From NCBI GenBank assembly GCA_913058255.1, contig CAJXQU010000006.1, positions 1 to 64,000 of the forward strand: 64,000 bases of DNA. The letters are read 5' to 3'. The translations under genes and the position numbers were made by a program. This document shows, piece by piece, positions 1-64,000 of the stretch. This stretch comes from an uncultured Pseudomonadota bacterium (lineage in GTDB: Bacteria; Pseudomonadota; Gammaproteobacteria; CAJXQU01). The notes under the pieces are model-generated. The model ran no database searches, was not told the DNA's origin, and worked only from the letters and a program-made list of their open reading frames with translations. Numbering within the stretch: the stretch's first letter is position 1; each line of letters starts with the position of its first letter.

Positions 1-560
1 GAGTAGATGCGTGATGATAAAGGAATGATGGCAAAATGCAAGACCTGACCCCTATCTGCTTGAGAGTTATCTGGGCAGGAGTAGCCTGTTCCTCCAAATG
101 GGTTCCATGTGTTCATTACCCATCCTCCCGAATGTCCGTAGATGATCTTCTCTCCCAACACCTCCTGACTGTCACGATAACGTAGCTGTGATCGCCTTTT
201 GACGCCGTCAAGTATGCGGAACCAATCAGTATATTTTTCTCTGATGATTTCCCGCTCATAAACCCCATCAAACATATCTTCATCAATCCCTCCACTCTCA
301 TCATAAAATTTTGGACTGCCATTCTCATTCCAATACTCAGGGCCAAGCTCCACCGTTTTATAAATATTTACCCCAGCATCAGTATTGCAAAGATAGAAAT
401 GGTAGGCTCGGCCATATATCACGTCCCAGCCAACAGGCAAATATAAGATAAATGCCCAGATAAAAAATGCATAAAATTTCTTCATGCCCTTGTAGCGATG
501 TATAAATATGAAGATAAAAATTAATACAAGTAACAAATAAAACGGCATTAAAAATAGCAT
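1..560 (-). CDS. Hypothetical membrane-anchored protein, C-terminus cut by window edge
   Basis: An open frame of about 186 codons runs leftward from an ATG at 560 off the window edge. An AGGAGG box lies just upstream (565-570). The protein begins with two hydrophobic segments (about residues 1-20 and 28-45), followed by a hydrophilic, tyrosine- and acid-rich domain containing YGRAYHFYLCNTDAG. I do not recognise the family. The last codons pass through a repeat shared with position 601 (bases 39-52), so the native C-terminus may have been replaced by repeat sequence. The strong ribosome binding site, hydrophobic N-terminus and uninterrupted frame support a real gene. Confidence 0.6.
   Translation of the reverse strand, partial: MLFLMPFYLLLVLIFIFIFIHRYKGMKKFYAFFIWAFILYLPVGWDVIYGRAYHFYLCNTDAGVNIYKTVELGPEYWNENGSPKFYDESGGIDEDMFDGVYEREIIREKYTDWFRILDGVKRRSQLRYRDSQEVLGEKIIYGHSGGWVMNTWNPFGGTGYSCPDNSQADRGQVLHFAIIPLSSRIY
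39..52. repeat. GGGGTCAGG-type short repeat, left copy
   Basis: CAAGACCTGACCCC here is the inverted counterpart of GGGGTCAGG at 601-609. The two copies bracket the partial membrane-protein gene. This resembles the short dispersed palindromic-type repeats of gammaproteobacterial genomes. Only two copies are visible, so family membership is inferred. Confidence 0.4.
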
Positions 561-584
561 GGAGCCTCCTTTTTTAGGTGAACA

Positions 585-740
585 TTAGGATAGAGTCAAT
601 GGGGTCAGGGTCAGAGTGGATTGATTGAGTTTAACGAGAAGCTCATCTTTAGTAAGCCCGTCTGTGACTTCCCTATCAAATGCATAGGTTGCATCTGCAA
701 GTAGTGCATTGATATAAGCATCATGTATCGTTGTCATCAT
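585..740 (-). pseudogene. Truncated N-terminal remnant of a lipase/RTX-like protein
   Basis: This frame encodes 51 residues from ATG 740 (or 737), with a GGAGAAG box upstream. The start, MTTIHDAYINALLADATYA, resembles from memory the N-terminus of large secreted lipase-like or calcium-binding proteins (an AY.NA.LADA.Y pattern). The frame then stops soon after entering the GGGGTCAGGGTCAG repeat, which is translated as LTLTPLTLS. The full-length family would be several hundred residues, so this looks like a fragment cut off at the repeat boundary. The family call is tentative; the truncation into repeat sequence is directly visible. Confidence 0.4.
601..617. repeat. GGGGTCAGG-type short repeat, right copy
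   Basis: GGGGTCAGGGTCAGAGT is inverted relative to the CCTGACCCC at 44-52. It forms the 3' end of the truncated remnant at 585-740. Confidence 0.4.
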
Positions 741-817
741 TCTTCTCCATATCGTCCATCGAGTTTGTTAGGATGCCAGATAGCAGCGAATAACATTTTG
801 ATAGGTCGTAGACTCAT
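737..817 (-). CDS. Possible 26-residue leader-like ORF
   Basis: ATG at 817 follows AAGG and GGGAGGG purine tracts and opens a 26-codon frame (MSLRPIKMLFAAIWHPNKLD and six more residues). Its stop codon overlaps the start of the 51-residue remnant (GAATGATGA), so the two would be translationally coupled. A plausible promoter lies directly upstream at 854-883. There is no family match. It could be a leader peptide or chance. Confidence 0.25.
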   Translation of the reverse strand: MSLRPIKMLFAAIWHPNKLDGRYGEE

Positions 818-1077
818 CCTTATGCCCTCCCTGTTGGTGGCGTGACTGTATTAATTATCAATATTGTTATCAGTTGCTGACAAAGCTAAGGTTTAGTCAG
901 AGCCATATTGTTTTATCTAGTATGGTGTTTGAATGTACAAACAGACGTTATAAGTAAAGTTATGTATAAGACAAGTGAAAGTATGAGAGGATCTGAAGAG
1001 TAGTTATGATGCTTACAAGGTCCTGATACGGTTTTTAGTACGTTATGAGTAGATAAAAACTCCTTATGAGTTAGAAA
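818..1077. other. Intergenic region without a supported gene
   Basis: I find no long open frame or RNA gene here. It holds one promoter-like pair for the leftward short ORF (854-883) and is otherwise AT-rich. The SGNH-hydrolase terminator bounds it on the right. Confidence 0.5.
854..883 (-). promoter_or_regulatory. Putative sigma-70 promoter, leftward
   Basis: On the minus strand TTGTCA (878-883) and GATAAT (854-859) are separated by 18 bases. This points at the 26-residue ORF starting at 817. Judged from consensus only. Confidence 0.35.
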
Positions 1078-1106
1078 CAAAAAAGGCTCCCTAAGGAGCC
1101 TTTTCT
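1077..1106 (-). terminator. Rho-independent terminator of the SGNH hydrolase gene
   Basis: AAGGCTCC (1083-1090) pairs with GGAGCCTT (1095-1102) around a CTAA loop. On the minus strand the hairpin is followed by a T-run. It sits about 30 bases beyond the stop of the hydrolase, and T-rich sequence on the other side could make it bidirectional. Confidence 0.8.
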
Positions 1107-1129
1107 TAGTAAAACTTACTATACCAATA

Positions 1130-2053
1130 TTAAGTTTTTCTTCTTGTGCCTATTAGCCCAAGTAGAGCTGATCCAAATAACCAAACTGCTGCAGGGACGG
1201 GAACTGCTGTAGGGCCACTTGCAGTAGCAGCATCATAAAACTTGCTTGCTACAAACTGAGCACCAACATCACCTGGGTGTAGACCGTCATTTGTGAATGT
1301 ATTCCAGTCAAAACCTGTTGTCAGATCGACAAGCGTTGCTGTTGTATTTAATGTTGTGCCATCGTTGAGCAAAGCATTAACTCCATCAACGAGTGCTTCT
1401 TGATCCGCAGCTGAGCGTTGTGAAGAAAACTGTGAGTACTCTGCAAAATCATAGTCATATAGTGTGCCTACAAAGATTTGACCATTTGCGCCATCGGCAG
1501 CATCTACTTTAGAGACGATGGAATTTAAGCGATTGACAATATCAGTCGCAGTTCCATGAGCATTGCCGCCGCCATCGTTGGTAGAAATGATGTCATTCAA
1601 ACCAAGGAATATGAATGTTGTATCTGGAGTAACTGATGTGAAGCCTGTTACTGGCGTAGTTCCCAACCAATGGTTTATGTTGCCGTTACTGCTATCTCCA
1701 TTATTTAGTACATCACTAGTGCTCCAGCCAGCTCTACCTTCATGATCCCTATCAAAACCTGGCTCAGGAAGGGTTGCTCCGCTGGGTCCATAGTAACGGT
1801 TGTCTTCATCAAAGCCATTGCTTGTTGGCGTGCCTGCACTAACAAAGTCGAAAGTATCACCATTAGTATTTAATGTTTTCCATAGCTCATAGCGATAACC
1901 CCATTCATTAGCAATGTTGGTATCAGCATCGAAGCCTCGTCCTTGTGTGACGGAGTCACCTAGTAACCATACATTTCCTAGTGCTGCGGCTTGAACTTCA
2001 GTTGTTAGACCTAGTACTAGCATTGATGCGAATATTGACGAAGTGAGTTTCAT
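1130..2053 (-). CDS. Secreted SGNH/GDSL-type hydrolase with PEP-CTERM-like sorting tail
   Basis: This is an esterase/lipase-like enzyme of the SGNH superfamily, exported by an N-terminal signal peptide (KLTSSIFASMLVLGLTTEVQA). Visible motifs are the block I nucleophile GDSVTQG, the block III GLND, and the block V DGLHP carrying the catalytic Asp and His. The last 24 residues form a VPVPAAVWLFGSALLGLIG segment ending in RRK, the arrangement of PEP-CTERM/VPxPA sorting signals recognised by exosortase. I chose the ATG at 2053 because it begins the signal peptide and has GGAG upstream; an in-frame ATG at 2071 is the alternative. The substrate is unknown. No exosortase gene is in this window. Confidence 0.85.
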   Translation of the reverse strand: MKLTSSIFASMLVLGLTTEVQAAALGNVWLLGDSVTQGRGFDADTNIANEWGYRYELWKTLNTNGDTFDFVSAGTPTSNGFDEDNRYYGPSGATLPEPGFDRDHEGRAGWSTSDVLNNGDSSNGNINHWLGTTPVTGFTSVTPDTTFIFLGLNDIISTNDGGGNAHGTATDIVNRLNSIVSKVDAADGANGQIFVGTLYDYDFAEYSQFSSQRSAADQEALVDGVNALLNDGTTLNTTATLVDLTTGFDWNTFTNDGLHPGDVGAQFVASKFYDAATASGPTAVPVPAAVWLFGSALLGLIGTRRKT

Positions 2054-2247
2054 TGTTGGGTTAATCTCCATAATTTCTTAGTAATCCTGATAATAATAAT
2101 ACTCGAACTTTAAGCGCAGTTGTAGTGATGAGACTGAAATGACACGGTTTTTATCATTTCAAAATTATCCTAACAGGGGCTTTGATATACGGCTCTACAA
2201 ACAATAGAGCAATATGTGAGCCAAAATGGTGTTTAAGTAATTATATT

Positions 2248-2277
2248 TAAAGTGTATTTAATAGTAGTTACACTTTA
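2248..2277. promoter_or_regulatory. 9-bp dyad, possible operator between divergent genes
   Basis: TAAAGTGTA (2248-2256) and TACACTTTA (2269-2277) form a perfect inverted repeat with a 12-base spacer. It lies in the roughly 300-base gap between the leftward SGNH hydrolase and mutL. The spacing fits a dimeric regulator binding site. I cannot assign the regulator, and nothing else in this gap is supported. Confidence 0.35.
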
Positions 2278-2358
2278 TTACATGTATGACGGTTTCGTGA
2301 GGCAAGCAATACTAAATATTAGCTCCCTTTTATTGTGGCGAGCATTTATCATAGCTGC

Positions 2359-4140
2359 ATGGATAAAACGGCTACACACATTCTTCAGATCAAAGTCCTT
2401 CCTGAACATTTGATTAATCAAATCGCTGCAGGTGAAGTTGTTGAGCGTCCAGCTTCCGTTGTGAAGGAGCTTTTAGATAATAGTCTTGATGCGAGAGCCA
2501 CCCAAGTAACTATTGACATCGAACAAGGAGGAAGCGGCCTGATCCGCATAAAAGACGATGGTGTTGGGATACCACATGATGAGCTGGCTTTAGCGCTTAC
2601 TCGCCATGCGACTAGCAAAATTACCCAAATCGACGATTTACGTAAATTGAGGACAATGGGGTTTCGTGGCGAAGCGTTACCAAGCATTGCCTCGATTTCA
2701 AGATTATCGATAACGTCGAAATCTCATGGAGCAGAGCATGCATGGACGCTCAAGAGCGAAGGTCGAACTGAAAAATTTGCACCTGAGCTAGCTTCTCATC
2801 CACAAGGGACGAGTATTGAAGTCCGTGACTTATTTTTTAACGTTCCTGCCCGTAGAAAATACCTTAAAGCCGAAAGGACGGAGTTTTATCAGATCCAACA
2901 ATTAGCTCGTCACTTTGCCATTAGCCACCCTGAGTTGGGTGTTCGCTTGACGCATAACGGTCGTCAGATCTTGAACTTAAAACCCGTTAAGGCTGATATT
3001 ACAGAAAGGGTTCATAAGATCAATGGCGCCCGTTTTATGCAGCATGCAGTAGAGATAGATGCTGAAAATCAGGGTTTAGTTTTGAAAGGTTGGGCGGGAC
3101 TGGGGCTGGCTGCCCGAACGATGAATGACTCGCAGTTTTTTTGTCTTAATGGGCGTTGCATCAAAGACAAGTTGATCAATCACGCGATCCAACAAGCCTA
3201 TCAAGGGATGCTTCCTGAAGGGCGTTATGCAACATATGCTCTTTATTTGGAAATCGATCCCGCTTTGGTCGATGTTAATGTGCATCCAGCCAAAACAGAA
3301 GTTAGGTTTCGTGATGGACGCACCGTTCATGATTTTATTTATAGCTCTCTAAATAGGATGCTAAGAGAAAGTCAGATGGAACTTTCTGAACTTGTGCCAC
3401 CAATAAAGTTTAATAATGCTACGGTGGTTCAACAGCGACCAGTTGCAAAAAGAGCTCTTAATCAATCTGATTCGACACCTCAAGTGGAGAAGACATCTGC
3501 GCGCAGATTTGACTCAGTTCAAGAGGCTGTCAATAAATATCGAGTTGACGTTAAGCCAATAAAATCAATCAGCCAGGTTGATACAGAGATTGAGCCGACG
3601 AAGTTTAACAAGATAGGTGATGTGCTTTTAGTAAAGCAAAATGCTGACTTAGTACTGATCGATACTAAAAAGGCTATGTTGGAGATCGTCCGAACGGGTT
3701 TAATAGAAGAGCTCGAAAAAGGATCTATCCGAGCGAAGGCATTGCTTTTCCCTCATAGTTTCGAGCTTGATGACCTATCTTCCACTATGTTTAAACAGCA
3801 CTCTGATCTACTGATGGAGTTAGGAATTGATATTTATCAGAGTGAATCACAAGGATGGCAGTTACGGCAATTACCGGCAGCTTATTCAATGGCCAATAAG
3901 CTTGATGAGTTTATTCAGGAGCTGAACACAGTTTTAGGTCGTGATGAACAAGGGATCAAAACCCAAATTCTTGATCTGCTGGCTATATATTACACAAAAA
4001 ATACAAGGGAGCTCGATCAGGTGAAATTACTTTCACAACTAGAACAGCTCGATCACACTGGCTTTGGTATTGTGCAAAAGTTATCTGAGGAAGATCTGCT
4101 GTGTATTATCAATGGAACATTTAAGAGTGAGGGTTTATGA
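2359..4140 (+). CDS. mutL: DNA mismatch repair protein MutL
   Basis: MutL is the GHKL ATPase that couples MutS mismatch recognition to the nicking and helicase steps of repair. The N-terminal ATPase domain shows INQIAAGEVVERP, the ATP/Mg motif KELLDNSLDA, DDGVGI and GFRGEALPSI; the C-terminal third is the dimerisation domain. The length (593 residues) is normal. The ATG at 2359 gives the usual short N-terminus ahead of the first conserved motif; an in-frame GTG at 2335 would add eight residues. Neither start has a clear ribosome binding site. The gene overlaps miaA by four bases (ATGA), the normal gammaproteobacterial arrangement. Confidence 0.97.
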   Translation: MDKTATHILQIKVLPEHLINQIAAGEVVERPASVVKELLDNSLDARATQVTIDIEQGGSGLIRIKDDGVGIPHDELALALTRHATSKITQIDDLRKLRTMGFRGEALPSIASISRLSITSKSHGAEHAWTLKSEGRTEKFAPELASHPQGTSIEVRDLFFNVPARRKYLKAERTEFYQIQQLARHFAISHPELGVRLTHNGRQILNLKPVKADITERVHKINGARFMQHAVEIDAENQGLVLKGWAGLGLAARTMNDSQFFCLNGRCIKDKLINHAIQQAYQGMLPEGRYATYALYLEIDPALVDVNVHPAKTEVRFRDGRTVHDFIYSSLNRMLRESQMELSELVPPIKFNNATVVQQRPVAKRALNQSDSTPQVEKTSARRFDSVQEAVNKYRVDVKPIKSISQVDTEIEPTKFNKIGDVLLVKQNADLVLIDTKKAMLEIVRTGLIEELEKGSIRAKALLFPHSFELDDLSSTMFKQHSDLLMELGIDIYQSESQGWQLRQLPAAYSMANKLDEFIQELNTVLGRDEQGIKTQILDLLAIYYTKNTRELDQVKLLSQLEQLDHTGFGIVQKLSEEDLLCIINGTFKSEGL

Positions 4141-5087
4141 CAGAGGAACTACCCATAATTGTGTCAATCATGGGACCAACGGGAACGGGTAAGACGGATC
4201 TTGCGGTCGAGTTAGTTAATCGATTTCCATTTGAAATTATTAGTGTTGACTCAGCCTTAGTTTATGAAGGTATGGATATTGGGACTGCAAAGCCGGACAA
4301 GGAAACTCTTAAAAAAGCGCCCCATAGACTTATCGACATTATTAAACCGACGGATGTTTACGATGCAGCCAGTTTTAGGAAGGATGCACTCGCTGAAATT
4401 GAGTCGATCAAAAAGTCAGGAAAAATTCCTTTATTGGTCGGCGGTACAGGATTATATTTTCGTGCGTTATTAGACGGTATTTCAGAGCTACCCTCTGCTG
4501 ATCCACAGGTTAGACAAAAGCTCGAAGCTCAAGCCGCAAAAGAAGGTTGGAAGTTCATGCATGAACGGCTATCAGAGATTGACCCTGTCGCTGCTGCAAA
4601 AATTCATCCTAATGATCCGCAGCGAATTGAAAGGGCTTTAGAAGTATACGAAATTACGGGGAAGCCGATCACCTCATTCTTTGATAAAAATAATGCTAAT
4701 CCTTTGCCATATAAAGCAATTAATTTTATTTTAGAACCGCAGGAACGTAGTTGGTTACACGAAAGGTTAGCTAAACGTTTTGACCAAATGGTAGAAGACG
4801 GGGTTGTCGATGAAGTGAAATATTTACTTAATAAATATGAGCTAACAGCTGAAAGCCCCTCAATGCGGTTGGTTGGTTATCGTCAGATACTGCAATTATT
4901 AGCCGGGGAACTTGATGAAAAAACGATGGTCGAAAAAGCGGTGATAGCGACAAGACAGCTTGCGAAACGACAACTTACTTGGTTTCGTTCCGCCAATAAT
5001 GCGAAGCGTTTATATATCGATATATCATCCCCTATTGATGAAGTTTTACAAATAATAGAGGGTGATGAAATATCTTTATCAAAATAA
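4137..5087 (+). CDS. miaA: tRNA dimethylallyltransferase MiaA
   Basis: MiaA transfers a dimethylallyl group from DMAPP to N6 of A37 in tRNAs reading UNN codons. The P-loop GPTGTGKTDLA is near residue 13, followed by DSALVYEGMDIGTAKP, GGTGLYFRALLDG and the C-terminal LVGYRQ tRNA-contact region. At 316 residues it has the usual length. The start overlaps the mutL stop, so translation is probably coupled. It ends in the mutL-miaA-hfq gene order; hfq appears to have its own promoter just downstream. Confidence 0.97.
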   Translation: MTEELPIIVSIMGPTGTGKTDLAVELVNRFPFEIISVDSALVYEGMDIGTAKPDKETLKKAPHRLIDIIKPTDVYDAASFRKDALAEIESIKKSGKIPLLVGGTGLYFRALLDGISELPSADPQVRQKLEAQAAKEGWKFMHERLSEIDPVAAAKIHPNDPQRIERALEVYEITGKPITSFFDKNNANPLPYKAINFILEPQERSWLHERLAKRFDQMVEDGVVDEVKYLLNKYELTAESPSMRLVGYRQILQLLAGELDEKTMVEKAVIATRQLAKRQLTWFRSANNAKRLYIDISSPIDEVLQIIEGDEISLSK

Positions 5088-5089
5088 TC

Positions 5090-5100
5090 GTATATAATGG
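5090..5100 (+). promoter_or_regulatory. Candidate -10 region of an hfq promoter
   Basis: TATAAT at 5093-5098 lies right after the miaA stop and about 130 bases before hfq. No convincing -35 hexamer is visible. The long untranslated leader would fit the complex hfq promoter region of related bacteria. Confidence 0.35.
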
Positions 5101-5230
5101 ATTCCGTTAGACGCGATGTTTAGAAGGGAACATTGTGTTTCGTTCTCGAAGTCGCTATTTTTTTATATTAATGATTTCACTTGGGACAATTCAGGATGGA
5201 TTCTTTTAATAACAATAATAGAGGGGATCT

Positions 5231-5479
5231 ATGAAAATGGGCAAAGGCCAATCACTACAGGAACCATATCTTAACGCGTTGCGTAAAGAGCGTATTCCAG
5301 TTTCAATTTTTCTGGTTAACGGAATTAAACTGCAAGGACAGATCGAATCATTCGATCAATTTGTGATCTTGCTAAAAAATTCTGTCAGTCAAATGGTCTA
5401 TAAACATGCTATATCAACCGTTGTTCCTGCGCGTAATGTGAAGTTACCTCGTATTGATGATGAGCTTGAGGAAGAGTAA
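5231..5479 (+). CDS. hfq: RNA chaperone Hfq
   Basis: Hfq is the hexameric Sm-like protein that pairs small RNAs with mRNAs. At 82 residues, it contains [14 protein letters not shown], the Sm1 core [20 protein letters not shown] and the Sm2 motif [10 protein letters not shown], with a short acidic tail ending DDELEEE. The ATG follows a GAGGGG box. The usual KGQSLQ start is extended by MKMG. Its neighbours miaA and hflX are the standard ones. Confidence 0.98.
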
Positions 5480-5487
5480 AAAATAAT

Positions 5488-6771
5488 TTGTTTGATCGAC
5501 CGCAGCATGGAGAGCGAGCGATACTCGTACACCTTGATATTCGTTATTCAGAGTCTTCGGATGATCTCGATGAACTTATAGAGCTTGCTGAATCTGCTGG
5601 CGCAGAAATCGTGGGGATTATTACGGGAAGTCGCAATACCCCTGATCCTAAGTATTTCGTAGGGCAAGGGAAGTTGGACGAAATCAAGCTTCTCATTGAG
5701 ACGTCAGAAGCTGAATTAATTATTTATGATCATTCACTGAGCCCGGCACAAGAAAGAAATATCGAGGCAGTACTCGAATGTCGAGTGTTGGATCGAACCG
5801 GGCTGATTCTTGATATTTTCGCTCAACGTGCCAGTACTTTCGAAGGTAATTTACAGGTCGAGTTAGCGCAGTTAAAACATCTTTCAACGAGGTTGGTTAG
5901 AGGCTGGACACACTTAGAAAGACAAAAAGGTGGTATTGGTTTAAGAGGACCGGGTGAAACCCAGCTAGAAACTGATCGACGTTTGATTAGTGCACGAATT
6001 AAGCTAATTAACGCTAGGTTAGAAAAGGTTCGCTCGCAACGTAGCGAAAGCCGCAAATCACGGCGGCTTGCCGATATTTCATCCATCTCATTGGTTGGCT
6101 ATACCAATGCAGGCAAGTCCACGCTATTCAACCAATTAACGGGCGCAAAGGTTTATGCTGCCGATCAGCTGTTCGCAACACTTGACCCAACATTACGCCG
6201 TATACAGATCCCGGGTGCTGGAGCATTAGTACTTAGTGATACGGTAGGTTTTATCCGGCACCTTCCACATGATCTTGTTGCCGCTTTTCGTGCAACTTTG
6301 GAAGAAACACGCCAAGCAGACTTATTGCTACATATCATAGATGCCAGTTCAGATGAACGGCTTGAGCGCATCGAGAATGTCAAAGAAGTTATTGAAGAAA
6401 TGGATGCTGGTGATGTTCCTGTGATCGAAGTTTGGAACAAAATCGATCTTCTCGATGATATGCTTCCGCGAATTGATTATGGTGATGATGGATTACCCCA
6501 AAGAGTGTGGTTATCTTCGATGACTGGGGCTGGTGTTGATGAACTGTTCACTGCGATAGCCGATTTTTTTCGACAATATAAAGTCAGCAGTTGGCTCAGC
6601 GTTGATATGAGTGCAGGGCAGATTCGTGCAAAGCTCTATGAAATGGGTGCTGTAGTTGAGGAAAAGCTTGGTGAGGAAGCTGTCTGGCAGTTGAAAGTTG
6701 AATTGCCACAAACACATCTTGAGCATTTTTGCAGCAAAACAGGGGTGAGTAGCTTGCCTCAAAACGACTAG
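5488..6771 (+). CDS. hflX: Ribosome-associated GTPase HflX
   Basis: HflX is an Obg-like GTPase that binds the large ribosomal subunit and rescues or splits stalled ribosomes. The N-terminal HflX domain (KYFVGQGKLDEI) is followed by a basic linker region and the G domain, with P-loop GYTNAGKS at residues 204-211, the G3 element DTVGFI and the NKID G4 motif. The length of 427 residues is typical. The start is a TTG eight bases after the hfq stop, giving MFDRPQHGERAILVH, which matches the family N-terminus. It probably shares the hfq transcript. Confidence 0.96.
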   Translation: MFDRPQHGERAILVHLDIRYSESSDDLDELIELAESAGAEIVGIITGSRNTPDPKYFVGQGKLDEIKLLIETSEAELIIYDHSLSPAQERNIEAVLECRVLDRTGLILDIFAQRASTFEGNLQVELAQLKHLSTRLVRGWTHLERQKGGIGLRGPGETQLETDRRLISARIKLINARLEKVRSQRSESRKSRRLADISSISLVGYTNAGKSTLFNQLTGAKVYAADQLFATLDPTLRRIQIPGAGALVLSDTVGFIRHLPHDLVAAFRATLEETRQADLLLHIIDASSDERLERIENVKEVIEEMDAGDVPVIEVWNKIDLLDDMLPRIDYGDDGLPQRVWLSSMTGAGVDELFTAIADFFRQYKVSSWLSVDMSAGQIRAKLYEMGAVVEEKLGEEAVWQLKVELPQTHLEHFCSKTGVSSLPQND

Positions 6772-6831
6772 CCCCGTACAATCTGCGGCTGTATATAATA
6801 ATTTTCTGAATTAATAACTGGAGAGCTTTTT

Positions 6832-8007
6832 ATGGCTTGGAATGAGCCTGGTAAAGACGATAAAGACCCTAAAGATAAAAATGATCCTTGGGGTGGTGGC
6901 CATGGTGGAAACGATAGCCCACCTGATCTGGATGAAGTCGTAAAAAATATGCAGGCAAAATTGTCTAGCATTTTTGGAGGCAAAAAATCAGGAAATTCCT
7001 CCTCCGGTGGCGGTAAAGGGAACAATATGGGTAACACGGGATTTTTCGTCGTGTTGGCACTCATTGGCTTAGCCTACATTGCAGTAAACTCAGTGCATAT
7101 TATCGACGAACCAGAACGCGGTGTTGTTTTACGTTTTGGTAAATATGTTCGAACATTGAACCCAGGCTTGAATTTTTGTTTCCCGAAGCCGATCGAAGAA
7201 GTTTACAACGTTAATGTCAATAAAATTCGGTCGCAAAAACATCACGCTACAATGCTGACAAAAGATGAAAACATTGTTGATATTGAATTAGCGGTTCAGT
7301 ACAAGATCAAAGATGTGAAGGATTATTTGTTTAATGTTCAAGGTCCAGATATGACTTTATTACAAGCGACAGAAAGTTCAATTCGTAACATTATTGGTCA
7401 CAGTAGAATGGACTATATCCTGACTAAAGGGCGTGGTGCGATTGCTGCTGATACACAAACATTGATCCAAAAAACGCTCGAACAATATAAAACTGGGATA
7501 ATTGTTACCAGTGTCAACATGCTTCCTGCAAAACCACCAGAACAAGTTAAAGATGCATTTGATGATGTCAAAAAGGCCAGTGAAGACAAAGAACGTTTGA
7601 TCAACGAGGCACAAGCTTACGAGAATGAGATCATTCCTAAATCTCGTGGTAAAGCCGCTCGATTGACCGAAGATGCTTTAGCTTATGAAGCTCGAGTTGT
7701 TGCACAAGCAGAAGGTCAGGCAAGTCGGTTTGAGCAATTGCTGACAGAATATGAAAAAGCTCCAGCTGTCACTAGAGAACGGCTTTACTTAGAGTCTATT
7801 GAGTCAGTAATGTCACGTAATCGTAAGATATTTCTTGATACAGGTGCAGGTGATAAAATTCTTTACTTACCTATTGGTCAAGAGTCGACAGGTCAAGTAC
7901 CGCCGCCTTTATTGCCTTCGAGCTTGCCATCATCAAGTGCGGCGTCTGGGTCAGTTGAGCAAAGTCTTCGAGATCAACAAGATATGAGAACAAGGAGTGA
8001 AAGGTAG
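6832..8007 (+). CDS. hflK: HflK, SPFH-domain subunit of the FtsH modulator complex
   Basis: HflK is an inner-membrane protein that with HflC forms a large periplasmic SPFH/prohibitin assembly regulating the FtsH protease. It has a cytoplasmic glycine/lysine-rich N-terminus (about residues 1-65), one membrane helix (about 66-84), and a long SPFH domain starting at IIDEPERGVVLRFGKY, with coiled coil toward residue 300. The C-terminal tail is rich in Pro, Ser and Arg. The ATG at 6832 has a GGAGAG box. hflC starts two bases after its stop. Confidence 0.96.
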   Translation: MAWNEPGKDDKDPKDKNDPWGGGHGGNDSPPDLDEVVKNMQAKLSSIFGGKKSGNSSSGGGKGNNMGNTGFFVVLALIGLAYIAVNSVHIIDEPERGVVLRFGKYVRTLNPGLNFCFPKPIEEVYNVNVNKIRSQKHHATMLTKDENIVDIELAVQYKIKDVKDYLFNVQGPDMTLLQATESSIRNIIGHSRMDYILTKGRGAIAADTQTLIQKTLEQYKTGIIVTSVNMLPAKPPEQVKDAFDDVKKASEDKERLINEAQAYENEIIPKSRGKAARLTEDALAYEARVVAQAEGQASRFEQLLTEYEKAPAVTRERLYLESIESVMSRNRKIFLDTGAGDKILYLPIGQESTGQVPPPLLPSSLPSSSAASGSVEQSLRDQQDMRTRSER

Positions 8008-8009
8008 TC

Positions 8010-8879
8010 ATGCCAAAACTAATTATAGGTCTTGTTATTGCGGCAATTCTTTTTCTTGCTACGGCATTTACAGTTAAAGAACCCGAGTGGGCGATATTGT
8101 TTAATTTGGGTGAAATTAAGAAAGCTGATTTTGAACCAGGTTTACATTTTAAAGTACCGTTTGTGAATAATGTTAGAAAATTTGATAAGCGTATTTTGAC
8201 AGAAGATGAACAGCCGCAACGTTATCTGACTCAGGATCAAAACTATGTCATTGTCGATTCATTTATAAAATGGCGTATTATCGATCCTATCGTTTATTAC
8301 AATGCGACCAGCGGAGATCAAAATCAGGCTGGTCTGTTGATTTACCAAAAGGTCAACGACAATATGCGGGCTGAGTTTGGTAAGCGATCTTTGCACGAAT
8401 TAATTGCTGGTGAACGTGAAAGTGTTATGAAAATTGTCACTGCTCGTACTAATACACAAACGGTAGAGTTAGGTGCTGAGGTGGTTGATGTTCGTTTGAA
8501 ACGAATCGACTTCCCTGAAGATATTAGTGAGTCTGTCTACGGACGTATGCGTGCGGAACGTGAAAGAATCGCTCGGCAATTACGTTCTCAAGGTGAAGAA
8601 GCTGCAGAGCGAGTTCGAGCAAAAGCTGATCGTGAATCAACTACGTTATTAGCTGAAGGATATAAACAATCAGAAATTACTCGTGGTAAGGCTGATGCAG
8701 TAGCGACAGAAACTTATGCAACCGCTTATGAAAAAGACGCTGAATTCTATTCTTTCTATCGTCGTTTGAATGCTTATCAAAATAGTTTTTCAAATCAAGG
8801 CGATGTTATGTTGCTCGACCCTAAATCGGATTTCTTTAAGTTCTTTAAAGATCCGAATGCAACTAATTCAGCGAATTAG
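8010..8879 (+). CDS. hflC: HflC, SPFH-domain partner of HflK
   Basis: HflC is the second subunit of the HflKC complex around FtsH. An N-terminal membrane helix (about residues 4-22) is followed by EWAILFNLGEIKKADFEPGLHFKVP, the opening of the SPFH domain, and a charged coiled coil (ERIARQLRSQGEEAAERVRA). The length of 289 residues is standard. It sits directly downstream of hflK and before the DUF2065 gene, as in other gammaproteobacteria. Confidence 0.96.
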   Translation: MPKLIIGLVIAAILFLATAFTVKEPEWAILFNLGEIKKADFEPGLHFKVPFVNNVRKFDKRILTEDEQPQRYLTQDQNYVIVDSFIKWRIIDPIVYYNATSGDQNQAGLLIYQKVNDNMRAEFGKRSLHELIAGERESVMKIVTARTNTQTVELGAEVVDVRLKRIDFPEDISESVYGRMRAERERIARQLRSQGEEAAERVRAKADRESTTLLAEGYKQSEITRGKADAVATETYATAYEKDAEFYSFYRRLNAYQNSFSNQGDVMLLDPKSDFFKFFKDPNATNSAN

Positions 8880-8888
8880 TAAAGCCGA

Positions 8889-9077
8889 ATGGTGTGGCAG
8901 GATTTACTAACAGCGTTAGGTTTGTTACTAGTGATCGAAGGAATCATGCCTTTTTTAAACCCGAAGTCTTTTCGTGAGGCGATGTTAAAGGCATCACAAG
9001 CCGATGATTCCGCATTACGAATTTTAGGCCTAACCTGCATGCTGATGGGTGTGGGAGTTTTGTACTGGATCCGCTAA
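8889..9077 (+). CDS. DUF2065/YjeT family small membrane protein
   Basis: A 62-residue protein with two hydrophobic segments (residues about 5-22 and 43-61) and the DUF2065 hallmarks LVIEGIMPFLNP and LRILGLTCMLMGVGVLYW. The family lies between hflC and purA/hisZ in many gamma- and betaproteobacteria. Its function is unknown, although the linkage suggests a role near the HflKC-FtsH complex. The spacing to both neighbours (9 and 6 bases) indicates one operon. Confidence 0.9.
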   Translation: MVWQDLLTALGLLLVIEGIMPFLNPKSFREAMLKASQADDSALRILGLTCMLMGVGVLYWIR

Positions 9078-9083
9078 TTAAAT

Positions 9084-11580
<2,497 letters not shown>

Positions 11581-11582
11581 AG

Positions 11583-12221
11583 ATGTCACTGATCGCAAAG
11601 GATCTGGAGTATGCTCGAGATGATCGGGCTCTTTTTACAGGGCTTAATTTTACGATCAATGCAGGCGAAGTCCTCCAAATAGAAGGACCGAATGGCAGCG
11701 GTAAAACAACGTTATTGCGGATTCTTTGTGGCCTGATCAACGCTGATGGCGGTGAAATATATTGGTCTGATCAGGACATCCAGAAAGACCGTTATGACTA
11801 TTCTAACAACGCGAGTTATATTGGCCATCATGACGGGTTGAAAGGTGATTGTACTCCTCTCGAAAACCTAGCGTTATCCCATGCATTATCGAGTTCAAAA
11901 GAAAATTTTTCTGCACACGAAGCTTTGGAAAAAGTAGGTATGGGTGGTTTTGAACATCAGCTTTGTCGAACACTCTCTGCTGGTCAAAGGCGAAGGGTTG
12001 CTATAGCTCGCCTCTTAAACAGCCCAGCAAAATTATGGATCTTAGACGAACCATTTACGGCAATTGATCAGGCCGGAATTAGTAATCTAGAAAGTATTAT
12101 TACAGAACATGCGCATGCCGATGGTATGGTGATTTTAACCAGTCATCACCAAGTAAACTTGCCAGAGATCAATTTTTCTACATTGGTTTTAGGGCAAACT
12201 ACAAACACACAGCATTATTAA
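11583..12221 (+). CDS. ccmA: Heme export ABC ATPase CcmA
   Basis: CcmA is the ATPase of CcmABCD, which releases the CcmE-heme adduct during System I cytochrome c maturation. Walker A GPNGSGKT is at residues 35-42, the ABC signature is LSAGQRRRVAIARLL, and Walker B is LWILDEPF. The length of 212 residues is typical. The start is two bases after the purA stop, so the ccm genes here appear attached to the purA transcript. Confidence 0.96.
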   Translation: MSLIAKDLEYARDDRALFTGLNFTINAGEVLQIEGPNGSGKTTLLRILCGLINADGGEIYWSDQDIQKDRYDYSNNASYIGHHDGLKGDCTPLENLALSHALSSSKENFSAHEALEKVGMGGFEHQLCRTLSAGQRRRVAIARLLNSPAKLWILDEPFTAIDQAGISNLESIITEHAHADGMVILTSHHQVNLPEINFSTLVLGQTTNTQHY

Positions 12222-12234
12222 ATAGTAAATACTC

Positions 12235-12900
12235 ATGAATGCATTCACGGCACTCTTAAAACGCGATCTACTTCTCGCCTACCGTAATCGTGGAGAGCTG
12301 GCTAACCCAATGTTGTTTTTTATCATTGTTGTAAGCTTGTTTCCCTTAGCGGTTAGTCCTGATCCGAGTATCTTGGAAGGCATGGCCGCCGGTGTAATCT
12401 GGGTTGCGGCATTGCTCTCAACCTTGTTATCCATTGAGCGCATATTTCGTTCGGACTTTGATGACGGCACACTAGAACAAATTTTATTATGTCCCCAGCC
12501 GTTACCCATTTTAATGTTGGCTAAGGTTTCTGCACATTGGTTAGTGACAGGTCTCCCATTGATCATCGTTACGCCTTTGCTCGCGTTGTTGTTACATCTC
12601 CCAGAAGGAACGCTAGGGATCTTAATGTTAACATTACTACTTGGAACACCTGTATTAAGTCTAGTTGGCGCGATTGGTGTTGCACTGACAGTTGGATTGA
12701 GAAGAGGTGGCATGCTACTAACATTATTAATCTTGCCTCTATATACGCCGGTTCTGATCTTCGGTGCTAATGCAGTACAGGCAGCGACAATGGGCTTGGA
12801 TGTAACGGGGCAAATTTATCTGATGTCTGGTCTTTTAGTGTTGAGCCTGACATTGGCTCCGCTGGCGATAGGTTCTGCTTTACGTGTCAGTGTTAGTTAA
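12235..12900 (+). CDS. ccmB: Heme exporter membrane protein CcmB
   Basis: This integral membrane subunit pairs with CcmA. It has 221 residues with six hydrophobic segments and the family features LLKRDLLLAYRNRGELANP at the N-terminus and RSDFDDGTLEQILL in the first cytoplasmic loop. It starts 13 bases after ccmA and is followed by an unusually long 236-base gap before ccmC. Confidence 0.96.
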   Translation: MNAFTALLKRDLLLAYRNRGELANPMLFFIIVVSLFPLAVSPDPSILEGMAAGVIWVAALLSTLLSIERIFRSDFDDGTLEQILLCPQPLPILMLAKVSAHWLVTGLPLIIVTPLLALLLHLPEGTLGILMLTLLLGTPVLSLVGAIGVALTVGLRRGGMLLTLLILPLYTPVLIFGANAVQAATMGLDVTGQIYLMSGLLVLSLTLAPLAIGSALRVSVS

Positions 12901-13036
12901 TCCAAGTTAGTTAATCCAATCTTTAAGAGTGTTAAGCAACGGTAATGGTTAATTAAACTGCTCATAAGTATTGGGTAGAAAATCTTGGAGTGAGGGCTGT
13001 ATCAGAAAATATCACCATTTAAGCAAGGCATAATAA

Positions 13037-13060
13037 GTGAGCTGTTGTATAATAGCTCAC
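13037..13060 (+). promoter_or_regulatory. Promoter -10 inside a 7-bp dyad upstream of ccmC
   Basis: GTGAGCT (13037-13043) and AGCTCAC (13054-13060) form a perfect inverted repeat. The ten bases between them hold a consensus TATAAT (13048-13053). No good -35 element is seen at the right distance. A repressor dimer on this dyad would cover the -10. The ccmB-ccmC gap of 236 bases has no gene and is the likely start of a second ccm transcript. Confidence 0.45.
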
Positions 13061-13136
13061 CCACTTTTGATCTGGAACATCATTTTTTACGTGTCACCTG
13101 ATATTATCTCGACATCTGGAATATTTTAAGAACATT

Positions 13137-13874
13137 ATGCTGCAATGGTTACATAAATTAGCCTCACCAAAGATTTTTTATAATCTTGCCAGTAGATTGA
13201 TCCCTTGGTTTGGTTGGAGCACATTATTATTACTGGTCTATGGCCTTTACGGTGGCCTAATCGAAGCTCCAGCTGACTATCAACAGGGCGATAGCTTCCG
13301 AATTATGTATATCCATGTGCCCGCCGCTTGGATGTCTATGTTCATTTACCTAGTGATCGCTTTTCATAGTGCTGTTTTTCTGATCTGGAAGATCACCATT
13401 TCCGATATACTCGCTAGAGTCAGTGCGTTGATTGGAGCATCATTTACTTTTATTGCATTAGTGACAGGTTGTTTATGGGGAAAACCCATGTGGGGCACTT
13501 ACTGGATCTGGGATGCCCGACTGACCTCTGAGCTGTTGCTACTATTTATCTATCTTGGATATATGGGACTGGGTTCAGCGATTGAAGATCGTCGAGTCGC
13601 GGCTCGGGCCTGTGCCTTACTGGCCATTGTTTGTGTTGTGATCATTCCAATCATCCACTACTCGGTTATCTGGTGGAACACTTTGCATCAAGGTTCTAGT
13701 GTTAGCGTGATGAATAAATCGGCGATTGACACATCAATGTTGATCCCACTGTTAGTCATGGCTATTGCTTTCAAACTTTTTTATGTGCTCGTTGTCTTAA
13801 TGCGTGCACGTACAGAATTATTGTTTCAAGAACGAAAAACGAACTGGGTTCGTAAGCTTATTCAGGAAAAATAA
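13137..13874 (+). CDS. ccmC: Heme-handling membrane protein CcmC
   Basis: CcmC loads heme onto CcmE. The 245-residue protein has six predicted membrane helices, a periplasmic WWD-type motif (GTYWIWDARLTSELLLLF), and the flanking axial-ligand regions with IHVPAAWMS and HYSVIWWNTLHQG. The start at 13137 is preceded by a weak ribosome binding site. Its stop overlaps the ccmD start by one base (TAATG). Confidence 0.96.
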   Translation: MLQWLHKLASPKIFYNLASRLIPWFGWSTLLLLVYGLYGGLIEAPADYQQGDSFRIMYIHVPAAWMSMFIYLVIAFHSAVFLIWKITISDILARVSALIGASFTFIALVTGCLWGKPMWGTYWIWDARLTSELLLLFIYLGYMGLGSAIEDRRVAARACALLAIVCVVIIPIIHYSVIWWNTLHQGSSVSVMNKSAIDTSMLIPLLVMAIAFKLFYVLVVLMRARTELLFQERKTNWVRKLIQEK

Positions 13875-14047
13875 TGGCAGATTTCTTTCACATGGGCGGT
13901 TATGCCTTTTATGTTTGGTTAAGCTACGGTATCGGTGCCGTGGTTTTGATTATGAATGTAATCCTTCCCAAGCTTCATGCTAGACAGGTGAAAAGAGAGC
14001 TAGAAATTAGAATCGCTAGAGAAGAAAATAATGCATCCAGTACGTAA
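13874..14047 (+). CDS. ccmD: CcmD, small membrane protein of the heme export complex
   Basis: A 57-residue frame opens at the ATG overlapping the ccmC stop and ends 17 bases inside ccmE. It begins MADFFHMGGYAFYVWLSYG, followed by one hydrophobic helix and a basic, charged C-terminus (ARQVKRELEIRIAREE). This is the typical CcmD pattern: a conserved MGGYAFYVW segment, one membrane span and a basic tail. CcmD is needed for release of holo-CcmE from CcmABC. It is easily missed because of its size. Confidence 0.93.
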   Translation: MADFFHMGGYAFYVWLSYGIGAVVLIMNVILPKLHARQVKRELEIRIAREENNASST

Positions 14048-14483
14048 ACAACGTTTAATCTTGATAAGCTCTCTCGTCATTGGTGTGGCGATCGCAGTTG
14101 GTTTTATGCTAATGGCCTTAGGTGAAAATCTAAATGCCTTTTATAGCCCGACGCAAGTTCAGGCTGGAGAGGCACCAGGCGATCATACGTTTCGGGTTGG
14201 CGGTATGGTAGCTGATGAAAGCGTTGTGCATGATGAGAAAAATCTTGACGTTACATTCCAAGTAACTGATCGACTCAATACAACAACCGTAAAATACACC
14301 GGTATATTGCCAGATCTATTTAGAGAGGGGCAAGGCATCTTGGCCGAAGGAAAACTTGATGAGAAGGGAGTTTTTATCGCTTCTCGTGTCCTCGCTAAAC
14401 ATGATGAAAACTACATGCCGCCGGAAGTCAGTGAAGCATTGAAGGCGGCCCAAGACATTAAAAAGTATAAACAAAACCAATGA
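14031..14483 (+). CDS. ccmE: Periplasmic heme chaperone CcmE
   Basis: CcmE covalently carries heme from CcmC to CcmF. It has an N-terminal membrane anchor (about residues 8-31), an OB-fold beta barrel, and the heme-attachment motif LAKHDENYMPPEV with the heme-binding His124 and the adjacent Tyr128. The length is 150 residues. It uses the His form (HXXXY), the standard proteobacterial type. It overlaps ccmD at its start and ccmF at its end by four bases. Confidence 0.96.
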   Translation: MHPVRKQRLILISSLVIGVAIAVGFMLMALGENLNAFYSPTQVQAGEAPGDHTFRVGGMVADESVVHDEKNLDVTFQVTDRLNTTTVKYTGILPDLFREGQGILAEGKLDEKGVFIASRVLAKHDENYMPPEVSEALKAAQDIKKYKQNQ

Positions 14484-16498
14484 TACCTGAAATCGGACAT
14501 TTCGCACTGATCATGGCGCTTTGTATGGCGCTGGTGCAGACAATTTTACCAATATGGGGTTCAGAAAAATCTAATCCCTCATTAATGGCTGTTGCTAGAC
14601 CGGCTGCGATTGGACAATTTTTGTTCATGACCATTTCATATGCAGCGTTAACATTATCATTTATCAATCATGATTTTAGTGTCAGTTATGTAGCCAATAA
14701 CTCCAACTCAGCCTTGCCAATGATCTATTTGATCTCTGGGGTATGGGGTTCTCACGAAGGCTCAATGTTACTGTGGGTTTTCATCCTTGCAGGGTGGACT
14801 ATCATGGTTGCAATCTTTAGTCGTAGTTTGCCTGAAGCGACGGTGGCAAGAGTTCTGTCTGTCTTAGGATTTTTAAGTGTAGGCTTGATTTTTTTCATGT
14901 TATTTACTTCGAATCCATTTGATCGTTTATTGCCGGCCGCTGCCGATGGTGCTGATCTCAACCCATTATTACAAGATCCCGGTATGGCGTTTCACCCACC
15001 CATGCTCTACATGGGCTACGTAGGCTTTGCCGTACCTTTCGCCTTTGCTATTGCGGCATTGATCGGTGGAGAGCTAGATGCTGCATGGGCACGTTGGTCT
15101 CGTCCATGGACAACGGTAGCGTGGCTATTCTTAACACTAGGTATTGGTCTGGGTAGCTGGTGGGCTTATTATGAGCTTGGCTGGGGTGGCTGGTGGTTCT
15201 GGGATCCTGTGGAAAATGCATCGTTTATGCCGTGGCTAGTCGGCACCGCATTAATTCATTCACTTGCAGTGACAGAAAAACGTGGACTGTTTCGTGGTTG
15301 GACGGTTTTATTAGCGATCATTGCATTCTCATTGAGCTTGTTAGGCACATTTTTAGTTCGATCAGGTGTATTAACCTCTGTTCATGCCTTCGCGACAGAT
15401 CCTTCACGCGGACTCTATATCCTTGTCTTCTTAAGTGTCGTTGTTGGCGGATCTCTGGCTTTGTACGCATGGCGAATGCAGACATTGAAAACCGTTGGAG
15501 AGTTTAAGGCGCTCTCGCGTGAAACATTACTATTGTTGAATAATGTTTTGTTGGTCACAGCCGCGGCGAGTATTTTATTAGGTACGATTTATCCGTTGAT
15601 TATCGACGCATTGGGCAAGGGTAAAATCTCAGTAGGCCCACCGTATTTTAATGCTGTGTTTATGCCATTAATGTTGCCGCTTTGCTTTTTACTCGGTATC
15701 GGTCCACTGGTTCGTTGGAAAGAACAAAGTGGTCAAAAGCTGTGGAAGAGCTTACAAGGAATTATAATCATCGTATTGATAGTTTCAGCTCTTGTGGCTT
15801 TTACCATGATGAAATCTTCCTCAATGCTTGTTCTTGTTGGTTTAACAGTAGCGGTATGGATGATAGTTTCCAGCTTGGCTTACCTCAAACAAAGGCTTAC
15901 TAATCGAAAAGGCTTCGCCGCTATTCGTGCAGTTCCTGCCCATGTTTATGGCATGGTTCTGGCCCATATGGGGTTAGCGATCACTGTAATCGGTGTAACA
16001 ATGTCAGGTGCTTACAGTAATGATCATGATATTCGCATGACACCGGGAGATCAGAAAGAACTCGCTGGTTATATGTTCAAATTTGAAGCATTAGAACAAA
16101 AACAGGGGCCAAACTACCTTGCTAATGTAGGTGTTTTTTCAGTATCGAAAGACGGTAAATATATCGCGACAATGAGACCTGAAAAGCGAACCTATCAAGT
16201 ACGCCAAAACATGATGACAGAGGCTGCGATTGATACAACATTTACTCGAGATTTATATATTTCTTTAGGCAAGCCATCTGAGGGTGGTGATCCAAATAAC
16301 TGGCCAGTACGACTCTACTTTAAACCTTTTATAAGTTGGATCTGGGCTGGGGTTTTGTTTATGGGACTGGGTGGGATCTTTGCCGCATCTGATCGACGTT
16401 ATCGAGTAACGGCAAGAAAAGTGTTAGAAAAAAAGCTCAATAATCGATTTGTTGTAGATGGCGTATCAAAAAAAGTACTTTCTAAATCAGAGCAATGA
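14480..16498 (+). CDS. ccmF: Cytochrome c heme lyase subunit CcmF
   Basis: CcmF is the large membrane protein that attaches heme from CcmE to apocytochrome c. The 672-residue sequence has many membrane helices and the tryptophan-rich heme-handling loop with GSWWAYYELGWGGWWFWDP followed by VENASFMPWL. Conserved FHPPMLYMGYVG precedes it. The C-terminal periplasmic domain (about residues 500-615) ends in a final helix. It shares ATGA overlaps with ccmE and ccmG, indicating tight translational coupling. Confidence 0.97.
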   Translation: MIPEIGHFALIMALCMALVQTILPIWGSEKSNPSLMAVARPAAIGQFLFMTISYAALTLSFINHDFSVSYVANNSNSALPMIYLISGVWGSHEGSMLLWVFILAGWTIMVAIFSRSLPEATVARVLSVLGFLSVGLIFFMLFTSNPFDRLLPAAADGADLNPLLQDPGMAFHPPMLYMGYVGFAVPFAFAIAALIGGELDAAWARWSRPWTTVAWLFLTLGIGLGSWWAYYELGWGGWWFWDPVENASFMPWLVGTALIHSLAVTEKRGLFRGWTVLLAIIAFSLSLLGTFLVRSGVLTSVHAFATDPSRGLYILVFLSVVVGGSLALYAWRMQTLKTVGEFKALSRETLLLLNNVLLVTAAASILLGTIYPLIIDALGKGKISVGPPYFNAVFMPLMLPLCFLLGIGPLVRWKEQSGQKLWKSLQGIIIIVLIVSALVAFTMMKSSSMLVLVGLTVAVWMIVSSLAYLKQRLTNRKGFAAIRAVPAHVYGMVLAHMGLAITVIGVTMSGAYSNDHDIRMTPGDQKELAGYMFKFEALEQKQGPNYLANVGVFSVSKDGKYIATMRPEKRTYQVRQNMMTEAAIDTTFTRDLYISLGKPSEGGDPNNWPVRLYFKPFISWIWAGVLFMGLGGIFAASDRRYRVTARKVLEKKLNNRFVVDGVSKKVLSKSEQ

Positions 16499-17028
16499 AA
16501 AAAATAATTTATATTCTGCCACTGCTATTATTTTTTATTATCGTTGGATTTTTCATCAATGGTTTGAATAAAGATCCGCGCTTGATCCCATCACCACTGA
16601 TCGGCAAAGCAGCTCCTGAATTTATCATTCCACAACTCATTGATGAAGGTAAGCAGTTACAGCAGACTGATCTTAAAGGAAAGGTATTGTTATTAAATTT
16701 TTGGGCAACTTGGTGCCCAACTTGTCGTGGTGAACATGATGTTTTAATGGAGATCGCTAGACATAAATCCGTTGCGATGTATGGTATCGATTACAAAGAC
16801 AAAAGACCTGATGCTATAAAGTGGCTTGAAGATTTAGGTAATCCATATCATGCAATAGGTTTTGATTATGAAGGTTCTGTAGGCATCGACTGGGGTGTTT
16901 ATGGCACGCCTGAAACATTTGTGATCGATAAACAAGGCATCATCCGCTACAAACATGTTGGTGCTATCTCGTGGCAAGATTGGAAGCAAATTTTAGAACC
17001 CATTGTTTTAAAACTACAACAAGAATAA
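16495..17028 (+). CDS. ccmG: Membrane-anchored thiol-disulfide oxidoreductase CcmG/DsbE
   Basis: CcmG reduces the CXXCH thiols of apocytochrome c. An N-terminal signal anchor (about residues 4-22) precedes a thioredoxin fold with WCPTC (Cys74 and Cys77) and the cis-proline region VYGTPETFVIDKQG. The 177-residue length is normal. The GVYGTPE element is diagnostic of CcmG rather than a general thioredoxin. The start overlaps the ccmF stop. Confidence 0.95.
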   Translation: MKKIIYILPLLLFFIIVGFFINGLNKDPRLIPSPLIGKAAPEFIIPQLIDEGKQLQQTDLKGKVLLLNFWATWCPTCRGEHDVLMEIARHKSVAMYGIDYKDKRPDAIKWLEDLGNPYHAIGFDYEGSVGIDWGVYGTPETFVIDKQGIIRYKHVGAISWQDWKQILEPIVLKLQQE

Positions 17029-17035
17029 TGACGAA

Positions 17036-17482
17036 ATGAAAACATTCATTACTTGTATCATGATTTTTTTCTCTGTTTTTATACAGGCAGAAGATCAGCG
17101 CTTTTCTTTTTCAGATCCTGCTCAAATTGAACGTTTCCGTGAACTAACTGAAGAGCTACGCTGCTTAGTCTGTCAAAACCAATCACTAGCAGATTCTGAT
17201 GCACCTTTAGCGAATGATTTACGCAAAAGAGTTTTTGGTTTGATGAGTAATGGCAAATCAGACGATCAAATTATTGAAGAGTTGGTTAAGGTTTACGGCG
17301 AGTTTGTTTTATACCGACCAAGAATGACACCACAGAATTATTTACTATGGTTTGCGCCTGTTTTATTAGTATTGATTGGGATTATCATTGTTGTTGTCAT
17401 GATTCGGCGACGTTCAGAACTCGTTCAAGTTAGCCAAACTGATCTAGAAAAGGCTAAACAATTGCTTGAGGAAGAACAATGA
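17036..17482 (+). CDS. ccmH: Cytochrome c maturation thiol-reductase CcmH
   Basis: CcmH works with CcmG and CcmI in presenting reduced apocytochrome to CcmF. It has a signal peptide (cleavage near residue 18), the LRCLVCQNQSLADSDAPLA motif with Cys43 and Cys46, a three-helix domain and a C-terminal membrane anchor (about residues 103-122). This is the short form of 148 residues, with the TPR part encoded separately as ccmI. It overlaps ccmI by four bases. Confidence 0.95.
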   Translation: MKTFITCIMIFFSVFIQAEDQRFSFSDPAQIERFRELTEELRCLVCQNQSLADSDAPLANDLRKRVFGLMSNGKSDDQIIEELVKVYGEFVLYRPRMTPQNYLLWFAPVLLVLIGIIIVVVMIRRRSELVQVSQTDLEKAKQLLEEEQ

Positions 17483-18687
17483 TTATTTTTTCTATTATCG
17501 CCGCGATAATGGTCATCATCGCTTTTTCAATAATCCTACCGCCTTTATTCAGGAAAGGTTTTATTGTCGAAACCCATACAGAAAAAAATGATACTAACGT
17601 GATTATTGCTCGCGAACGTTTACAGGAATTAAAAGCAGATTTTACAGCAGGTAAGATGGAGCAAAGAGAATTTGATCTAGCGAAATCTGAAATTGAATTA
17701 AACCTAGCTGAGTCTTTGGCTTATAAAAATAATTCAAATTTAGAACCTAAACATAATCGTCGATTGGTTCTACCCTTGATGATTTTGATACCTGTCATTG
17801 CAGTTGCTGTCTATCAAATGACGGGAACACCGATTGCACTTGATCCTGAGCAGTTGAAAGCACAGCAAGAGATGCCGGATGCTGAGGCGATGGTCGCAGC
17901 GTTAGCTGAGCGGCTTGAAACTAACCCTGCGGATGGGGAAGGCTGGACGATACTGGGACGATCTTATGTAGCAATGGGACGTTTTTCAGAAGCTGAAGTG
18001 GCTTTCTCAAAAGCACATGAAATTATTGGAGATGTTCCGTCGCTATTAGCTGATTATGCAGATGCAATCGGTAGAGGTAACAACAATAGAGATCTGACAG
18101 GCGCAGCGAAACTTCTGATCGAAAAATCTCTCTCCATTGATCCACAACACCCAAAGTCTCGTTGGCTTGCTGGGATGTTAGCTTTTCAAGAAAAAGAGTA
18201 TGAAAAAGTTACTGAGTATTTAGAGCCACTTTTATCGCAAACTGAGCCTGGAACTGAGCTGCACGAAGGCTTGAAAGGTTTGATAAACGAAGCACGCTCT
18301 CAATCAGGTCAGGAGCCAGTCATTGAGCAGGTAACGGTTTCGGTTTCTTTGACGGTAAATGTCAGTCTTGCTCAAACGCTTAAAGATGCTGCTGGAGAGG
18401 ATGACACTGTGTATGTATTTGCTAAAGCTAGCCAAGGCCCTCCCATTCCTTTAGCAGTTGCTAAATTAACAGTAAAAGACTTGCCTGCAACGGTTAAACT
18501 CAATGATGCAATGGCCATGCGCCCAGATCTGAAAATTTCTATGTATGAAGAGGTCTTAATCAGTGCCAGAGTTTCTAAAACAGGTAATGCAATTGCAACT
18601 TCTGGCGATTATCAAGCTAGCACAGTGAGTATAGAGACCTCAACAATCGAACCGATTAGTCTGATAATTAATCAATTAATCCCATAG
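17479..18687 (+). CDS. ccmI: Cytochrome c maturation TPR protein CcmI
   Basis: CcmI (CycH) is an apocytochrome chaperone. Two membrane helices (about residues 2-21 and 91-108) flank a cytoplasmic loop with the family's RERLQELKADFTAGKMEQREF segment. The periplasmic part holds TPR-like helices (EGWTILGRSYVAMGRFSEAE) and a C-terminal beta-rich domain that includes VYVFAKASQGPPIPLAV. At 402 residues it is full length and completes the ccm set from A to I. Confidence 0.93.
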   Translation: MIIFSIIAAIMVIIAFSIILPPLFRKGFIVETHTEKNDTNVIIARERLQELKADFTAGKMEQREFDLAKSEIELNLAESLAYKNNSNLEPKHNRRLVLPLMILIPVIAVAVYQMTGTPIALDPEQLKAQQEMPDAEAMVAALAERLETNPADGEGWTILGRSYVAMGRFSEAEVAFSKAHEIIGDVPSLLADYADAIGRGNNNRDLTGAAKLLIEKSLSIDPQHPKSRWLAGMLAFQEKEYEKVTEYLEPLLSQTEPGTELHEGLKGLINEARSQSGQEPVIEQVTVSVSLTVNVSLAQTLKDAAGEDDTVYVFAKASQGPPIPLAVAKLTVKDLPATVKLNDAMAMRPDLKISMYEEVLISARVSKTGNAIATSGDYQASTVSIETSTIEPISLIINQLIP

Positions 18688-18691
18688 GCAA

Positions 18692-18831
18692 ATCTTGTCA
18701 CTTCCTAGATCTACTGGAGGTGAAACTATTCGTAAACAAAATACTATCAATACGAAGATAGAACCGAGGAAGTTACTCGAATAGTTTCGATGTTGATTGT
18801 TCTCAACTAGCTGAAATTATTCTGACAAGAT
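18692..18831. ncRNA. Nested inverted repeats; candidate structured RNA with pseudoknot
   Basis: Three pairings are visible. An outer 9-bp pair joins ATCTTGTCA (18692-18700) to TGACAAGAT (18823-18831). An inner 11-bp pair joins GAAACTATTCG (18722-18732) to CGAATAGTTTC (18778-18788). A third 7-bp match joins ACTTCCT (18700-18706) to AGGAAGT (18767-18773) and would cross the inner stem, giving a pseudoknot. The 140 bases have no coding frame and no T-run. The element lies 5 bases after the ccmI stop. Strand and function are unknown; a 3' UTR structure, a small RNA or a mobile palindromic element are all possible. Confidence 0.4.
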
Positions 18832-19179
18832 AGGCGGTTGTTCGTCTATTTTAATAACTAATCGCAAGATCTTTCATATATTATTTCAATATCATGTTTG
18901 CAAACTATTCACTTACAAAAATTGAGTCCTAACTCTGTGAAGGAGCGAAATCAGACTGTCATGGGCAAGGTGATTTTCATCGTTTAGATCCGTTATTCGA
19001 ACGGGTAATTCATGAAAAAAAAAGATTGAACGGACTACTCTATTTTGATTTTAGTCATTTTTATCATTTTTAAGCTTTATTATGAATTAGTAAAAACTAA
19101 CATATAAACAACTAATTAACTTGATTTTTGTATAAATAAGATTAAGATTCAGAGCACATTTTAAAGATTAGGCTATACC
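18832..19179. other. AT-rich leader region of ftsK, no gene seen
   Basis: No open frame longer than a few codons and no tRNA is visible between the folded element and ftsK. The last 130 bases are very AT-rich, which fits a promoter region, but I cannot fix -35 and -10 boxes. Confidence 0.5.
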
Positions 19180-21492
19180 TTGGCAAAAGCACCCAAAAAA
19201 AAATTGGCAACGAAAAAACAATCAAGCTCATCCAAGTCTGTCAGCAAAGAGCTTAGTAGTACTTTTCTGCATAGATTACAGGAAGGTGCGTTGATTATAT
19301 TTGGTGCAATTGCATTATTTTTTATTTTAAGCCTAGCTACCCATAATACAGGTGATCCAAGTTGGACTTTCACAGGATCGCATGAAAAAGTTGTTAATAG
19401 CGGTGGTTTAGTCGGGGCTTGGTTGTCTGATCTTCTGTTGTACTTATTCGGTCACTTGGCTTACTTAATCCCGCTCATCATCGGTTATATCGGTTGGCTC
19501 ATGTACCAAGACCGAGATGCCGAGACTTTGGACTATTTCCATATCGCTACGCGGTTCGTAGGATTAATATTAATTTTCACCTTTGGTTGTGGTTTAGCTT
19601 GGTTTCGCCTGCGGGGAATGGAAGCTGGGGGTATTCTTGGAAATGTTGTTGGTTCTGGTCTTGTTTCAACCTTTGGCGCTTCAGGTGCAACATTAATGAT
19701 GCTGTCTTTATTTCTGACAGGTATCACTTTATTAACAGGACTTTCATGGCTTTGGTTGATGGATACAACCGGTTATTACACCTTAGAACTCATTGAATGG
19801 CTTAAAAGCAAAACAACAAAATTAGAAGATTTTTCAGAGGGCCGAAAGGCGAAAAAGGTACGTGAAGTTGCGCTCAAACAAGAAAAGAAAGACGCCGTTC
19901 AACGACCTGAAAGAAAAATTGAACCAAAGATCTCTACCTTTGAAGTTGCAGAACGAGTTGAAGTAGAAAAACAAACGACGTTATTCAGGCAAGATAGTGA
20001 TGCCGTTTTGCCTCCTTTAGATCTCCTTGATGATGCTCCTCCCAAAATTGGTGGTTATTCTAAAGAAACTTTAGAAGCTATGTCGCGACAAGTTGAATTG
20101 AAGCTCAAAGATTTCGGTGTCACGGTTGTTGTGACTGGCGTACTTCCAGGCCCCGTAATCACACGTTTTGAAATGGAACCAGCGGCAGGCACCAAAGCTA
20201 GTAAAATTACAGCATTGACTAAAGATCTGGCTCGTTCATTATCGGTTACTAGCGTTCGCGTAGTTGAAGTGATTCCTGGGAAGTCTGTTATAGGTCTTGA
20301 AATACCGAATGAAAAACGTGAATTGATCGCACTGAGTGAAATACTAAGTTCGAGGCAATATGACAGCAGTTCCTCGGCACTAACCTTGTGTTTAGGTAAG
20401 GATATAAGTGGCCGTCCAGAGGTGGCTGATCTGGTGAAAATGCCCCATTTGTTGGTCGCAGGTACAACAGGATCAGGTAAATCAGTTGCGTTGAATGCCA
20501 TGATCCTCAGTTTGCTCTACAAAGCCACGTCTAAAGAAGTGCGTTTGATTATGATCGATCCGAAGATGTTGGAGCTATCTGTTTATGAAGGTATTCCACA
20601 TCTACTTGCACCGGTTGTGACAGACATGAAAGAGGCTGCGAATGCTTTACGTTGGTCGGTTGCAGAAATGGAACGGCGTTATAAACTGATGTCGCATGTC
20701 GGAGTAAGAAACCTCGCTGGCTACAACAAGAAAATTGAAGATGCGATCAAGAAAAACCTACCTTTTCCTGATCCATTTGCCGATCCAACACCTGAAGGTG
20801 AGTCACCTGTATTGTTAGATACCATGCCTAACATTGTCGTAATCGTCGATGAATTAGCCGATATGATGATGACGACGGGTAAGAAGGTCGAGCAATTGAT
20901 CGCAAGGCTAGCTCAAAAGGCGAGGGCGGCGGGTATACATTTGATTTTAGCGACACAGAGGCCTTCGGTGGATGTTATCACTGGCTTGATCAAGGCGAAT
21001 ATTCCAACACGGGTTGCTTTCCAGGTGTCTTCGCGGGTTGATTCACGAACAATACTTGACCAAATGGGGGCAGAAAATCTATTGGGTCATGGTGATATGC
21101 TGTATTTAGCACCAGGGACGGGTTTGCCTAATCGAGTGCATGGTGCATTCGTTTCAGATGAGGAAGTTCACGAGGTGGTAAACTATCTCAAAGCACACGG
21201 TGAACCGGAGTATATCGATGAGATTCTCGAAGGGCCTGTGGATGGCGGCGGTGATATGGGTGGCGGTGACTACGAGGGTGCTGAAGAGGTGGATGCGCTT
21301 TATGATGAAGCTGTGGCTATTGTCACAGAATCCAGAAAGGCTTCTATTTCTTATTTGCAGCGACGACTCAAGGTCGGTTACAACCGTTCCGCTCGTATGA
21401 TCGAACAAATGGAACGAGATGGGGTTATCGCAGAGAATGCTGGTGGTGGAAGAGAAGTTATTGCGCCACCGCCTCCACCATCACCTGAATAA
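19180..21492 (+). CDS. ftsK: DNA translocase FtsK
   Basis: FtsK couples chromosome dimer resolution to septation. An N-terminal membrane domain with four helices (about residues 35-200) is joined by a rather short charged linker (about 205-290) to the motor domain, with Walker A GTTGSGKS at 428-435 and Walker [12 protein letters not shown]. The C-terminal gamma domain ([21 protein letters not shown]) reads KOPS sites. The length of 770 residues is on the short side because of the compact linker. The start is a TTG giving [13 protein letters not shown]. lolA follows. Confidence 0.96.
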
Positions 21493-21583
21493 GTGTATGT
21501 TTCACCACAGTGCTCGTTAATTTCCGGTTAACCATCACTCAGATATTATGGAACTGTTTTAAAAAAGGCTCATCAGACCCACT

Positions 21584-22216
21584 ATGAAAAAAATTATATT
21601 AGTTACTTTAACAGCATTATTATTCCAAACTCAGGCACTAGCAGAAGAAGCTAAAACACAGCTGGAAAACTACCTTAATAATATAAAAAACTTTGAGGCA
21701 AACTTTGAGCAGTCGTTAATTTCTGGTAAGGATGAATTACAAGAATTATCGAAAGGTAAGTTCTACCTTTCTCGTCCAGGTAAGTTTCTTTGGGAGTATT
21801 CAGAACCCTATGAGCAGTCAATCATTGCTGATGGTAAGAACATCTGGATTTATGATAAGGATCTAGAGCAGGTAACCGTCAGAGAGATGACTGAAATCCT
21901 TGCAGATAGCCCAGCATTATTACTGAGTAACGAAGTGGCTATTAGTGAAGAGTTTGATGTTAGTACGTTGCCGGATATATCATCGAGGAATCAGGAATGG
22001 TTTGTTTTGAAGCCGAAAGATCAAGATAAGCAATATGCTGACATCCGCTTAGCTTTTGAAAAAAAGCAACTCAGAGAAATGGAGCTTCGTGATAACTTCG
22101 GGCAATTAACAAAAATTGTGTTCTCAAAACAGAAAAGTAACCATGAACTGGCCCCAGAGCTTTTCAATTTTACTCCACCCGAAGGTGTTGATGTACTGAA
22201 TGCTTCTACTGAGTAA
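21584..22216 (+). CDS. lolA: Outer-membrane lipoprotein carrier LolA
   Basis: LolA is the periplasmic chaperone that ferries lipoproteins from LolCDE to LolB. It has a signal peptide (MKKIILVTLTALLFQTQALA) and the family motifs FEANFEQSLISGK, GKFYLSRPGKFLWEY, DGKNIWIYDKDLEQV and LRDNFGQLT. It is 210 residues long. The ftsK-lolA order is conserved across gammaproteobacteria. The rarA gene that often follows is absent here and is replaced by a small hypothetical. Confidence 0.95.
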   Translation: MKKIILVTLTALLFQTQALAEEAKTQLENYLNNIKNFEANFEQSLISGKDELQELSKGKFYLSRPGKFLWEYSEPYEQSIIADGKNIWIYDKDLEQVTVREMTEILADSPALLLSNEVAISEEFDVSTLPDISSRNQEWFVLKPKDQDKQYADIRLAFEKKQLREMELRDNFGQLTKIVFSKQKSNHELAPELFNFTPPEGVDVLNASTE

Positions 22217-22389
22217 TTAGTTTTAACTCTATATTTATCATATAGTTAATTTTTTTGCAGGTATTGATTCATATTCATTAACTATTATTTTACATCTACT
22301 GCTTGCTAGGACGGACTAGTTGATCTTATCATTCTCGATCACTTAATAAAACTAAGAACTGCCGAAGAGGGAGTTCTAGGAGAGAGAAG

Positions 22390-22629
22390 ATGGTTACCTA
22401 TAAGAAAAATTTTGATCTAGATGAAGCTGATATCGAGTTGATTGAAGATACGCTTCGGAATCAGATCCGTACGCTTACCGACAATAAACAAAGCTTAAGT
22501 GAGGCAGAGTCTGGCCGTGCTATTAAGTTAGTTGAAACGATTAAGCGTTTAAATGAATTGCTGGGTAAATTACATAACCAGAAGATCTGGTATAGCCAAG
22601 TCAACCAAACTGGCGTACCTCTAGGCTAG
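22390..22629 (+). CDS. Small hypothetical charged protein, 79 residues
   Basis: A short frame with a strong ribosome binding site (AGGAGAG, 22378-22384). The predicted protein is mostly helical and charged (LDEADIELIEDTLRNQIRTL and LVETIKRLNELLGKL), with a C-terminal IWYSQVNQTGVPLG. It has no signal peptide or membrane helix. I do not recognise the family. A small hairpin, AGAACT (22355-22360) with AGTTCT (22372-22377), ends right at the ribosome binding site and could affect translation. The codon pattern and initiation signal suggest a real gene. Confidence 0.7.
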   Translation: MVTYKKNFDLDEADIELIEDTLRNQIRTLTDNKQSLSEAESGRAIKLVETIKRLNELLGKLHNQKIWYSQVNQTGVPLG

Positions 22630-22684
22630 TTTAATGAGTAGAGTTAGTGTCAGATAATTGTTCGGAACTCACTCTACTTACAGT

Positions 22685-23473
22685 CTAATCTAATTCTTTC
22701 TTGACCAGTGCATAAGCCGAGTGATTATGAATCGACTCGAAGTTTTCCGACTCGATTGTGTAGGCTAAAAAGCGCTTATCCTTATTTAAATCTACAGCGA
22801 TATCACGAACAAGGTCTTCAACAAACTTAGGATTGTCATACGCTCTTTCAGTAACAAACTTTTCATCCGGGCGTTTTAACATGCCATAAAGCTCGCTTGA
22901 TGCTGATTGTTCTGCAATATCGATCAGTTCTTCAACCCAAACAAATTCACTGACTGTACAACTAATCGTGACGTGCGATCGTTGATTATGTGCACCATAG
23001 TCAGAGATACCTTTTGAGCAAGGACATAAACTAGTGACAGGAACAACGACTTTCAAAGAAACTTGTGGTTTACCATCACGAACTTCGCCGATGAAAGTAA
23101 CTTCGTAATCCATCAAGCTAGACACACCAGAGACAGGTGCTTTCTTATTGACGAAATATGGAAATGTCATTTCCAAGTAAGTTGTTTCAGCTTCTAGTCT
23201 TTCTAACGTTTCGCTTATCATTTCCTTAAAAGAATCGACCGTTATCTCATATTCGTGATCGTTAAGGATCTGGACGAAACGTGACATATGTGTGCCTTTA
23301 AAATGATGCGGTAAGCCGACATACATATTAAAGTTTGCGATCGTATGTTGAACACCTCCAGCACGAGCACTGACCACAACAGGGTGGCGAATGTCTTTTA
23401 TACCGACTTTTTCAATATCAATTTTACGGATGTCCTGACTGTTTTGAACATCAGGTATATTAGTTTTTTTCAT
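22685..23473 (-). CDS. folE2: GTP cyclohydrolase I type 2 (FolE2)
   Basis: FolE2 converts GTP to dihydroneopterin triphosphate for folate and queuosine synthesis, and is the metal-promiscuous alternative to FolE. The signature [20 protein letters not shown] contains the catalytic cysteine region, and [20 protein letters not shown] marks the N-terminal half. It is 262 residues long. It lies 24 bases downstream of ispA on the same strand, so it is probably co-transcribed with xseB-ispA rather than controlled by a Zur operator of its own. Confidence 0.93.
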
Positions 23474-23496
23474 GTGTTTATTGGTTACCCGTTGGC

Positions 23497-24387
23497 TTAT
23501 TTGTTACGGCTGACGATATAGTCGGCGATCCAGCGTAAGGTGTCTGCTCTTTCATCGAATTCTGACAAGCAATTGATAGCTTGATCATGTAAATCTTGCG
23601 CTGTTTGTTTGGCCCCTGCGAGGCCTAAAAGTTTCGGATAAGTTGGTTTTCCACGCTCAATATCTGAGCCTTGAGGCTTGCCGATCACTTCTGTATCACC
23701 TTCGATGTCCAAGACGTCGTCCCAAACCTGAAAGGCCAGACCTATACATTTTGCGTAGTGATCAAGTTTATCAAGCTGATCGGGTGTTATGTCGGGACAA
23801 GCCAGCGCACCCATTTTTACCGCAGAACGGATCAGCGCTCCCGTCTTATGAATATGCATATTTTCAAGCTGGGCAAGGTTTAAATCTTTGCCTACCGAAG
23901 CGAGATCAATCGCTTGGCCGCCAGCCATGCCGCGAGAACCACTGGCTTGAGCTAAGACTGAAATCATTTCAAGGCGATTCTCTGCACGAGTGTGAATAGC
24001 TTGATCATGAGCAAGGATATAGAAGGCTAAGGCTTGTAAGGCATCACCTGCGAGGATTGCGGTGGCTTCATCGAACTGCTTATGACACGTTAGACGACCA
24101 CGTCGTAGATCATCATCATCCATCGCCGGAAGATCATCATGGATGAGTGAATAAGCGTGGATCATTTCAACCGCGCTGCTCGGACCATCCAAAGAGCTTA
24201 AAGAAACATTAAGAGCTTGTCCGGTAGCATAAGTCAATACGGGGCGGATTCGTTTACCATCTCCTAGCACAGAGTAACGCATGGCGGCATGTAAATGTTC
24301 AGGTTGAATATCTTCTGAGGGAAGCCAGAAATCCAACGCCTTATCGGCCAATATTTGGTAATTTTTTATCGTTTCAGATTGAGGCAT
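23497..24387 (-). CDS. ispA: (2E,6E)-farnesyl diphosphate synthase
   Basis: IspA condenses DMAPP and two IPP into farnesyl diphosphate, the precursor of undecaprenyl phosphate and quinone tails. The first aspartate-rich motif is [14 protein letters not shown] (from residue 84) and the second is DDVLDIEGD (223 onward). GGKRIRP-like [10 protein letters not shown] is at residues 42-51. The 296-residue length is typical. It follows xseB as usual, but dxs, the common third gene, is missing and folE2 occupies its place. Confidence 0.95.
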
Positions 24388-24414
24388 GATTCATGTTTTA
24401 GTTAGATTATTAGC

Positions 24415-24654
24415 TCAGCCTGATCCTTGTTCGAAGTCTTCGAGAGCTGCTTTGTTGTCTTTTTCCATCAGGATTTTAACCTTCTGATCAGCTTCTTCAA
24501 GCGCTTGCTGGCATGCTCGTGTCAGAGAGATCCCACGTTCAAAGTGTTTTAGTGAATCTTCAAGACTAATTTCGCCATTCTCCATGGTTTCTACCAAGGT
24601 TTCGAGCTCTGCTAAGGATTTTTCGAAATTAAAAGCTTTCAGCTTTTTTGTCAT
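24415..24654 (-). CDS. xseB: Exodeoxyribonuclease VII small subunit
   Basis: XseB is the small subunit of exonuclease VII, which degrades single-stranded DNA together with XseA. The 79-residue helical protein has the family pattern FEKSLAELETLVETMENGE followed by SLEDSLKHFERGISLTRACQ. It is the first gene of the leftward xseB-ispA-folE2 group. Confidence 0.94.
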   Translation of the reverse strand: MTKKLKAFNFEKSLAELETLVETMENGEISLEDSLKHFERGISLTRACQQALEEADQKVKILMEKDNKAALEDFEQGSG

Positions 24655-24739
24655 GATATAGATTCCATGTGATCTGGGGGCGTTACGTTAACGCAGATCG
24701 TGATGAGCGGTCAATCTTGTTGGCATGACGAAACGAATA

Positions 24740-24782
24740 GGCGAGTTCTGTCTATTAAATTACCTAACATTGAGAACTCGCC
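24740..24782. repeat. 10-bp inverted repeat between the BON-LysM gene and xseB
   Basis: GGCGAGTTCT (24740-24749) pairs perfectly with AGAACTCGCC (24773-24782) around a 23-base AT-rich loop. It lies just downstream of the leftward BON-LysM gene and upstream of xseB. There is no T-run, so a classical terminator is doubtful. It may act as an operator or an mRNA end structure. Confidence 0.45.
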
Positions 24783-24809
24783 CTGACCTTACTTGATCCT
24801 ATATTCTCT

Positions 24810-25313
24810 CTAGGCTTTATCTAGAGGAATACGGATCTTTTGACCTGGATAGATCAGATCAGGATCTTCTATGACCTCACGGTTTTCCTCAAACAAGCGA
24901 GGGTATTCCATGGCATTGCCATAATACTGTTTTGCGATCTTACTTAATGAGTCACCTTTTTGAATGATGTAATATTCAACATTCGCTTCTTCTAGCACTT
25001 GAGCCACCTCTTCAGGAGCAACGGCAACCTCTACGGCCTCAGCTGCAGCGGCGGCAGGAGGGGTAATGCTGATCTTATCAACACGCACATCTTCGACACC
25101 CTTTACATTCCCAGCCATCAAAATCATTTTTTGTAAGGCTGTCGCGGACTCGCACTCAGCGCAAAGCGTAACGATGCCATCATCAAACTCAACTCCGAGA
25201 TCTTTCACCCCAGGATTATTATCTTCGATATGCTTTTGGATATTTTCAGCTGCTTGCGCATCCTGTCCAAATAGTGACTTACCGATATCTTTAACAAATC
25301 CAAATAAAGACAT
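24810..25313 (-). CDS. BON-LysM domain protein, Kbp/YgaU-like
   Basis: A 167-residue protein with an N-terminal BON domain (about residues 20-78) and a C-terminal LysM domain (about 114-163, YYIIQKGDSLSKIAKQYYGNA and YPGQKIRIP). This is the architecture of Escherichia coli Kbp (YgaU), a K+-binding protein, but this copy has an added Ala/Glu-rich linker (about 84-112). There is no signal peptide, consistent with Kbp. K+ binding is inferred from family resemblance. Confidence 0.85.
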   Translation of the reverse strand: MSLFGFVKDIGKSLFGQDAQAAENIQKHIEDNNPGVKDLGVEFDDGIVTLCAECESATALQKMILMAGNVKGVEDVRVDKISITPPAAAAAEAVEVAVAPEEVAQVLEEANVEYYIIQKGDSLSKIAKQYYGNAMEYPRLFEENREVIEDPDLIYPGQKIRIPLDKA

Positions 25314-25436
25314 TGTCTTACTCCCGTTTTTAAATAGTTAATGGATAAATACCGACATTATCATACCTCAGGCATTTGATAGTTACATCAATCAGAAAAG
25401 AGATTTCTCTTGATATTGTTTGCTGGTCTGATATAA

Positions 25437-27371
<1,935 letters not shown>

Positions 27372-27410
27372 TTTTGATCTGAGCCGGATCTTAATCATGT
27401 TATAACGAAA

Positions 27411-27456
27411 TAAAAAATCAGGCTGCATCAATAGATATTGAATACAGCCTGATATA
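27411..27456 (-). terminator. Rho-independent terminator of the beta-propeller gene
   Basis: ATCAGGCTG (27417-27425) pairs with CAGCCTGAT (27445-27453). On the minus strand the stem is followed directly by a run of six Ts. It lies about 40 bases past the leftward propeller gene's stop. On the plus strand it lacks a T-run but could still slow parE read-through. Confidence 0.8.
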
Positions 27457-27491
27457 TGCAGGAGAGTTAGATCTGCGCAAGTAACATTCTA

Positions 27492-28445
27492 TTAATCATC
27501 GACCACAACACCCCAAGGGAATTTACCAACTTCAATCGTTTCAACAACGGTATTGCTCGCAGTGTCGATGACTGACAATGTGCCACTGACACCGTTGGTA
27601 GAGTAAAGGCGACTTCCATCACCATTAAGTGCTAAGCCCCAAACTCTCTTACCGACAGGGATCTCAGACAGAATTTCTAAAGTATCTGCGTTTAGTGCAA
27701 AAACCGTATTAGAACGGCCACCAGCTACATATAGAGTTTTCTCATCTTTGCTGAGTAATACATCTTTTGGTTTGGCTTTATCATCAGTCAGACTTAAAAC
27801 CTTAACAACTTCATATGTAGTCATGTCAACCTTTTTCACTTCACCACCAATTTCGGCTGCGGTGTATGCGAAAGAACTATCATTGTTAAAAGTAACCGAA
27901 CGAGGGCGGGATCCAACGAGAATGTTAGCAACAACTTCATGCTCAGGCACACTAATGACATGTAGCATATTAGTAGACTCACTCGTTACTATGACACGTT
28001 TACCGTCAGGAGAAGCAGCAACACCTTCAGGTTCGATCCCTACCTTAATCTGTGCAATCGTTTCACCTGTTTTTGGATTCAGCACGGTAGCCATATTATC
28101 TTCTTCATTAGATATATAGAGGTTGCCGTTAGGGTGAACTGCAAATGCTTCAGGATCGTCACCTGAGTCAAGATCTTTTATGACGTTGAGTGTGACAGGG
28201 TCAATGACAACTATTTTGTCTTCTCTACCTAAGGCAATATAAAGCTCAGAGCCATCTGGAGATAAACCAATGCCTCTTGGTTGTTCACCAACATCGATAG
28301 TCGTTTCTAGTTTGTTAGTTAGGCTATTGATGACACTAATCGATCCCCCTTTTTCATTGGACACAAAAATCCGGTTGGTTGGTTCTGCAATAGCTGATTG
28401 TGAACCTATAGCCAACAGGGCACAGATAGATAAGATTTTTTTCAT
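27492..28445 (-). CDS. Exported YVTN/PQQ-type beta-propeller repeat protein
   Basis: A 317-residue protein with a signal peptide (MKKILSICALLAIGSQSAIA) and about seven repeats of roughly 42 residues with the YVTN pattern, for example RIFVSNEKGGSISVINSLTN and ELYIALGREDKIVVIDPVT. Such propellers act as binding or scaffold proteins, and some are linked to quinoprotein alcohol oxidation. No active site is recognisable. It is divergent from the porin at 29080. I assign no gene name. Confidence 0.85.
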   Translation of the reverse strand: MKKILSICALLAIGSQSAIAEPTNRIFVSNEKGGSISVINSLTNKLETTIDVGEQPRGIGLSPDGSELYIALGREDKIVVIDPVTLNVIKDLDSGDDPEAFAVHPNGNLYISNEEDNMATVLNPKTGETIAQIKVGIEPEGVAASPDGKRVIVTSESTNMLHVISVPEHEVVANILVGSRPRSVTFNNDSSFAYTAAEIGGEVKKVDMTTYEVVKVLSLTDDKAKPKDVLLSKDEKTLYVAGGRSNTVFALNADTLEILSEIPVGKRVWGLALNGDGSRLYSTNGVSGTLSVIDTASNTVVETIEVGKFPWGVVVDD

Positions 28446-28886
28446 TATGAAACGACTCCTTTATATATAGCCAAATATGTTGAACCTAGAATATGCTCTA
28501 TTCAGATAAGTTAGTCTAGTGAGTTAAAAGACATGCTGCATTAAGAAAAATTCCTGAAGTAAGTAAAAGTAGAGTTTATTTTAAGTGTTGTCGCAAAGAG
28601 TCGTTGTTGTAAAAACACAACGATTGAAAGTGGTTTTAGAATTAATGTTTTTTATTGAAGTAACTTGAGGTATTGAACAACGGGCTAGCTCTTAAGTATC
28701 TAGAAAGGCTTGGGAACGATTACTAAATGTAGTACAGCACAGGGTGTTTGAGCTTAAATTAAAATTTGAAGAGTCTGCAGTTATAAAGAAGACAGGAGCT
28801 AAATAATGCACCTTTCACTAGATGCATTATTTCTAGATATTTGAACGGGTAGTTTATATTGGTCAACCGTGAATATTTAGAATAAT
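28446..28886. other. Divergent intergenic region, left part
   Basis: This is part of a 634-base gap between the leftward propeller gene and the rightward porin gene. I see no open frame or RNA gene here. Promoters for the propeller gene are expected near the left end but none is clear enough to mark. Confidence 0.5.
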
Positions 28887-28980
28887 GTTGTATTTTTGTA
28901 TAAAAAATTACATAAAATGCAGTTTGTGTTGTATTTTTGATATAAAAACTTGCTTAAGTTGACATTACTGTTGTATTGTA
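28887..28980 (+). promoter_or_regulatory. Three phased GTTGTATT repeats upstream of the porin gene
   Basis: GTTGTATTTTTG followed by a TATAAAAA tract occurs at 28887 and again at 28928, and a shorter copy GTTGTATTGTA is at 28970. The starts are 41 and 42 bases apart, about four helical turns, so all copies face the same side of the DNA. TTGACA, a possible -35, is at 28959-28964, but no good -10 follows. A small hairpin-forming dyad, CGTTG/CAACG, is at 28988-29003. The arrangement looks like a set of regulator sites for porin control. Confidence 0.45.
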
Positions 28981-29079
28981 GTTTCTCCGTTGTTGTAGCA
29001 ACGTTCCAGCCAGTTCATTTTGATATTGAGTGGAACGCAGCAATGACTAAAATTTTTTTATCTCAGGAGACTTGGTCAA

Positions 29080-30294
29080 ATGAACAAAAATAAAATGTTA
29101 AAAGGAGCATGTATTGCAGCTGCAGTTACTATGCTTTCTCCATTAGCAACCGCTGAAGAAGCTTCATGGAATATCTCGGGTTGGATCAACGAAGGTATGT
29201 TGTATTGGGATGATGGCGTTAACAGTGACGTTGATCAACTTTCTGATAACGGTACTACTTTAGGTAGCCGTATTACGCTTTCAGGATCTACACCTTTAGC
29301 TGGTACAGGTTTGAATGCTGGCTTTGAAGTGATCTTGGAGCCACAATCAAAAGCAACGGCTCTAATTTCAGCTAACCAAACTAACCTCGGTAACGGTGGT
29401 GGGAATAGCAATAATGATACTCTCGGTGGTGGAGTTGGCGTTTTAGGTACCAGCGTAAATGTTGGTGGTGCTTTCGGTAAGGTGACTTTTGGTCTTCAAA
29501 GCATGCCTACTGATAATATTGCTGTTTTAGGTGAACCATCATTGACACTTTGGTCAGGTATCGGCCCAGTTTTCCGTGGCAATGGTTTTCAAGTTCAAGG
29601 TGCTGCTGCTGGAACTGTTTGGGGTGACTTCTTGAGCTGTTACACTTCTAATGAGCTAGTGGGCGCTGGCGGTATTGGTCTTGATTGTAATGGTATTTAC
29701 CGAAACGGTGTCCGTTATGACCTTCCTGCTTTTGGCCCAGTTAGTATTGCAGTTGGTTATGCGAATGACGACATATTGGACATTGCAGTTAAATATAGTG
29801 GTACGATTGGTGGTATGACGGCTAACGTGCACGGTGGTTATGCAATGAACGCAAACGGTGGTGCTCTAGTTGGTGCAACGGATGGTTCGGATAACTTTCA
29901 AATACAAGTTGGCTTAATGGATCCAAACACAGGTCTATTCGGTTCAATTGCTTACCAAAGAGAAACTGCTGATGGTGTAGCCGCGAATGTAAATGATGAA
30001 ACTGATTCTTACTGGACTAAAATGGGTATTAAGAAAAACTGGGTTGGTTTTGGTGACACATCGATTTCTTTTGATTACGGCCAATATAATGACCAATTTT
30101 CTTCAGCTAGAGATCTAACGGGTTCAGAAGTCCAACGTTGGGGTTTCTCTGTAGACCAATATTTCGGTAGTAACTTGATTATCTACGGAAAGTACGAAAA
30201 TTTAAGCTTAGATGTTGAAGGTAATGATGCTGCGTTATACAACGGCGGAGAAGATCTAGATACATTTACTTTAGGTCTAACTTACTTCTTCTAG
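29080..30294 (+). CDS. Outer-membrane porin, Gram-negative porin family
   Basis: The 404-residue protein has a signal peptide (cleavage after ATA, near residue 25) and alternating amphipathic strands ending in the C-terminal FTLGLTYFF. The terminal phenylalanine is the BAM recognition signature. Aromatic-rich strands and glycine-rich turns are typical of trimeric general porins. The N-terminal SWNISGWINEGMLYWDDGV resembles the first strands of porin_4-type proteins. A strong AGGAGA ribosome binding site precedes the ATG, and a strong terminator follows. The substrate is unknown. Confidence 0.88.
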   Translation: MNKNKMLKGACIAAAVTMLSPLATAEEASWNISGWINEGMLYWDDGVNSDVDQLSDNGTTLGSRITLSGSTPLAGTGLNAGFEVILEPQSKATALISANQTNLGNGGGNSNNDTLGGGVGVLGTSVNVGGAFGKVTFGLQSMPTDNIAVLGEPSLTLWSGIGPVFRGNGFQVQGAAAGTVWGDFLSCYTSNELVGAGGIGLDCNGIYRNGVRYDLPAFGPVSIAVGYANDDILDIAVKYSGTIGGMTANVHGGYAMNANGGALVGATDGSDNFQIQVGLMDPNTGLFGSIAYQRETADGVAANVNDETDSYWTKMGIKKNWVGFGDTSISFDYGQYNDQFSSARDLTGSEVQRWGFSVDQYFGSNLIIYGKYENLSLDVEGNDAALYNGGEDLDTFTLGLTYFF

Positions 30295-30332
30295 GATTCT
30301 CTTCGAAGTTAGTAAGCGCTCTATTATATCGT

Positions 30333-30363
30333 ATAAAAAAAGCCTCTTCGGAGGCTTTTTTTT
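30333..30363 (+). terminator. Strong rho-independent terminator of the porin gene
   Basis: AGCCTC (30341-30346) pairs with GAGGCT (30351-30356) around a stable TTCG tetraloop. The stem is preceded by seven As and followed by eight Ts, so it could work in both directions. Confidence 0.92.
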
Positions 30364-30561
30364 ACCACAAGAAAATGATTAAGCAGATTTGAATTAACTA
30401 CGGTTCCTCATGTCATACGTTTGTGAGTAAGAATTTATACTGGGACGAGAAGCTTACTTTCTTCTCTGATTAATCCTTTTATAGTAGACTCTTCTGAACA
30501 TAAACTTATCTAATCAATAATGGTGTAAGCCGCTCGCCATTAAGAAAACTTAATAGAAATT

Positions 30562-31548
30562 ATGAAATTTACAAATAAGCAAGTATTCGTTGTCATATTT
30601 AGTTCTTTAATTCTTTTTTCGAATTCACTTTTTGCGATTGATCTGTTTAAAGAAGATAAAAGTCATATCATTTGGGAAGCCGGTAGAAACACCTATGTGA
30701 TATTTGCTGATCAAGATAGTTCAAAGTATGGTCAAAACGATCATCCTATTGAGATAAACGAGCCTGATATTAGGAAGTCCTTACAAAACCTAGTTATTGA
30801 AGGTAGTCAATACTCTAAAGAGCAGACTGGTCCTGAAATGCTTTTCTCACAAGGGCAAATAGTTATTTTGGCTAAACAACTTGCCAGAGGCTTAGTAAAG
30901 GCTAAACCTGAACAGGATATTCTTTTCGCACTGAAAAGATCTAAAGATCGTTTCTTGGGTATGAAAAAAACTGAAGAGTTTGTAGCTGGCCGAGTTTTTT
31001 ATAAAGATGGTCAATTAAACATTATTATGGGTGATTATAATCTACAGCGTCAGGAAGGTTTTGAAGCAGTCTATGATCCAACCCATGTAGGTATTGTAAA
31101 ATACCATTTTTTCCAAGGTAGCAGAACCAAAGACTCGAAAAAATTTAAAGTAACCGTTGCTGAAACGAAGGGCGTACAGGTTAAAAATAAGAGTCGTCAT
31201 GACTGGTTTGTTATCGATACTAAGCTTGCAGCATCAGCTTACGATGTTACTCAGAGAAGTCGTGATAGAAGCGAGTTAGAAGGTAAGAGACAGGAGCTGC
31301 AAAAAATATTGGGTGATGATGCCATTAGTGGGGGTTCGGCGAAAGAACGTGCACAGATGAGCCGTGAACGTCGCGAAATGCGTGCTGAAATGGCACGTAT
31401 GCGTAAGGAAATGAAAAGCATGTCAGGTGGTGGCGCTGCTGGCGGTATTGAGCAGCGTATGGCGACTCTAAAAGGGTTGAAACAGAAAGGTTTAATTTCT
31501 GAAAAGGAATATCAGATTAAACGTCAGGACATCATCAAAGATTTATAG
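30562..31548 (+). CDS. Exported protein with C-terminal SHOCT-like segment
   Basis: The 328-residue protein has an N-terminal signal sequence (FVVIFSSLILFSNSLFA), an unrecognised middle domain (residues about 30-225), a coiled, Arg/Met/Glu-rich stretch (about 235-290, SRERREMRAEMARMRKEM) and a final SHOCT-like helix pair (LKGLKQKGLISEKEYQIKRQDI). SHOCT motifs usually sit at the ends of multimeric bacterial proteins. No enzyme motif is visible. It is transcribed from its own region after the porin terminator and converges on the gene at 31574. Confidence 0.75.
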   Translation: MKFTNKQVFVVIFSSLILFSNSLFAIDLFKEDKSHIIWEAGRNTYVIFADQDSSKYGQNDHPIEINEPDIRKSLQNLVIEGSQYSKEQTGPEMLFSQGQIVILAKQLARGLVKAKPEQDILFALKRSKDRFLGMKKTEEFVAGRVFYKDGQLNIIMGDYNLQRQEGFEAVYDPTHVGIVKYHFFQGSRTKDSKKFKVTVAETKGVQVKNKSRHDWFVIDTKLAASAYDVTQRSRDRSELEGKRQELQKILGDDAISGGSAKERAQMSRERREMRAEMARMRKEMKSMSGGGAAGGIEQRMATLKGLKQKGLISEKEYQIKRQDIIKDL

Positions 31549-31573
31549 AAGCGTGTTCAAACTCTCTCTAAAA

Positions 31574-32161
31574 TCATAAGGAGTTTGATATAGAGATTTG
31601 CCTCTTTTCAGTTAAAATTTTATCAACTGGAATGTCTGTGTTTTCTGCAGGTAGCGATGCGACTATCTGAGCCTCAAATGCGATGGCAATTTTCAGCTTA
31701 ACTTTATGAGAGGCAAACCAACGATCATAATATCCAGCTCCAAATCCTATACGAAGCCCCTTTTCTGTAAACGCTAAACCTGGCGTGATCGCTACATCGA
31801 TAACTTCATCGGTTACTTCACCAGATTTTGGTGTCAAAATACCTAAGGTGCCGGGTTCCAGATCGTCCCAATTTTGAAAATGCTGTGAAACCATTTCTTT
31901 GGGGCTTAGTATTTTAGGCACAACTATCTTTTTTCCGGCATCGAGTAAATTTTGAAGTAACTCATGAGTACTAACTTCTGTAGCATAAGAAATATACGAG
32001 AATATCACCTTAGCTTGTTGAATTTCATGAAGATTAAGTAAGTTTTCAGTGATTATTTTTGAATGTTTTTTACGGTCAAGTTGACTAATTCCTGCTCTCT
32101 TTTGCTTGAGAGAATCGCGAAGTATTTTTTTTTGATCGAAAAGTGAGGAATGATTGTTCAA
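31574..32161 (-). CDS. fau: 5-formyltetrahydrofolate cyclo-ligase
   Basis: This enzyme uses ATP to convert 5-formyl-THF to 5,10-methenyl-THF. Visible motifs are KKILRDSLKQKR near the N-terminus, the substrate loop TPGLAFTEKGLRIGFGAGYYDRWF, and the C-terminal LPAENTDIPVDKILTEK. It is 195 residues long, as usual for the YgfA family. It is divergent from rpsP, with only about 100 bases between start codons. The zapA/6S RNA context seen in enterobacteria is not present. Confidence 0.93.
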   Translation of the reverse strand: MNNHSSLFDQKKILRDSLKQKRAGISQLDRKKHSKIITENLLNLHEIQQAKVIFSYISYATEVSTHELLQNLLDAGKKIVVPKILSPKEMVSQHFQNWDDLEPGTLGILTPKSGEVTDEVIDVAITPGLAFTEKGLRIGFGAGYYDRWFASHKVKLKIAIAFEAQIVASLPAENTDIPVDKILTEKRQISISNSL

Positions 32162-32267
32162 AAGGCTTTCCTTTTAGGTTGGTTTTCCCTTAGAATACGC
32201 GGCTTTATTGAGTTTGCAGCAAATTCGTTGTTGCAATGAAGATTATAGAAACGAGAACTTAAATACA

Positions 32268-32516
32268 ATGGTCAAAATTCGACTTGCCCGCGGTGGTGCA
32301 AAAAAACGTCCTTTCTATCATATTGTTGTTGCTGATGGTCGCAACAAGCGTGATGGTCGCTATATTGAAAGACTAGGTTTCTTCAATCCGTCTGCTTCTG
32401 GTCAAGAAGAGACTTTAAGATTGGATAACGAGCGTGTTGAGCACTGGATTTCACAAGGTGCGCAGCCTAGTGAGCGTGTTGCTAAGCTGCTTAAACAAAA
32501 CGTAGCCGCAGCTTAA
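32268..32516 (+). CDS. rpsP: 30S ribosomal protein S16
   Basis: S16 is a small-subunit assembly protein. The frame from ATG 32268 gives the 82-residue protein beginning [20 protein letters not shown], the canonical S16 N-terminus; upstream in-frame codons from 32208 are not conserved and I exclude them. It heads the rpsP-rimM-trmD-rplS operon. Confidence 0.97.
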
Positions 32517-32538
32517 AGTAGTCTGGCGCTGTATTTGA

Positions 32539-33054
32539 ATGACTGGTGAGGATTTTATTCATGTTGGTCATATTAATGGAGTGCACGGAGTACGCGGTTG
32601 GGTAAAAGTTTATTCTGATACTCGACCCAAAGGGAACATATTTGATTACGCACCTTGGTGGTTAGAAACACGCCAAGGTTGGCGAGAATTCAAAATACTC
32701 GAATCCAGACCACAAGGAAAAGGTTTGGTCGCTAGATTTGAAGGCTTGGATGATCGTGATCAGGCTTTGTTGTTGGTCAACTGTAAAATTGGGGTAAAAC
32801 CTGGACAGTTACCAAAAGCAGAGGCTGGCGAATATTACTGGGCTGATTTGGTTGGACTGGAAGTGATCAATACTTCAGGTGAGTCTTTCGGAAAAGTTGC
32901 GGAAATGCTTGAAACAGGTGGGCATGATGTCGTACTTGTTAAAGGAGAGGGTGGCGAACATCTAATTCCTTTCGTACAAGATGTCTACATTTTAAATGTT
33001 GACTTGAAAGAAGGTAAGCTCAAAGTCGACTGGGAACAGGATTATTCAGAGTGA
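32539..33054 (+). CDS. rimM: Ribosome maturation factor RimM
   Basis: RimM helps form the head of the 30S subunit and binds S19. It has the N-terminal RimM barrel ([20 protein letters not shown]) and a C-terminal PRC-barrel with [15 protein letters not shown] and [20 protein letters not shown]. At 171 residues it has normal length. It sits between rpsP and trmD as usual. Confidence 0.96.
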
Positions 33055-33064
33055 AGGGCTTGTT

Positions 33065-33805
33065 GTGAAGATAAGCGTTGTAACTTTGTTTCCTGAGATG
33101 TTCGATGCAATCACCCAAAAAGGTGTGACCAGCCGAAGTATTAATAAAGGATTATTAGAGCTGGAGTTTTATAATCCCAGAGACTTTACTAGTGATGTTC
33201 ACCGTACGGTTGACGATCGACCCTATGGTGGTGGTCCTGGCATGGTGATGATGGTTCCTCCATTGCGGAAGAGCATAGAAGCCGCAGGTGGTAAGAAAGC
33301 GCATAGAATTTGTATGTCGCCGCAAGGACGAAAACTTGATCAAGCCGGTTTAAAAGAGCTGCTTGAATATGATGAATTAATTATTGTTGCAGGACGTTAC
33401 GAAGGAATTGACGAGCGCGTTTTACAACAGGATATCGACGAAGAGTGGTCGATTGGTGATTATGTCATAAGTGGTGGAGAACTGGCGGCCATGGTGGTTA
33501 TCGATGGTTTGATCAGAATGATCCCTGGTGCACTAGGTCATGAGGATTCTGTCAGCGAAGATTCATTCTTCAACGGTTTATTAGATTATCCTCATTACAC
33601 GAGACCTGAGCAGACGGGTGCTGCTGACGAAGAAATACCAAGTGTGTTGCTAAGTGGCAATCACAGAAATATAGAACGCTGGCGTTTAAAACAATCGCTG
33701 GGAAGAACTTGGCTACGAAGATCCGATTTGTTTGATCAGCGAGTTTTAAACGAAGAAGAACAGTCTTTATTAGATGAATTTATACGGGAGCATAAGGCTC
33801 TCTGA
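33065..33805 (+). CDS. trmD: tRNA (guanine37-N1)-methyltransferase TrmD
   Basis: TrmD methylates G37 of tRNAs reading CNN codons, using S-adenosylmethionine, and prevents frameshifting. It shows the N-terminal [23 protein letters not shown], and the SPOUT knot segments [14 protein letters not shown] and [16 protein letters not shown]. It has 246 residues. The start is a GTG ten bases after the rimM stop; no ATG is available before the conserved N-terminus. Confidence 0.97.
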
Positions 33806-33823
33806 TTTTGGAGCAAAATAAAA

Positions 33824-34486
33824 ATGAGTAACATAATTCAGGAACTTGAAGCTGAACAAATGAACAAAGAGATCCCAGAGTTTGGCCCTGGTGATACGAT
33901 TCTTGTTCAAGTTAAAGTTAAAGAAGGTGAGCGTGAACGTCTACAGGCATTCGAAGGTGTTGTTATCGCTAAGCGAAACCGTGGTCTGAATTCTGCCTTT
34001 ACTGTCCGTAAAATTTCACATGGCGAAGGGGTTGAGCGTGTTTTCCAAACTTACAGTCCTCTCGTTGACGAGATTATCGTTAAGCGTCGTGGTGCAGTAA
34101 GACGTGCAAAACTTTATTACATGCGTGAACTACGCGGTAAAGCGGCTCGAATCAAAGAAAAAATTGGTGGCATGAAAAAGTCTAATGCTAAAACTGCAAA
34201 AGCAGCTCTAGCTCCAGCCGCAAAAGCAGGCGAAGATTTAACTAAAATCGAAGGCATCGGCCCTAAGATTAATGATTTGCTGCAAGAAGGTGGAATTAAT
34301 ACTTTTGCTGATCTAGCCGGAACAGCGCCAACAGCGATTAAAGATATTTTATCTGCTGCAGGCGGTGCATTTGCTTCTCATGATCCAGAAACGTGGCCAG
34401 CACAGTCAGAAATGGCGCGTGATGGAAAGTGGGATGAGTTGAAAGTATGGCAGGATGAGTTAGACGGTGGCAAAGAAAAGTCATAG
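33824..34486 (+). CDS. rplS: 50S ribosomal protein L19 with C-terminal helix-hairpin-helix extension
   Basis: Residues 1-116 are a standard L19 ([56 protein letters not shown]). L19 normally ends about here. This protein continues through an Ala/Lys linker (about 117-137) into a helix-hairpin-helix domain (138-182, [20 protein letters not shown] and INTFADLAG), then a tryptophan-rich end ([20 protein letters not shown]). Such HhH modules occur as add-ons to other ribosomal proteins and NuoE-type subunits. The frame is continuous, with a strong terminator right after it. The extension probably binds RNA or DNA, but its role is unknown. Confidence 0.95.
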
Positions 34487-34510
34487 TCACAAGAGACTGA
34501 CTCTTAAAGA

Positions 34511-34537
34511 AGGCGGTCTTTTGACCGCTTTTTTTTG
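34511..34537 (+). terminator. Rho-independent terminator of the rpsP-rimM-trmD-rplS operon
   Basis: GCGGTC (34513-34518) pairs with GACCGC (34523-34528) around a TTTT loop and is followed by a T-run. It starts about 25 bases after the rplS stop. Confidence 0.92.
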
Positions 34538-34556
34538 CTCAAAAAATAGCAGTAAA

Positions 34557-34856
34557 CTAATTTTTAGTTTTTTCGTAACTTGAGATTAGGTGTTCTTTTT
34601 GTTTTCGGGATAACTTTTTGATTGCAAATTCTCTGGAGGCGGCAGCTGATCGAGAGTCAGCATTTTCGGAATAGACAAGACTTACGGGCTGTCGACTACG
34701 GGTATATTTTGCTGCCCCCTTGCCGTTATGTTCGGCGAGCCGACGCTCAACATCTAGCGCGATCCCTGTGTAGAACGTATCGTCTGCGCAACGGACGATG
34801 TAGATGAACCACGATTTTACAGTCAATTTGAAATTAGCTTGATCGTTTAATAACAC
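34557..34856 (-). CDS. GIY-YIG nuclease-like protein, UPF0213/YhbQ type
   Basis: A small single-domain protein of the GIY-YIG superfamily. The motif FIYIVRCADDTFYTGIALDVERRLAEHN carries the two tyrosines of the GIY-YIG core and the conserved arginine region; AAKYTRSRQPVSLVY follows. Family members bind or nick DNA, with poorly known roles. The GTG at 34856 would overlap the symporter gene's end by 23 bases; a TTG at 34826 gives a start close to the conserved domain and is equally plausible. It is probably co-transcribed with the symporter. Confidence 0.88.
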   Translation of the reverse strand: MLLNDQANFKLTVKSWFIYIVRCADDTFYTGIALDVERRLAEHNGKGAAKYTRSRQPVSLVYSENADSRSAAASREFAIKKLSRKQKEHLISSYEKTKN

Positions 34857-36060
34857 GATCGATCACAGCGGCACCAACACTATCACCCCAAACATTAACC
34901 GTTGTTCTAAACCGATCTAGAAACCAATCTACGGCGAGTAATAAGCCGATGCCTTCTAGTGGAAGGTTCACTGCTGAAAGGACGATGACCATCGTTACAA
35001 GTCCAGCTTCGGGTATTCCGGCAGCGCCAATGGCAGCGAGAGTTGCTGTAACAAAGATAATGGCTTGCTGGCTGATGCTCATATCAATCCCATAGGCTTG
35101 AGCAATAAACATGACAGCGGCTGATTCATAGAGCGCAGTGCCATCCATGTTGATCGTCGCTCCTAGCGGTATTACGAATCGAGTTGCACGTGGATCAACC
35201 CCATTTTCACGTGCGCATTCCATGGTTAGAGGAATTGTTGCTGACGAGCTGGCCGTTCCAAAAGCTGTTAAAAGTGCTCGACCCATCCCCGTTAAGTAGG
35301 CAAAACCTCGCCCTGTGACAAACCACAAAATGGCCATCAATACACAGAAATGCAGGGTGAGACCTGTGAGTACAGTAACAACATGTAGGCCGACCGCTTT
35401 GATCTCTTGAAAGAAAGCTTCACCACCGCCTGCCATGCCCAATCGTGCGGCGATTAATGCAAAGATACCTAACGGCGCGAAATACATCAGCCAGATCACC
35501 ACCTTCATCATCGCTTCGTTAAGACCATCGAAAAATGCGATCACAGGTTTGCCTTTGTCACCAACGGTTGTCAGAGCGGCAGCAAAGAGCAGGCAGAAAA
35601 ATATAATAGGTAAAAGTTGATTTGAGCCACCAGCCTCGATCAAGTTAGGTTTAACTAGCGAGAGCACGATCTGAGAAAAGCCCATATCTTCTTTGCCGGA
35701 AACTTTCTCCGGAATGGACTGACTAAGCTCAGTCATACCTACACCGGGTTGGATCAAGTTAACAACCAATAGCCCGATCAATACGGCAATAGCAGTTGTT
35801 GAAGCATAATAAAGAATGGTAATTCCACCGATCTTGCCGAGCTTTCTAACATCACCCAAGGAACAAATACCACTGATCACAGCGGCTACGATGAGAGGAA
35901 GAATGACGAGTTTTAAGGCATGTAAAAATAGATCGCCCATCCACTTGATAGAGACCATCGTCTCACCCCAAATCCAACCAGAAGTGATTCCGGCGATAAC
36001 GCCAATGACGATGGCGATCAGAAGGTAAACGGCGTGCTTATGAGGCATGGTGGACTCCAA
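34834..36060 (-). CDS. Dicarboxylate/amino acid:cation symporter (DAACS family)
   Basis: This is a secondary transporter of the GltP/DctA family that imports glutamate, aspartate or C4-dicarboxylates with H+ or Na+. The 408-residue protein has about eight membrane helices and the substrate/ion motifs FGTASSSATIPLTMECA (HP1) and GATINMDGTALYESAAVMF (helix 7), then AAIGAAGIPEAGLVTM (HP2). The in-frame ATG four codons in (MPHKHAV) may be the true start. Substrate specificity cannot be read from the sequence. Confidence 0.9.
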   Translation of the reverse strand: MESTMPHKHAVYLLIAIVIGVIAGITSGWIWGETMVSIKWMGDLFLHALKLVILPLIVAAVISGICSLGDVRKLGKIGGITILYYASTTAIAVLIGLLVVNLIQPGVGMTELSQSIPEKVSGKEDMGFSQIVLSLVKPNLIEAGGSNQLLPIIFFCLLFAAALTTVGDKGKPVIAFFDGLNEAMMKVVIWLMYFAPLGIFALIAARLGMAGGGEAFFQEIKAVGLHVVTVLTGLTLHFCVLMAILWFVTGRGFAYLTGMGRALLTAFGTASSSATIPLTMECARENGVDPRATRFVIPLGATINMDGTALYESAAVMFIAQAYGIDMSISQQAIIFVTATLAAIGAAGIPEAGLVTMVIVLSAVNLPLEGIGLLLAVDWFLDRFRTTVNVWGDSVGAAVIDRVIKRSS

Positions 36061-36067
36061 GTCTTTT

Positions 36068-36094
36068 GTAGGTTGGATTAGACTAGCGTAATCC
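36068..36094. repeat. REP-like palindrome, degenerate copy 1
   Basis: GTAGGTTGGATTAGACTAGC continues to TAATCC. GGATTA (36075-36080) pairs with TAATCC (36089-36094). It is related to the better copy at 36796-36823. Confidence 0.55.
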
Positions 36095-36154
36095 TGCTTT
36101 GATTGGAATCGTAGTTTGTATCTTTCTTATCTTGGTTTAGTGGGTAGCTTCTCT

Positions 36155-36178
36155 AATTAGCGTAACGTAATCAGACAT
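36155..36178. repeat. REP-like palindrome, degenerate copy 2
   Basis: AATTAGCGTAACGTAATCAG followed by ACAT differs at a few positions from the copy at 36796-36823 (GATTAGCGTAGCGTAATCCG). One arm of the palindrome is decayed. Confidence 0.5.
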
Positions 36179-36209
36179 AAGAAATACTATGTGAGCTAAA
36201 GCAGCCTTG

Positions 36210-36746
36210 TCATAGGTTATTAGGTTCAATCCATGTGAAACTATCACCCTGAGACTTAATTCTATTATTTGCAATTTTCTTTTTTATAAAATCTTGTTTC
36301 TCTGGATGTGCTTGATCGTAGTAAAGTTCAAAATTTTCTAGTGCACGTGTTAAAAGCATTGCAGTTTCTAGCTCAAGGTCTAGTTTAAGATAATTTTTAT
36401 CGGTCTCTGAGTCATGATGTTTGAAATTATTTTTAGCTTTGTTTTTTAAATCGCGAGACATTTTCTTTATCTTGTCTTCGTTAGCGTTATTTGTTTTCGG
36501 ATCGTCAGAGACTAAATCAAGAGTAGGTTCAGTAACCGTACGATAAAAGTCATAGAGCTCAGTAGTTTGCCGACTCAAGGAATGTGTTTTGCCTTTATTC
36601 TCAGCAAGCTTGCCGAAGATCTCTTCAGAAGCTGCAGCTAAAGTGATAGCTGATGGATACTCTTCTTCATTGAAATAAAGTCTTAATGCCATATTTAGTT
36701 GAGATAAGGCAAGTTTGTCTTTCGGAATAGATTGAAGATTAGACAT
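36210..36746 (-). CDS. Unrecognised all-helical cytosolic protein flanked by REP-like repeats
   Basis: I start this gene at the ATG at 36746 because AAAGGAAAAGAAG directly precedes it; the longer in-frame extension to 36824 runs back into the REP-like palindrome and is probably untranslated. The 178-residue product has no signal peptide. The segment YPSAITLAAASEEIFGKLAE and the later NKAKNNFKHHD suggest a HEPN-like four-helix fold, but this is weak. The C-terminus is Lys/Asn-rich and the gene looks more AT-rich than its neighbours. Function unknown; possibly acquired. Confidence 0.65.
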   Translation of the reverse strand: MSNLQSIPKDKLALSQLNMALRLYFNEEEYPSAITLAAASEEIFGKLAENKGKTHSLSRQTTELYDFYRTVTEPTLDLVSDDPKTNNANEDKIKKMSRDLKNKAKNNFKHHDSETDKNYLKLDLELETAMLLTRALENFELYYDQAHPEKQDFIKKKIANNRIKSQGDSFTWIEPNNL

Positions 36747-36795
36747 CTTCTTTTCCTTTTTTAGTTTAAGAAATCTGGAGCAGAAAACCTCAGAA

Positions 36796-36823
36796 GGTCG
36801 GATTAGCGTAGCGTAATCCGACA
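36796..36823. repeat. REP-like palindrome, intact copy 3
   Basis: TCGGATTA (36798-36805) and TAATCCGA (36814-36821) form a perfect inverted repeat around GCGTAGCG. This GGTCGGATTA...TAATCCGACA form matches a dispersed extragenic palindrome type seen in many gammaproteobacteria. It sits between fabI and the helical-protein gene. Confidence 0.7.
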
Positions 36824-36837
36824 CAAAGTCTTCTGGC

Positions 36838-37614
36838 TTAAACTAAACCAAGAATATTATAGCCAGAGTCAACATAGGTGATCTCACCTGTGATCCCCGC
36901 AGCAAGATCAGAGCACATAAAGGCAGCGGCATTACCGACATCGTCAATCGTTACATTACGGCGGAGCGGAGCGCTTTCTTCTACGGCGTTTAAAAAGCCA
37001 CGTAAGCCAGAAATACCGGATGCAGCGAGTGTTTTGATCGGGCCTGCAGAAATTCCGTTAACACGGATGCCTTCTGGACCGAGGTTGGTTGCCATGTAAC
37101 GAACATTCGCTTCGAGGCTGGCTTTGGCTAAACCCATTACGTTGTAGTTAGGCATGGCACGCGCAGCACCGATATAGCTTAATGTTAGCATTGAACTATT
37201 TCGGTTTTTCATCATCGGGCGAGCACCTTTGGCTAGCGCTGTGAAACTGTATGAGCTGATGTCGTGAGCGATCTGGAAGCCTTCACGCGTAACGCTGTCC
37301 ATGTAGTCACCAGCGAGTTCTTCGCGTGGCGCGAAGGCCGCTGCGTGGATCAGAATATCTAGGTGTTCCCACTCTTTGCCCAAGCTATCGAAAACAGCTT
37401 GGATTTCTTCATCACTACCCAGATCACAAGGCATGGTGATTGTGGAGTCCATTTCAGCTGCGAATTTTTCTACACGACCTTGTAATTTTTCGTTCTGATA
37501 AGTGAAAGCAAGGTTAGCGCCTTCGCGATGCATCGCTTTAGCGATACCGTAAGCAATCGAACGATTACTTGCTACACCGACGATAAGTGCATTTTTACCC
37601 TTTAGAAATCCCAT
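36838..37614 (-). CDS. fabI: Enoyl-[acyl-carrier-protein] reductase (NADH) FabI
   Basis: FabI carries out the last reduction in each fatty-acid elongation cycle. It belongs to the SDR fold, with the N-terminal [23 protein letters not shown], the catalytic Tyr-x6-Lys in [18 protein letters not shown], and [18 protein letters not shown]. It is 258 residues long. The active-site [19 protein letters not shown] region is intact. It is divergent from the peptide transporter gene at 37707. Confidence 0.95.
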
Positions 37615-37706
37615 GGTTGATCCTCTTTTTAAATTTTATTCGGCGTATATTGAGGAGTAATGTTAGTATCTTCTCCACGTTAACTCACAATGTTATAAGA
37701 AACTGA

Positions 37707-39869
37707 ATGTTCAGGCGACAACCTTTTGCACTTTTCATACTTTTACTGATCTGTAGCGGCTGTTCCGATAGCCCTTGGAACAATCCATATCCTGCTGAAC
37801 AGGATATGGCGAAGATACTATATGATCACTTTTCGGGGCGACCAAAACACCTCGATCCTATTCGTTCGTATAGCGCGAACGAGTATATATTTCTCGGGCA
37901 GGTTTATGAACCGCCATTACAATATCATTTTTTGAAGCGGCCTTATGAACTGACGACGTTGACGGCAGCAGAGATGCCTCAGGTGAGCTATTTCGATAAA
38001 GATGGCAATAGGCTGCCAGCTTCTGCACCTTCAGATCAGATCGCGTCGAGTCTTTACCGCATCACGATCAAGCCGGGAATTCAATTTCAGCCACATCCAG
38101 CGTTAGCAAAAGATCATAATGGAGATTATCTCTATCACAAACTTACACCGGCTGATCTTGATGATGTATACACGCTTGATGATTTTTCATTGCAAGCTGA
38201 AACCAACACGCGTGAGCTAACGGCGGATGATTATGTCTATCAGATTAAGCGCATGGCACATCCAGGTACGCACTCGCCGATTGCAAGTTTAATGTCAGAA
38301 CATATTGTCGGATTGAGTGATTTGTCTGTTGAGTTGAGAAAAAATTATAACGCTGAAGAAAAGGCTTTTATTGATCTGAGAAAAGTTTCTATTGCTGGGG
38401 TTAAGGTTGTTGATCGGTATCGTTACGAGATCAAGCTTAAAGGCAAATACCCACAGTTTATCTATTGGCTATCTATGTATTTTTTCTCGCCTATGCCTTG
38501 GGAAGCGGATTTGTTTTATGCACAAAAAGGCATGGAAGATAAAAATATTACACTAAACTGGTATCCCATTGGAACGGGGCCATTTATGTTGACAGAAAAT
38601 AATCCTAATCGGCGAATGGTGCTTGGGCGAAACCCAAATTACCACGGTGAGAAGTTTCCTCTTGAAGGCGAAGAGGGTGATCTGGAAAGTGGCTTATTGA
38701 AGGATGCCGGAAAAGATCTGCCTTTCATTGATAAGGCAATTTATTCTTTAGAGAAAGAAACGATACCTTCATGGACGAAGTTTCAGCAAGGCTTTTATGA
38801 TACCTCTGGCGTTAGTTCGGATAGTTTTGATCAAGCAGTACAGTTCGGTGCGCAGGGCGATGCAGAACTCACAGATGATATGCAAGCGAAAGGGATTAAG
38901 TTACTGACAGCGGTAACCACGTCAACTTTTTACATGGGCTTTAATATGCTCGACGATGTGATTGGTGGTCAGTCTGAACGGAACAAAAAATTACGACAAG
39001 CTATCTCCATTGCTGTTGATTATGAAGAATATATTTCTATTTTTGCTAATGGTCGCGGAGTTCCTGCACAAGGCCCAATTCCTAATGGTATTTTTGGAAG
39101 CAAACTCGGTGAAGAAGGAACTAACTCTATTGTTTATGACTGGAGGGATGGCAAGCAAAGACGTAAGCCGCTGGAGGCTGCAAAACGGTTAATGATTGAA
39201 GCTGGTTATCCTGCTGGTCGAGATGAAAAAACGGGTAAGCAGTTGATTCTCTATTTTGATAGCACTGGTGGAGGACCAGGCAGTAAGTCGATGCTCAATT
39301 GGTTGGAAAAACAGTTTGATAAACTAGGCATTGAACTTGTCATTCGCGCGACAGATTACAATCGTTTCCAAGGAAAAATGACGAAGGGAACGGCACAAAT
39401 ATTTCAATGGGGCTGGAATGCGGACTACCCTGATCCTGAGAACTTTATGTTCCTGCTCTATGGCCCGAACGGCAAGGTTGAACATAAGGGAGAAAATGCG
39501 GCAAATTATAGTAATGCAAAGTTTGATGCCTTATTCGAGAAAATGAAGAACATGGATAACGGGCCAAAACGCCAAGCAGTGATCGATGAAATGGTGGCTA
39601 TCTTACGTGATGATTCTCCATGGTTATGGGGTTGGCATCCTGTCGCATTTTCTTTGCATCACGACTGGTATGAAAATGCTAAACCGAACCTAATGGCAAA
39701 CAACACATTGAAATACAAAAATATTGATCCGGTCTTGCGCACAGAAAATCGAAAATCTTGGAATCAGCCAGTCTTGTGGCCACTGAAGTGGTTATTTTTA
39801 TTGTTTGTATTATCACTCATTCCTGCGATATATATCTGGTGGCGTAAAGAGAGGGCAAGTGCATTATGA
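37707..39869 (+). CDS. Peptide ABC transporter substrate-binding protein (YejA-like, family 5)
   Basis: This is an SBP_bac_5-type periplasmic receptor of 720 residues. An N-terminal lipoprotein-like signal ends near Cys19 (ICSGC). The body has the family 5 features LNWYPIGTGPFMLTENNPNR and LRQAISIAVDYEEY. Unusually, the C-terminus has a clear membrane helix (about residues 686-709, WLFLLFVLSLIPAIYIWW) followed by basic residues, so the receptor may be anchored at both ends. It overlaps the permease gene by four bases. YejA homologues import oligopeptides and microcin C-like compounds; the ligand here is inferred. Confidence 0.88.
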   Translation: MFRRQPFALFILLLICSGCSDSPWNNPYPAEQDMAKILYDHFSGRPKHLDPIRSYSANEYIFLGQVYEPPLQYHFLKRPYELTTLTAAEMPQVSYFDKDGNRLPASAPSDQIASSLYRITIKPGIQFQPHPALAKDHNGDYLYHKLTPADLDDVYTLDDFSLQAETNTRELTADDYVYQIKRMAHPGTHSPIASLMSEHIVGLSDLSVELRKNYNAEEKAFIDLRKVSIAGVKVVDRYRYEIKLKGKYPQFIYWLSMYFFSPMPWEADLFYAQKGMEDKNITLNWYPIGTGPFMLTENNPNRRMVLGRNPNYHGEKFPLEGEEGDLESGLLKDAGKDLPFIDKAIYSLEKETIPSWTKFQQGFYDTSGVSSDSFDQAVQFGAQGDAELTDDMQAKGIKLLTAVTTSTFYMGFNMLDDVIGGQSERNKKLRQAISIAVDYEEYISIFANGRGVPAQGPIPNGIFGSKLGEEGTNSIVYDWRDGKQRRKPLEAAKRLMIEAGYPAGRDEKTGKQLILYFDSTGGGPGSKSMLNWLEKQFDKLGIELVIRATDYNRFQGKMTKGTAQIFQWGWNADYPDPENFMFLLYGPNGKVEHKGENAANYSNAKFDALFEKMKNMDNGPKRQAVIDEMVAILRDDSPWLWGWHPVAFSLHHDWYENAKPNLMANNTLKYKNIDPVLRTENRKSWNQPVLWPLKWLFLLFVLSLIPAIYIWWRKERASAL

Positions 39870-40843
39870 TGGCTTATATCATTCGTCGTGCACTCTATGC
39901 GATCCCGATTCTGATCGGTGTAAATGTTCTGACTTTTGTTCTGTTTTTTGTTGTTAATAGTCCAGACGATATGGCGCGCATGCAGCTGGGTGAAAAGCGC
40001 CTGACTGAAGAAGCAATTCAAGGATGGAAACAAGAACGTGGTTATGATAAACCGCTTCTTTGGAACAGTTCTGAAGAGGGTTTAGAAAAGGTCACTGATA
40101 CGATATTTTTTAAAAAATCGATAAGACTTTTTCTTTTTGATTTTGGCCGATCAGATAGTGGCCGAGACATCAGTTTTGATATTAGCCAACGGATGTGGCC
40201 GAGCTTGGCGATTGCTATTCCGGGATTGATCGTTGGGTTGCTAGTCAACATTACTTTTGCATTGTTGATTGCATTTTTTCGAGGGACTTATCTTGATATA
40301 ACGGGGGTGGTTTTCTGTGTGATATTGATGTCGATCTCAGGGCTTTTTTATATTATCGGTGGACAGTTTTTAGTCGGTAAATTAATGAATCTAGTGCCGA
40401 TATCAGGTTATGACACGGGCCTCGAATCGATCAAGTTTTTAGTCTTGCCTGTGTTGGTCGGTTTGGTCGGAGGAATTGGATCAGGGACACGTTGGTACCG
40501 AACAATCTTTCTAGAAGAGATTGGTAAGGACTATGTACGTACCGCTCGATCCAAAGGATTGTCAGAACGGTTGGTTATGTTTAGACATGTATTGAAAAAT
40601 GCCATGATCCCTATTTTGACTGGCGTGGTGGTTGTATTGCCGATGTTGTTTATGGGTAGCCTCATTACGGAATCTTTTTTCGGTATTCCAGGATTAGGCA
40701 GCTATACATTGGATGCGATAACCAGTCAGGATTTCGCCATCGTCAGATCAATGGTCTTTCTTGGTTCTGTACTTTATATCATTGGTTTATTACTGACGGA
40801 TATTTCATACACATTAGTTGATCCAAGAGTGAGGTTACAATAA
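39866..40843 (+). CDS. yejB: Peptide ABC transporter permease, YejB-like
   Basis: A DppB/YejB-type inner-membrane permease of 325 residues with six helices. MMAYIIRRALYAIPILIGVN is the classic opening of this family. The ATPase-coupling EAA-like loop reads VRTARSKGLSERLVMFRHVLKNAMIPIL. A soluble loop lies between helices 1 and 2. It overlaps both neighbours, so it is translated as part of one operon. Confidence 0.9.
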   Translation: MMAYIIRRALYAIPILIGVNVLTFVLFFVVNSPDDMARMQLGEKRLTEEAIQGWKQERGYDKPLLWNSSEEGLEKVTDTIFFKKSIRLFLFDFGRSDSGRDISFDISQRMWPSLAIAIPGLIVGLLVNITFALLIAFFRGTYLDITGVVFCVILMSISGLFYIIGGQFLVGKLMNLVPISGYDTGLESIKFLVLPVLVGLVGGIGSGTRWYRTIFLEEIGKDYVRTARSKGLSERLVMFRHVLKNAMIPILTGVVVVLPMLFMGSLITESFFGIPGLGSYTLDAITSQDFAIVRSMVFLGSVLYIIGLLLTDISYTLVDPRVRLQ

Positions 40844-42249
40844 TGCCTACCTTACTCTGGACGGATGGGCTGATCTTTTTATTATTGTTTATGGTCGTCA
40901 TGTTTGTTCTGCACGTACGACGTCATGAGCACTTATTACGCCCATGGCGTTCGGTGTTACGAAGTCGAGTTGCAATGGCTTCTGCGGTTATATTATCGGT
41001 CTACCTTGTCATAGGCTTGCTCGACTCGCTCCACTTTCATCCTAAGTTAGACAACCCAAAAGCTGAACAAGCGCAATACTCCACAAAAATAAATAGTGTG
41101 TTTGATGTATTGGTCAGCCATTTATTAGAGCAAGATGAAAAAACCTATTCGGCTCCCTTTGCTGCTTATCAATACAGTAAAGAAACCATAGAACTTTCTG
41201 ATGGAAGCACGGTGAGAGAATTACCGAGACTGAAGTTTGGTGGTGCACACCTTACTGATCCTGACAGTGAAAAAGTATCCGATATTTTTAATCGTACTTT
41301 GGTGGCGTCAACCAAAGCGTTGGTCGTGTTTATCGTAATGATAGGGCTGATCACATGGCGAATTGCGGCAAAAAAGTCATGGCCATTTAGCAATGTGATA
41401 AAAAGTATTTTAAAAGGTGAAATGGAAACGCCTTGGAAGGTGATTTTCATAACATTAGGCATGAGTTTCTGGGTATTGATTATCGCTTGGGATCTGAGCC
41501 ATGCGTATCATATTTTCGGTACGGATAAGGTGGGCCAAGATGTTTATTATCAAGCGATGAAGAGTATCCGCACAGGACTAATTATCGGCACATTAACCAC
41601 CTTAGTGATGCTACCTTTTGCTGTTTTGATGGGAATTTCAGCAGGTTATTTTCGGGGTTGGATCGATGATGTCATTCAATATATTTACACCACTCTGAAC
41701 TCAATTCCTGGAGTGCTATTGATCGCTGCCTCAATTCTAATGTTGCAGGTATATATGGCCAATCATGCCGAAGATTTTGCCAGCCTTGCTGCACGATCAG
41801 ATATGCGCTTATTATTTTTATGTATCATTCTCGGAGTCACTAGCTGGACGGGTTTATGTCGATTATTGCGTGGTGAAACTATGAAGCTACGCGAGGTTGA
41901 TTATATTCAAGCCGCACAGGCCTTTGGGGTCGGACACATGACGATTATCTTACGCCATATTTTACCTAATGTTATGCATATTATTTTGATCTCCGTAGTG
42001 ATTGATTTTAGTGGCTTAGTGCTCGCCGAAGCGGTCTTGTCGTATATCAATATCGGTGTTGATCCAAGCATGAATAGCTGGGGAAATATGATCAATAGTG
42101 CACGCATGGAAATGGCAAGAGAGCCTGTCGTATGGTGGGCACTAGCAGCCTCATTTATCTTTATGTTTGTATTAGTGCTGGCGGCGAATTTATTTTCTGA
42201 TGCTGTTCGAGATGCATTTGATCCGAGATTAAGAGAACGAGAAGAATGA
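40843..42249 (+). CDS. yejE: Peptide ABC transporter permease, YejE-like, with enlarged N-terminal region
   Basis: The partner permease of YejB. The C-terminal half is a normal DppC/YejE permease, with FGTDKVGQDVYYQAMKSIRTG and the EAA loop EVDYIQAAQAFGVGHMTIILRHILPNVM. At 468 residues it is over 100 longer than the usual 300-345; extra hydrophobic segments and a soluble stretch of about 90 residues (about 60-150) lie before the permease core. The start overlaps the yejB stop (TAATG). Confidence 0.9.
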   Translation: MPTLLWTDGLIFLLLFMVVMFVLHVRRHEHLLRPWRSVLRSRVAMASAVILSVYLVIGLLDSLHFHPKLDNPKAEQAQYSTKINSVFDVLVSHLLEQDEKTYSAPFAAYQYSKETIELSDGSTVRELPRLKFGGAHLTDPDSEKVSDIFNRTLVASTKALVVFIVMIGLITWRIAAKKSWPFSNVIKSILKGEMETPWKVIFITLGMSFWVLIIAWDLSHAYHIFGTDKVGQDVYYQAMKSIRTGLIIGTLTTLVMLPFAVLMGISAGYFRGWIDDVIQYIYTTLNSIPGVLLIAASILMLQVYMANHAEDFASLAARSDMRLLFLCIILGVTSWTGLCRLLRGETMKLREVDYIQAAQAFGVGHMTIILRHILPNVMHIILISVVIDFSGLVLAEAVLSYINIGVDPSMNSWGNMINSARMEMAREPVVWWALAASFIFMFVLVLAANLFSDAVRDAFDPRLREREE

Positions 42250-42653
42250 CAGATAAAATGAATCTTCCTTCAGACAAAGAACTCACTCTGCGAGTGGTGC
42301 CGATGCCTAAAGATACTAATTATGGCGGCAGTATTTTTGGAGGATATATTTTTTCTCAAATAGATATAGCGGCAAGCATTCCTGCGCTCAAACGAGCTAA
42401 AGGACGTGTGGCCACCGTTGCAGTGAATTCCATCGAGCTTCGTCAAGCGGTGTTTGTGGGTGATATTTTAAGCCTTTATGCGCATGTATCTAAGGTTGGA
42501 CGTACTTCGATCACTGTCGATGTTGAGGTCTATGCTGAGCGCAATGTTGAAGATCCTCAAGTAGTCAAGGTCACGCAGGCGAGGCTGACCTTTGTAGCAT
42601 TGGATGAAGACAGGAAACCACGCCCAGTTCCGCCAGAAGAAGTTGAGGCGTGA
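42246..42653 (+). CDS. Acyl-CoA thioesterase, hotdog fold, YciA-like
   Basis: A 135-residue hotdog thioesterase that hydrolyses acyl-CoA to free acid and CoA. The motif PKDTNYGGSIFGGYIFSQID holds the conserved Asp and Gly residues of the YciA/BACH group, and VAVNSIELRQAVFVGDILSL is the second conserved element. It overlaps the yejE stop by four bases (ATGA), and yejF follows after 32 bases, so this enzyme is embedded in the transporter operon. The link to peptide uptake is unexplained. Confidence 0.88.
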   Translation: MTDKMNLPSDKELTLRVVPMPKDTNYGGSIFGGYIFSQIDIAASIPALKRAKGRVATVAVNSIELRQAVFVGDILSLYAHVSKVGRTSITVDVEVYAERNVEDPQVVKVTQARLTFVALDEDRKPRPVPPEEVEA

Positions 42654-42685
42654 TTGATGTGTGAAAAAACAGGAGAGAGTCTCTA

Positions 42686-44305
42686 ATGACTGAACCTTTA
42701 TTACAGATATCAGACCTAAAGGTTAGCTTTGGTTCAACACCCGCCGTTAATGGAATAGATATAATCATTAATCGTGGTGAAACTTTTGTATTACTTGGTG
42801 AGTCTGGTTGCGGGAAATCTATTTCTGCAATGAGTGTCATGCGGTTGTTACCGAATTCTGCGACGATCAACTCAGGCAAAATATTGCTCGATGGCGAAGA
42901 CCTTTTACAACTACCAGAATCAAACATGCGAACGATTCGGGGTGGTAAAATAGGGATGATTTTTCAAGAGCCTCAAACGTCATTAAACCCTGTAATGTCT
43001 ATTGGGTCGCAAATCGCAGAGTCATTAACATGGCATAAAAAACTTAAAGGTAAGTCTGCAAGGAATCGCGTTGTTGAGTTGCTGGAAGCGGTTGGCTTAA
43101 CAGATGCTGATCGACGCTATGATGAGTTTCCTCATCAATTTTCCGGTGGCATGAAGCAACGTGTGATGATAGCAATGGCCTTGGCTGGCGAACCAGAACT
43201 ATTGATTGCGGATGAACCATCAACGGCTTTAGATGTAACCATTCAAGCACAAGTTTTAGAGCTATTATTGAAGCTACAAAAAGAACGTAACATGGCTATC
43301 TTATTTATTACGCATGATTTAGGGGTGGCCTCAAAAATGGCCGATCATGTCGGGGTTATGTATGCTGGTAAGATCGTGGAAACTGCACCACGAGATCAGT
43401 TTTTTAAAACGCCTGCACACGCATATTCACAAAAACTATTTGCTGCATTGCCAAGCAAGATTAAGCGTCAGGAAGAGGAAAAAAATCTTGTAAAAGATCA
43501 AGTCTCTGATGTATTACTAGAAGTTAAAAATCTCGATGTACACTTTCCAATCCGAACGGGTTTTTTCAAAAAAGTGACGGGCCATGTGAAAGCCGTTAAT
43601 AACATTTCTATGACTCTGGAACGAGGAAAAACTATTGCCATGGTAGGTGAGTCTGGCAGTGGTAAAACAACTTTCGGAAAAGGTGTTTTACAATTGATAA
43701 AACCAACCAATGGCTCTGTAGTTTTTGATGGAATTGACCTGACTAAACTAAGCTTAGCGGAGCTGAGGAAGCGTCGAACAGACATTCAAATTGTCTTCCA
43801 AGATCCATATTCTTCAATGAATCCGAGAATGATTATTAGTGATATCATCGAAGAAGGAATGGTTGCACAAGGAATAGGAAAAACTAAGCAAGCACGTATC
43901 GCTAGAGTTGAAGAATTACTTGAGCAGGTTGGTTTAGAAAAAGAACATCGCTTGCGTTATCCACATGAATTTTCAGGTGGACAGCGACAGCGGATTTGTA
44001 TTGCGCGAGCTTTAGCCGTTGATCCGAAACTAATTATTTGTGACGAGCCGACCAGTGCTTTGGATGTCTCTGTACAATCACAGATTTTAACCTTATTGAA
44101 GGATCTGCAAAGTAGACTTGGGCTAACCTATCTGTTTATCACGCATAATCTAGGTGTTGTTGAGTATATTGCCCATCAGGTTGCTGTGATGTATCAAGGT
44201 GAGATCGTTGAGTATGGTGATGTAGAGCAGGTTCTTTATGAGCCTAAACATGGTTATACACAAAAATTACTAGCCGCTGTACCAACCATTGAAACCGGCA
44301 CATGA
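42686..44305 (+). CDS. yejF: Peptide ABC transporter double ATPase, YejF-like
   Basis: YejF fuses two ABC ATPases in one chain. The first half has Walker A GESGCGKS, signature FSGGMKQRVMIAMAL and Walker B LLIADEPSTALD; the second half has GESGSGKT, FSGGQRQRICIARAL and LIICDEPTSALD. Both halves look catalytically complete. The protein is 539 residues, the expected length. Together with the YejA-, YejB- and YejE-like proteins it completes an oligopeptide importer. It overlaps the alarmone hydrolase gene by four bases. Confidence 0.93.
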   Translation: MTEPLLQISDLKVSFGSTPAVNGIDIIINRGETFVLLGESGCGKSISAMSVMRLLPNSATINSGKILLDGEDLLQLPESNMRTIRGGKIGMIFQEPQTSLNPVMSIGSQIAESLTWHKKLKGKSARNRVVELLEAVGLTDADRRYDEFPHQFSGGMKQRVMIAMALAGEPELLIADEPSTALDVTIQAQVLELLLKLQKERNMAILFITHDLGVASKMADHVGVMYAGKIVETAPRDQFFKTPAHAYSQKLFAALPSKIKRQEEEKNLVKDQVSDVLLEVKNLDVHFPIRTGFFKKVTGHVKAVNNISMTLERGKTIAMVGESGSGKTTFGKGVLQLIKPTNGSVVFDGIDLTKLSLAELRKRRTDIQIVFQDPYSSMNPRMIISDIIEEGMVAQGIGKTKQARIARVEELLEQVGLEKEHRLRYPHEFSGGQRQRICIARALAVDPKLIICDEPTSALDVSVQSQILTLLKDLQSRLGLTYLFITHNLGVVEYIAHQVAVMYQGEIVEYGDVEQVLYEPKHGYTQKLLAAVPTIETGT

Positions 44306-44829
44306 GCGAGTTAAATATTATTTTTAAGGCTTTATCTTTCGCGGCATTAAAACATCGTGATCAACGTCGAAAAAATATTGAAGCTTCTCCGTATATTAAC
44401 CATCCCATTGATCTTGTGAATGTTTTAGTCAACGAAGGACAGGTTACGGATACAGACGTAATCGTCGCAGCAATTTTACATGATACTGTTGAAGATACGG
44501 ATACGGCGTATGCTGAACTAGAAAAAGAATTTGGAAAGGCTATCGCAGATATTGTTAATGAGGTAACAGATGATACGAGCCTAGGTAAGGAGAAAAGAAA
44601 GCAACAACAAATCGATCGTGCTGCGCACGCCAGTTTTCAAGCTCGTTTAGTTAAGCTCGCTGACAAAATTTGTAACTTACGAGATATGAATTCAGCGCCT
44701 CCAGCAGGTTGGGATATTGAGCGGCGGCGTGAATATTTTTATTGGAGTAGTGAGGTTATTAATGAGTTCAGAGGGACGCACGAGAAGTTAGAGCGTATTT
44801 TTGATCAGGTTAGTTCCAAAGTTCCTTAA
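44302..44829 (+). CDS. MESH1-like small alarmone hydrolase, HD domain
   Basis: A 175-residue single-domain HD phosphohydrolase. The RelA/SpoT hydrolase motifs are complete: HRDQRRKNIEASPYINHP (His34), ILHDTVEDTD (His60-Asp61, Glu64-Asp65) and LVKLADKICNLRD (Asp121). The order and spacing, including the NLRDMNSAPPAGW segment, closely resemble animal MESH1, which removes the 3'-diphosphate from ppGpp and can also act on NADPH. There is no synthetase or regulatory domain. It starts within the yejF stop (ATGA), so it is translated with the peptide importer. Confidence 0.9.
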   Translation: MSELNIIFKALSFAALKHRDQRRKNIEASPYINHPIDLVNVLVNEGQVTDTDVIVAAILHDTVEDTDTAYAELEKEFGKAIADIVNEVTDDTSLGKEKRKQQQIDRAAHASFQARLVKLADKICNLRDMNSAPPAGWDIERRREYFYWSSEVINEFRGTHEKLERIFDQVSSKVP

Positions 44830-44867
44830 TTAGCCTATAAACCGAAAAATAATAATTAGAGATTTTT

Positions 44868-45551
44868 ATGAGCACTCAAAATATTAAAAATAAAGTAAAT
44901 GTGCTTGATAATCCAAAGTGGCAAACAAATCAGATAGCTTCGAATGCAGCTTCGCATTATAAGTCGATACTCTTTTTTGGCCTTTTCTGGAATGGGTTCT
45001 TGTCCGTGTTTCTCTTCTTTATTTGGGAGGATATTGGGGATATATTAAGCGACTCTATTATTGCCTATGTATTTATCCTTTTCCCTATCGTCGGTATTTA
45101 TATTATTTATCTCGGAGTAAAAGAGGCGTTAGCTTGGAATAAGTTTGGGGCTACACCGCTTGTGATGGACCCTTTTCCGGGGGAAATAGGAGATCTCGTT
45201 AGTGGCTATGTTGACGTCAATATCGTTTATGATCCAACCAGCATTGTAACGGTTACTCTATCCTGTCTACGCCATAAATTAGTGACCCATAAAAATAAAA
45301 GTAAATACTATACAGACACGGTATGGGATAAAGAAACTGTTGTAAATTTAACAACATCATCAATCGGAAGTCGGGTGAAGTTTGAGTTTGAAGTTCCTGA
45401 AGGTTTACCTGAAAGTGAGTTAGAGTCTGATCTATTTCATGATTGGAAATTTCATATCAAATTAGCGTTAAAAGGACTTGATCTTGAACGCGAATTTGAC
45501 ATACCGGTAATGAAAAGCACTCAGGAAAATTTTGATCGATATGGTCGATAA
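44868..45551 (+). CDS. Hypothetical protein with two membrane helices and a beta-rich domain
   Basis: The 227-residue product has two hydrophobic helices near the N-terminus (about residues 35-53 and 66-86) and a soluble C-terminal half. The segment PLVMDPFPGEIGDLVSGYVD followed by alternating strands resembles an arrestin-like or immunoglobulin-like beta sandwich, or the DUF3592-type group, but I cannot assign a family. It follows the alarmone hydrolase by 39 bases on the same strand and could be the last gene of that operon. Confidence 0.75.
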   Translation: MSTQNIKNKVNVLDNPKWQTNQIASNAASHYKSILFFGLFWNGFLSVFLFFIWEDIGDILSDSIIAYVFILFPIVGIYIIYLGVKEALAWNKFGATPLVMDPFPGEIGDLVSGYVDVNIVYDPTSIVTVTLSCLRHKLVTHKNKSKYYTDTVWDKETVVNLTTSSIGSRVKFEFEVPEGLPESELESDLFHDWKFHIKLALKGLDLEREFDIPVMKSTQENFDRYGR

Positions 45552-45821
45552 AGTTTCAATTTATAGCCTAACGTTATTAGAAGCTTGACGAGCCTAGAAA
45601 ATTTCAGGAAGACAACTAAACTTATAAGAAATTTAGAATGTGTTAGCTGTTAGTAGTGAGCTTTAGTAGAAGTAGTCTTGCTATTAAGGAGAATGAGATA
45701 CTCCTTTAATCAAGGTGCGGATCAGCTGATGTTCTTTTGGTATTTTTGTTGTAAATCAGAATTGAAAATAGTAATAGAATTTTCTGCCTTAGAAAATGTT
45801 AGATGAACAGGGACATAAAAA

Positions 45822-46205
45822 ATGAATTTAGAAAAAGTGATTTTTGGTTTTTTTATCGTTTTAGCGTTAACACTCAACTTTGGTTTTTTTATCGGTGAAA
45901 TCGATAATCCTACTCATCATCATGTGTATGAGTTGTTCGCTGTGATTGTAGTTAACTTGATAGCAACGATTTTAAAATTTGGTGATCGAACCCAGATTGG
46001 TGCGGTTTTATTAGCGACAAGTTTGGTTGCAGATTTACAATTGATCGCAGCCGCTGGGGTTTGGACTTATGTTGTTAACATCAATGGCATGCCTATGACA
46101 CCAGATGTTATGGCAAGTATTGTGTCGCTTTCAGGTGGGGCTTTATTAGCAAATATTATCTCAGTTGTGTTGCTGGTACTTGAGACAATAATGCTCTTAC
46201 GATAG
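45822..46205 (+). CDS. DUF6394-type membrane protein
   Basis: A 127-residue protein with four hydrophobic segments, starting MNLEKVIFGFFIVLALTLNF and containing the motif EIDNPTHHHVYELFAVIVVN. From memory this matches the DUF6394 family, which tends to be found next to K+ channel genes. The His-rich PTHHHVYELF motif between helices 1 and 2 could bind a ligand or metal. The ribosome binding site is weak. The channel gene starts five to seventeen bases after its stop, so the two are probably co-expressed. Confidence 0.82.
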   Translation: MNLEKVIFGFFIVLALTLNFGFFIGEIDNPTHHHVYELFAVIVVNLIATILKFGDRTQIGAVLLATSLVADLQLIAAAGVWTYVVNINGMPMTPDVMASIVSLSGGALLANIISVVLLVLETIMLLR

Positions 46206-46210
46206 CTTGA

Positions 46211-47923
46211 TTGAACGCTGATATGGACCAAATATTCTGGTTAATTCTCATGCGTATGCGGCGCCCATTGTTGGTGCTGATCGGCGTATATAGTATTGCC
46301 ATTCTTGGTATGGTGCTGGTAGCTGGGCCTGAAGAGAATGGCCAAATCACGCACATGGATTTTTTCCATGCAGTTTATTTTGTTAGTTATACCTCTACGA
46401 CCATAGGTTTCGGCGAACTTCCTTCGGCATTTTCCCCATCACAACGGATGTGGGCAATGGTTTGTATTTATATGAGCGTTGTTAGCTGGATTTATTCTCT
46501 CGGCGCAATTCTCGCTCTAATTCAAGACCCTGCTTTTCGACAGGCGATGACTGAACGTCATTTTGCGCGTAGTGTCAGAAAGATAAAAGAACCATTCTAT
46601 TTACTCTGTGGTTACGGTGAAGCGGGGAGAGCCTTAGTCCAGGCGCTTACACAGTACAATATTAGAATGGTTGTTATTGATAAAAGTGAAGATCGGATCA
46701 ATCAATTGAGTTTAGAAGATCAGACACTGCCCGTTCATGTTCCTGGTCTATGCGCTGATGCTGAAGTACCAGAACATTTATTAGAAGCTGGGCTGAAGAA
46801 TCCTTCGTGCTCGCGTGTTATCGCATTGACAGACAATGATACCGTTAATCTAAAGATAGCTTTAACTAGTAAGTTACTTAACCCATCCCTTAAATTGATC
46901 GCCACTGCTCGGAATGAAGAAACCAAGCTAAACATTGCATCATTTGGAACAGAGCACATCGTTGATGCTTTTGAGATATTTGGTGAGACAATAGCGCTTT
47001 CACTTCATTCGCCTGATCAATATTTGCTAAGAGAATGGCTATCTGGAGTTGCAAATACTCCATTCAAAAAACCTGCGATGCCTCCCCGAGGTACGTGGAT
47101 CGTCTGTGGGTTTGGCCGACTCGGGCGTTTTCTCGTCAATCACTTAGAGAGTGAAGGCTTGCCTGTCGTTGTTATTGAGCCAAATGAGGATATTCTTTCA
47201 GGATCTCACAAAGTGGTTTACGGGCGTGGCACTGAGGCTGATACCTTACTCGATGCAGATATAAAAAATGCTGTGGGTATTTTTGCTGGAACAGATAATG
47301 ACCCTAATAATTTGTCTATAATTATGACGGCTAGGCAGTTAAATCCATCTCTATTTATTGTTGCACGACAAAATTTAGGGGCTAACTCAGCTCTCTTTGA
47401 AGCCCTTGATGCAGATATCACTATGAACCCGGGGCATGTTCTTGCGAATAATATCCGTGGTTTGCTAACGATGCCAAGACTTTCTGAGTTTTTACAGCAG
47501 GTGTCAAGTTATGATAATAAATGGGCATGCGATTTATTTAAGCGTTTAGAAGATACTATTGGTACAGAGACCATACCGGATATATGGGAAGTTAAGGTTA
47601 CTGAGAAGCACTCGCCTGGTATCTTGGAGGTTATATCGACTGATCAGCTTGTGACAGTAGAGCACTTATTGATCGATGCTTATAACAGAGAAATGCGTTT
47701 AAAAGTTTATCCTTTATACCTTGTTAGAGCGGGGCAGGGACGATTGATGCCGGAGAAGGAAACGGTTTTAGAAATAGGAGATAAGATCTTATTCTGTGGT
47801 GTAGGCCATGCTTATCATCGTATGAAACTATTACTTAATGATTATTATCTATTACAGCAGGTCATATTAGATCGAGAGGTCCCTCGAAGCAGTGTCATGC
47901 GTTGGATTCTTGGGACTGGTTAG
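46211..47923 (+). CDS. K+ channel protein with two RCK (TrkA-N/TrkA-C) modules
   Basis: The N-terminal third has two membrane helices around a pore loop with selectivity filter TTIGFGE (residues 63-69), a variant of TVGYG. Two Rossmann-type RCK domains follow, with GYGEAG (134-139) and GFGRLG (300-305), and a C-terminal TrkA-C-like region. The protein has 570 residues. The TTG at 46211 or the in-frame ATG at 46223 may be the start. Double-RCK channels are gated by nucleotides or ions; which ligand applies is unknown. It pairs with the DUF6394 protein upstream. Confidence 0.9.
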   Translation: MNADMDQIFWLILMRMRRPLLVLIGVYSIAILGMVLVAGPEENGQITHMDFFHAVYFVSYTSTTIGFGELPSAFSPSQRMWAMVCIYMSVVSWIYSLGAILALIQDPAFRQAMTERHFARSVRKIKEPFYLLCGYGEAGRALVQALTQYNIRMVVIDKSEDRINQLSLEDQTLPVHVPGLCADAEVPEHLLEAGLKNPSCSRVIALTDNDTVNLKIALTSKLLNPSLKLIATARNEETKLNIASFGTEHIVDAFEIFGETIALSLHSPDQYLLREWLSGVANTPFKKPAMPPRGTWIVCGFGRLGRFLVNHLESEGLPVVVIEPNEDILSGSHKVVYGRGTEADTLLDADIKNAVGIFAGTDNDPNNLSIIMTARQLNPSLFIVARQNLGANSALFEALDADITMNPGHVLANNIRGLLTMPRLSEFLQQVSSYDNKWACDLFKRLEDTIGTETIPDIWEVKVTEKHSPGILEVISTDQLVTVEHLLIDAYNREMRLKVYPLYLVRAGQGRLMPEKETVLEIGDKILFCGVGHAYHRMKLLLNDYYLLQQVILDREVPRSSVMRWILGTG

Positions 47924-48008
47924 CAGGAATCTTAAATCAGTAGAAAGTATTTTTCTTAAAATTACCTTAGCTTCTAATAAAATCTAAGAGAAAAGGTTTA
48001 ACCTCAAG

Positions 48009-48953
48009 CTATGGTTTTTTAGGATCGTAGACAACAACGAGATTACGTCCAGCATCCTTAGCTTGATAAAGGGCCCGATCAGCAGCTTCGATGAGATCTT
48101 TTCCTTCATAGTCCTTTTCCAATAAGGCTACTCCAGCGCTGATCGTAATATTTACATTCAATCCATCATGTTCGAAGTTACGTTTTTCTATGGCTACACG
48201 AATACGGTTTGCTAAAAAGTTAGCGCCATCAATATCGGTTGTATTAAGGATGACAGCAAACTCTTCACCACCATATCGGAAGACGATATCGCTACGTCGG
48301 ATGCACTCTGTTAAACAGTTACCCACACCTTTTAGCACAGCATCACCAGCAAGATGCCCATATTTATCATTAATACGTTTAAAGTGATCGATATCTAGCA
48401 TGATCACTGAAAGTGCCGCCCCATTTCGATGAGCTAACTCAACTTCACGTTCCAATGTTGTATCCATCGCAGCGCGGTTGTTGACACCAGTAACGGGATC
48501 TTTATAGGCTGTCTGAATAGCTTGCTTGTAAAGTAGCGCGTTATGTAAAGGGTAGATCAAAGAACAAAGTAAAGACTCAAACCATTTGATTTCATTTTGA
48601 TCAAAAGGGATATGACGAGAAATTGTTACATCACCAAGTGATTTTTCCAGTAATGTGACCTGGTATGAACAGGTATTGATAGCAGGTTTGCCTACTAGCA
48701 GCTCAACGTCCTCATCTTTATGAACATATAACAAGCTATCATGCTCAACGAAGTCTGCGAGTTTTTCAGCAAACATCTCAATCAACTTGTTTATATCAAG
48801 CGACGTTTGTAATACGTTGGCAACTTTTAGAGCCTGCTGCTCCATATTTTCATTATTATTCATATGAGTATGATAATTGTTTGTTCCACTAGATGAAACT
48901 TCATTTACATAGTCTTCATACAGCGGAGCCATTTTTTGTAGTGGCGTAACCAT
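48009..48953 (-). CDS. Diguanylate cyclase with N-terminal GAF-like sensor
   Basis: A soluble 314-residue protein. Residues about 40-145 look like a divergent GAF-type sensory domain. The GGDEF domain is intact: DPVTGVNNRAAMD, DIDHFKRINDKYGHLAGD, and GGEEF at residues 228-232. An RxxD inhibitory site (Arg219 to Asp222) sits five residues before it, so product feedback is expected. It should make c-di-GMP. It is leftward and monocistronic, between the K+ channel gene and an SDR gene. Confidence 0.92.
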   Translation of the reverse strand: MVTPLQKMAPLYEDYVNEVSSSGTNNYHTHMNNNENMEQQALKVANVLQTSLDINKLIEMFAEKLADFVEHDSLLYVHKDEDVELLVGKPAINTCSYQVTLLEKSLGDVTISRHIPFDQNEIKWFESLLCSLIYPLHNALLYKQAIQTAYKDPVTGVNNRAAMDTTLEREVELAHRNGAALSVIMLDIDHFKRINDKYGHLAGDAVLKGVGNCLTECIRRSDIVFRYGGEEFAVILNTTDIDGANFLANRIRVAIEKRNFEHDGLNVNITISAGVALLEKDYEGKDLIEAADRALYQAKDAGRNLVVVYDPKKP

Positions 48954-49030
48954 AATATGTCATCCAAAATTCATTTATTCTTAATAGGTGATGAACAACT
49001 ATGCGAAAACCATGCCATATTATTGACTTT

Positions 49031-49777
49031 CTACTGTGCTGAAATGGCTTGTCCATTGAGAGTGTCACTATCTTTTCCCATTAAATAGAGATAAGTATTC
49101 ATTATTTTCTCTGGCAGTGGACATTCTTCAGGTTCTTCAGCAGGATAGGCTGAAGACCTTAGAAGCGTTCTAACTGGACCGGGATCAAGGCTATTGACGC
49201 GAATGGGGGTATTTTTTTCCAGTTCATCAGCGAGAGTTTGCATCAAACCTTCGGTCGCGAACTTAGAAACACCATAAGCCCCCCAATAGGCTTTTCCAAC
49301 TCGACCAACTCGATCAGATGTAAAAATAATTGATGATGAATCTGATTTTTTCAGCAAAGAAAGACAAGCGCGAGTCAATAAAAGTGGCGCATTAAAATTG
49401 ACAGTCATGACCTTTTGCCATTGCTCAAGATTATAATTAGAAATAGGTGTGAGGTTGCCAAGAATGGCTGCATTATGTAACAAGCCATCAAGCTTACCGA
49501 AGTTTTTTTCTAACGTTGTCTCCAAGGTTTCATAATCACTGACGGTGGCGCCTGATAGATCCATTGGATAAATAGCAGCTTCTGGTGAACCGTCCTGTTT
49601 GATTTCATCAAACAGAGCTTCAAGGGCAGGGATGTTTTTATCTAAGATGATGACTGTTGCACCATGTGCGGCGTAGGTTCTTGCAGCCGTTCGTCCAATG
49701 CCTCCTGCGGCACCTGTAACGAGAACTATTTTATCTTGGAGCAAAGTTTTCGGTGCAATGTATTCAGTTGGTTTCAT
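49031..49777 (-). CDS. Short-chain dehydrogenase/reductase, YciK-like
   Basis: A 248-residue classical SDR. The cofactor motif is TGAAGGIG near residue 20, NAAILGN follows the fourth strand, and the catalytic Tyr-x3-Lys is in YGVSKFA. The region [21 protein letters not shown] and the segment [20 protein letters not shown] resemble YciK, a poorly characterised NAD(P)-dependent oxidoreductase. It overlaps nadB by 14 bases, so the two are probably co-transcribed. Substrate unknown. Confidence 0.88.
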
Positions 49778-51371
49778 TCAGTTTTGATCTCAATATGGTA
49801 TCTTTTGGTTGTTGATCAGAAAGCTCAGGGTAATCGAGAGTATGGTGTAGACCACGACTTTCTTTGCGATGCAGTGCTGACTCAATGATCAGATCAGCAA
49901 CTTGGACGAGATTTCGCAGTTCGATCAAATCATTTGTTACGCGGAAATTACCGTAATATTCAGCAATCTCGGTTTTTAAGAGTTCAACACGGTTTTTCGC
50001 GCGCTGCAGCCGCTTGGTCGTTCTTACAATACCGACGTAATCCCACATAAAACGGCGTAACTCATCCCAGTTATGTGAAACAACAACTTCTTCATCGGAG
50101 TTTGTAACCTGAGTTTCATCCCAAAAGGGTAAGGTTTCAGGCAAAGATGCCTCTGATAGTTTACTAAGAATATCAGCATGGCATGATTGAGCAAAAACCA
50201 AACACTCAAGCAGTGAGTTGCTGGCCATACGGTTTGCACCATGTAAGCCCGTGCAGGATGTTTCGCCGATGGCATAGAGTCCGGGTAGAGAAGTTTGGCC
50301 ATTTTTATCGGTAATGACGCCACCACACATGTAATGAGCCGCGGGTACAACAGGAATTGGCTCTTTAGTGATATCAAAACCAAACTCTAAACATTTTTCC
50401 GAAACGGTCGGGAAATGTTCTTTTATAAAACTGGCTGGTCGATGGCTAATATCTAGAAAGACACTATCACTTCCGGTTCGTTTCATTTCATGGTCAATGG
50501 CTCTAGCGACTATATCGCGAGGAGCCAGTTCAGCTCGCTTATCAAACCGATCCATGAATCTTTTACCATTCGGCAGTAAAAGGTAACCGCCTTCACCACG
50601 AATGGCCTCGGTAACGAGGAATGATTTTGCTTCTGGGTGATAAAGGCAAGTAGGGTGAAATTGCATGAATTCCATATTCGCAATATCGCAACCTGCTCGT
50701 GCGGCCATCGCGATACCGTCACCGGTAGAAACATCGGGATTACTGGTATAGAGGTAAACCTTTCCAGCGCCTCCCGTTGCTAAGACGACGAACTTTGCCC
50801 GAAAGGTGACAACTTGATTATGTTTTTTGTCGAGGACATAAGCACCAACGCAGCGATTTGTCTTTAAACCTACTTTAGTGCCGGTGATTAGATCGATTAC
50901 TATATGTTTTTCATACAAAGAGATGTCAGGGTTGGCACGAACTTGTGTTTCCAACGTCGATTCTACCGCCTTCCCTGTGGCATCAGCAGCATGAATAATA
51001 CGTCGATGGCTGTGGCCACCTTCACGCGTTAAGTGCCAAGGTGGATTGCTATCTTTATCAGGGGTAAAAGGCACGCCGAGCTCGATTAACCAGTCAATAC
51101 TCTCCTTGCCTTTAGAGGCCACGAATTTAACGATTTCTTGATCACACAGACCTGCGCCAGCATTGAGGGTGTCTTCAACATGAGATTCTAAAGTATCCGC
51201 GGGATCAAGGACGGCTGCTATGCCTCCCTGGGCATAATAGGTTGAACCATCAGTGAGCGAGCCTTTGGAGATAACGCCAACATTGGCATGATCAGCTAGC
51301 TTTAAAGCGAGGCTCAATCCTGCAGCTCCGCTACCAATAATAAGGACGTCGAAATCGTGTTGTTGTTCCAT
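49764..51371 (-). CDS. nadB: L-aspartate oxidase
   Basis: NadB oxidises L-aspartate to iminoaspartate, the first step of NAD synthesis, with FAD and oxygen or fumarate. The FAD motif is [19 protein letters not shown], followed by [12 protein letters not shown], the active-site HHR-like [16 protein letters not shown], and [18 protein letters not shown]. It is 535 residues long. It is divergent from rpoE, the standard gammaproteobacterial arrangement. Confidence 0.96.
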
Positions 51372-51462
51372 AGGCTATGATATATGTATATTATTGTTCT
51401 ATTAAGTATTCTAAAAGATTACTTTCATTATTCTATAACTTATTATTTGACTGCTCTTTTCC

Positions 51463-51490
51463 GAACTATTTAAAAAAACACCTGTCTATC
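51463..51490 (+). promoter_or_regulatory. Candidate sigma-E promoter for rpoE autoregulation
   Basis: GAACT (51463-51467) and TCTAT (51485-51489) are separated by 17 bases. This fits the GAACTT/TCTGA-like pattern of sigma-E promoters. It lies about 50 bases before the rpoE ATG, where autoregulated rpoE promoters are found. Confidence 0.45.
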
Positions 51491-51540
51491 GTGCGGGGTT
51501 AGGAAAAACAGCATAATAATAACACAAGGAGAAGGCCCTG

Positions 51541-52116
51541 ATGGGCAATGAAATTGCTGATAGTGTATTAGTTGAGAAAGTGCAAAAGGGGGACAAGAAG
51601 GCTTTTGATCTGCTGGTTATAAAATACCAGAACAGAGTCGTCAATCTTGTGTCTCGTTATGTGCGTGATGTGACCGATGCGCAGGATATTGCCCAAGAAG
51701 CTTTTTTAAAGGCTTATAGAGCGTTGCCTAATTTTAGGGGAGACAGCGCCTTTTATACTTGGCTGTATCGGATTGCGATCAATACTGCGAAAAATCATGT
51801 GGCATCAAGAGCGCGCCGGCCACAAGAAGTTCAAACAATTGGACCGGACGATGAAACCTTTGACTATGATGACGCTCTAAAGGAAGTAGAGACACCGGAA
51901 AACTTATTGTTGACGGATGAAATACAAAAAACAATTCTTAATGCTATAGAGGAATTACCAGATGATTTGCGACTGGCTATAACGTTAAGAGAGGTAGAAG
52001 GATTGAGCTATGATGAAATTGCGGAGGCCATGACATGCCCTATAGGAACAGTCAGATCACGCATTTTCCGAGCAAGAGAGGCGATCGATGTCCGCCTTAA
52101 GCCTTTGTTGGAATGA
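51541..52116 (+). CDS. rpoE: RNA polymerase sigma factor RpoE (AlgU type)
   Basis: RpoE is the ECF sigma factor for envelope stress. Region 2 has YVRDVTDAQDIAQEAFLKAY and FRGDSAFYTWLYRIAINTAKN; region 4 has LREVEGLSYDEIAEAMTCP followed by GTVRSRIFRAREAI. The 191 residues and the linked rseA-rseB-mucD genes identify it. The ATG follows AAGGAG. Release from RseA by regulated proteolysis is expected from the operon. Confidence 0.97.
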   Translation: MGNEIADSVLVEKVQKGDKKAFDLLVIKYQNRVVNLVSRYVRDVTDAQDIAQEAFLKAYRALPNFRGDSAFYTWLYRIAINTAKNHVASRARRPQEVQTIGPDDETFDYDDALKEVETPENLLLTDEIQKTILNAIEELPDDLRLAITLREVEGLSYDEIAEAMTCPIGTVRSRIFRAREAIDVRLKPLLE

Positions 52117-52132
52117 ACATTGTTGGAGTTAA

Positions 52133-52750
52133 GTGAAAATGAGTGACAATAAACTAGAAAGAATCTCTGCCCTGATGGATGGCGAACTGAGTAGCCAAGA
52201 AAGAGAGCTGGCTATTGATTACGTAAAAGATGACCTTGAAGTAAAACAAAATTGGCAGCGTTACCATATTATCGGTGACACGATGCGCAATACTTTGCCG
52301 TCGATGGTACAACCCGATCTTGCAGAAAAACTCAATAAAATGTTAGAAAATGAGCCCGCCATACTAGCGCCTAAATCTACCGTTAACTCGAATAAAAAGA
52401 TCGCATCTAAAGATTTCACGAAACCTTTTATAGGACTGGCAATCGCTGCTTCTGTCACGGCTGTGGCCATTTTCGGAATACAAAATACTGAGCAACAAAC
52501 ACCGAGCGTTGATGGAAGTGCTCCTCAAGTCGTATCGAATGAGGGTGGGAGTTTGTCAAATCTTGAGCAAAGTCTTGCGACAGCCATACCTAAAACAGTA
52601 CGAACAGTTAAGTATGAACCCGTTGAAAATACGATAGAAGCGACGCGTCTCAACTCTTACATACTGAATCATAATCAGTTTAATTCCAGAATGGGTGTGC
52701 AGGGTGTTTCTCCAAACGCACGCCTCGTAGGTCACGAGTCGCAAAGGTAA
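52133..52750 (+). CDS. rseA: Anti-sigma-E factor RseA (MucA)
   Basis: RseA holds RpoE at the inner membrane and is cleaved on envelope stress. The N-terminal sigma-binding domain includes ERISALMDGELSSQERELAI. A single membrane helix lies at about residues 101-118 (IGLAIAASVTAVAIFGI), and a periplasmic domain of about 85 residues follows. The length is 205 residues. The start may be the GTG at 52133 or the ATG at 52139, which has GGAG upstream. Confidence 0.93.
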   Translation: MKMSDNKLERISALMDGELSSQERELAIDYVKDDLEVKQNWQRYHIIGDTMRNTLPSMVQPDLAEKLNKMLENEPAILAPKSTVNSNKKIASKDFTKPFIGLAIAASVTAVAIFGIQNTEQQTPSVDGSAPQVVSNEGGSLSNLEQSLATAIPKTVRTVKYEPVENTIEATRLNSYILNHNQFNSRMGVQGVSPNARLVGHESQR

Positions 52751-52756
52751 GCTCAA

Positions 52757-53749
52757 ATGAATAAACGATTGTGGATAAGGATAACCATATTGCTAACGGC
52801 TATTGCCGTTCAGGTGGAGGCCGCTGACAAAGAAAACTCTGCCACCGATGCTCGAAAGATTCTTGAAAAAATGTCGGTAGCGATGCATAGCTTAAATTAC
52901 GACGGTGTCTTTGTTTATAGCAGTGGTAATAAATTGGACAGTATGCGGATTATCCACAAGGTGGATGAGCAGGGCGAGGTTGAGCGATTAATTTCATTGA
53001 CGGGCTCAAGCCGAGAGGTTGTACGGGATAGACAAGATGTGACATGTATCTATTCAGATAACCAGACAGTCATGGTCAATAAGGGGGCACCCAATAAATT
53101 TTTACCAACAAACTTTCCAGAATCCATCGCTCGTATCAGTGAGCATTATCGTTTTGCTATGGTTGGAGATGATCGAGTAGCTGGTCGAGAGACTCATATA
53201 GTAGAGGTTATGCCTAACGATGAGCATCGTTATGTATATCGACTTTGGGTTGATAAAGAAACTAACCTAATGCTGAAGTCTGCCATCGTGAACATGCAAG
53301 AGCAAATTCTTGAAACAGTTTTGTTCACGCAGATAGACGTACCTCTAGAAATCTCTAATGACCTTATGACGCCAATGAATGCGGTTGATTATTCTTGGCA
53401 TACGAATGAAAAAAGTCATAAACAAACAGATCAAGTTGAGTCCAAATGGAATGTTGGTTGGTTACCCGTTGGATTTTCTATGGAAAGTAACAATCAACAG
53501 GTTTTCGCTGAAAAACAACAGATCTTAGAGCATTTGATGTATTCCGATGGTTTAGCGACGGTTTCATTGTTTATCGAAGCAGTAGAAGAGGGTGAAGCTC
53601 CAATGAGCGGCTATGTTGCGCAAGGGGCTGTGAATGCTTTTACCATCTCAACAGATCAATGTCAGGTCACCGTTGTTGGTGAACTTCCTGCGAAAACCAT
53701 TCACCAAATTGCAGCCTCGGTAAGTCTCAAAAGTACGCTCAAAAAATAA
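52757..53749 (+). CDS. rseB: Sigma-E regulatory periplasmic protein RseB (MucB)
   Basis: RseB binds the periplasmic part of RseA and protects it from DegS-type cleavage until it senses lipopolysaccharide or stress. It has a signal peptide (cleavage near VEA, residue 22), the MucB/RseB domain with YDGVFVYSSGNKLDSMRIIH, and a C-terminal MucB_RseB_C domain. It is 330 residues long and starts six bases after rseA. Confidence 0.93.
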   Translation: MNKRLWIRITILLTAIAVQVEAADKENSATDARKILEKMSVAMHSLNYDGVFVYSSGNKLDSMRIIHKVDEQGEVERLISLTGSSREVVRDRQDVTCIYSDNQTVMVNKGAPNKFLPTNFPESIARISEHYRFAMVGDDRVAGRETHIVEVMPNDEHRYVYRLWVDKETNLMLKSAIVNMQEQILETVLFTQIDVPLEISNDLMTPMNAVDYSWHTNEKSHKQTDQVESKWNVGWLPVGFSMESNNQQVFAEKQQILEHLMYSDGLATVSLFIEAVEEGEAPMSGYVAQGAVNAFTISTDQCQVTVVGELPAKTIHQIAASVSLKSTLKK

Positions 53750-53769
53750 ATGCAACCTTGATACAATAA

Positions 53770-55236
53770 ATGGAAAAAGTCATGTCTAAATTGGGTCTGG
53801 AACAATTTTCACGGTCGCAAAGGATCAGTCATTTTATCGTTTTATTTATATTGCTTTTTTCACTACAGGCAAGAGAAAGCTTAGCTCGGAACCTCCCTGA
53901 GTTTACAACACTGGCTAAGGAGAATAGCCCAGCAGTAGTGAATATTTCGACAACACAAAAAGCTCGAAATATCTCGAATCAGCAGATCCCTAACATGCCT
54001 GATATTCCTGAGGATAGTCCTTTGAATGACTTCTTTCGTCATTTTTTTGGTGAAGGAATGGGATCCGGGGGCGGACAATCAATATCTTCTCTTGGATCAG
54101 GTTTTATTATTGCAGAAGACGGCTATGTGATTACAAACTACCATGTCGTTAATGGTGCTGATGAAATCATTGTTAGGCTTAATGATCGGCGTGAATTTGT
54201 AGCGATTCTGGTAGGCTCTGATCAACAAACAGATATAGCGGTATTAAAAATTAACGCAAAAGGTCTGCCTGCAGTGAAGCTAGGTTCTTCGAAAGAGCTT
54301 GAAGTTGGTGAGTGGGTGCTGGCGATTGGTTCGCCTTTTGGTTTTGACTATTCTGTAACCTCTGGAATTGTCAGTGCGAAGGGAAGAAGTTTGCCGAATG
54401 AAAACTACATCCCATTTATCCAAACCGATGTTGCAATTAACCCTGGCAATTCTGGCGGACCATTATTTAATCTCGACGGTGAAGCTGTTGGTGTTAATTC
54501 GCAAATCTATAGCCGAACAGGTGGCTATATGGGACTTTCTTTTGCGATACCGATGGATATTGTTGTCAATGTTTATGAGCAGATAAAGGTTTCTGGAAGG
54601 GTCTCAAGAGGTTGGTTGGGTGTCATGATTCAAGACGTTACACGTGAGCTCGCAGAATCTTTTGGAATGAACAATCCTGAAGGTGCGCTTGTAGCAAAAG
54701 TACTACCTGAAAGTCCAGCTGCAAAAGCAGGTATTAAAGTTGGAGACATTATTCTCGATTTTAATAGTCAGGATATAAACATGTCTTCAGATCTTCCACC
54801 AGTCGTTGGTACGACGAGAGTTGGAGATACCGTACCTGTCCGCTTGTTACGTGGGGGTAAAGAAAAGCTGATTAATGTTCGAATAAATGCTTTGCCTGAC
54901 GAAGGGCAGATCGCATCAACGGCTGCTGCAACGATAGAGAAAGCCGTTACCGATAACCGTCTGAATATTGATGTAGTTGATCTAACGAATGAGCAACGTA
55001 GACAATTGGAACTAGATAACTATGGTGTTTTTGTTGAAAAAGTGACTAAGGGCGGAGTGGCTCAAAGTGCAGGGATTGCTTCTGGAGATATAATTCTGTT
55101 GATTGATAACAAGAAGGTTGTTGATAGTAAAATGTTGAAAAATATGCTGATTTCACTTCCTGCTAACAAGGCTATCCCTGTTCTAGTTCAACGTGAAGGT
55201 GGCCCTATGTTTCTCGCAATAAAAATTCCTAAGTGA
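53770..55236 (+). CDS. mucD: Periplasmic serine protease MucD/DegP-like, Do family
   Basis: A HtrA-family protease/chaperone for misfolded envelope proteins. The signal region (about residues 19-40) is followed by a trypsin-like domain with the triad His125 (ITNYHVV), Asp155 (TDIAVLKI) and Ser228 (NPGNSGGPLFN), then two PDZ domains (from about 262 and 385). It has 488 residues. A second ATG at 53782 may be the real start because GGAAAAAG precedes it. It ends the rpoE operon as in Pseudomonas mucABCD, though no mucC is present. Confidence 0.94.
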   Translation: MEKVMSKLGLEQFSRSQRISHFIVLFILLFSLQARESLARNLPEFTTLAKENSPAVVNISTTQKARNISNQQIPNMPDIPEDSPLNDFFRHFFGEGMGSGGGQSISSLGSGFIIAEDGYVITNYHVVNGADEIIVRLNDRREFVAILVGSDQQTDIAVLKINAKGLPAVKLGSSKELEVGEWVLAIGSPFGFDYSVTSGIVSAKGRSLPNENYIPFIQTDVAINPGNSGGPLFNLDGEAVGVNSQIYSRTGGYMGLSFAIPMDIVVNVYEQIKVSGRVSRGWLGVMIQDVTRELAESFGMNNPEGALVAKVLPESPAAKAGIKVGDIILDFNSQDINMSSDLPPVVGTTRVGDTVPVRLLRGGKEKLINVRINALPDEGQIASTAAATIEKAVTDNRLNIDVVDLTNEQRRQLELDNYGVFVEKVTKGGVAQSAGIASGDIILLIDNKKVVDSKMLKNMLISLPANKAIPVLVQREGGPMFLAIKIPK

Positions 55237-55256
55237 GAATTTTACTTAGGTTTTTT
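55228..55256 (+). terminator. Rho-independent terminator of the rpoE operon, overlapping the mucD stop
   Basis: CCTAAGT (55228-55234) pairs with ACTTAGG (55244-55250), followed by six Ts. The hairpin includes the last sense codons and stop codon of mucD, which is unusually compact. Confidence 0.85.
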
Positions 55257-55262
55257 ATTGCG

Positions 55263-56741
55263 TTATCGAGTTAGTTTAGCGTAGGCCTTAGGAACGATTA
55301 GGTCGTGTAATGGGGCGATCATTTCGGATAACCACTGGCCGCCTTTTGGATCTTCAGCTAGCGCAACAGCGATATACTTGTAGCCATTGGCTTCGATTAG
55401 AGCACTATCTGCATGCCAGTTGCGCCAAGAGCCTGATTTACGATAGATAGTTGCTTCTGGGTGTTGAGCTAAGCCTTTCACAAACTTATGGTTAATCTTA
55501 GGATCAGATAGAATTTCTTTCATGTCAGCAGTGAGGTTACTTGATACGAGCTGACCAGTTTCCAACATATAATAAAATCTTGCCGCTTGCAGAACTGTCG
55601 CACCGTGAGACAAGTTATGTAAAGGATCACGTTCAAAAGCAGGTGTTTTACCATACGCCTTACCCACCCAAAGACCACCATTTTGTAAGGGATCATAGAG
55701 CTTAAAGCGATCAGACATCAATATTTCTTGTAAGCGATGGTTTCCAACTCGACCTAGCATTTTTGTAGCATTTTCATTTGAAGAGAAGCGGATCATCTGA
55801 GTTAAAGAGTCTCGCGTATCAGTATCTAGAGTCATGTGACCTTGTTCGATTTCAACAAATGCACCTAATAAAATGGCAATTTTAGGTAGGCTTGCTGCGT
55901 ACATCATCTCGTCACCATTCAGCATCGCGAGTTTAGGTTCACTCGCGTGGGTTATATCAACCAGAGCAACGGCAAGCTTTCTGTTGTTGATCTGCCCCAT
56001 TAACCCTAATTGCTGCATAGTCGACTCAAGCTTCTGTTGTAGCTTTGAGTCTGATTGTTTACGCAGTGGAGGATAACTTTGATGCCTCGTTAGTAAGGCC
56101 TTATTACTTCTAGGCTCGATGACATCAACCTTATTACCATTGACCGTCGTAACACCTGAATAGGAGTCACCTTGTTTTTTGACGTGGAGTTTTCTTGAGT
56201 GGTTTTGGTTATGAATGATTTCAAGAATGCTCGTATCGACGGCATGAATTAGCAGTTTTTGACCAGGTTTCAATAGCTGGAGACCGCTAGTTTCAACACC
56301 TACATGCATGATCATGTAGAGCTCTTTAATACTGAGCCCATTCTTTCTGACTAGGCTATAAAGTGAATCTCCTTTTTTTACCGATATTTCGATCCAGTTA
56401 TTACCTTTGTGTTCTTTCAAAGAGGGCGCTTGTTTTGATTCTTTGGATAGATATAGACGATTATCTGTAACAGGCTCGAAAGGTAGAGCCTTATAGGTTT
56501 TTGATGCAGCTCTGAGTCTAACCTTTTGCAATCGGTCATTTAAGGAAGAAGATAACGGTGGTTTTTGTCGGTTCTTCTTTAGTGATTCGGCATGAACTTT
56601 AGTCGTGATAGGTGGGGTTGTTACCATGGCGGTCAACATCAATAGAATAAGATGTTTTTTGTTCATCCATGGCGACAGAGCTCGTCCAAATCCTTTCTTT
56701 AAAGCTGGTCTGTATTTTGCCTTATGTACACGTAAACTCAC
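55263..56741 (-). CDS. LysM domain fused to a class A beta-lactamase-fold serine hydrolase
   Basis: The 492-residue protein has an N-terminal signal segment (about residues 29-51), a LysM domain (about 117-166, ISVKKGDSLYSLVRKNGL) and a C-terminal PBP/beta-lactamase-type domain. Active-site motifs are SLPK (Ser284, Lys287), SSNEN (320-324) and KSG (435-437). I see no clear general-base Glu of the omega loop, so it may bind or cut cell wall rather than destroy antibiotics. The GTG at 56741 or the ATG at 56666 could be the start; the latter gives a more standard signal peptide. The substrate is unknown. Confidence 0.85.
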   Translation of the reverse strand: MSLRVHKAKYRPALKKGFGRALSPWMNKKHLILLMLTAMVTTPPITTKVHAESLKKNRQKPPLSSSLNDRLQKVRLRAASKTYKALPFEPVTDNRLYLSKESKQAPSLKEHKGNNWIEISVKKGDSLYSLVRKNGLSIKELYMIMHVGVETSGLQLLKPGQKLLIHAVDTSILEIIHNQNHSRKLHVKKQGDSYSGVTTVNGNKVDVIEPRSNKALLTRHQSYPPLRKQSDSKLQQKLESTMQQLGLMGQINNRKLAVALVDITHASEPKLAMLNGDEMMYAASLPKIAILLGAFVEIEQGHMTLDTDTRDSLTQMIRFSSNENATKMLGRVGNHRLQEILMSDRFKLYDPLQNGGLWVGKAYGKTPAFERDPLHNLSHGATVLQAARFYYMLETGQLVSSNLTADMKEILSDPKINHKFVKGLAQHPEATIYRKSGSWRNWHADSALIEANGYKYIAVALAEDPKGGQWLSEMIAPLHDLIVPKAYAKLTR

Positions 56742-56900
56742 GGCGATAGTATGTCCTTCTTACTGAGTTAAGATCAGTGTAGCACTAAATACCCCGGCTC
56801 ATGTGAAAAAATGAATAATTAATAACAGAAGTACTGGTTAAGTATAGTATTATTACAGTTGAAATGAGAAGTAAACTACGGGGTTTAAAGTACGAAAATC

Positions 56901-58151
56901 ATGAAAGATTTCGCTATCACTAGAAGTTTGATGTGGCGTGCATCAATACTGTTCATCAATTTTTTTCTCATCATATTGGCCTATTATCATATAAAGCCTG
57001 CTAGTCGCTCATTATTTCTTGAGTATCTCGGAGCTGATTCCTTACCCTATGTCTGGATCAGTACTGCGGTTATCCTCGGTTTAGTCATTAGTTTTTATCA
57101 CAGGTTGATCGCATCCTGCAGTCGTCTCAACATCGTGCTGGGTTCACTTGCTGTATTTATTGTTTTATTACTCATATTTCATCACTTTATGGGTTTGCAA
57201 GGAAAGTATACTGCTGTTGCTTTTTATATTTTTGTGGATATTTTTAGCGTTGTTCTGGTGGAGCAGTTTTGGAGTTTAACCAACTCAATTTACAAAATTT
57301 CAGATGGTAAGCGTTGGTATGGAATTGTCGGTACAGGAGGGTTGTTAGGTGGCTTTGTAGGCGGAATGATGGCCAAAATTTGGATCGAAAAAGCCGGGTT
57401 TGATACTTCTGATCTGCTCTTGTTCGCTGTTGCAATTTTAGCCGTTTTAATTTTATTGAATTTAGTTTTTGCTCGAATCGGTGTTTATGATGAAGTCATT
57501 GAACAACAAGAAAATACAAATTTTTCTGATGGCTGGGATTCTCTCATAAAGAACCGATACCTCGTACTGATTGCTGGTACCTTGCTACTCTCTCAGATCG
57601 CATCACCATTGGTCGAGTACAAGTTTATGAGTCTAGTGCAGGAGAATTTTACTGAATTGGACCAACGCACCAGTTTTCTTTCTGGATTTTTTGCGAATCT
57701 AGGTCTAATTTCAATAGGCATCAATTTATTAATCACACCTTTTGTACATAGAAACCTAGGCATTATTGCCGGCTTGTCATTACAGCCATTTTTCTTGTTG
57801 ATTAGCACCTGCGGTTTTTATATGAGCCCGAGTATTTTAATGGCGCAAGTTATGAAGATCAGCGACAGAGGGTTAGCTTATTCGATTAACCGGGCTTCTA
57901 GAGAACTGCTTTATGTCCCTATCGATTCAATACAGATTTATCAAGCAAAAGCATGGATCGATATGTTTGGTTATCGTTTGTTTAAAGTCGCCGGTTCAAC
58001 TTTGATCTTGCTTCTGACCCAGTGGTTGCCATTTACCGTGCCTACAGTAGGATTGAGCTGGTTGACGATGGTTGTTTGTGTTTTGTGGTTAGTCGCAATT
58101 AGCTTACTCGCACGCGAGCATAGATTGGTGGTTCAGACCTCGCCAGCATAA
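56901..58151 (+). CDS. ATP/ADP translocase-like multispanning membrane protein
   Basis: A 416-residue protein with about eleven to twelve hydrophobic helices. Features such as FWSLTNSIYKISDGKRWYGI followed by GTGGLLGGFVGG and the late NRASRELLYVPID resemble the Tlc/Npt nucleotide transporter family (COG3202) found in obligate intracellular bacteria and, as divergent members, in free-living ones. Whether it moves nucleotides is unknown. It stands alone between a leftward gene and the PilZ gene. Confidence 0.75.
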   Translation: MKDFAITRSLMWRASILFINFFLIILAYYHIKPASRSLFLEYLGADSLPYVWISTAVILGLVISFYHRLIASCSRLNIVLGSLAVFIVLLLIFHHFMGLQGKYTAVAFYIFVDIFSVVLVEQFWSLTNSIYKISDGKRWYGIVGTGGLLGGFVGGMMAKIWIEKAGFDTSDLLLFAVAILAVLILLNLVFARIGVYDEVIEQQENTNFSDGWDSLIKNRYLVLIAGTLLLSQIASPLVEYKFMSLVQENFTELDQRTSFLSGFFANLGLISIGINLLITPFVHRNLGIIAGLSLQPFFLLISTCGFYMSPSILMAQVMKISDRGLAYSINRASRELLYVPIDSIQIYQAKAWIDMFGYRLFKVAGSTLILLLTQWLPFTVPTVGLSWLTMVVCVLWLVAISLLAREHRLVVQTSPA

Positions 58152-58233
58152 TAATCTTCATCTGAATGTGACCTAACTAGGTTATTTTTCGTTTTTAACG
58201 GCAGAACTCTTCAATCGTTATTACGAGTATAAA

Positions 58234-58287
58234 CAAACTACAGTAATGTCCGACAAAAAAATGTTGCAAAGATGTAACTGTAGTTTG
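58234..58287. repeat. 11-bp inverted repeat upstream of the PilZ protein gene
   Basis: CAAACTACAGT (58234-58244) pairs perfectly with ACTGTAGTTTG (58277-58287) around a 32-base loop. It lies between the translocase-like gene and the PilZ gene. There is no T-run after it. An operator pair or leader hairpin are the main options. The rest of this 275-base gap shows nothing else clear. Confidence 0.5.
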
Positions 58288-58426
58288 AACGTCAAGTCCG
58301 TGACAACCATTCTTTAAGCTAGTGCCTGATTCCTGACATTATTTTAGGCTAAATGCCGTTATTGAGCTGGCATGAGTATTGCTCTATCTCTTTACTATAA
58401 GAGAGAACTAATAAAAGCAAATACTC

Positions 58427-61400
58427 ATGTCAGACAAATTATTACAGACAGAAAAAACTAAAACAGGTGCTGAACGGCGGCGTCACACACGCATTCCTCT
58501 TTCGATGAAAGCCATTTATCGTGGTGGTGAGTTGGAAGGGAAAACATGTGTTATACGCGATTTTTGCCTTGGCGGATTTTTCCTATCATGGTCAAGTGAA
58601 GATGTTGGAAAGCAGATCCTTGCACTTGAAGATAAGATCATTGGCGAGCCATTCTCTGTTGAGTTTACCGTTAAACATAAAAGCTCTGGAGATAAAACTT
58701 ATTCTATTAGCTTTAAAATAATGAGAGTGTTCCAAGGTGGAATGGGTGTATCGTTTGTTGAACCAGACCAAAGTACGCTAGATGTTTTAAATAAGATTGT
58801 TGAAGCATCACAAAAGAAAAGACAAACCATAAGTAATAAAAGGCGTAAAGGTTTAGGTAGCATCGAAGAGGGGACAAGTATTTTTAATAGTTCTCCATTA
58901 GGTCAACTAAGTATTGAGAATAACCTTGATGAAATTCTTCGATCTTATTTTAAGAAGTTAAATAACCGATTGATTGTGTTGTTCAAAGAAACAGCCGACG
59001 AAACAGAAAAATTTGATTATTTCAATTCTAGAGAAATCTTTAAAAACCAACTAGATTTACCTAAAGAGGAAATACTGAAAGCTGTTACAGCACAGTTAGA
59101 GGATAAAGCTGGACAGGTTTGGGAAAAAACATTTGATGAATCAGTCGATGGAAATTCACTAACACTTGTTGATGAAAAAGAATTTGAAGCATACCTAGTT
59201 ATTACCGGAATTATTTCGGATGCGGAAGCAAATAATCGTCTTTTATTACTGAGGGTGGGTAAAAAGATTTCAGAGTTGTTTAATACTGAATTTGATGATG
59301 TGCTCAACCCAATTGGTTTTTCAAGGCTTTTTCGAACGATAGATAGTTTTTTAGGGCACAGCAAGTATGGGTATGCATCGATTAAGGTTGCGTATGAAGA
59401 AATGAAGGAAGTATTAGTTCCTGAGTTAATTCTATTCTATGAAGAGCTTTCAGAAGGAGTGGAAATCAAACGAGATAAAGTTACCGATCAATTTAACCTA
59501 AGCTCTACGCCCTCACAAAATGAACTTCATACAGAACAAGTAGCGGAACAACCCGCGACAGGAAGTCAATACAATGGTACGGGTCAGAATCCTAATTATA
59601 CTGAAGATGGTTTTCAACAAAATACAGATTTCTTATCAGGGGCAGCTAATGGTTTTCCTTCTCTGGAGGGAACAAGAGCTTCGTCACACACACAGGTTAC
59701 TCAAAGTGCAGGAGGAATTGCACAATCACTAATGGCTTTGAGGCAAAGTATTGGTGCGCCAGAGACGATCAGTGAGATGTTGCAACAACAAGTGATTCCT
59801 AGTGATGAGGGATATGCTGTAACTGGATCGATGAGTGATAATGCGGGCTCTGCCAAAGCTGAAATTCAACGACAAAATTTATTAAAGTATCTCGACAATA
59901 TTCAGAACGAAGATAACCTTAAGTGGAAAAATGGCGAAACGATCGCTAATGTAACGAGCAGATTGCAACCCATGCTTTTAGGAGCTCAGAACCAGGTTGG
60001 AGAGGAAACACAACATGCGCTTAACCTAGCAGGTGGAGTGCTTGATTTTCTAAAAGATGATGAGATTCTTAGCACACCTGCGAGACAAGATTTACAACGT
60101 TTACAAACGGTTCTTTATAAGCAAGCCGTGTCCGAAGGTGGTTTATTTCAAGAGCGCAGGAACCCTTTACGTAATATTGTCAACCTATTAGAACAGGTTG
60201 ATCGAAGAGGAGGTAATAGTGAGCCTGAGACTCGACAAGCTCTAGATAGCTTAATAGAAAAACTTCTCTCCTTAGAAAGCTATGATGCAGATAGTTTAGA
60301 GAATATAACTGAACATTTAGATTCTTTATTAGAGAAGCAATCTGATGTTTATCAAAGTCGGGTTGATAGTATTGTAGAGCAATGTAATTTAGAACAGACC
60401 TTACTTTTTGATCTGAGAAAGAATGAGAAAGATTTATTAGTCAATAATCGTGCTAGTCAGGTAGCTCCAACGGGTGAGTATAAAATCTGGCAAGACCGAG
60501 CGAAAGGAATGAATAGAGGAGACTCTATTGTTGTCGATGAAGCGACTGGTGAGAAAAAACATTTATCACTCGCTTGGTCTGCTCCTGATAAAAGTCAATT
60601 TGTTTTTGTTGATGATAAAGGTAGTCAAGATACCAAAATGACGGAGCGAGAATTGATCGTCCGGTTATTGAAGGGCTCAGCAGAGTTGACAGATTCAGAC
60701 CAGAAGCCACTTTTTGATAGAGCAATAATTTCTAGTTTATTTAATGCGTATGATGATGTAAAAAATCAAATTGTAAATGATCCCGATACGGGGTTACTGA
60801 ATGACGAAAAATATAGGACAGAATTAAGTTTAGTATTGAATAATGCTATTCAAGACCATGTGGAGCATGCTTTCTTTTACCTTAGTTTTTCTAGCAGTGA
60901 TGAACCAGAAGCTGAAAAAGTTATCGAATATCTGAAACATACATCGGACTGCGTAAAAGATATGTTTGGTGAGCAAAGCCCGATCGGAAGAATAGGTGAA
61001 AATGTTCTAGGAATTACGACTGAGTTTATGTCTCAAGAAGGAGCCTTGATACTCGCTGAAACACTACTGAAATCGTTAGAAGATAATACATGTGAATTTG
61101 CCAACGAAATCATTAGTTTTCCGTTATCTATAGGCATCAGTATAATAAATGATCGTTCAATTAGTATTGAACAAGTTATTAATCAAGCCTTGGAGGCGAG
61201 CCAAAAAGCCTCTGAACGTGGTGAAAACCAGAGCTTTCTGTACGAGGTAGATACGCATTCCGAAGATAAAGTCGCGGATATTGAATATGATCCTATTGAT
61301 TGGAATTTCTTGATTGCTGATTTTAGTGATGCCGAAGAGATTATACCTTTATATGGTCAGCATATATTTTTAAGCGGTAGCGAGTCAGAAGGAAATAGCG

Positions 61401-62065
61401 CTAAGCCTTTATTTCATATTTTTCCTGCGGTCGAAGATGATGAAGCTATCCTCAGAAAGCCCCGTCGCTTTATTAAAGCATCAACAAATAATGACCTAGT
61501 CACTAAATTTGAAAAACTATTCTTTAGTAACTGTCTTGATTGGATGGCTGCGAATAAAAAACAAATTTCTAAAAATAGCCGTTGTTTAATAAGCTTATCG
61601 GGTAAAACTATCAGTAGTAGAAATATTTTAGATTTTATTATTGGTAAATTGACAGAATCTGCAGTCCCTCCAGGAAGAATTTGTTTTGAAATACCAGGCT
61701 CTCCATTGGAGATAGAAGTCGATAATGTTCATCGCTTTGTTCGCACGTTGCGTGAATTTGGTTGTCGCTTTTCATTAGGACAATATGGTAGTGATAGCTT
61801 AAGTCAGGAAGCGATGAAGTTACCTGTAGATTACATTTGTATTGATGAAAACCTAACCAGTGGGATTGTCGAAAGTGCGCAAAGCTATGGGCTAATCAAA
61901 TCAATTAATGATATTGCTCATATGATGGAAAAACAAACAATTGTCCCACATATGCTCGGAGAGCAAACAATGGAGCTTTTAAGTGAGTTAAATATTGACT
62001 ATATATCAAGCCCTGAAACTGAAAAACCGGTACGACTTAACCCTGTCCATGAGGAAGGCATTTAG
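58427..62065 (+). CDS. Giant PilZ-DUF1631 protein with degenerate GGDEF and EAL domains
   Basis: The 1212-residue cytosolic protein opens with a PilZ domain: ERRRHTRIPL (the c-di-GMP-binding RxxxR) and RDFCLGGFFLS, where the usual NxSxxG is DFCLGG. A DUF1631-like region covers about 160-780 (RRNPLRNIVNLLEQVDRRGG; IWQDRAKGMNRGD). A GGDEF-like domain starts at DPDTGLLN (785), but its active site reads RIGENVLGI. The final EAL-like domain has FEIPGS, LGQYGS instead of DDFG, and VPHMLGEQ instead of the catalytic Glu region. Both enzymatic domains therefore look inactive, leaving a c-di-GMP sensor/scaffold. It shares one base with the downstream kinase gene. Confidence 0.88.
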   Translation: MSDKLLQTEKTKTGAERRRHTRIPLSMKAIYRGGELEGKTCVIRDFCLGGFFLSWSSEDVGKQILALEDKIIGEPFSVEFTVKHKSSGDKTYSISFKIMRVFQGGMGVSFVEPDQSTLDVLNKIVEASQKKRQTISNKRRKGLGSIEEGTSIFNSSPLGQLSIENNLDEILRSYFKKLNNRLIVLFKETADETEKFDYFNSREIFKNQLDLPKEEILKAVTAQLEDKAGQVWEKTFDESVDGNSLTLVDEKEFEAYLVITGIISDAEANNRLLLLRVGKKISELFNTEFDDVLNPIGFSRLFRTIDSFLGHSKYGYASIKVAYEEMKEVLVPELILFYEELSEGVEIKRDKVTDQFNLSSTPSQNELHTEQVAEQPATGSQYNGTGQNPNYTEDGFQQNTDFLSGAANGFPSLEGTRASSHTQVTQSAGGIAQSLMALRQSIGAPETISEMLQQQVIPSDEGYAVTGSMSDNAGSAKAEIQRQNLLKYLDNIQNEDNLKWKNGETIANVTSRLQPMLLGAQNQVGEETQHALNLAGGVLDFLKDDEILSTPARQDLQRLQTVLYKQAVSEGGLFQERRNPLRNIVNLLEQVDRRGGNSEPETRQALDSLIEKLLSLESYDADSLENITEHLDSLLEKQSDVYQSRVDSIVEQCNLEQTLLFDLRKNEKDLLVNNRASQVAPTGEYKIWQDRAKGMNRGDSIVVDEATGEKKHLSLAWSAPDKSQFVFVDDKGSQDTKMTERELIVRLLKGSAELTDSDQKPLFDRAIISSLFNAYDDVKNQIVNDPDTGLLNDEKYRTELSLVLNNAIQDHVEHAFFYLSFSSSDEPEAEKVIEYLKHTSDCVKDMFGEQSPIGRIGENVLGITTEFMSQEGALILAETLLKSLEDNTCEFANEIISFPLSIGISIINDRSISIEQVINQALEASQKASERGENQSFLYEVDTHSEDKVADIEYDPIDWNFLIADFSDAEEIIPLYGQHIFLSGSESEGNSAKPLFHIFPAVEDDEAILRKPRRFIKASTNNDLVTKFEKLFFSNCLDWMAANKKQISKNSRCLISLSGKTISSRNILDFIIGKLTESAVPPGRICFEIPGSPLEIEVDNVHRFVRTLREFGCRFSLGQYGSDSLSQEAMKLPVDYICIDENLTSGIVESAQSYGLIKSINDIAHMMEKQTIVPHMLGEQTMELLSELNIDYISSPETEKPVRLNPVHEEGI

Positions 62066-63363
62066 TGACTACACAACTACCTGAAAAAATCGGAAAATAT
62101 TCAATAACGGGTGTAGCAGGAAAAGGAGCTATGGGAATTGTCTATATAGGACATGACCCTTATGTTGATCGAAAAGTCGCCATTAAGGTTAGTTTGAGTG
62201 GGGGCATTGGTGAGATCCAGCTTGATGACTCGATAACCGAAGATGACCATAGTCAGTTTTTTAACGAAGCAAAAGCTGCTGGAATTTTGGATCATCCAAA
62301 TATTATTAAGGTTTATGAAGCTGGAGATGCAAACGGGCAAGATTATATTGCGATTGAGTTTGTTGAAGAAGCAGATACATTACGAACTTTTCGTAAAGAA
62401 GATAAATTATTACCTGTAAACCAGTTGCTACATTATATTCGACAATGTGCTGAAGCTTTAGATTATGCACATTCAAAAGGTATTACTCATCGTGATATTA
62501 AGCCAGCCAATTTACTTTTAACGACGGATGGTGATATAAAAATTGCCGATTTTGGTATCGCGGTTAGAAAGACGAGTGATAAAACGGCGACAACTAAGGG
62601 CTTCGGCTCACCACTATACATGTCACCAGAACAAGCGGGAGGGACTAAGATTTCAGCAAATACAGACATGTTTTCATTAGGCGTTGTTCTTTATGAGCTA
62701 CTGACAGGCACCCACCCATTTCAAGCGAATACGATGCCTGCATTGTTTAAAAATATAGTTTCTGAAACTCAAAAGCCATTGAGTTATTACAGAGGTGGAT
62801 TACCAGAAGCACTCGAGATTATAGTCGCTAAAGCATTACAAAAAGAATCAGAAGATCGTTATGAAAACTGTGCAGAATTCGCAAATGCACTTATTGAAGT
62901 TGAGCAAGAGTTAGAACATTTTGGAGAGGACTTAACCGATGTTCATAAGCTTGAACTTCTCTCAAAATTAAATTTTTTCAATGATTTTTCAGCAGAAGAA
63001 ATTGAAGAGGTTTTAGAACAAGGTGATTGGGAGGTTTTTACAACAGGATCAGAAATTTTGACTGAAGGCGCAGAGGATAAATCTTTTTATGTAATAACTT
63101 CCGGTAATGCATCCGTTAGTCGACTTAATAAAGAAATCGCATCTTTAGACGAAGGTGATTGTTTTGGTGAAATGGCGTGGCTATTAGGTGGAAAACGATC
63201 GGCGTCCGTTGTAGCTATCACGAAAACCATAGTCCTTAAACTGGATGAACCGCTTGCTGAGTGGGCTTCGCTTTCTTGTCAATTAAGAATAAATAAAACG
63301 GTACAAAAAGTCTTAATGGACCGTTTAAATGAAACGAGTCAACGTTATGCTCGTTCACTGTAA
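62065..63363 (+). CDS. Ser/Thr protein kinase with C-terminal cyclic-nucleotide-binding domain
   Basis: The 432-residue protein starts with GTG sharing one base with the stop of the upstream PilZ gene (TAGTG). The kinase domain is complete: GKGAMGIVYIG loop, Lys41, helix-C Glu68, HRDIKPAN (Asp144, Asn149), DFG (162-164) and SPE. Residues about 300-420 form a CNB domain with the phosphate cassette FGEMAWLLGGKRSASV, keeping Glu369 and Arg378 that contact cAMP or cGMP. No membrane helix is present. A cyclic-nucleotide-regulated Hanks-type kinase is inferred; its substrate may be the upstream protein. Confidence 0.9.
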   Translation: MTTQLPEKIGKYSITGVAGKGAMGIVYIGHDPYVDRKVAIKVSLSGGIGEIQLDDSITEDDHSQFFNEAKAAGILDHPNIIKVYEAGDANGQDYIAIEFVEEADTLRTFRKEDKLLPVNQLLHYIRQCAEALDYAHSKGITHRDIKPANLLLTTDGDIKIADFGIAVRKTSDKTATTKGFGSPLYMSPEQAGGTKISANTDMFSLGVVLYELLTGTHPFQANTMPALFKNIVSETQKPLSYYRGGLPEALEIIVAKALQKESEDRYENCAEFANALIEVEQELEHFGEDLTDVHKLELLSKLNFFNDFSAEEIEEVLEQGDWEVFTTGSEILTEGAEDKSFYVITSGNASVSRLNKEIASLDEGDCFGEMAWLLGGKRSASVVAITKTIVLKLDEPLAEWASLSCQLRINKTVQKVLMDRLNETSQRYARSL

Positions 63364-63366
63364 ATA

Positions 63367-63792
63367 TTAGAAGTTCCCTACTATACGACCATGCAGTGTT
63401 CTTGAGCTGAAGTCAGTATCTCCAAAATCACTATTTTTTGTACTCGCAGTGACCTGCACATCAAAGATATTATAATCATTGATACCTTCGGAAACATTCG
63501 TGACATTACAGCTGTTTAATTCTAGGCTGATCGTAAAATTCCCAATATCAAACTCTTCAGGCAAACTAGGACAGCTATCATTCGTTCGCACAAACCATGC
63601 TGCCCATTCCATTCCACTTTCTGCTGCGTATAGTGCCCGATTAGATTGCAGTGATAGTGAGGTGCTTGTGTGCTGCATGGCATTTAATGACAACATAAAA
63701 ACCCCTACCGCCGACAACACGACCATAATAAAAATTGATCCAATTAAGGACATGCCTGATTGTTCTTTGCGTAAGTTAGTTTGCATGATCAT
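63367..63792 (-). CDS. mshP: MSHA-type pilin-biogenesis protein, MshP-like
   Basis: A 141-residue minor-pilin-like protein. The basic leader is followed by a hydrophobic helix (MSLIGSIFIMVVLSAVGVFM), then LQSNRALYAAESGMEWAAWF, which is the typical N-terminal pattern of MshP/PilX. A C-terminal beta-rich domain with two cysteines follows. The start overlaps the stop of the upstream prepilin gene (ATGA). It converges on the kinase gene with only three bases between stop codons. Confidence 0.82.
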   Translation of the reverse strand: MIMQTNLRKEQSGMSLIGSIFIMVVLSAVGVFMLSLNAMQHTSTSLSLQSNRALYAAESGMEWAAWFVRTNDSCPSLPEEFDIGNFTISLELNSCNVTNVSEGINDYNIFDVQVTASTKNSDFGDTDFSSRTLHGRIVGNF

Positions 63793-64000
63793 GGTGTGTT
63801 TTTCACGTGTATTTGCTGGACTAAAGTGACACTTTCAACATGACCCGATGGCATAGTTTCACTTAGTTTTAATCGAATGGTGACTAGGCCGCTGCGAGTG
63901 GCAGAACCGGAATTGTATTCAAAACTACACTCATCAATTTTGTCTGCAACTAACGCGTTATTTGCCCCAAGGCTAGTTAACTCAGATGCTTGATCAACGT
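63789..64000 (-). CDS. mshO: MSHA-type prepilin, MshO-like, C-terminal part only
   Basis: An open frame enters from the right edge of the window and ends at a TGA (63789-63791) that overlaps the mshP start. The visible 70 residues include DKIDECSFEYNSG, TRSGLVTIRLKLSE and a terminal VTLVQQIHVKNTP. This is the C-terminal pattern of MshO-like prepilins, whose last strand ends in HVxNTP. The signal peptide and body lie outside the window. Confidence 0.7.
   Translation of the reverse strand, partial: VDQASELTSLGANNALVADKIDECSFEYNSGSATRSGLVTIRLKLSETMPSGHVESVTLVQQIHVKNTP

Follow-up and report, generated by a model that had tools for sequence, protein, structure and literature searches.

Do two genes that share a single base encode one signaling unit, in which c-di-GMP and a cyclic nucleotide act together on protein phosphorylation? 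The question arises from a locus in a 64,000-nucleotide stretch of DNA (contig CAJXQU010000006.1, here called the window) from an uncultured gammaproteobacterium. To our knowledge, there are few bacterial cases in which c-di-GMP or cAMP directly controls a Ser/Thr kinase, and the DUF1631 region found here is functionally unassigned, so that both subjects could be addressed in a single operon.

Gene layout and domain architecture

The features of the locus are collected in Table 1. The coordinates, the strand, and the one-base overlap of the two open reading frames given in a preliminary description of the sequence were all reproduced, and Pfam placed PilZ and DUF1631 in protein 1 and a kinase and a cyclic-nucleotide-binding (CNB) domain in protein 2, as proposed there, with the PilZ match slightly below threshold on its own. 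That description had overlooked the GGDEF and EAL domains that Pfam identifies in the final third of protein 1.

Table 1. Features of the gene pair, with positions in the window
Feature	Position	Strand	Basis
Gene 1, PilZ-DUF1631-degenerate GGDEF-degenerate EAL protein	58427..62065	+	ORF, Pfam; 1212 aa, ATG start
PilZ domain, residues 16-125	58472..58801	+	Pfam 21.6 bits; family profile matches BcsA PilZ
PilZ c-di-GMP motif R18xxxR22 ... D45xC47xxG50	58478..58576	+	17-member alignment
DUF1631 N-terminal part, residues 164-643	58916..60355	+	Pfam PF07793 6.5e-32
Degenerate GGDEF domain, residues 784-935	60776..61231	+	Pfam 4.2e-5; aligned to FimX, RbdA
IGENV at GGDEF motif position	60992..61006	+	Residue comparison
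Degenerate EAL domain, residues 1005-1193	61439..62005	+	Pfam 4.1e-24; 1/7 catalytic residues kept
TAGTG stop/start, one-base overlap, common base 62065	62063..62067	+	Sequence
Gene 2, PknB-type Ser/Thr kinase, C-terminal cyclic-nucleotide-binding domain	62065..63363	+	ORF, Pfam, AlphaFold2; 432 aa, GTG start
Protein kinase domain, residues 15-266	62107..62862	+	Pfam 1e-47; invariant columns; nearest fold M. tuberculosis PknB
CNB domain, about residues 302-394	62968..63246	+	Pfam 1e-13 (cNMP_binding)
CNB phosphate-binding cassette GDCFGEMAWLLGGKRSA with E369, R378	63154..63204	+	Glu/Arg in every pair kinase

Conservation of the pair

A scan with the kinase alignment recovered this kinase subfamily in 15 of 370 genomes sampled from the class, at scores of 634 to 724 bits, the next group reaching 554 bits at most. 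The neighborhood is obligate: in 14 of the 14 genomes with readable neighbors, the kinase gene comes immediately after a PilZ-DUF1631-GGDEF-EAL gene on the same strand, while in the fifteenth (G349) it starts 106 bases from the contig end, where the neighbor is unreadable. Had the two genes been neighbors only in this genome, the idea of a functional unit put forward in the preliminary description would have failed, but the same pair was found across five gammaproteobacterial families (f1, f29, f82, f120, and f121) among unrelated flanking genes, and chance adjacency is ruled out by the 14 conserved neighborhoods. In a phylum-wide scan of 397 genomes, the subfamily was limited to two genomes, both of the same class, and a scan of named organisms gave only other kinase subfamilies among the matches listed. 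The long, PilZ-containing form of the partner is present in about 36 of the 370 class genomes, compared with 14 pairs, so it also occurs without the kinase.

The pair kinases form a clade with an SH-aLRT support of 97, and the paired partners form one with a support of 92 without the long-branch rows and 76 with them, both trees being compatible with a single origin of the pair. Between the window and genome G001, the partner is 51% identical and the kinase 75%, so the partner evolves much faster. The spacing of the genes varies between an overlap of 1 base and a gap of about 120 bases, and strict translational coupling is therefore not conserved.

This variable spacing, together with the existence of other kinase-CNB subfamilies that lack a PilZ-DUF1631 partner, would fit two operon mates that serve the same pathway with no direct contact, the kinase answering to cAMP and protein 1 acting as a separate c-di-GMP effector, so that their linkage would reflect co-expression only. 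We regard this as a real but rather unlikely possibility, as the adjacency has persisted in five families in which the other neighbors have been shuffled, and no member of the kinase subfamily with readable neighbors was found to be partner-less. A unit whose two proteins work together is the reading that we follow below.

PilZ and DUF1631 regions of protein 1

Taken alone, the PilZ region of protein 1 scores 21.6 bits (E value, 2.9e-4) against a Pfam cutoff of 22.5 bits. At the level of the family, the assignment is firm, because a profile of 17 members aligns in register with the PilZ domain of the cellulose synthase BcsA (1.7e-4), Pfam PilZ matches 12 of the 17, and R18, R22, C47, and G50 do not vary in the alignment of its members. 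The putative RxxxR c-di-GMP site that had been reported from the single sequence is thus present, as R18xxxR22, and both Arg residues and G50 are 100% conserved in paired and unpaired rows alike. As a sequence motif, the receptor signature (RxxxR and (D/N)xSxxG) is complete except that Cys stands for Ser in D45xC47xxG50, a replacement shared by nearly the entire family.

The DUF1631 match covers profile positions 18 to 471 of 741, and a PDB sequence search with this region returned no relative. Two genomes of family f120 carry, beside the full pair, an additional truncated PilZ-DUF1631 copy of ~380 aa (L254:3926-5077 and L255:5160-6302).

Degenerate GGDEF-EAL tandem

The Pfam match to GGDEF lies at residues 834 to 935, and the best PDB sequence matches of the tandem are RbdA PA0861 (1.1e-31) and FimX (8.9e-15). 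Both active sites have been lost while both domains have been kept, as in FimX and LapD. In the cyclase domain, the motif reads IGENV and the metal and substrate residues (Asp and Asn) are gone, a sequence that does not correspond to an active diguanylate cyclase. In the EAL domain, a single one of the seven phosphodiesterase residues is left, the Glu of EAL being replaced by His, the Asn by Ser, the Asp pair by GQ, the Lys by Cys, and the last Glu by Pro. The Arg that follows EAL, which is central to the c-di-GMP pocket of LapD (PMC3032553), is Ala in the window protein; this is not decisive by itself, because many relatives with an intact EAL site carry Gly there. As the metal-holding residues of the EAL domain are also missing, PilZ appears to be the only credible c-di-GMP site in the window protein.

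The decay goes hand in hand with the presence of the kinase. An intact EAL site (7/7 residues) was found in 20 of 22 unpaired relatives and in 2 of 13 kinase-linked proteins (L077 and L078), and an intact GGDEF motif (5/5) in 11 of 22 and 0 of 13, respectively, counts that exclude L104, which gave no alignment, and that represent one phylogenetic contrast and not thirteen, since the paired proteins are a single clade. Unpaired proteins show almost no variation at the metal and substrate positions of GGDEF, and paired ones have lost these residues. Two copies are unpaired yet degenerate (the second copy of L100 and L251). The EAL Asn has been replaced by Arg, Val, Pro, or Ser in different paired subclades, which argues for several independent losses of the EAL site after pairing, while the loss of GGDEF may have been one event.

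Given the intact EAL sites, often with an intact GGDEF, of the kinase-less relatives and the two paired members that retain the EAL site, protein 1 might be thought of as a c-di-GMP turnover enzyme regulated through phosphorylation by the kinase. With six of the seven EAL residues gone and the metal and substrate residues of GGDEF gone as well, we consider this hardly probable at all for the window protein, and a noncatalytic protein 1 is retained here. Its decay is not that of a pseudogene either, a possibility ruled out by the intact open reading frames and by the low dN/dS of the eroded EAL domains of its relatives. These values (0.06, 0.12, and 0.14 between close relatives) indicate strong purifying selection and are below those of the other three domains, except in the pair L093/L095, where PilZ is almost level; they were taken from relatives only, because synonymous sites are saturated between the window and G001.

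In genome G030 (L097:101-3470), the contig start truncates the partner, whose EAL part is found in a second, overlapping frame, reflecting either a frameshift or a split gene.

The kinase and its cyclic-nucleotide-binding domain

Protein 2 has the motifs of a Hanks-type Ser/Thr kinase (the VAIK Lys, the alphaC Glu, HRD, DFG, and SPE for APE), and its AlphaFold2 model (mean pLDDT, 84.5) has a PknB fold, the nearest being that of Mycobacterium tuberculosis PknB. The catalytic set (K41, E68, H142-R143-D144, N149, and D162-F163-G164) is intact and, like Glu369 and Arg378 of the CNB pocket, invariant among ten orthologs, so the claim that both sites had been kept holds well beyond the window. Sequence and model agree on a CNB fold with the Glu and Arg of a cyclic-nucleotide receptor cassette, and the residue after the Arg (S, T, A, or P among orthologs, mostly Ser/Thr) would fit either cAMP or cGMP.

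Could the CNB domain be a protein-protein or dimerization module instead of a nucleotide sensor, leaving protein 1 alone in control of the kinase? The variability of the residue after the Arg would allow it, and a paralog in the window's own genome (39% identical) has lost the pocket Arg and still has a CNB domain. We judge this improbable, since the Glu and the Arg are present in all 15 pair kinases, the closest solved relatives in the PDB, Plasmodium PKG and PKA RI, are true cyclic-nucleotide receptors, and cyclase genes are present in the pair genomes. A class I adenylate cyclase and/or a class III cyclase family protein occurs in 16 of the 16 genomes checked from pair-bearing lineages, and the window genome has both. 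A nucleotide-gated kinase is thus the reading retained.

The paralog closes an operon with response-regulator, STAS-like, CheC-like, and PAS-histidine-kinase genes (L107:8830-15316), a layout repeated in a congener (L237). Downstream of an unpaired long DUF1631 gene come response-regulator, CheC-like, and PAS genes (L085:3316-9152), a setting that resembles that of the paralog in L107.

Comparison with known systems

Each part of the pair is of a known kind, be it the PilZ receptor, the FimX/LapD-like degenerate tandem, the PknB-like kinase, or the CNB domain; their combination and its evolutionary pattern were not met with in the searched literature, which omits most subscription journals. 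Within that same scope, the earlier statement that no system of this composition had been described stands. No paper there treats DUF1631 and PilZ together, three papers mentioning DUF1631 a single time each, and in a 2005 overview of the architectures of bacterial Ser/Thr kinases, kinase-TPR-GGDEF is listed, while PilZ and cyclic-nucleotide-binding domains are absent from its main text.

FimX (Pseudomonas aeruginosa and Xanthomonas) and LapD likewise carry a GGDEF-EAL tandem that has lost both active sites. They differ from protein 1 in having a REC-PAS or HAMP N terminus in place of PilZ-DUF1631, so protein 1 is not a FimX proper (REC-PAS-GGDEF-EAL); protein 1 also has the more eroded EAL (His replaces the Glu of EAL, and Ala the next residue, an Arg placed in the c-di-GMP site of LapD; PMC3032553) and an obligate kinase neighbor. 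In Pkn1 of Myxococcus xanthus, a Ser/Thr kinase is fused to PilZ in one protein (PMC8316039), which similarly joins a c-di-GMP receptor domain to a Hanks-type kinase; however, Pkn1 is described as kinase plus PilZ only, whereas the window pair is made up of two proteins that also contain a degenerate GGDEF-EAL tandem together with a second nucleotide site. Eukaryotic PKG and PKA also couple a kinase to CNB domains with the Glu/Arg cassette, but protein 2 is of the bacterial PknB type with a single, C-terminal CNB, and its gating is a prediction made here. The two-domain layout of protein 2 recurs, among the matches listed, in Pkinase-CNB proteins of Rhodocyclaceae and Gallionellaceae and in tandem gammaproteobacterial ones, all of them separate, lower-scoring subfamilies that, in the loci examined, were never neighbors of a DUF1631 gene. 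Stand-alone DUF1631 proteins (about 750 to 830 aa) have the DUF1631 region in common with protein 1, but theirs is a full-length match, with no PilZ stretch, and they are too short for a GGDEF-EAL tandem.

Two kinase-CNB paralogs flank CBS-like and other genes in an arrangement recurrent in several families (L229, L231, L232, and L233), and betaproteobacterial kinase-CNB genes directly adjoin an argininosuccinate lyase-like gene (argH) (L119, L120, and L122).

Proposed function

The coupled c-di-GMP/cyclic-nucleotide/kinase unit of the preliminary description is borne out as to its conserved adjacency, its conserved ligand-site residues, and the cyclases in every pair genome checked; its composition was incomplete, because protein 1 is a PilZ-DUF1631-GGDEF-EAL protein with dead catalytic sites. 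In our proposal, protein 1 would act in the cytoplasm as a receptor-scaffold, with PilZ as its reader of c-di-GMP, and its GGDEF and EAL domains would neither make nor break c-di-GMP, acting perhaps as structural or protein-binding modules by analogy with FimX and LapD. Protein 2 would be a kinase of the PknB type that cAMP or cGMP gates through its C-terminal CNB domain. The two proteins would be produced together and most likely bind each other, and therefore the output of the kinase, on protein 1 or on clients recruited by it, would depend on both messengers. We give about an even chance to this two-protein unit of a c-di-GMP-reading scaffold and a cAMP/cGMP-gated kinase with a joint phosphorylation output, in which we infer the binding of both ligands, the activity of the kinase, the contact between the proteins, and the direction in which control runs.

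More tentatively, and with less than even confidence, we can suppose that an ancestral PilZ-DUF1631-GGDEF-EAL c-di-GMP enzyme became a noncatalytic subunit that regulates a Ser/Thr kinase gated by cyclic nucleotides; in such an undescribed class of complex, protein phosphorylation would be set by c-di-GMP and cAMP/cGMP together. The pair also offers a natural record of the conversion of an enzyme into a scaffold: where the kinase is absent the relatives are intact, and where it is present they are eroded. Its recurrence in unrelated gammaproteobacteria suggests an undescribed link between second messengers and protein phosphorylation.

Flanking genes

The genes that converge on the pair are prepilin-like, four of them with an N-methylation motif, and Pfam gave no match for the nearest (63367-63792). 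In other systems, type IV pili are under the control of PilZ and FimX-like modules, and MSHA-type pili or surface attachment had been put forward as the output of the pair. Such convergent genes were found in the window and in G001, and the other pair genomes carry unrelated neighbors (such as a large helicase, GlnRS, diacylglycerol kinase, or glycerate kinase, names given by sequence inspection), so the pilin neighborhood is specific to the window's genus. Control of these pili through the convergent genes is therefore very improbable, and we dropped MSHA as the output.

Directly upstream of the pair is a TLC-type ATP/ADP transporter-like gene (56901-58151, + strand; Pfam TLC, 7.6e-17), of a family known best from intracellular bacteria; it is also upstream in both congeners (L105 and L017) and was not seen in the other pair genomes. 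The prepilin-like run adjoins PEP-CTERM, exosortase (Exosortase_EpsH), and TPR protein genes (window 63367-64000 and L108:3368-11552), pilin and exosortase loci thus standing side by side.
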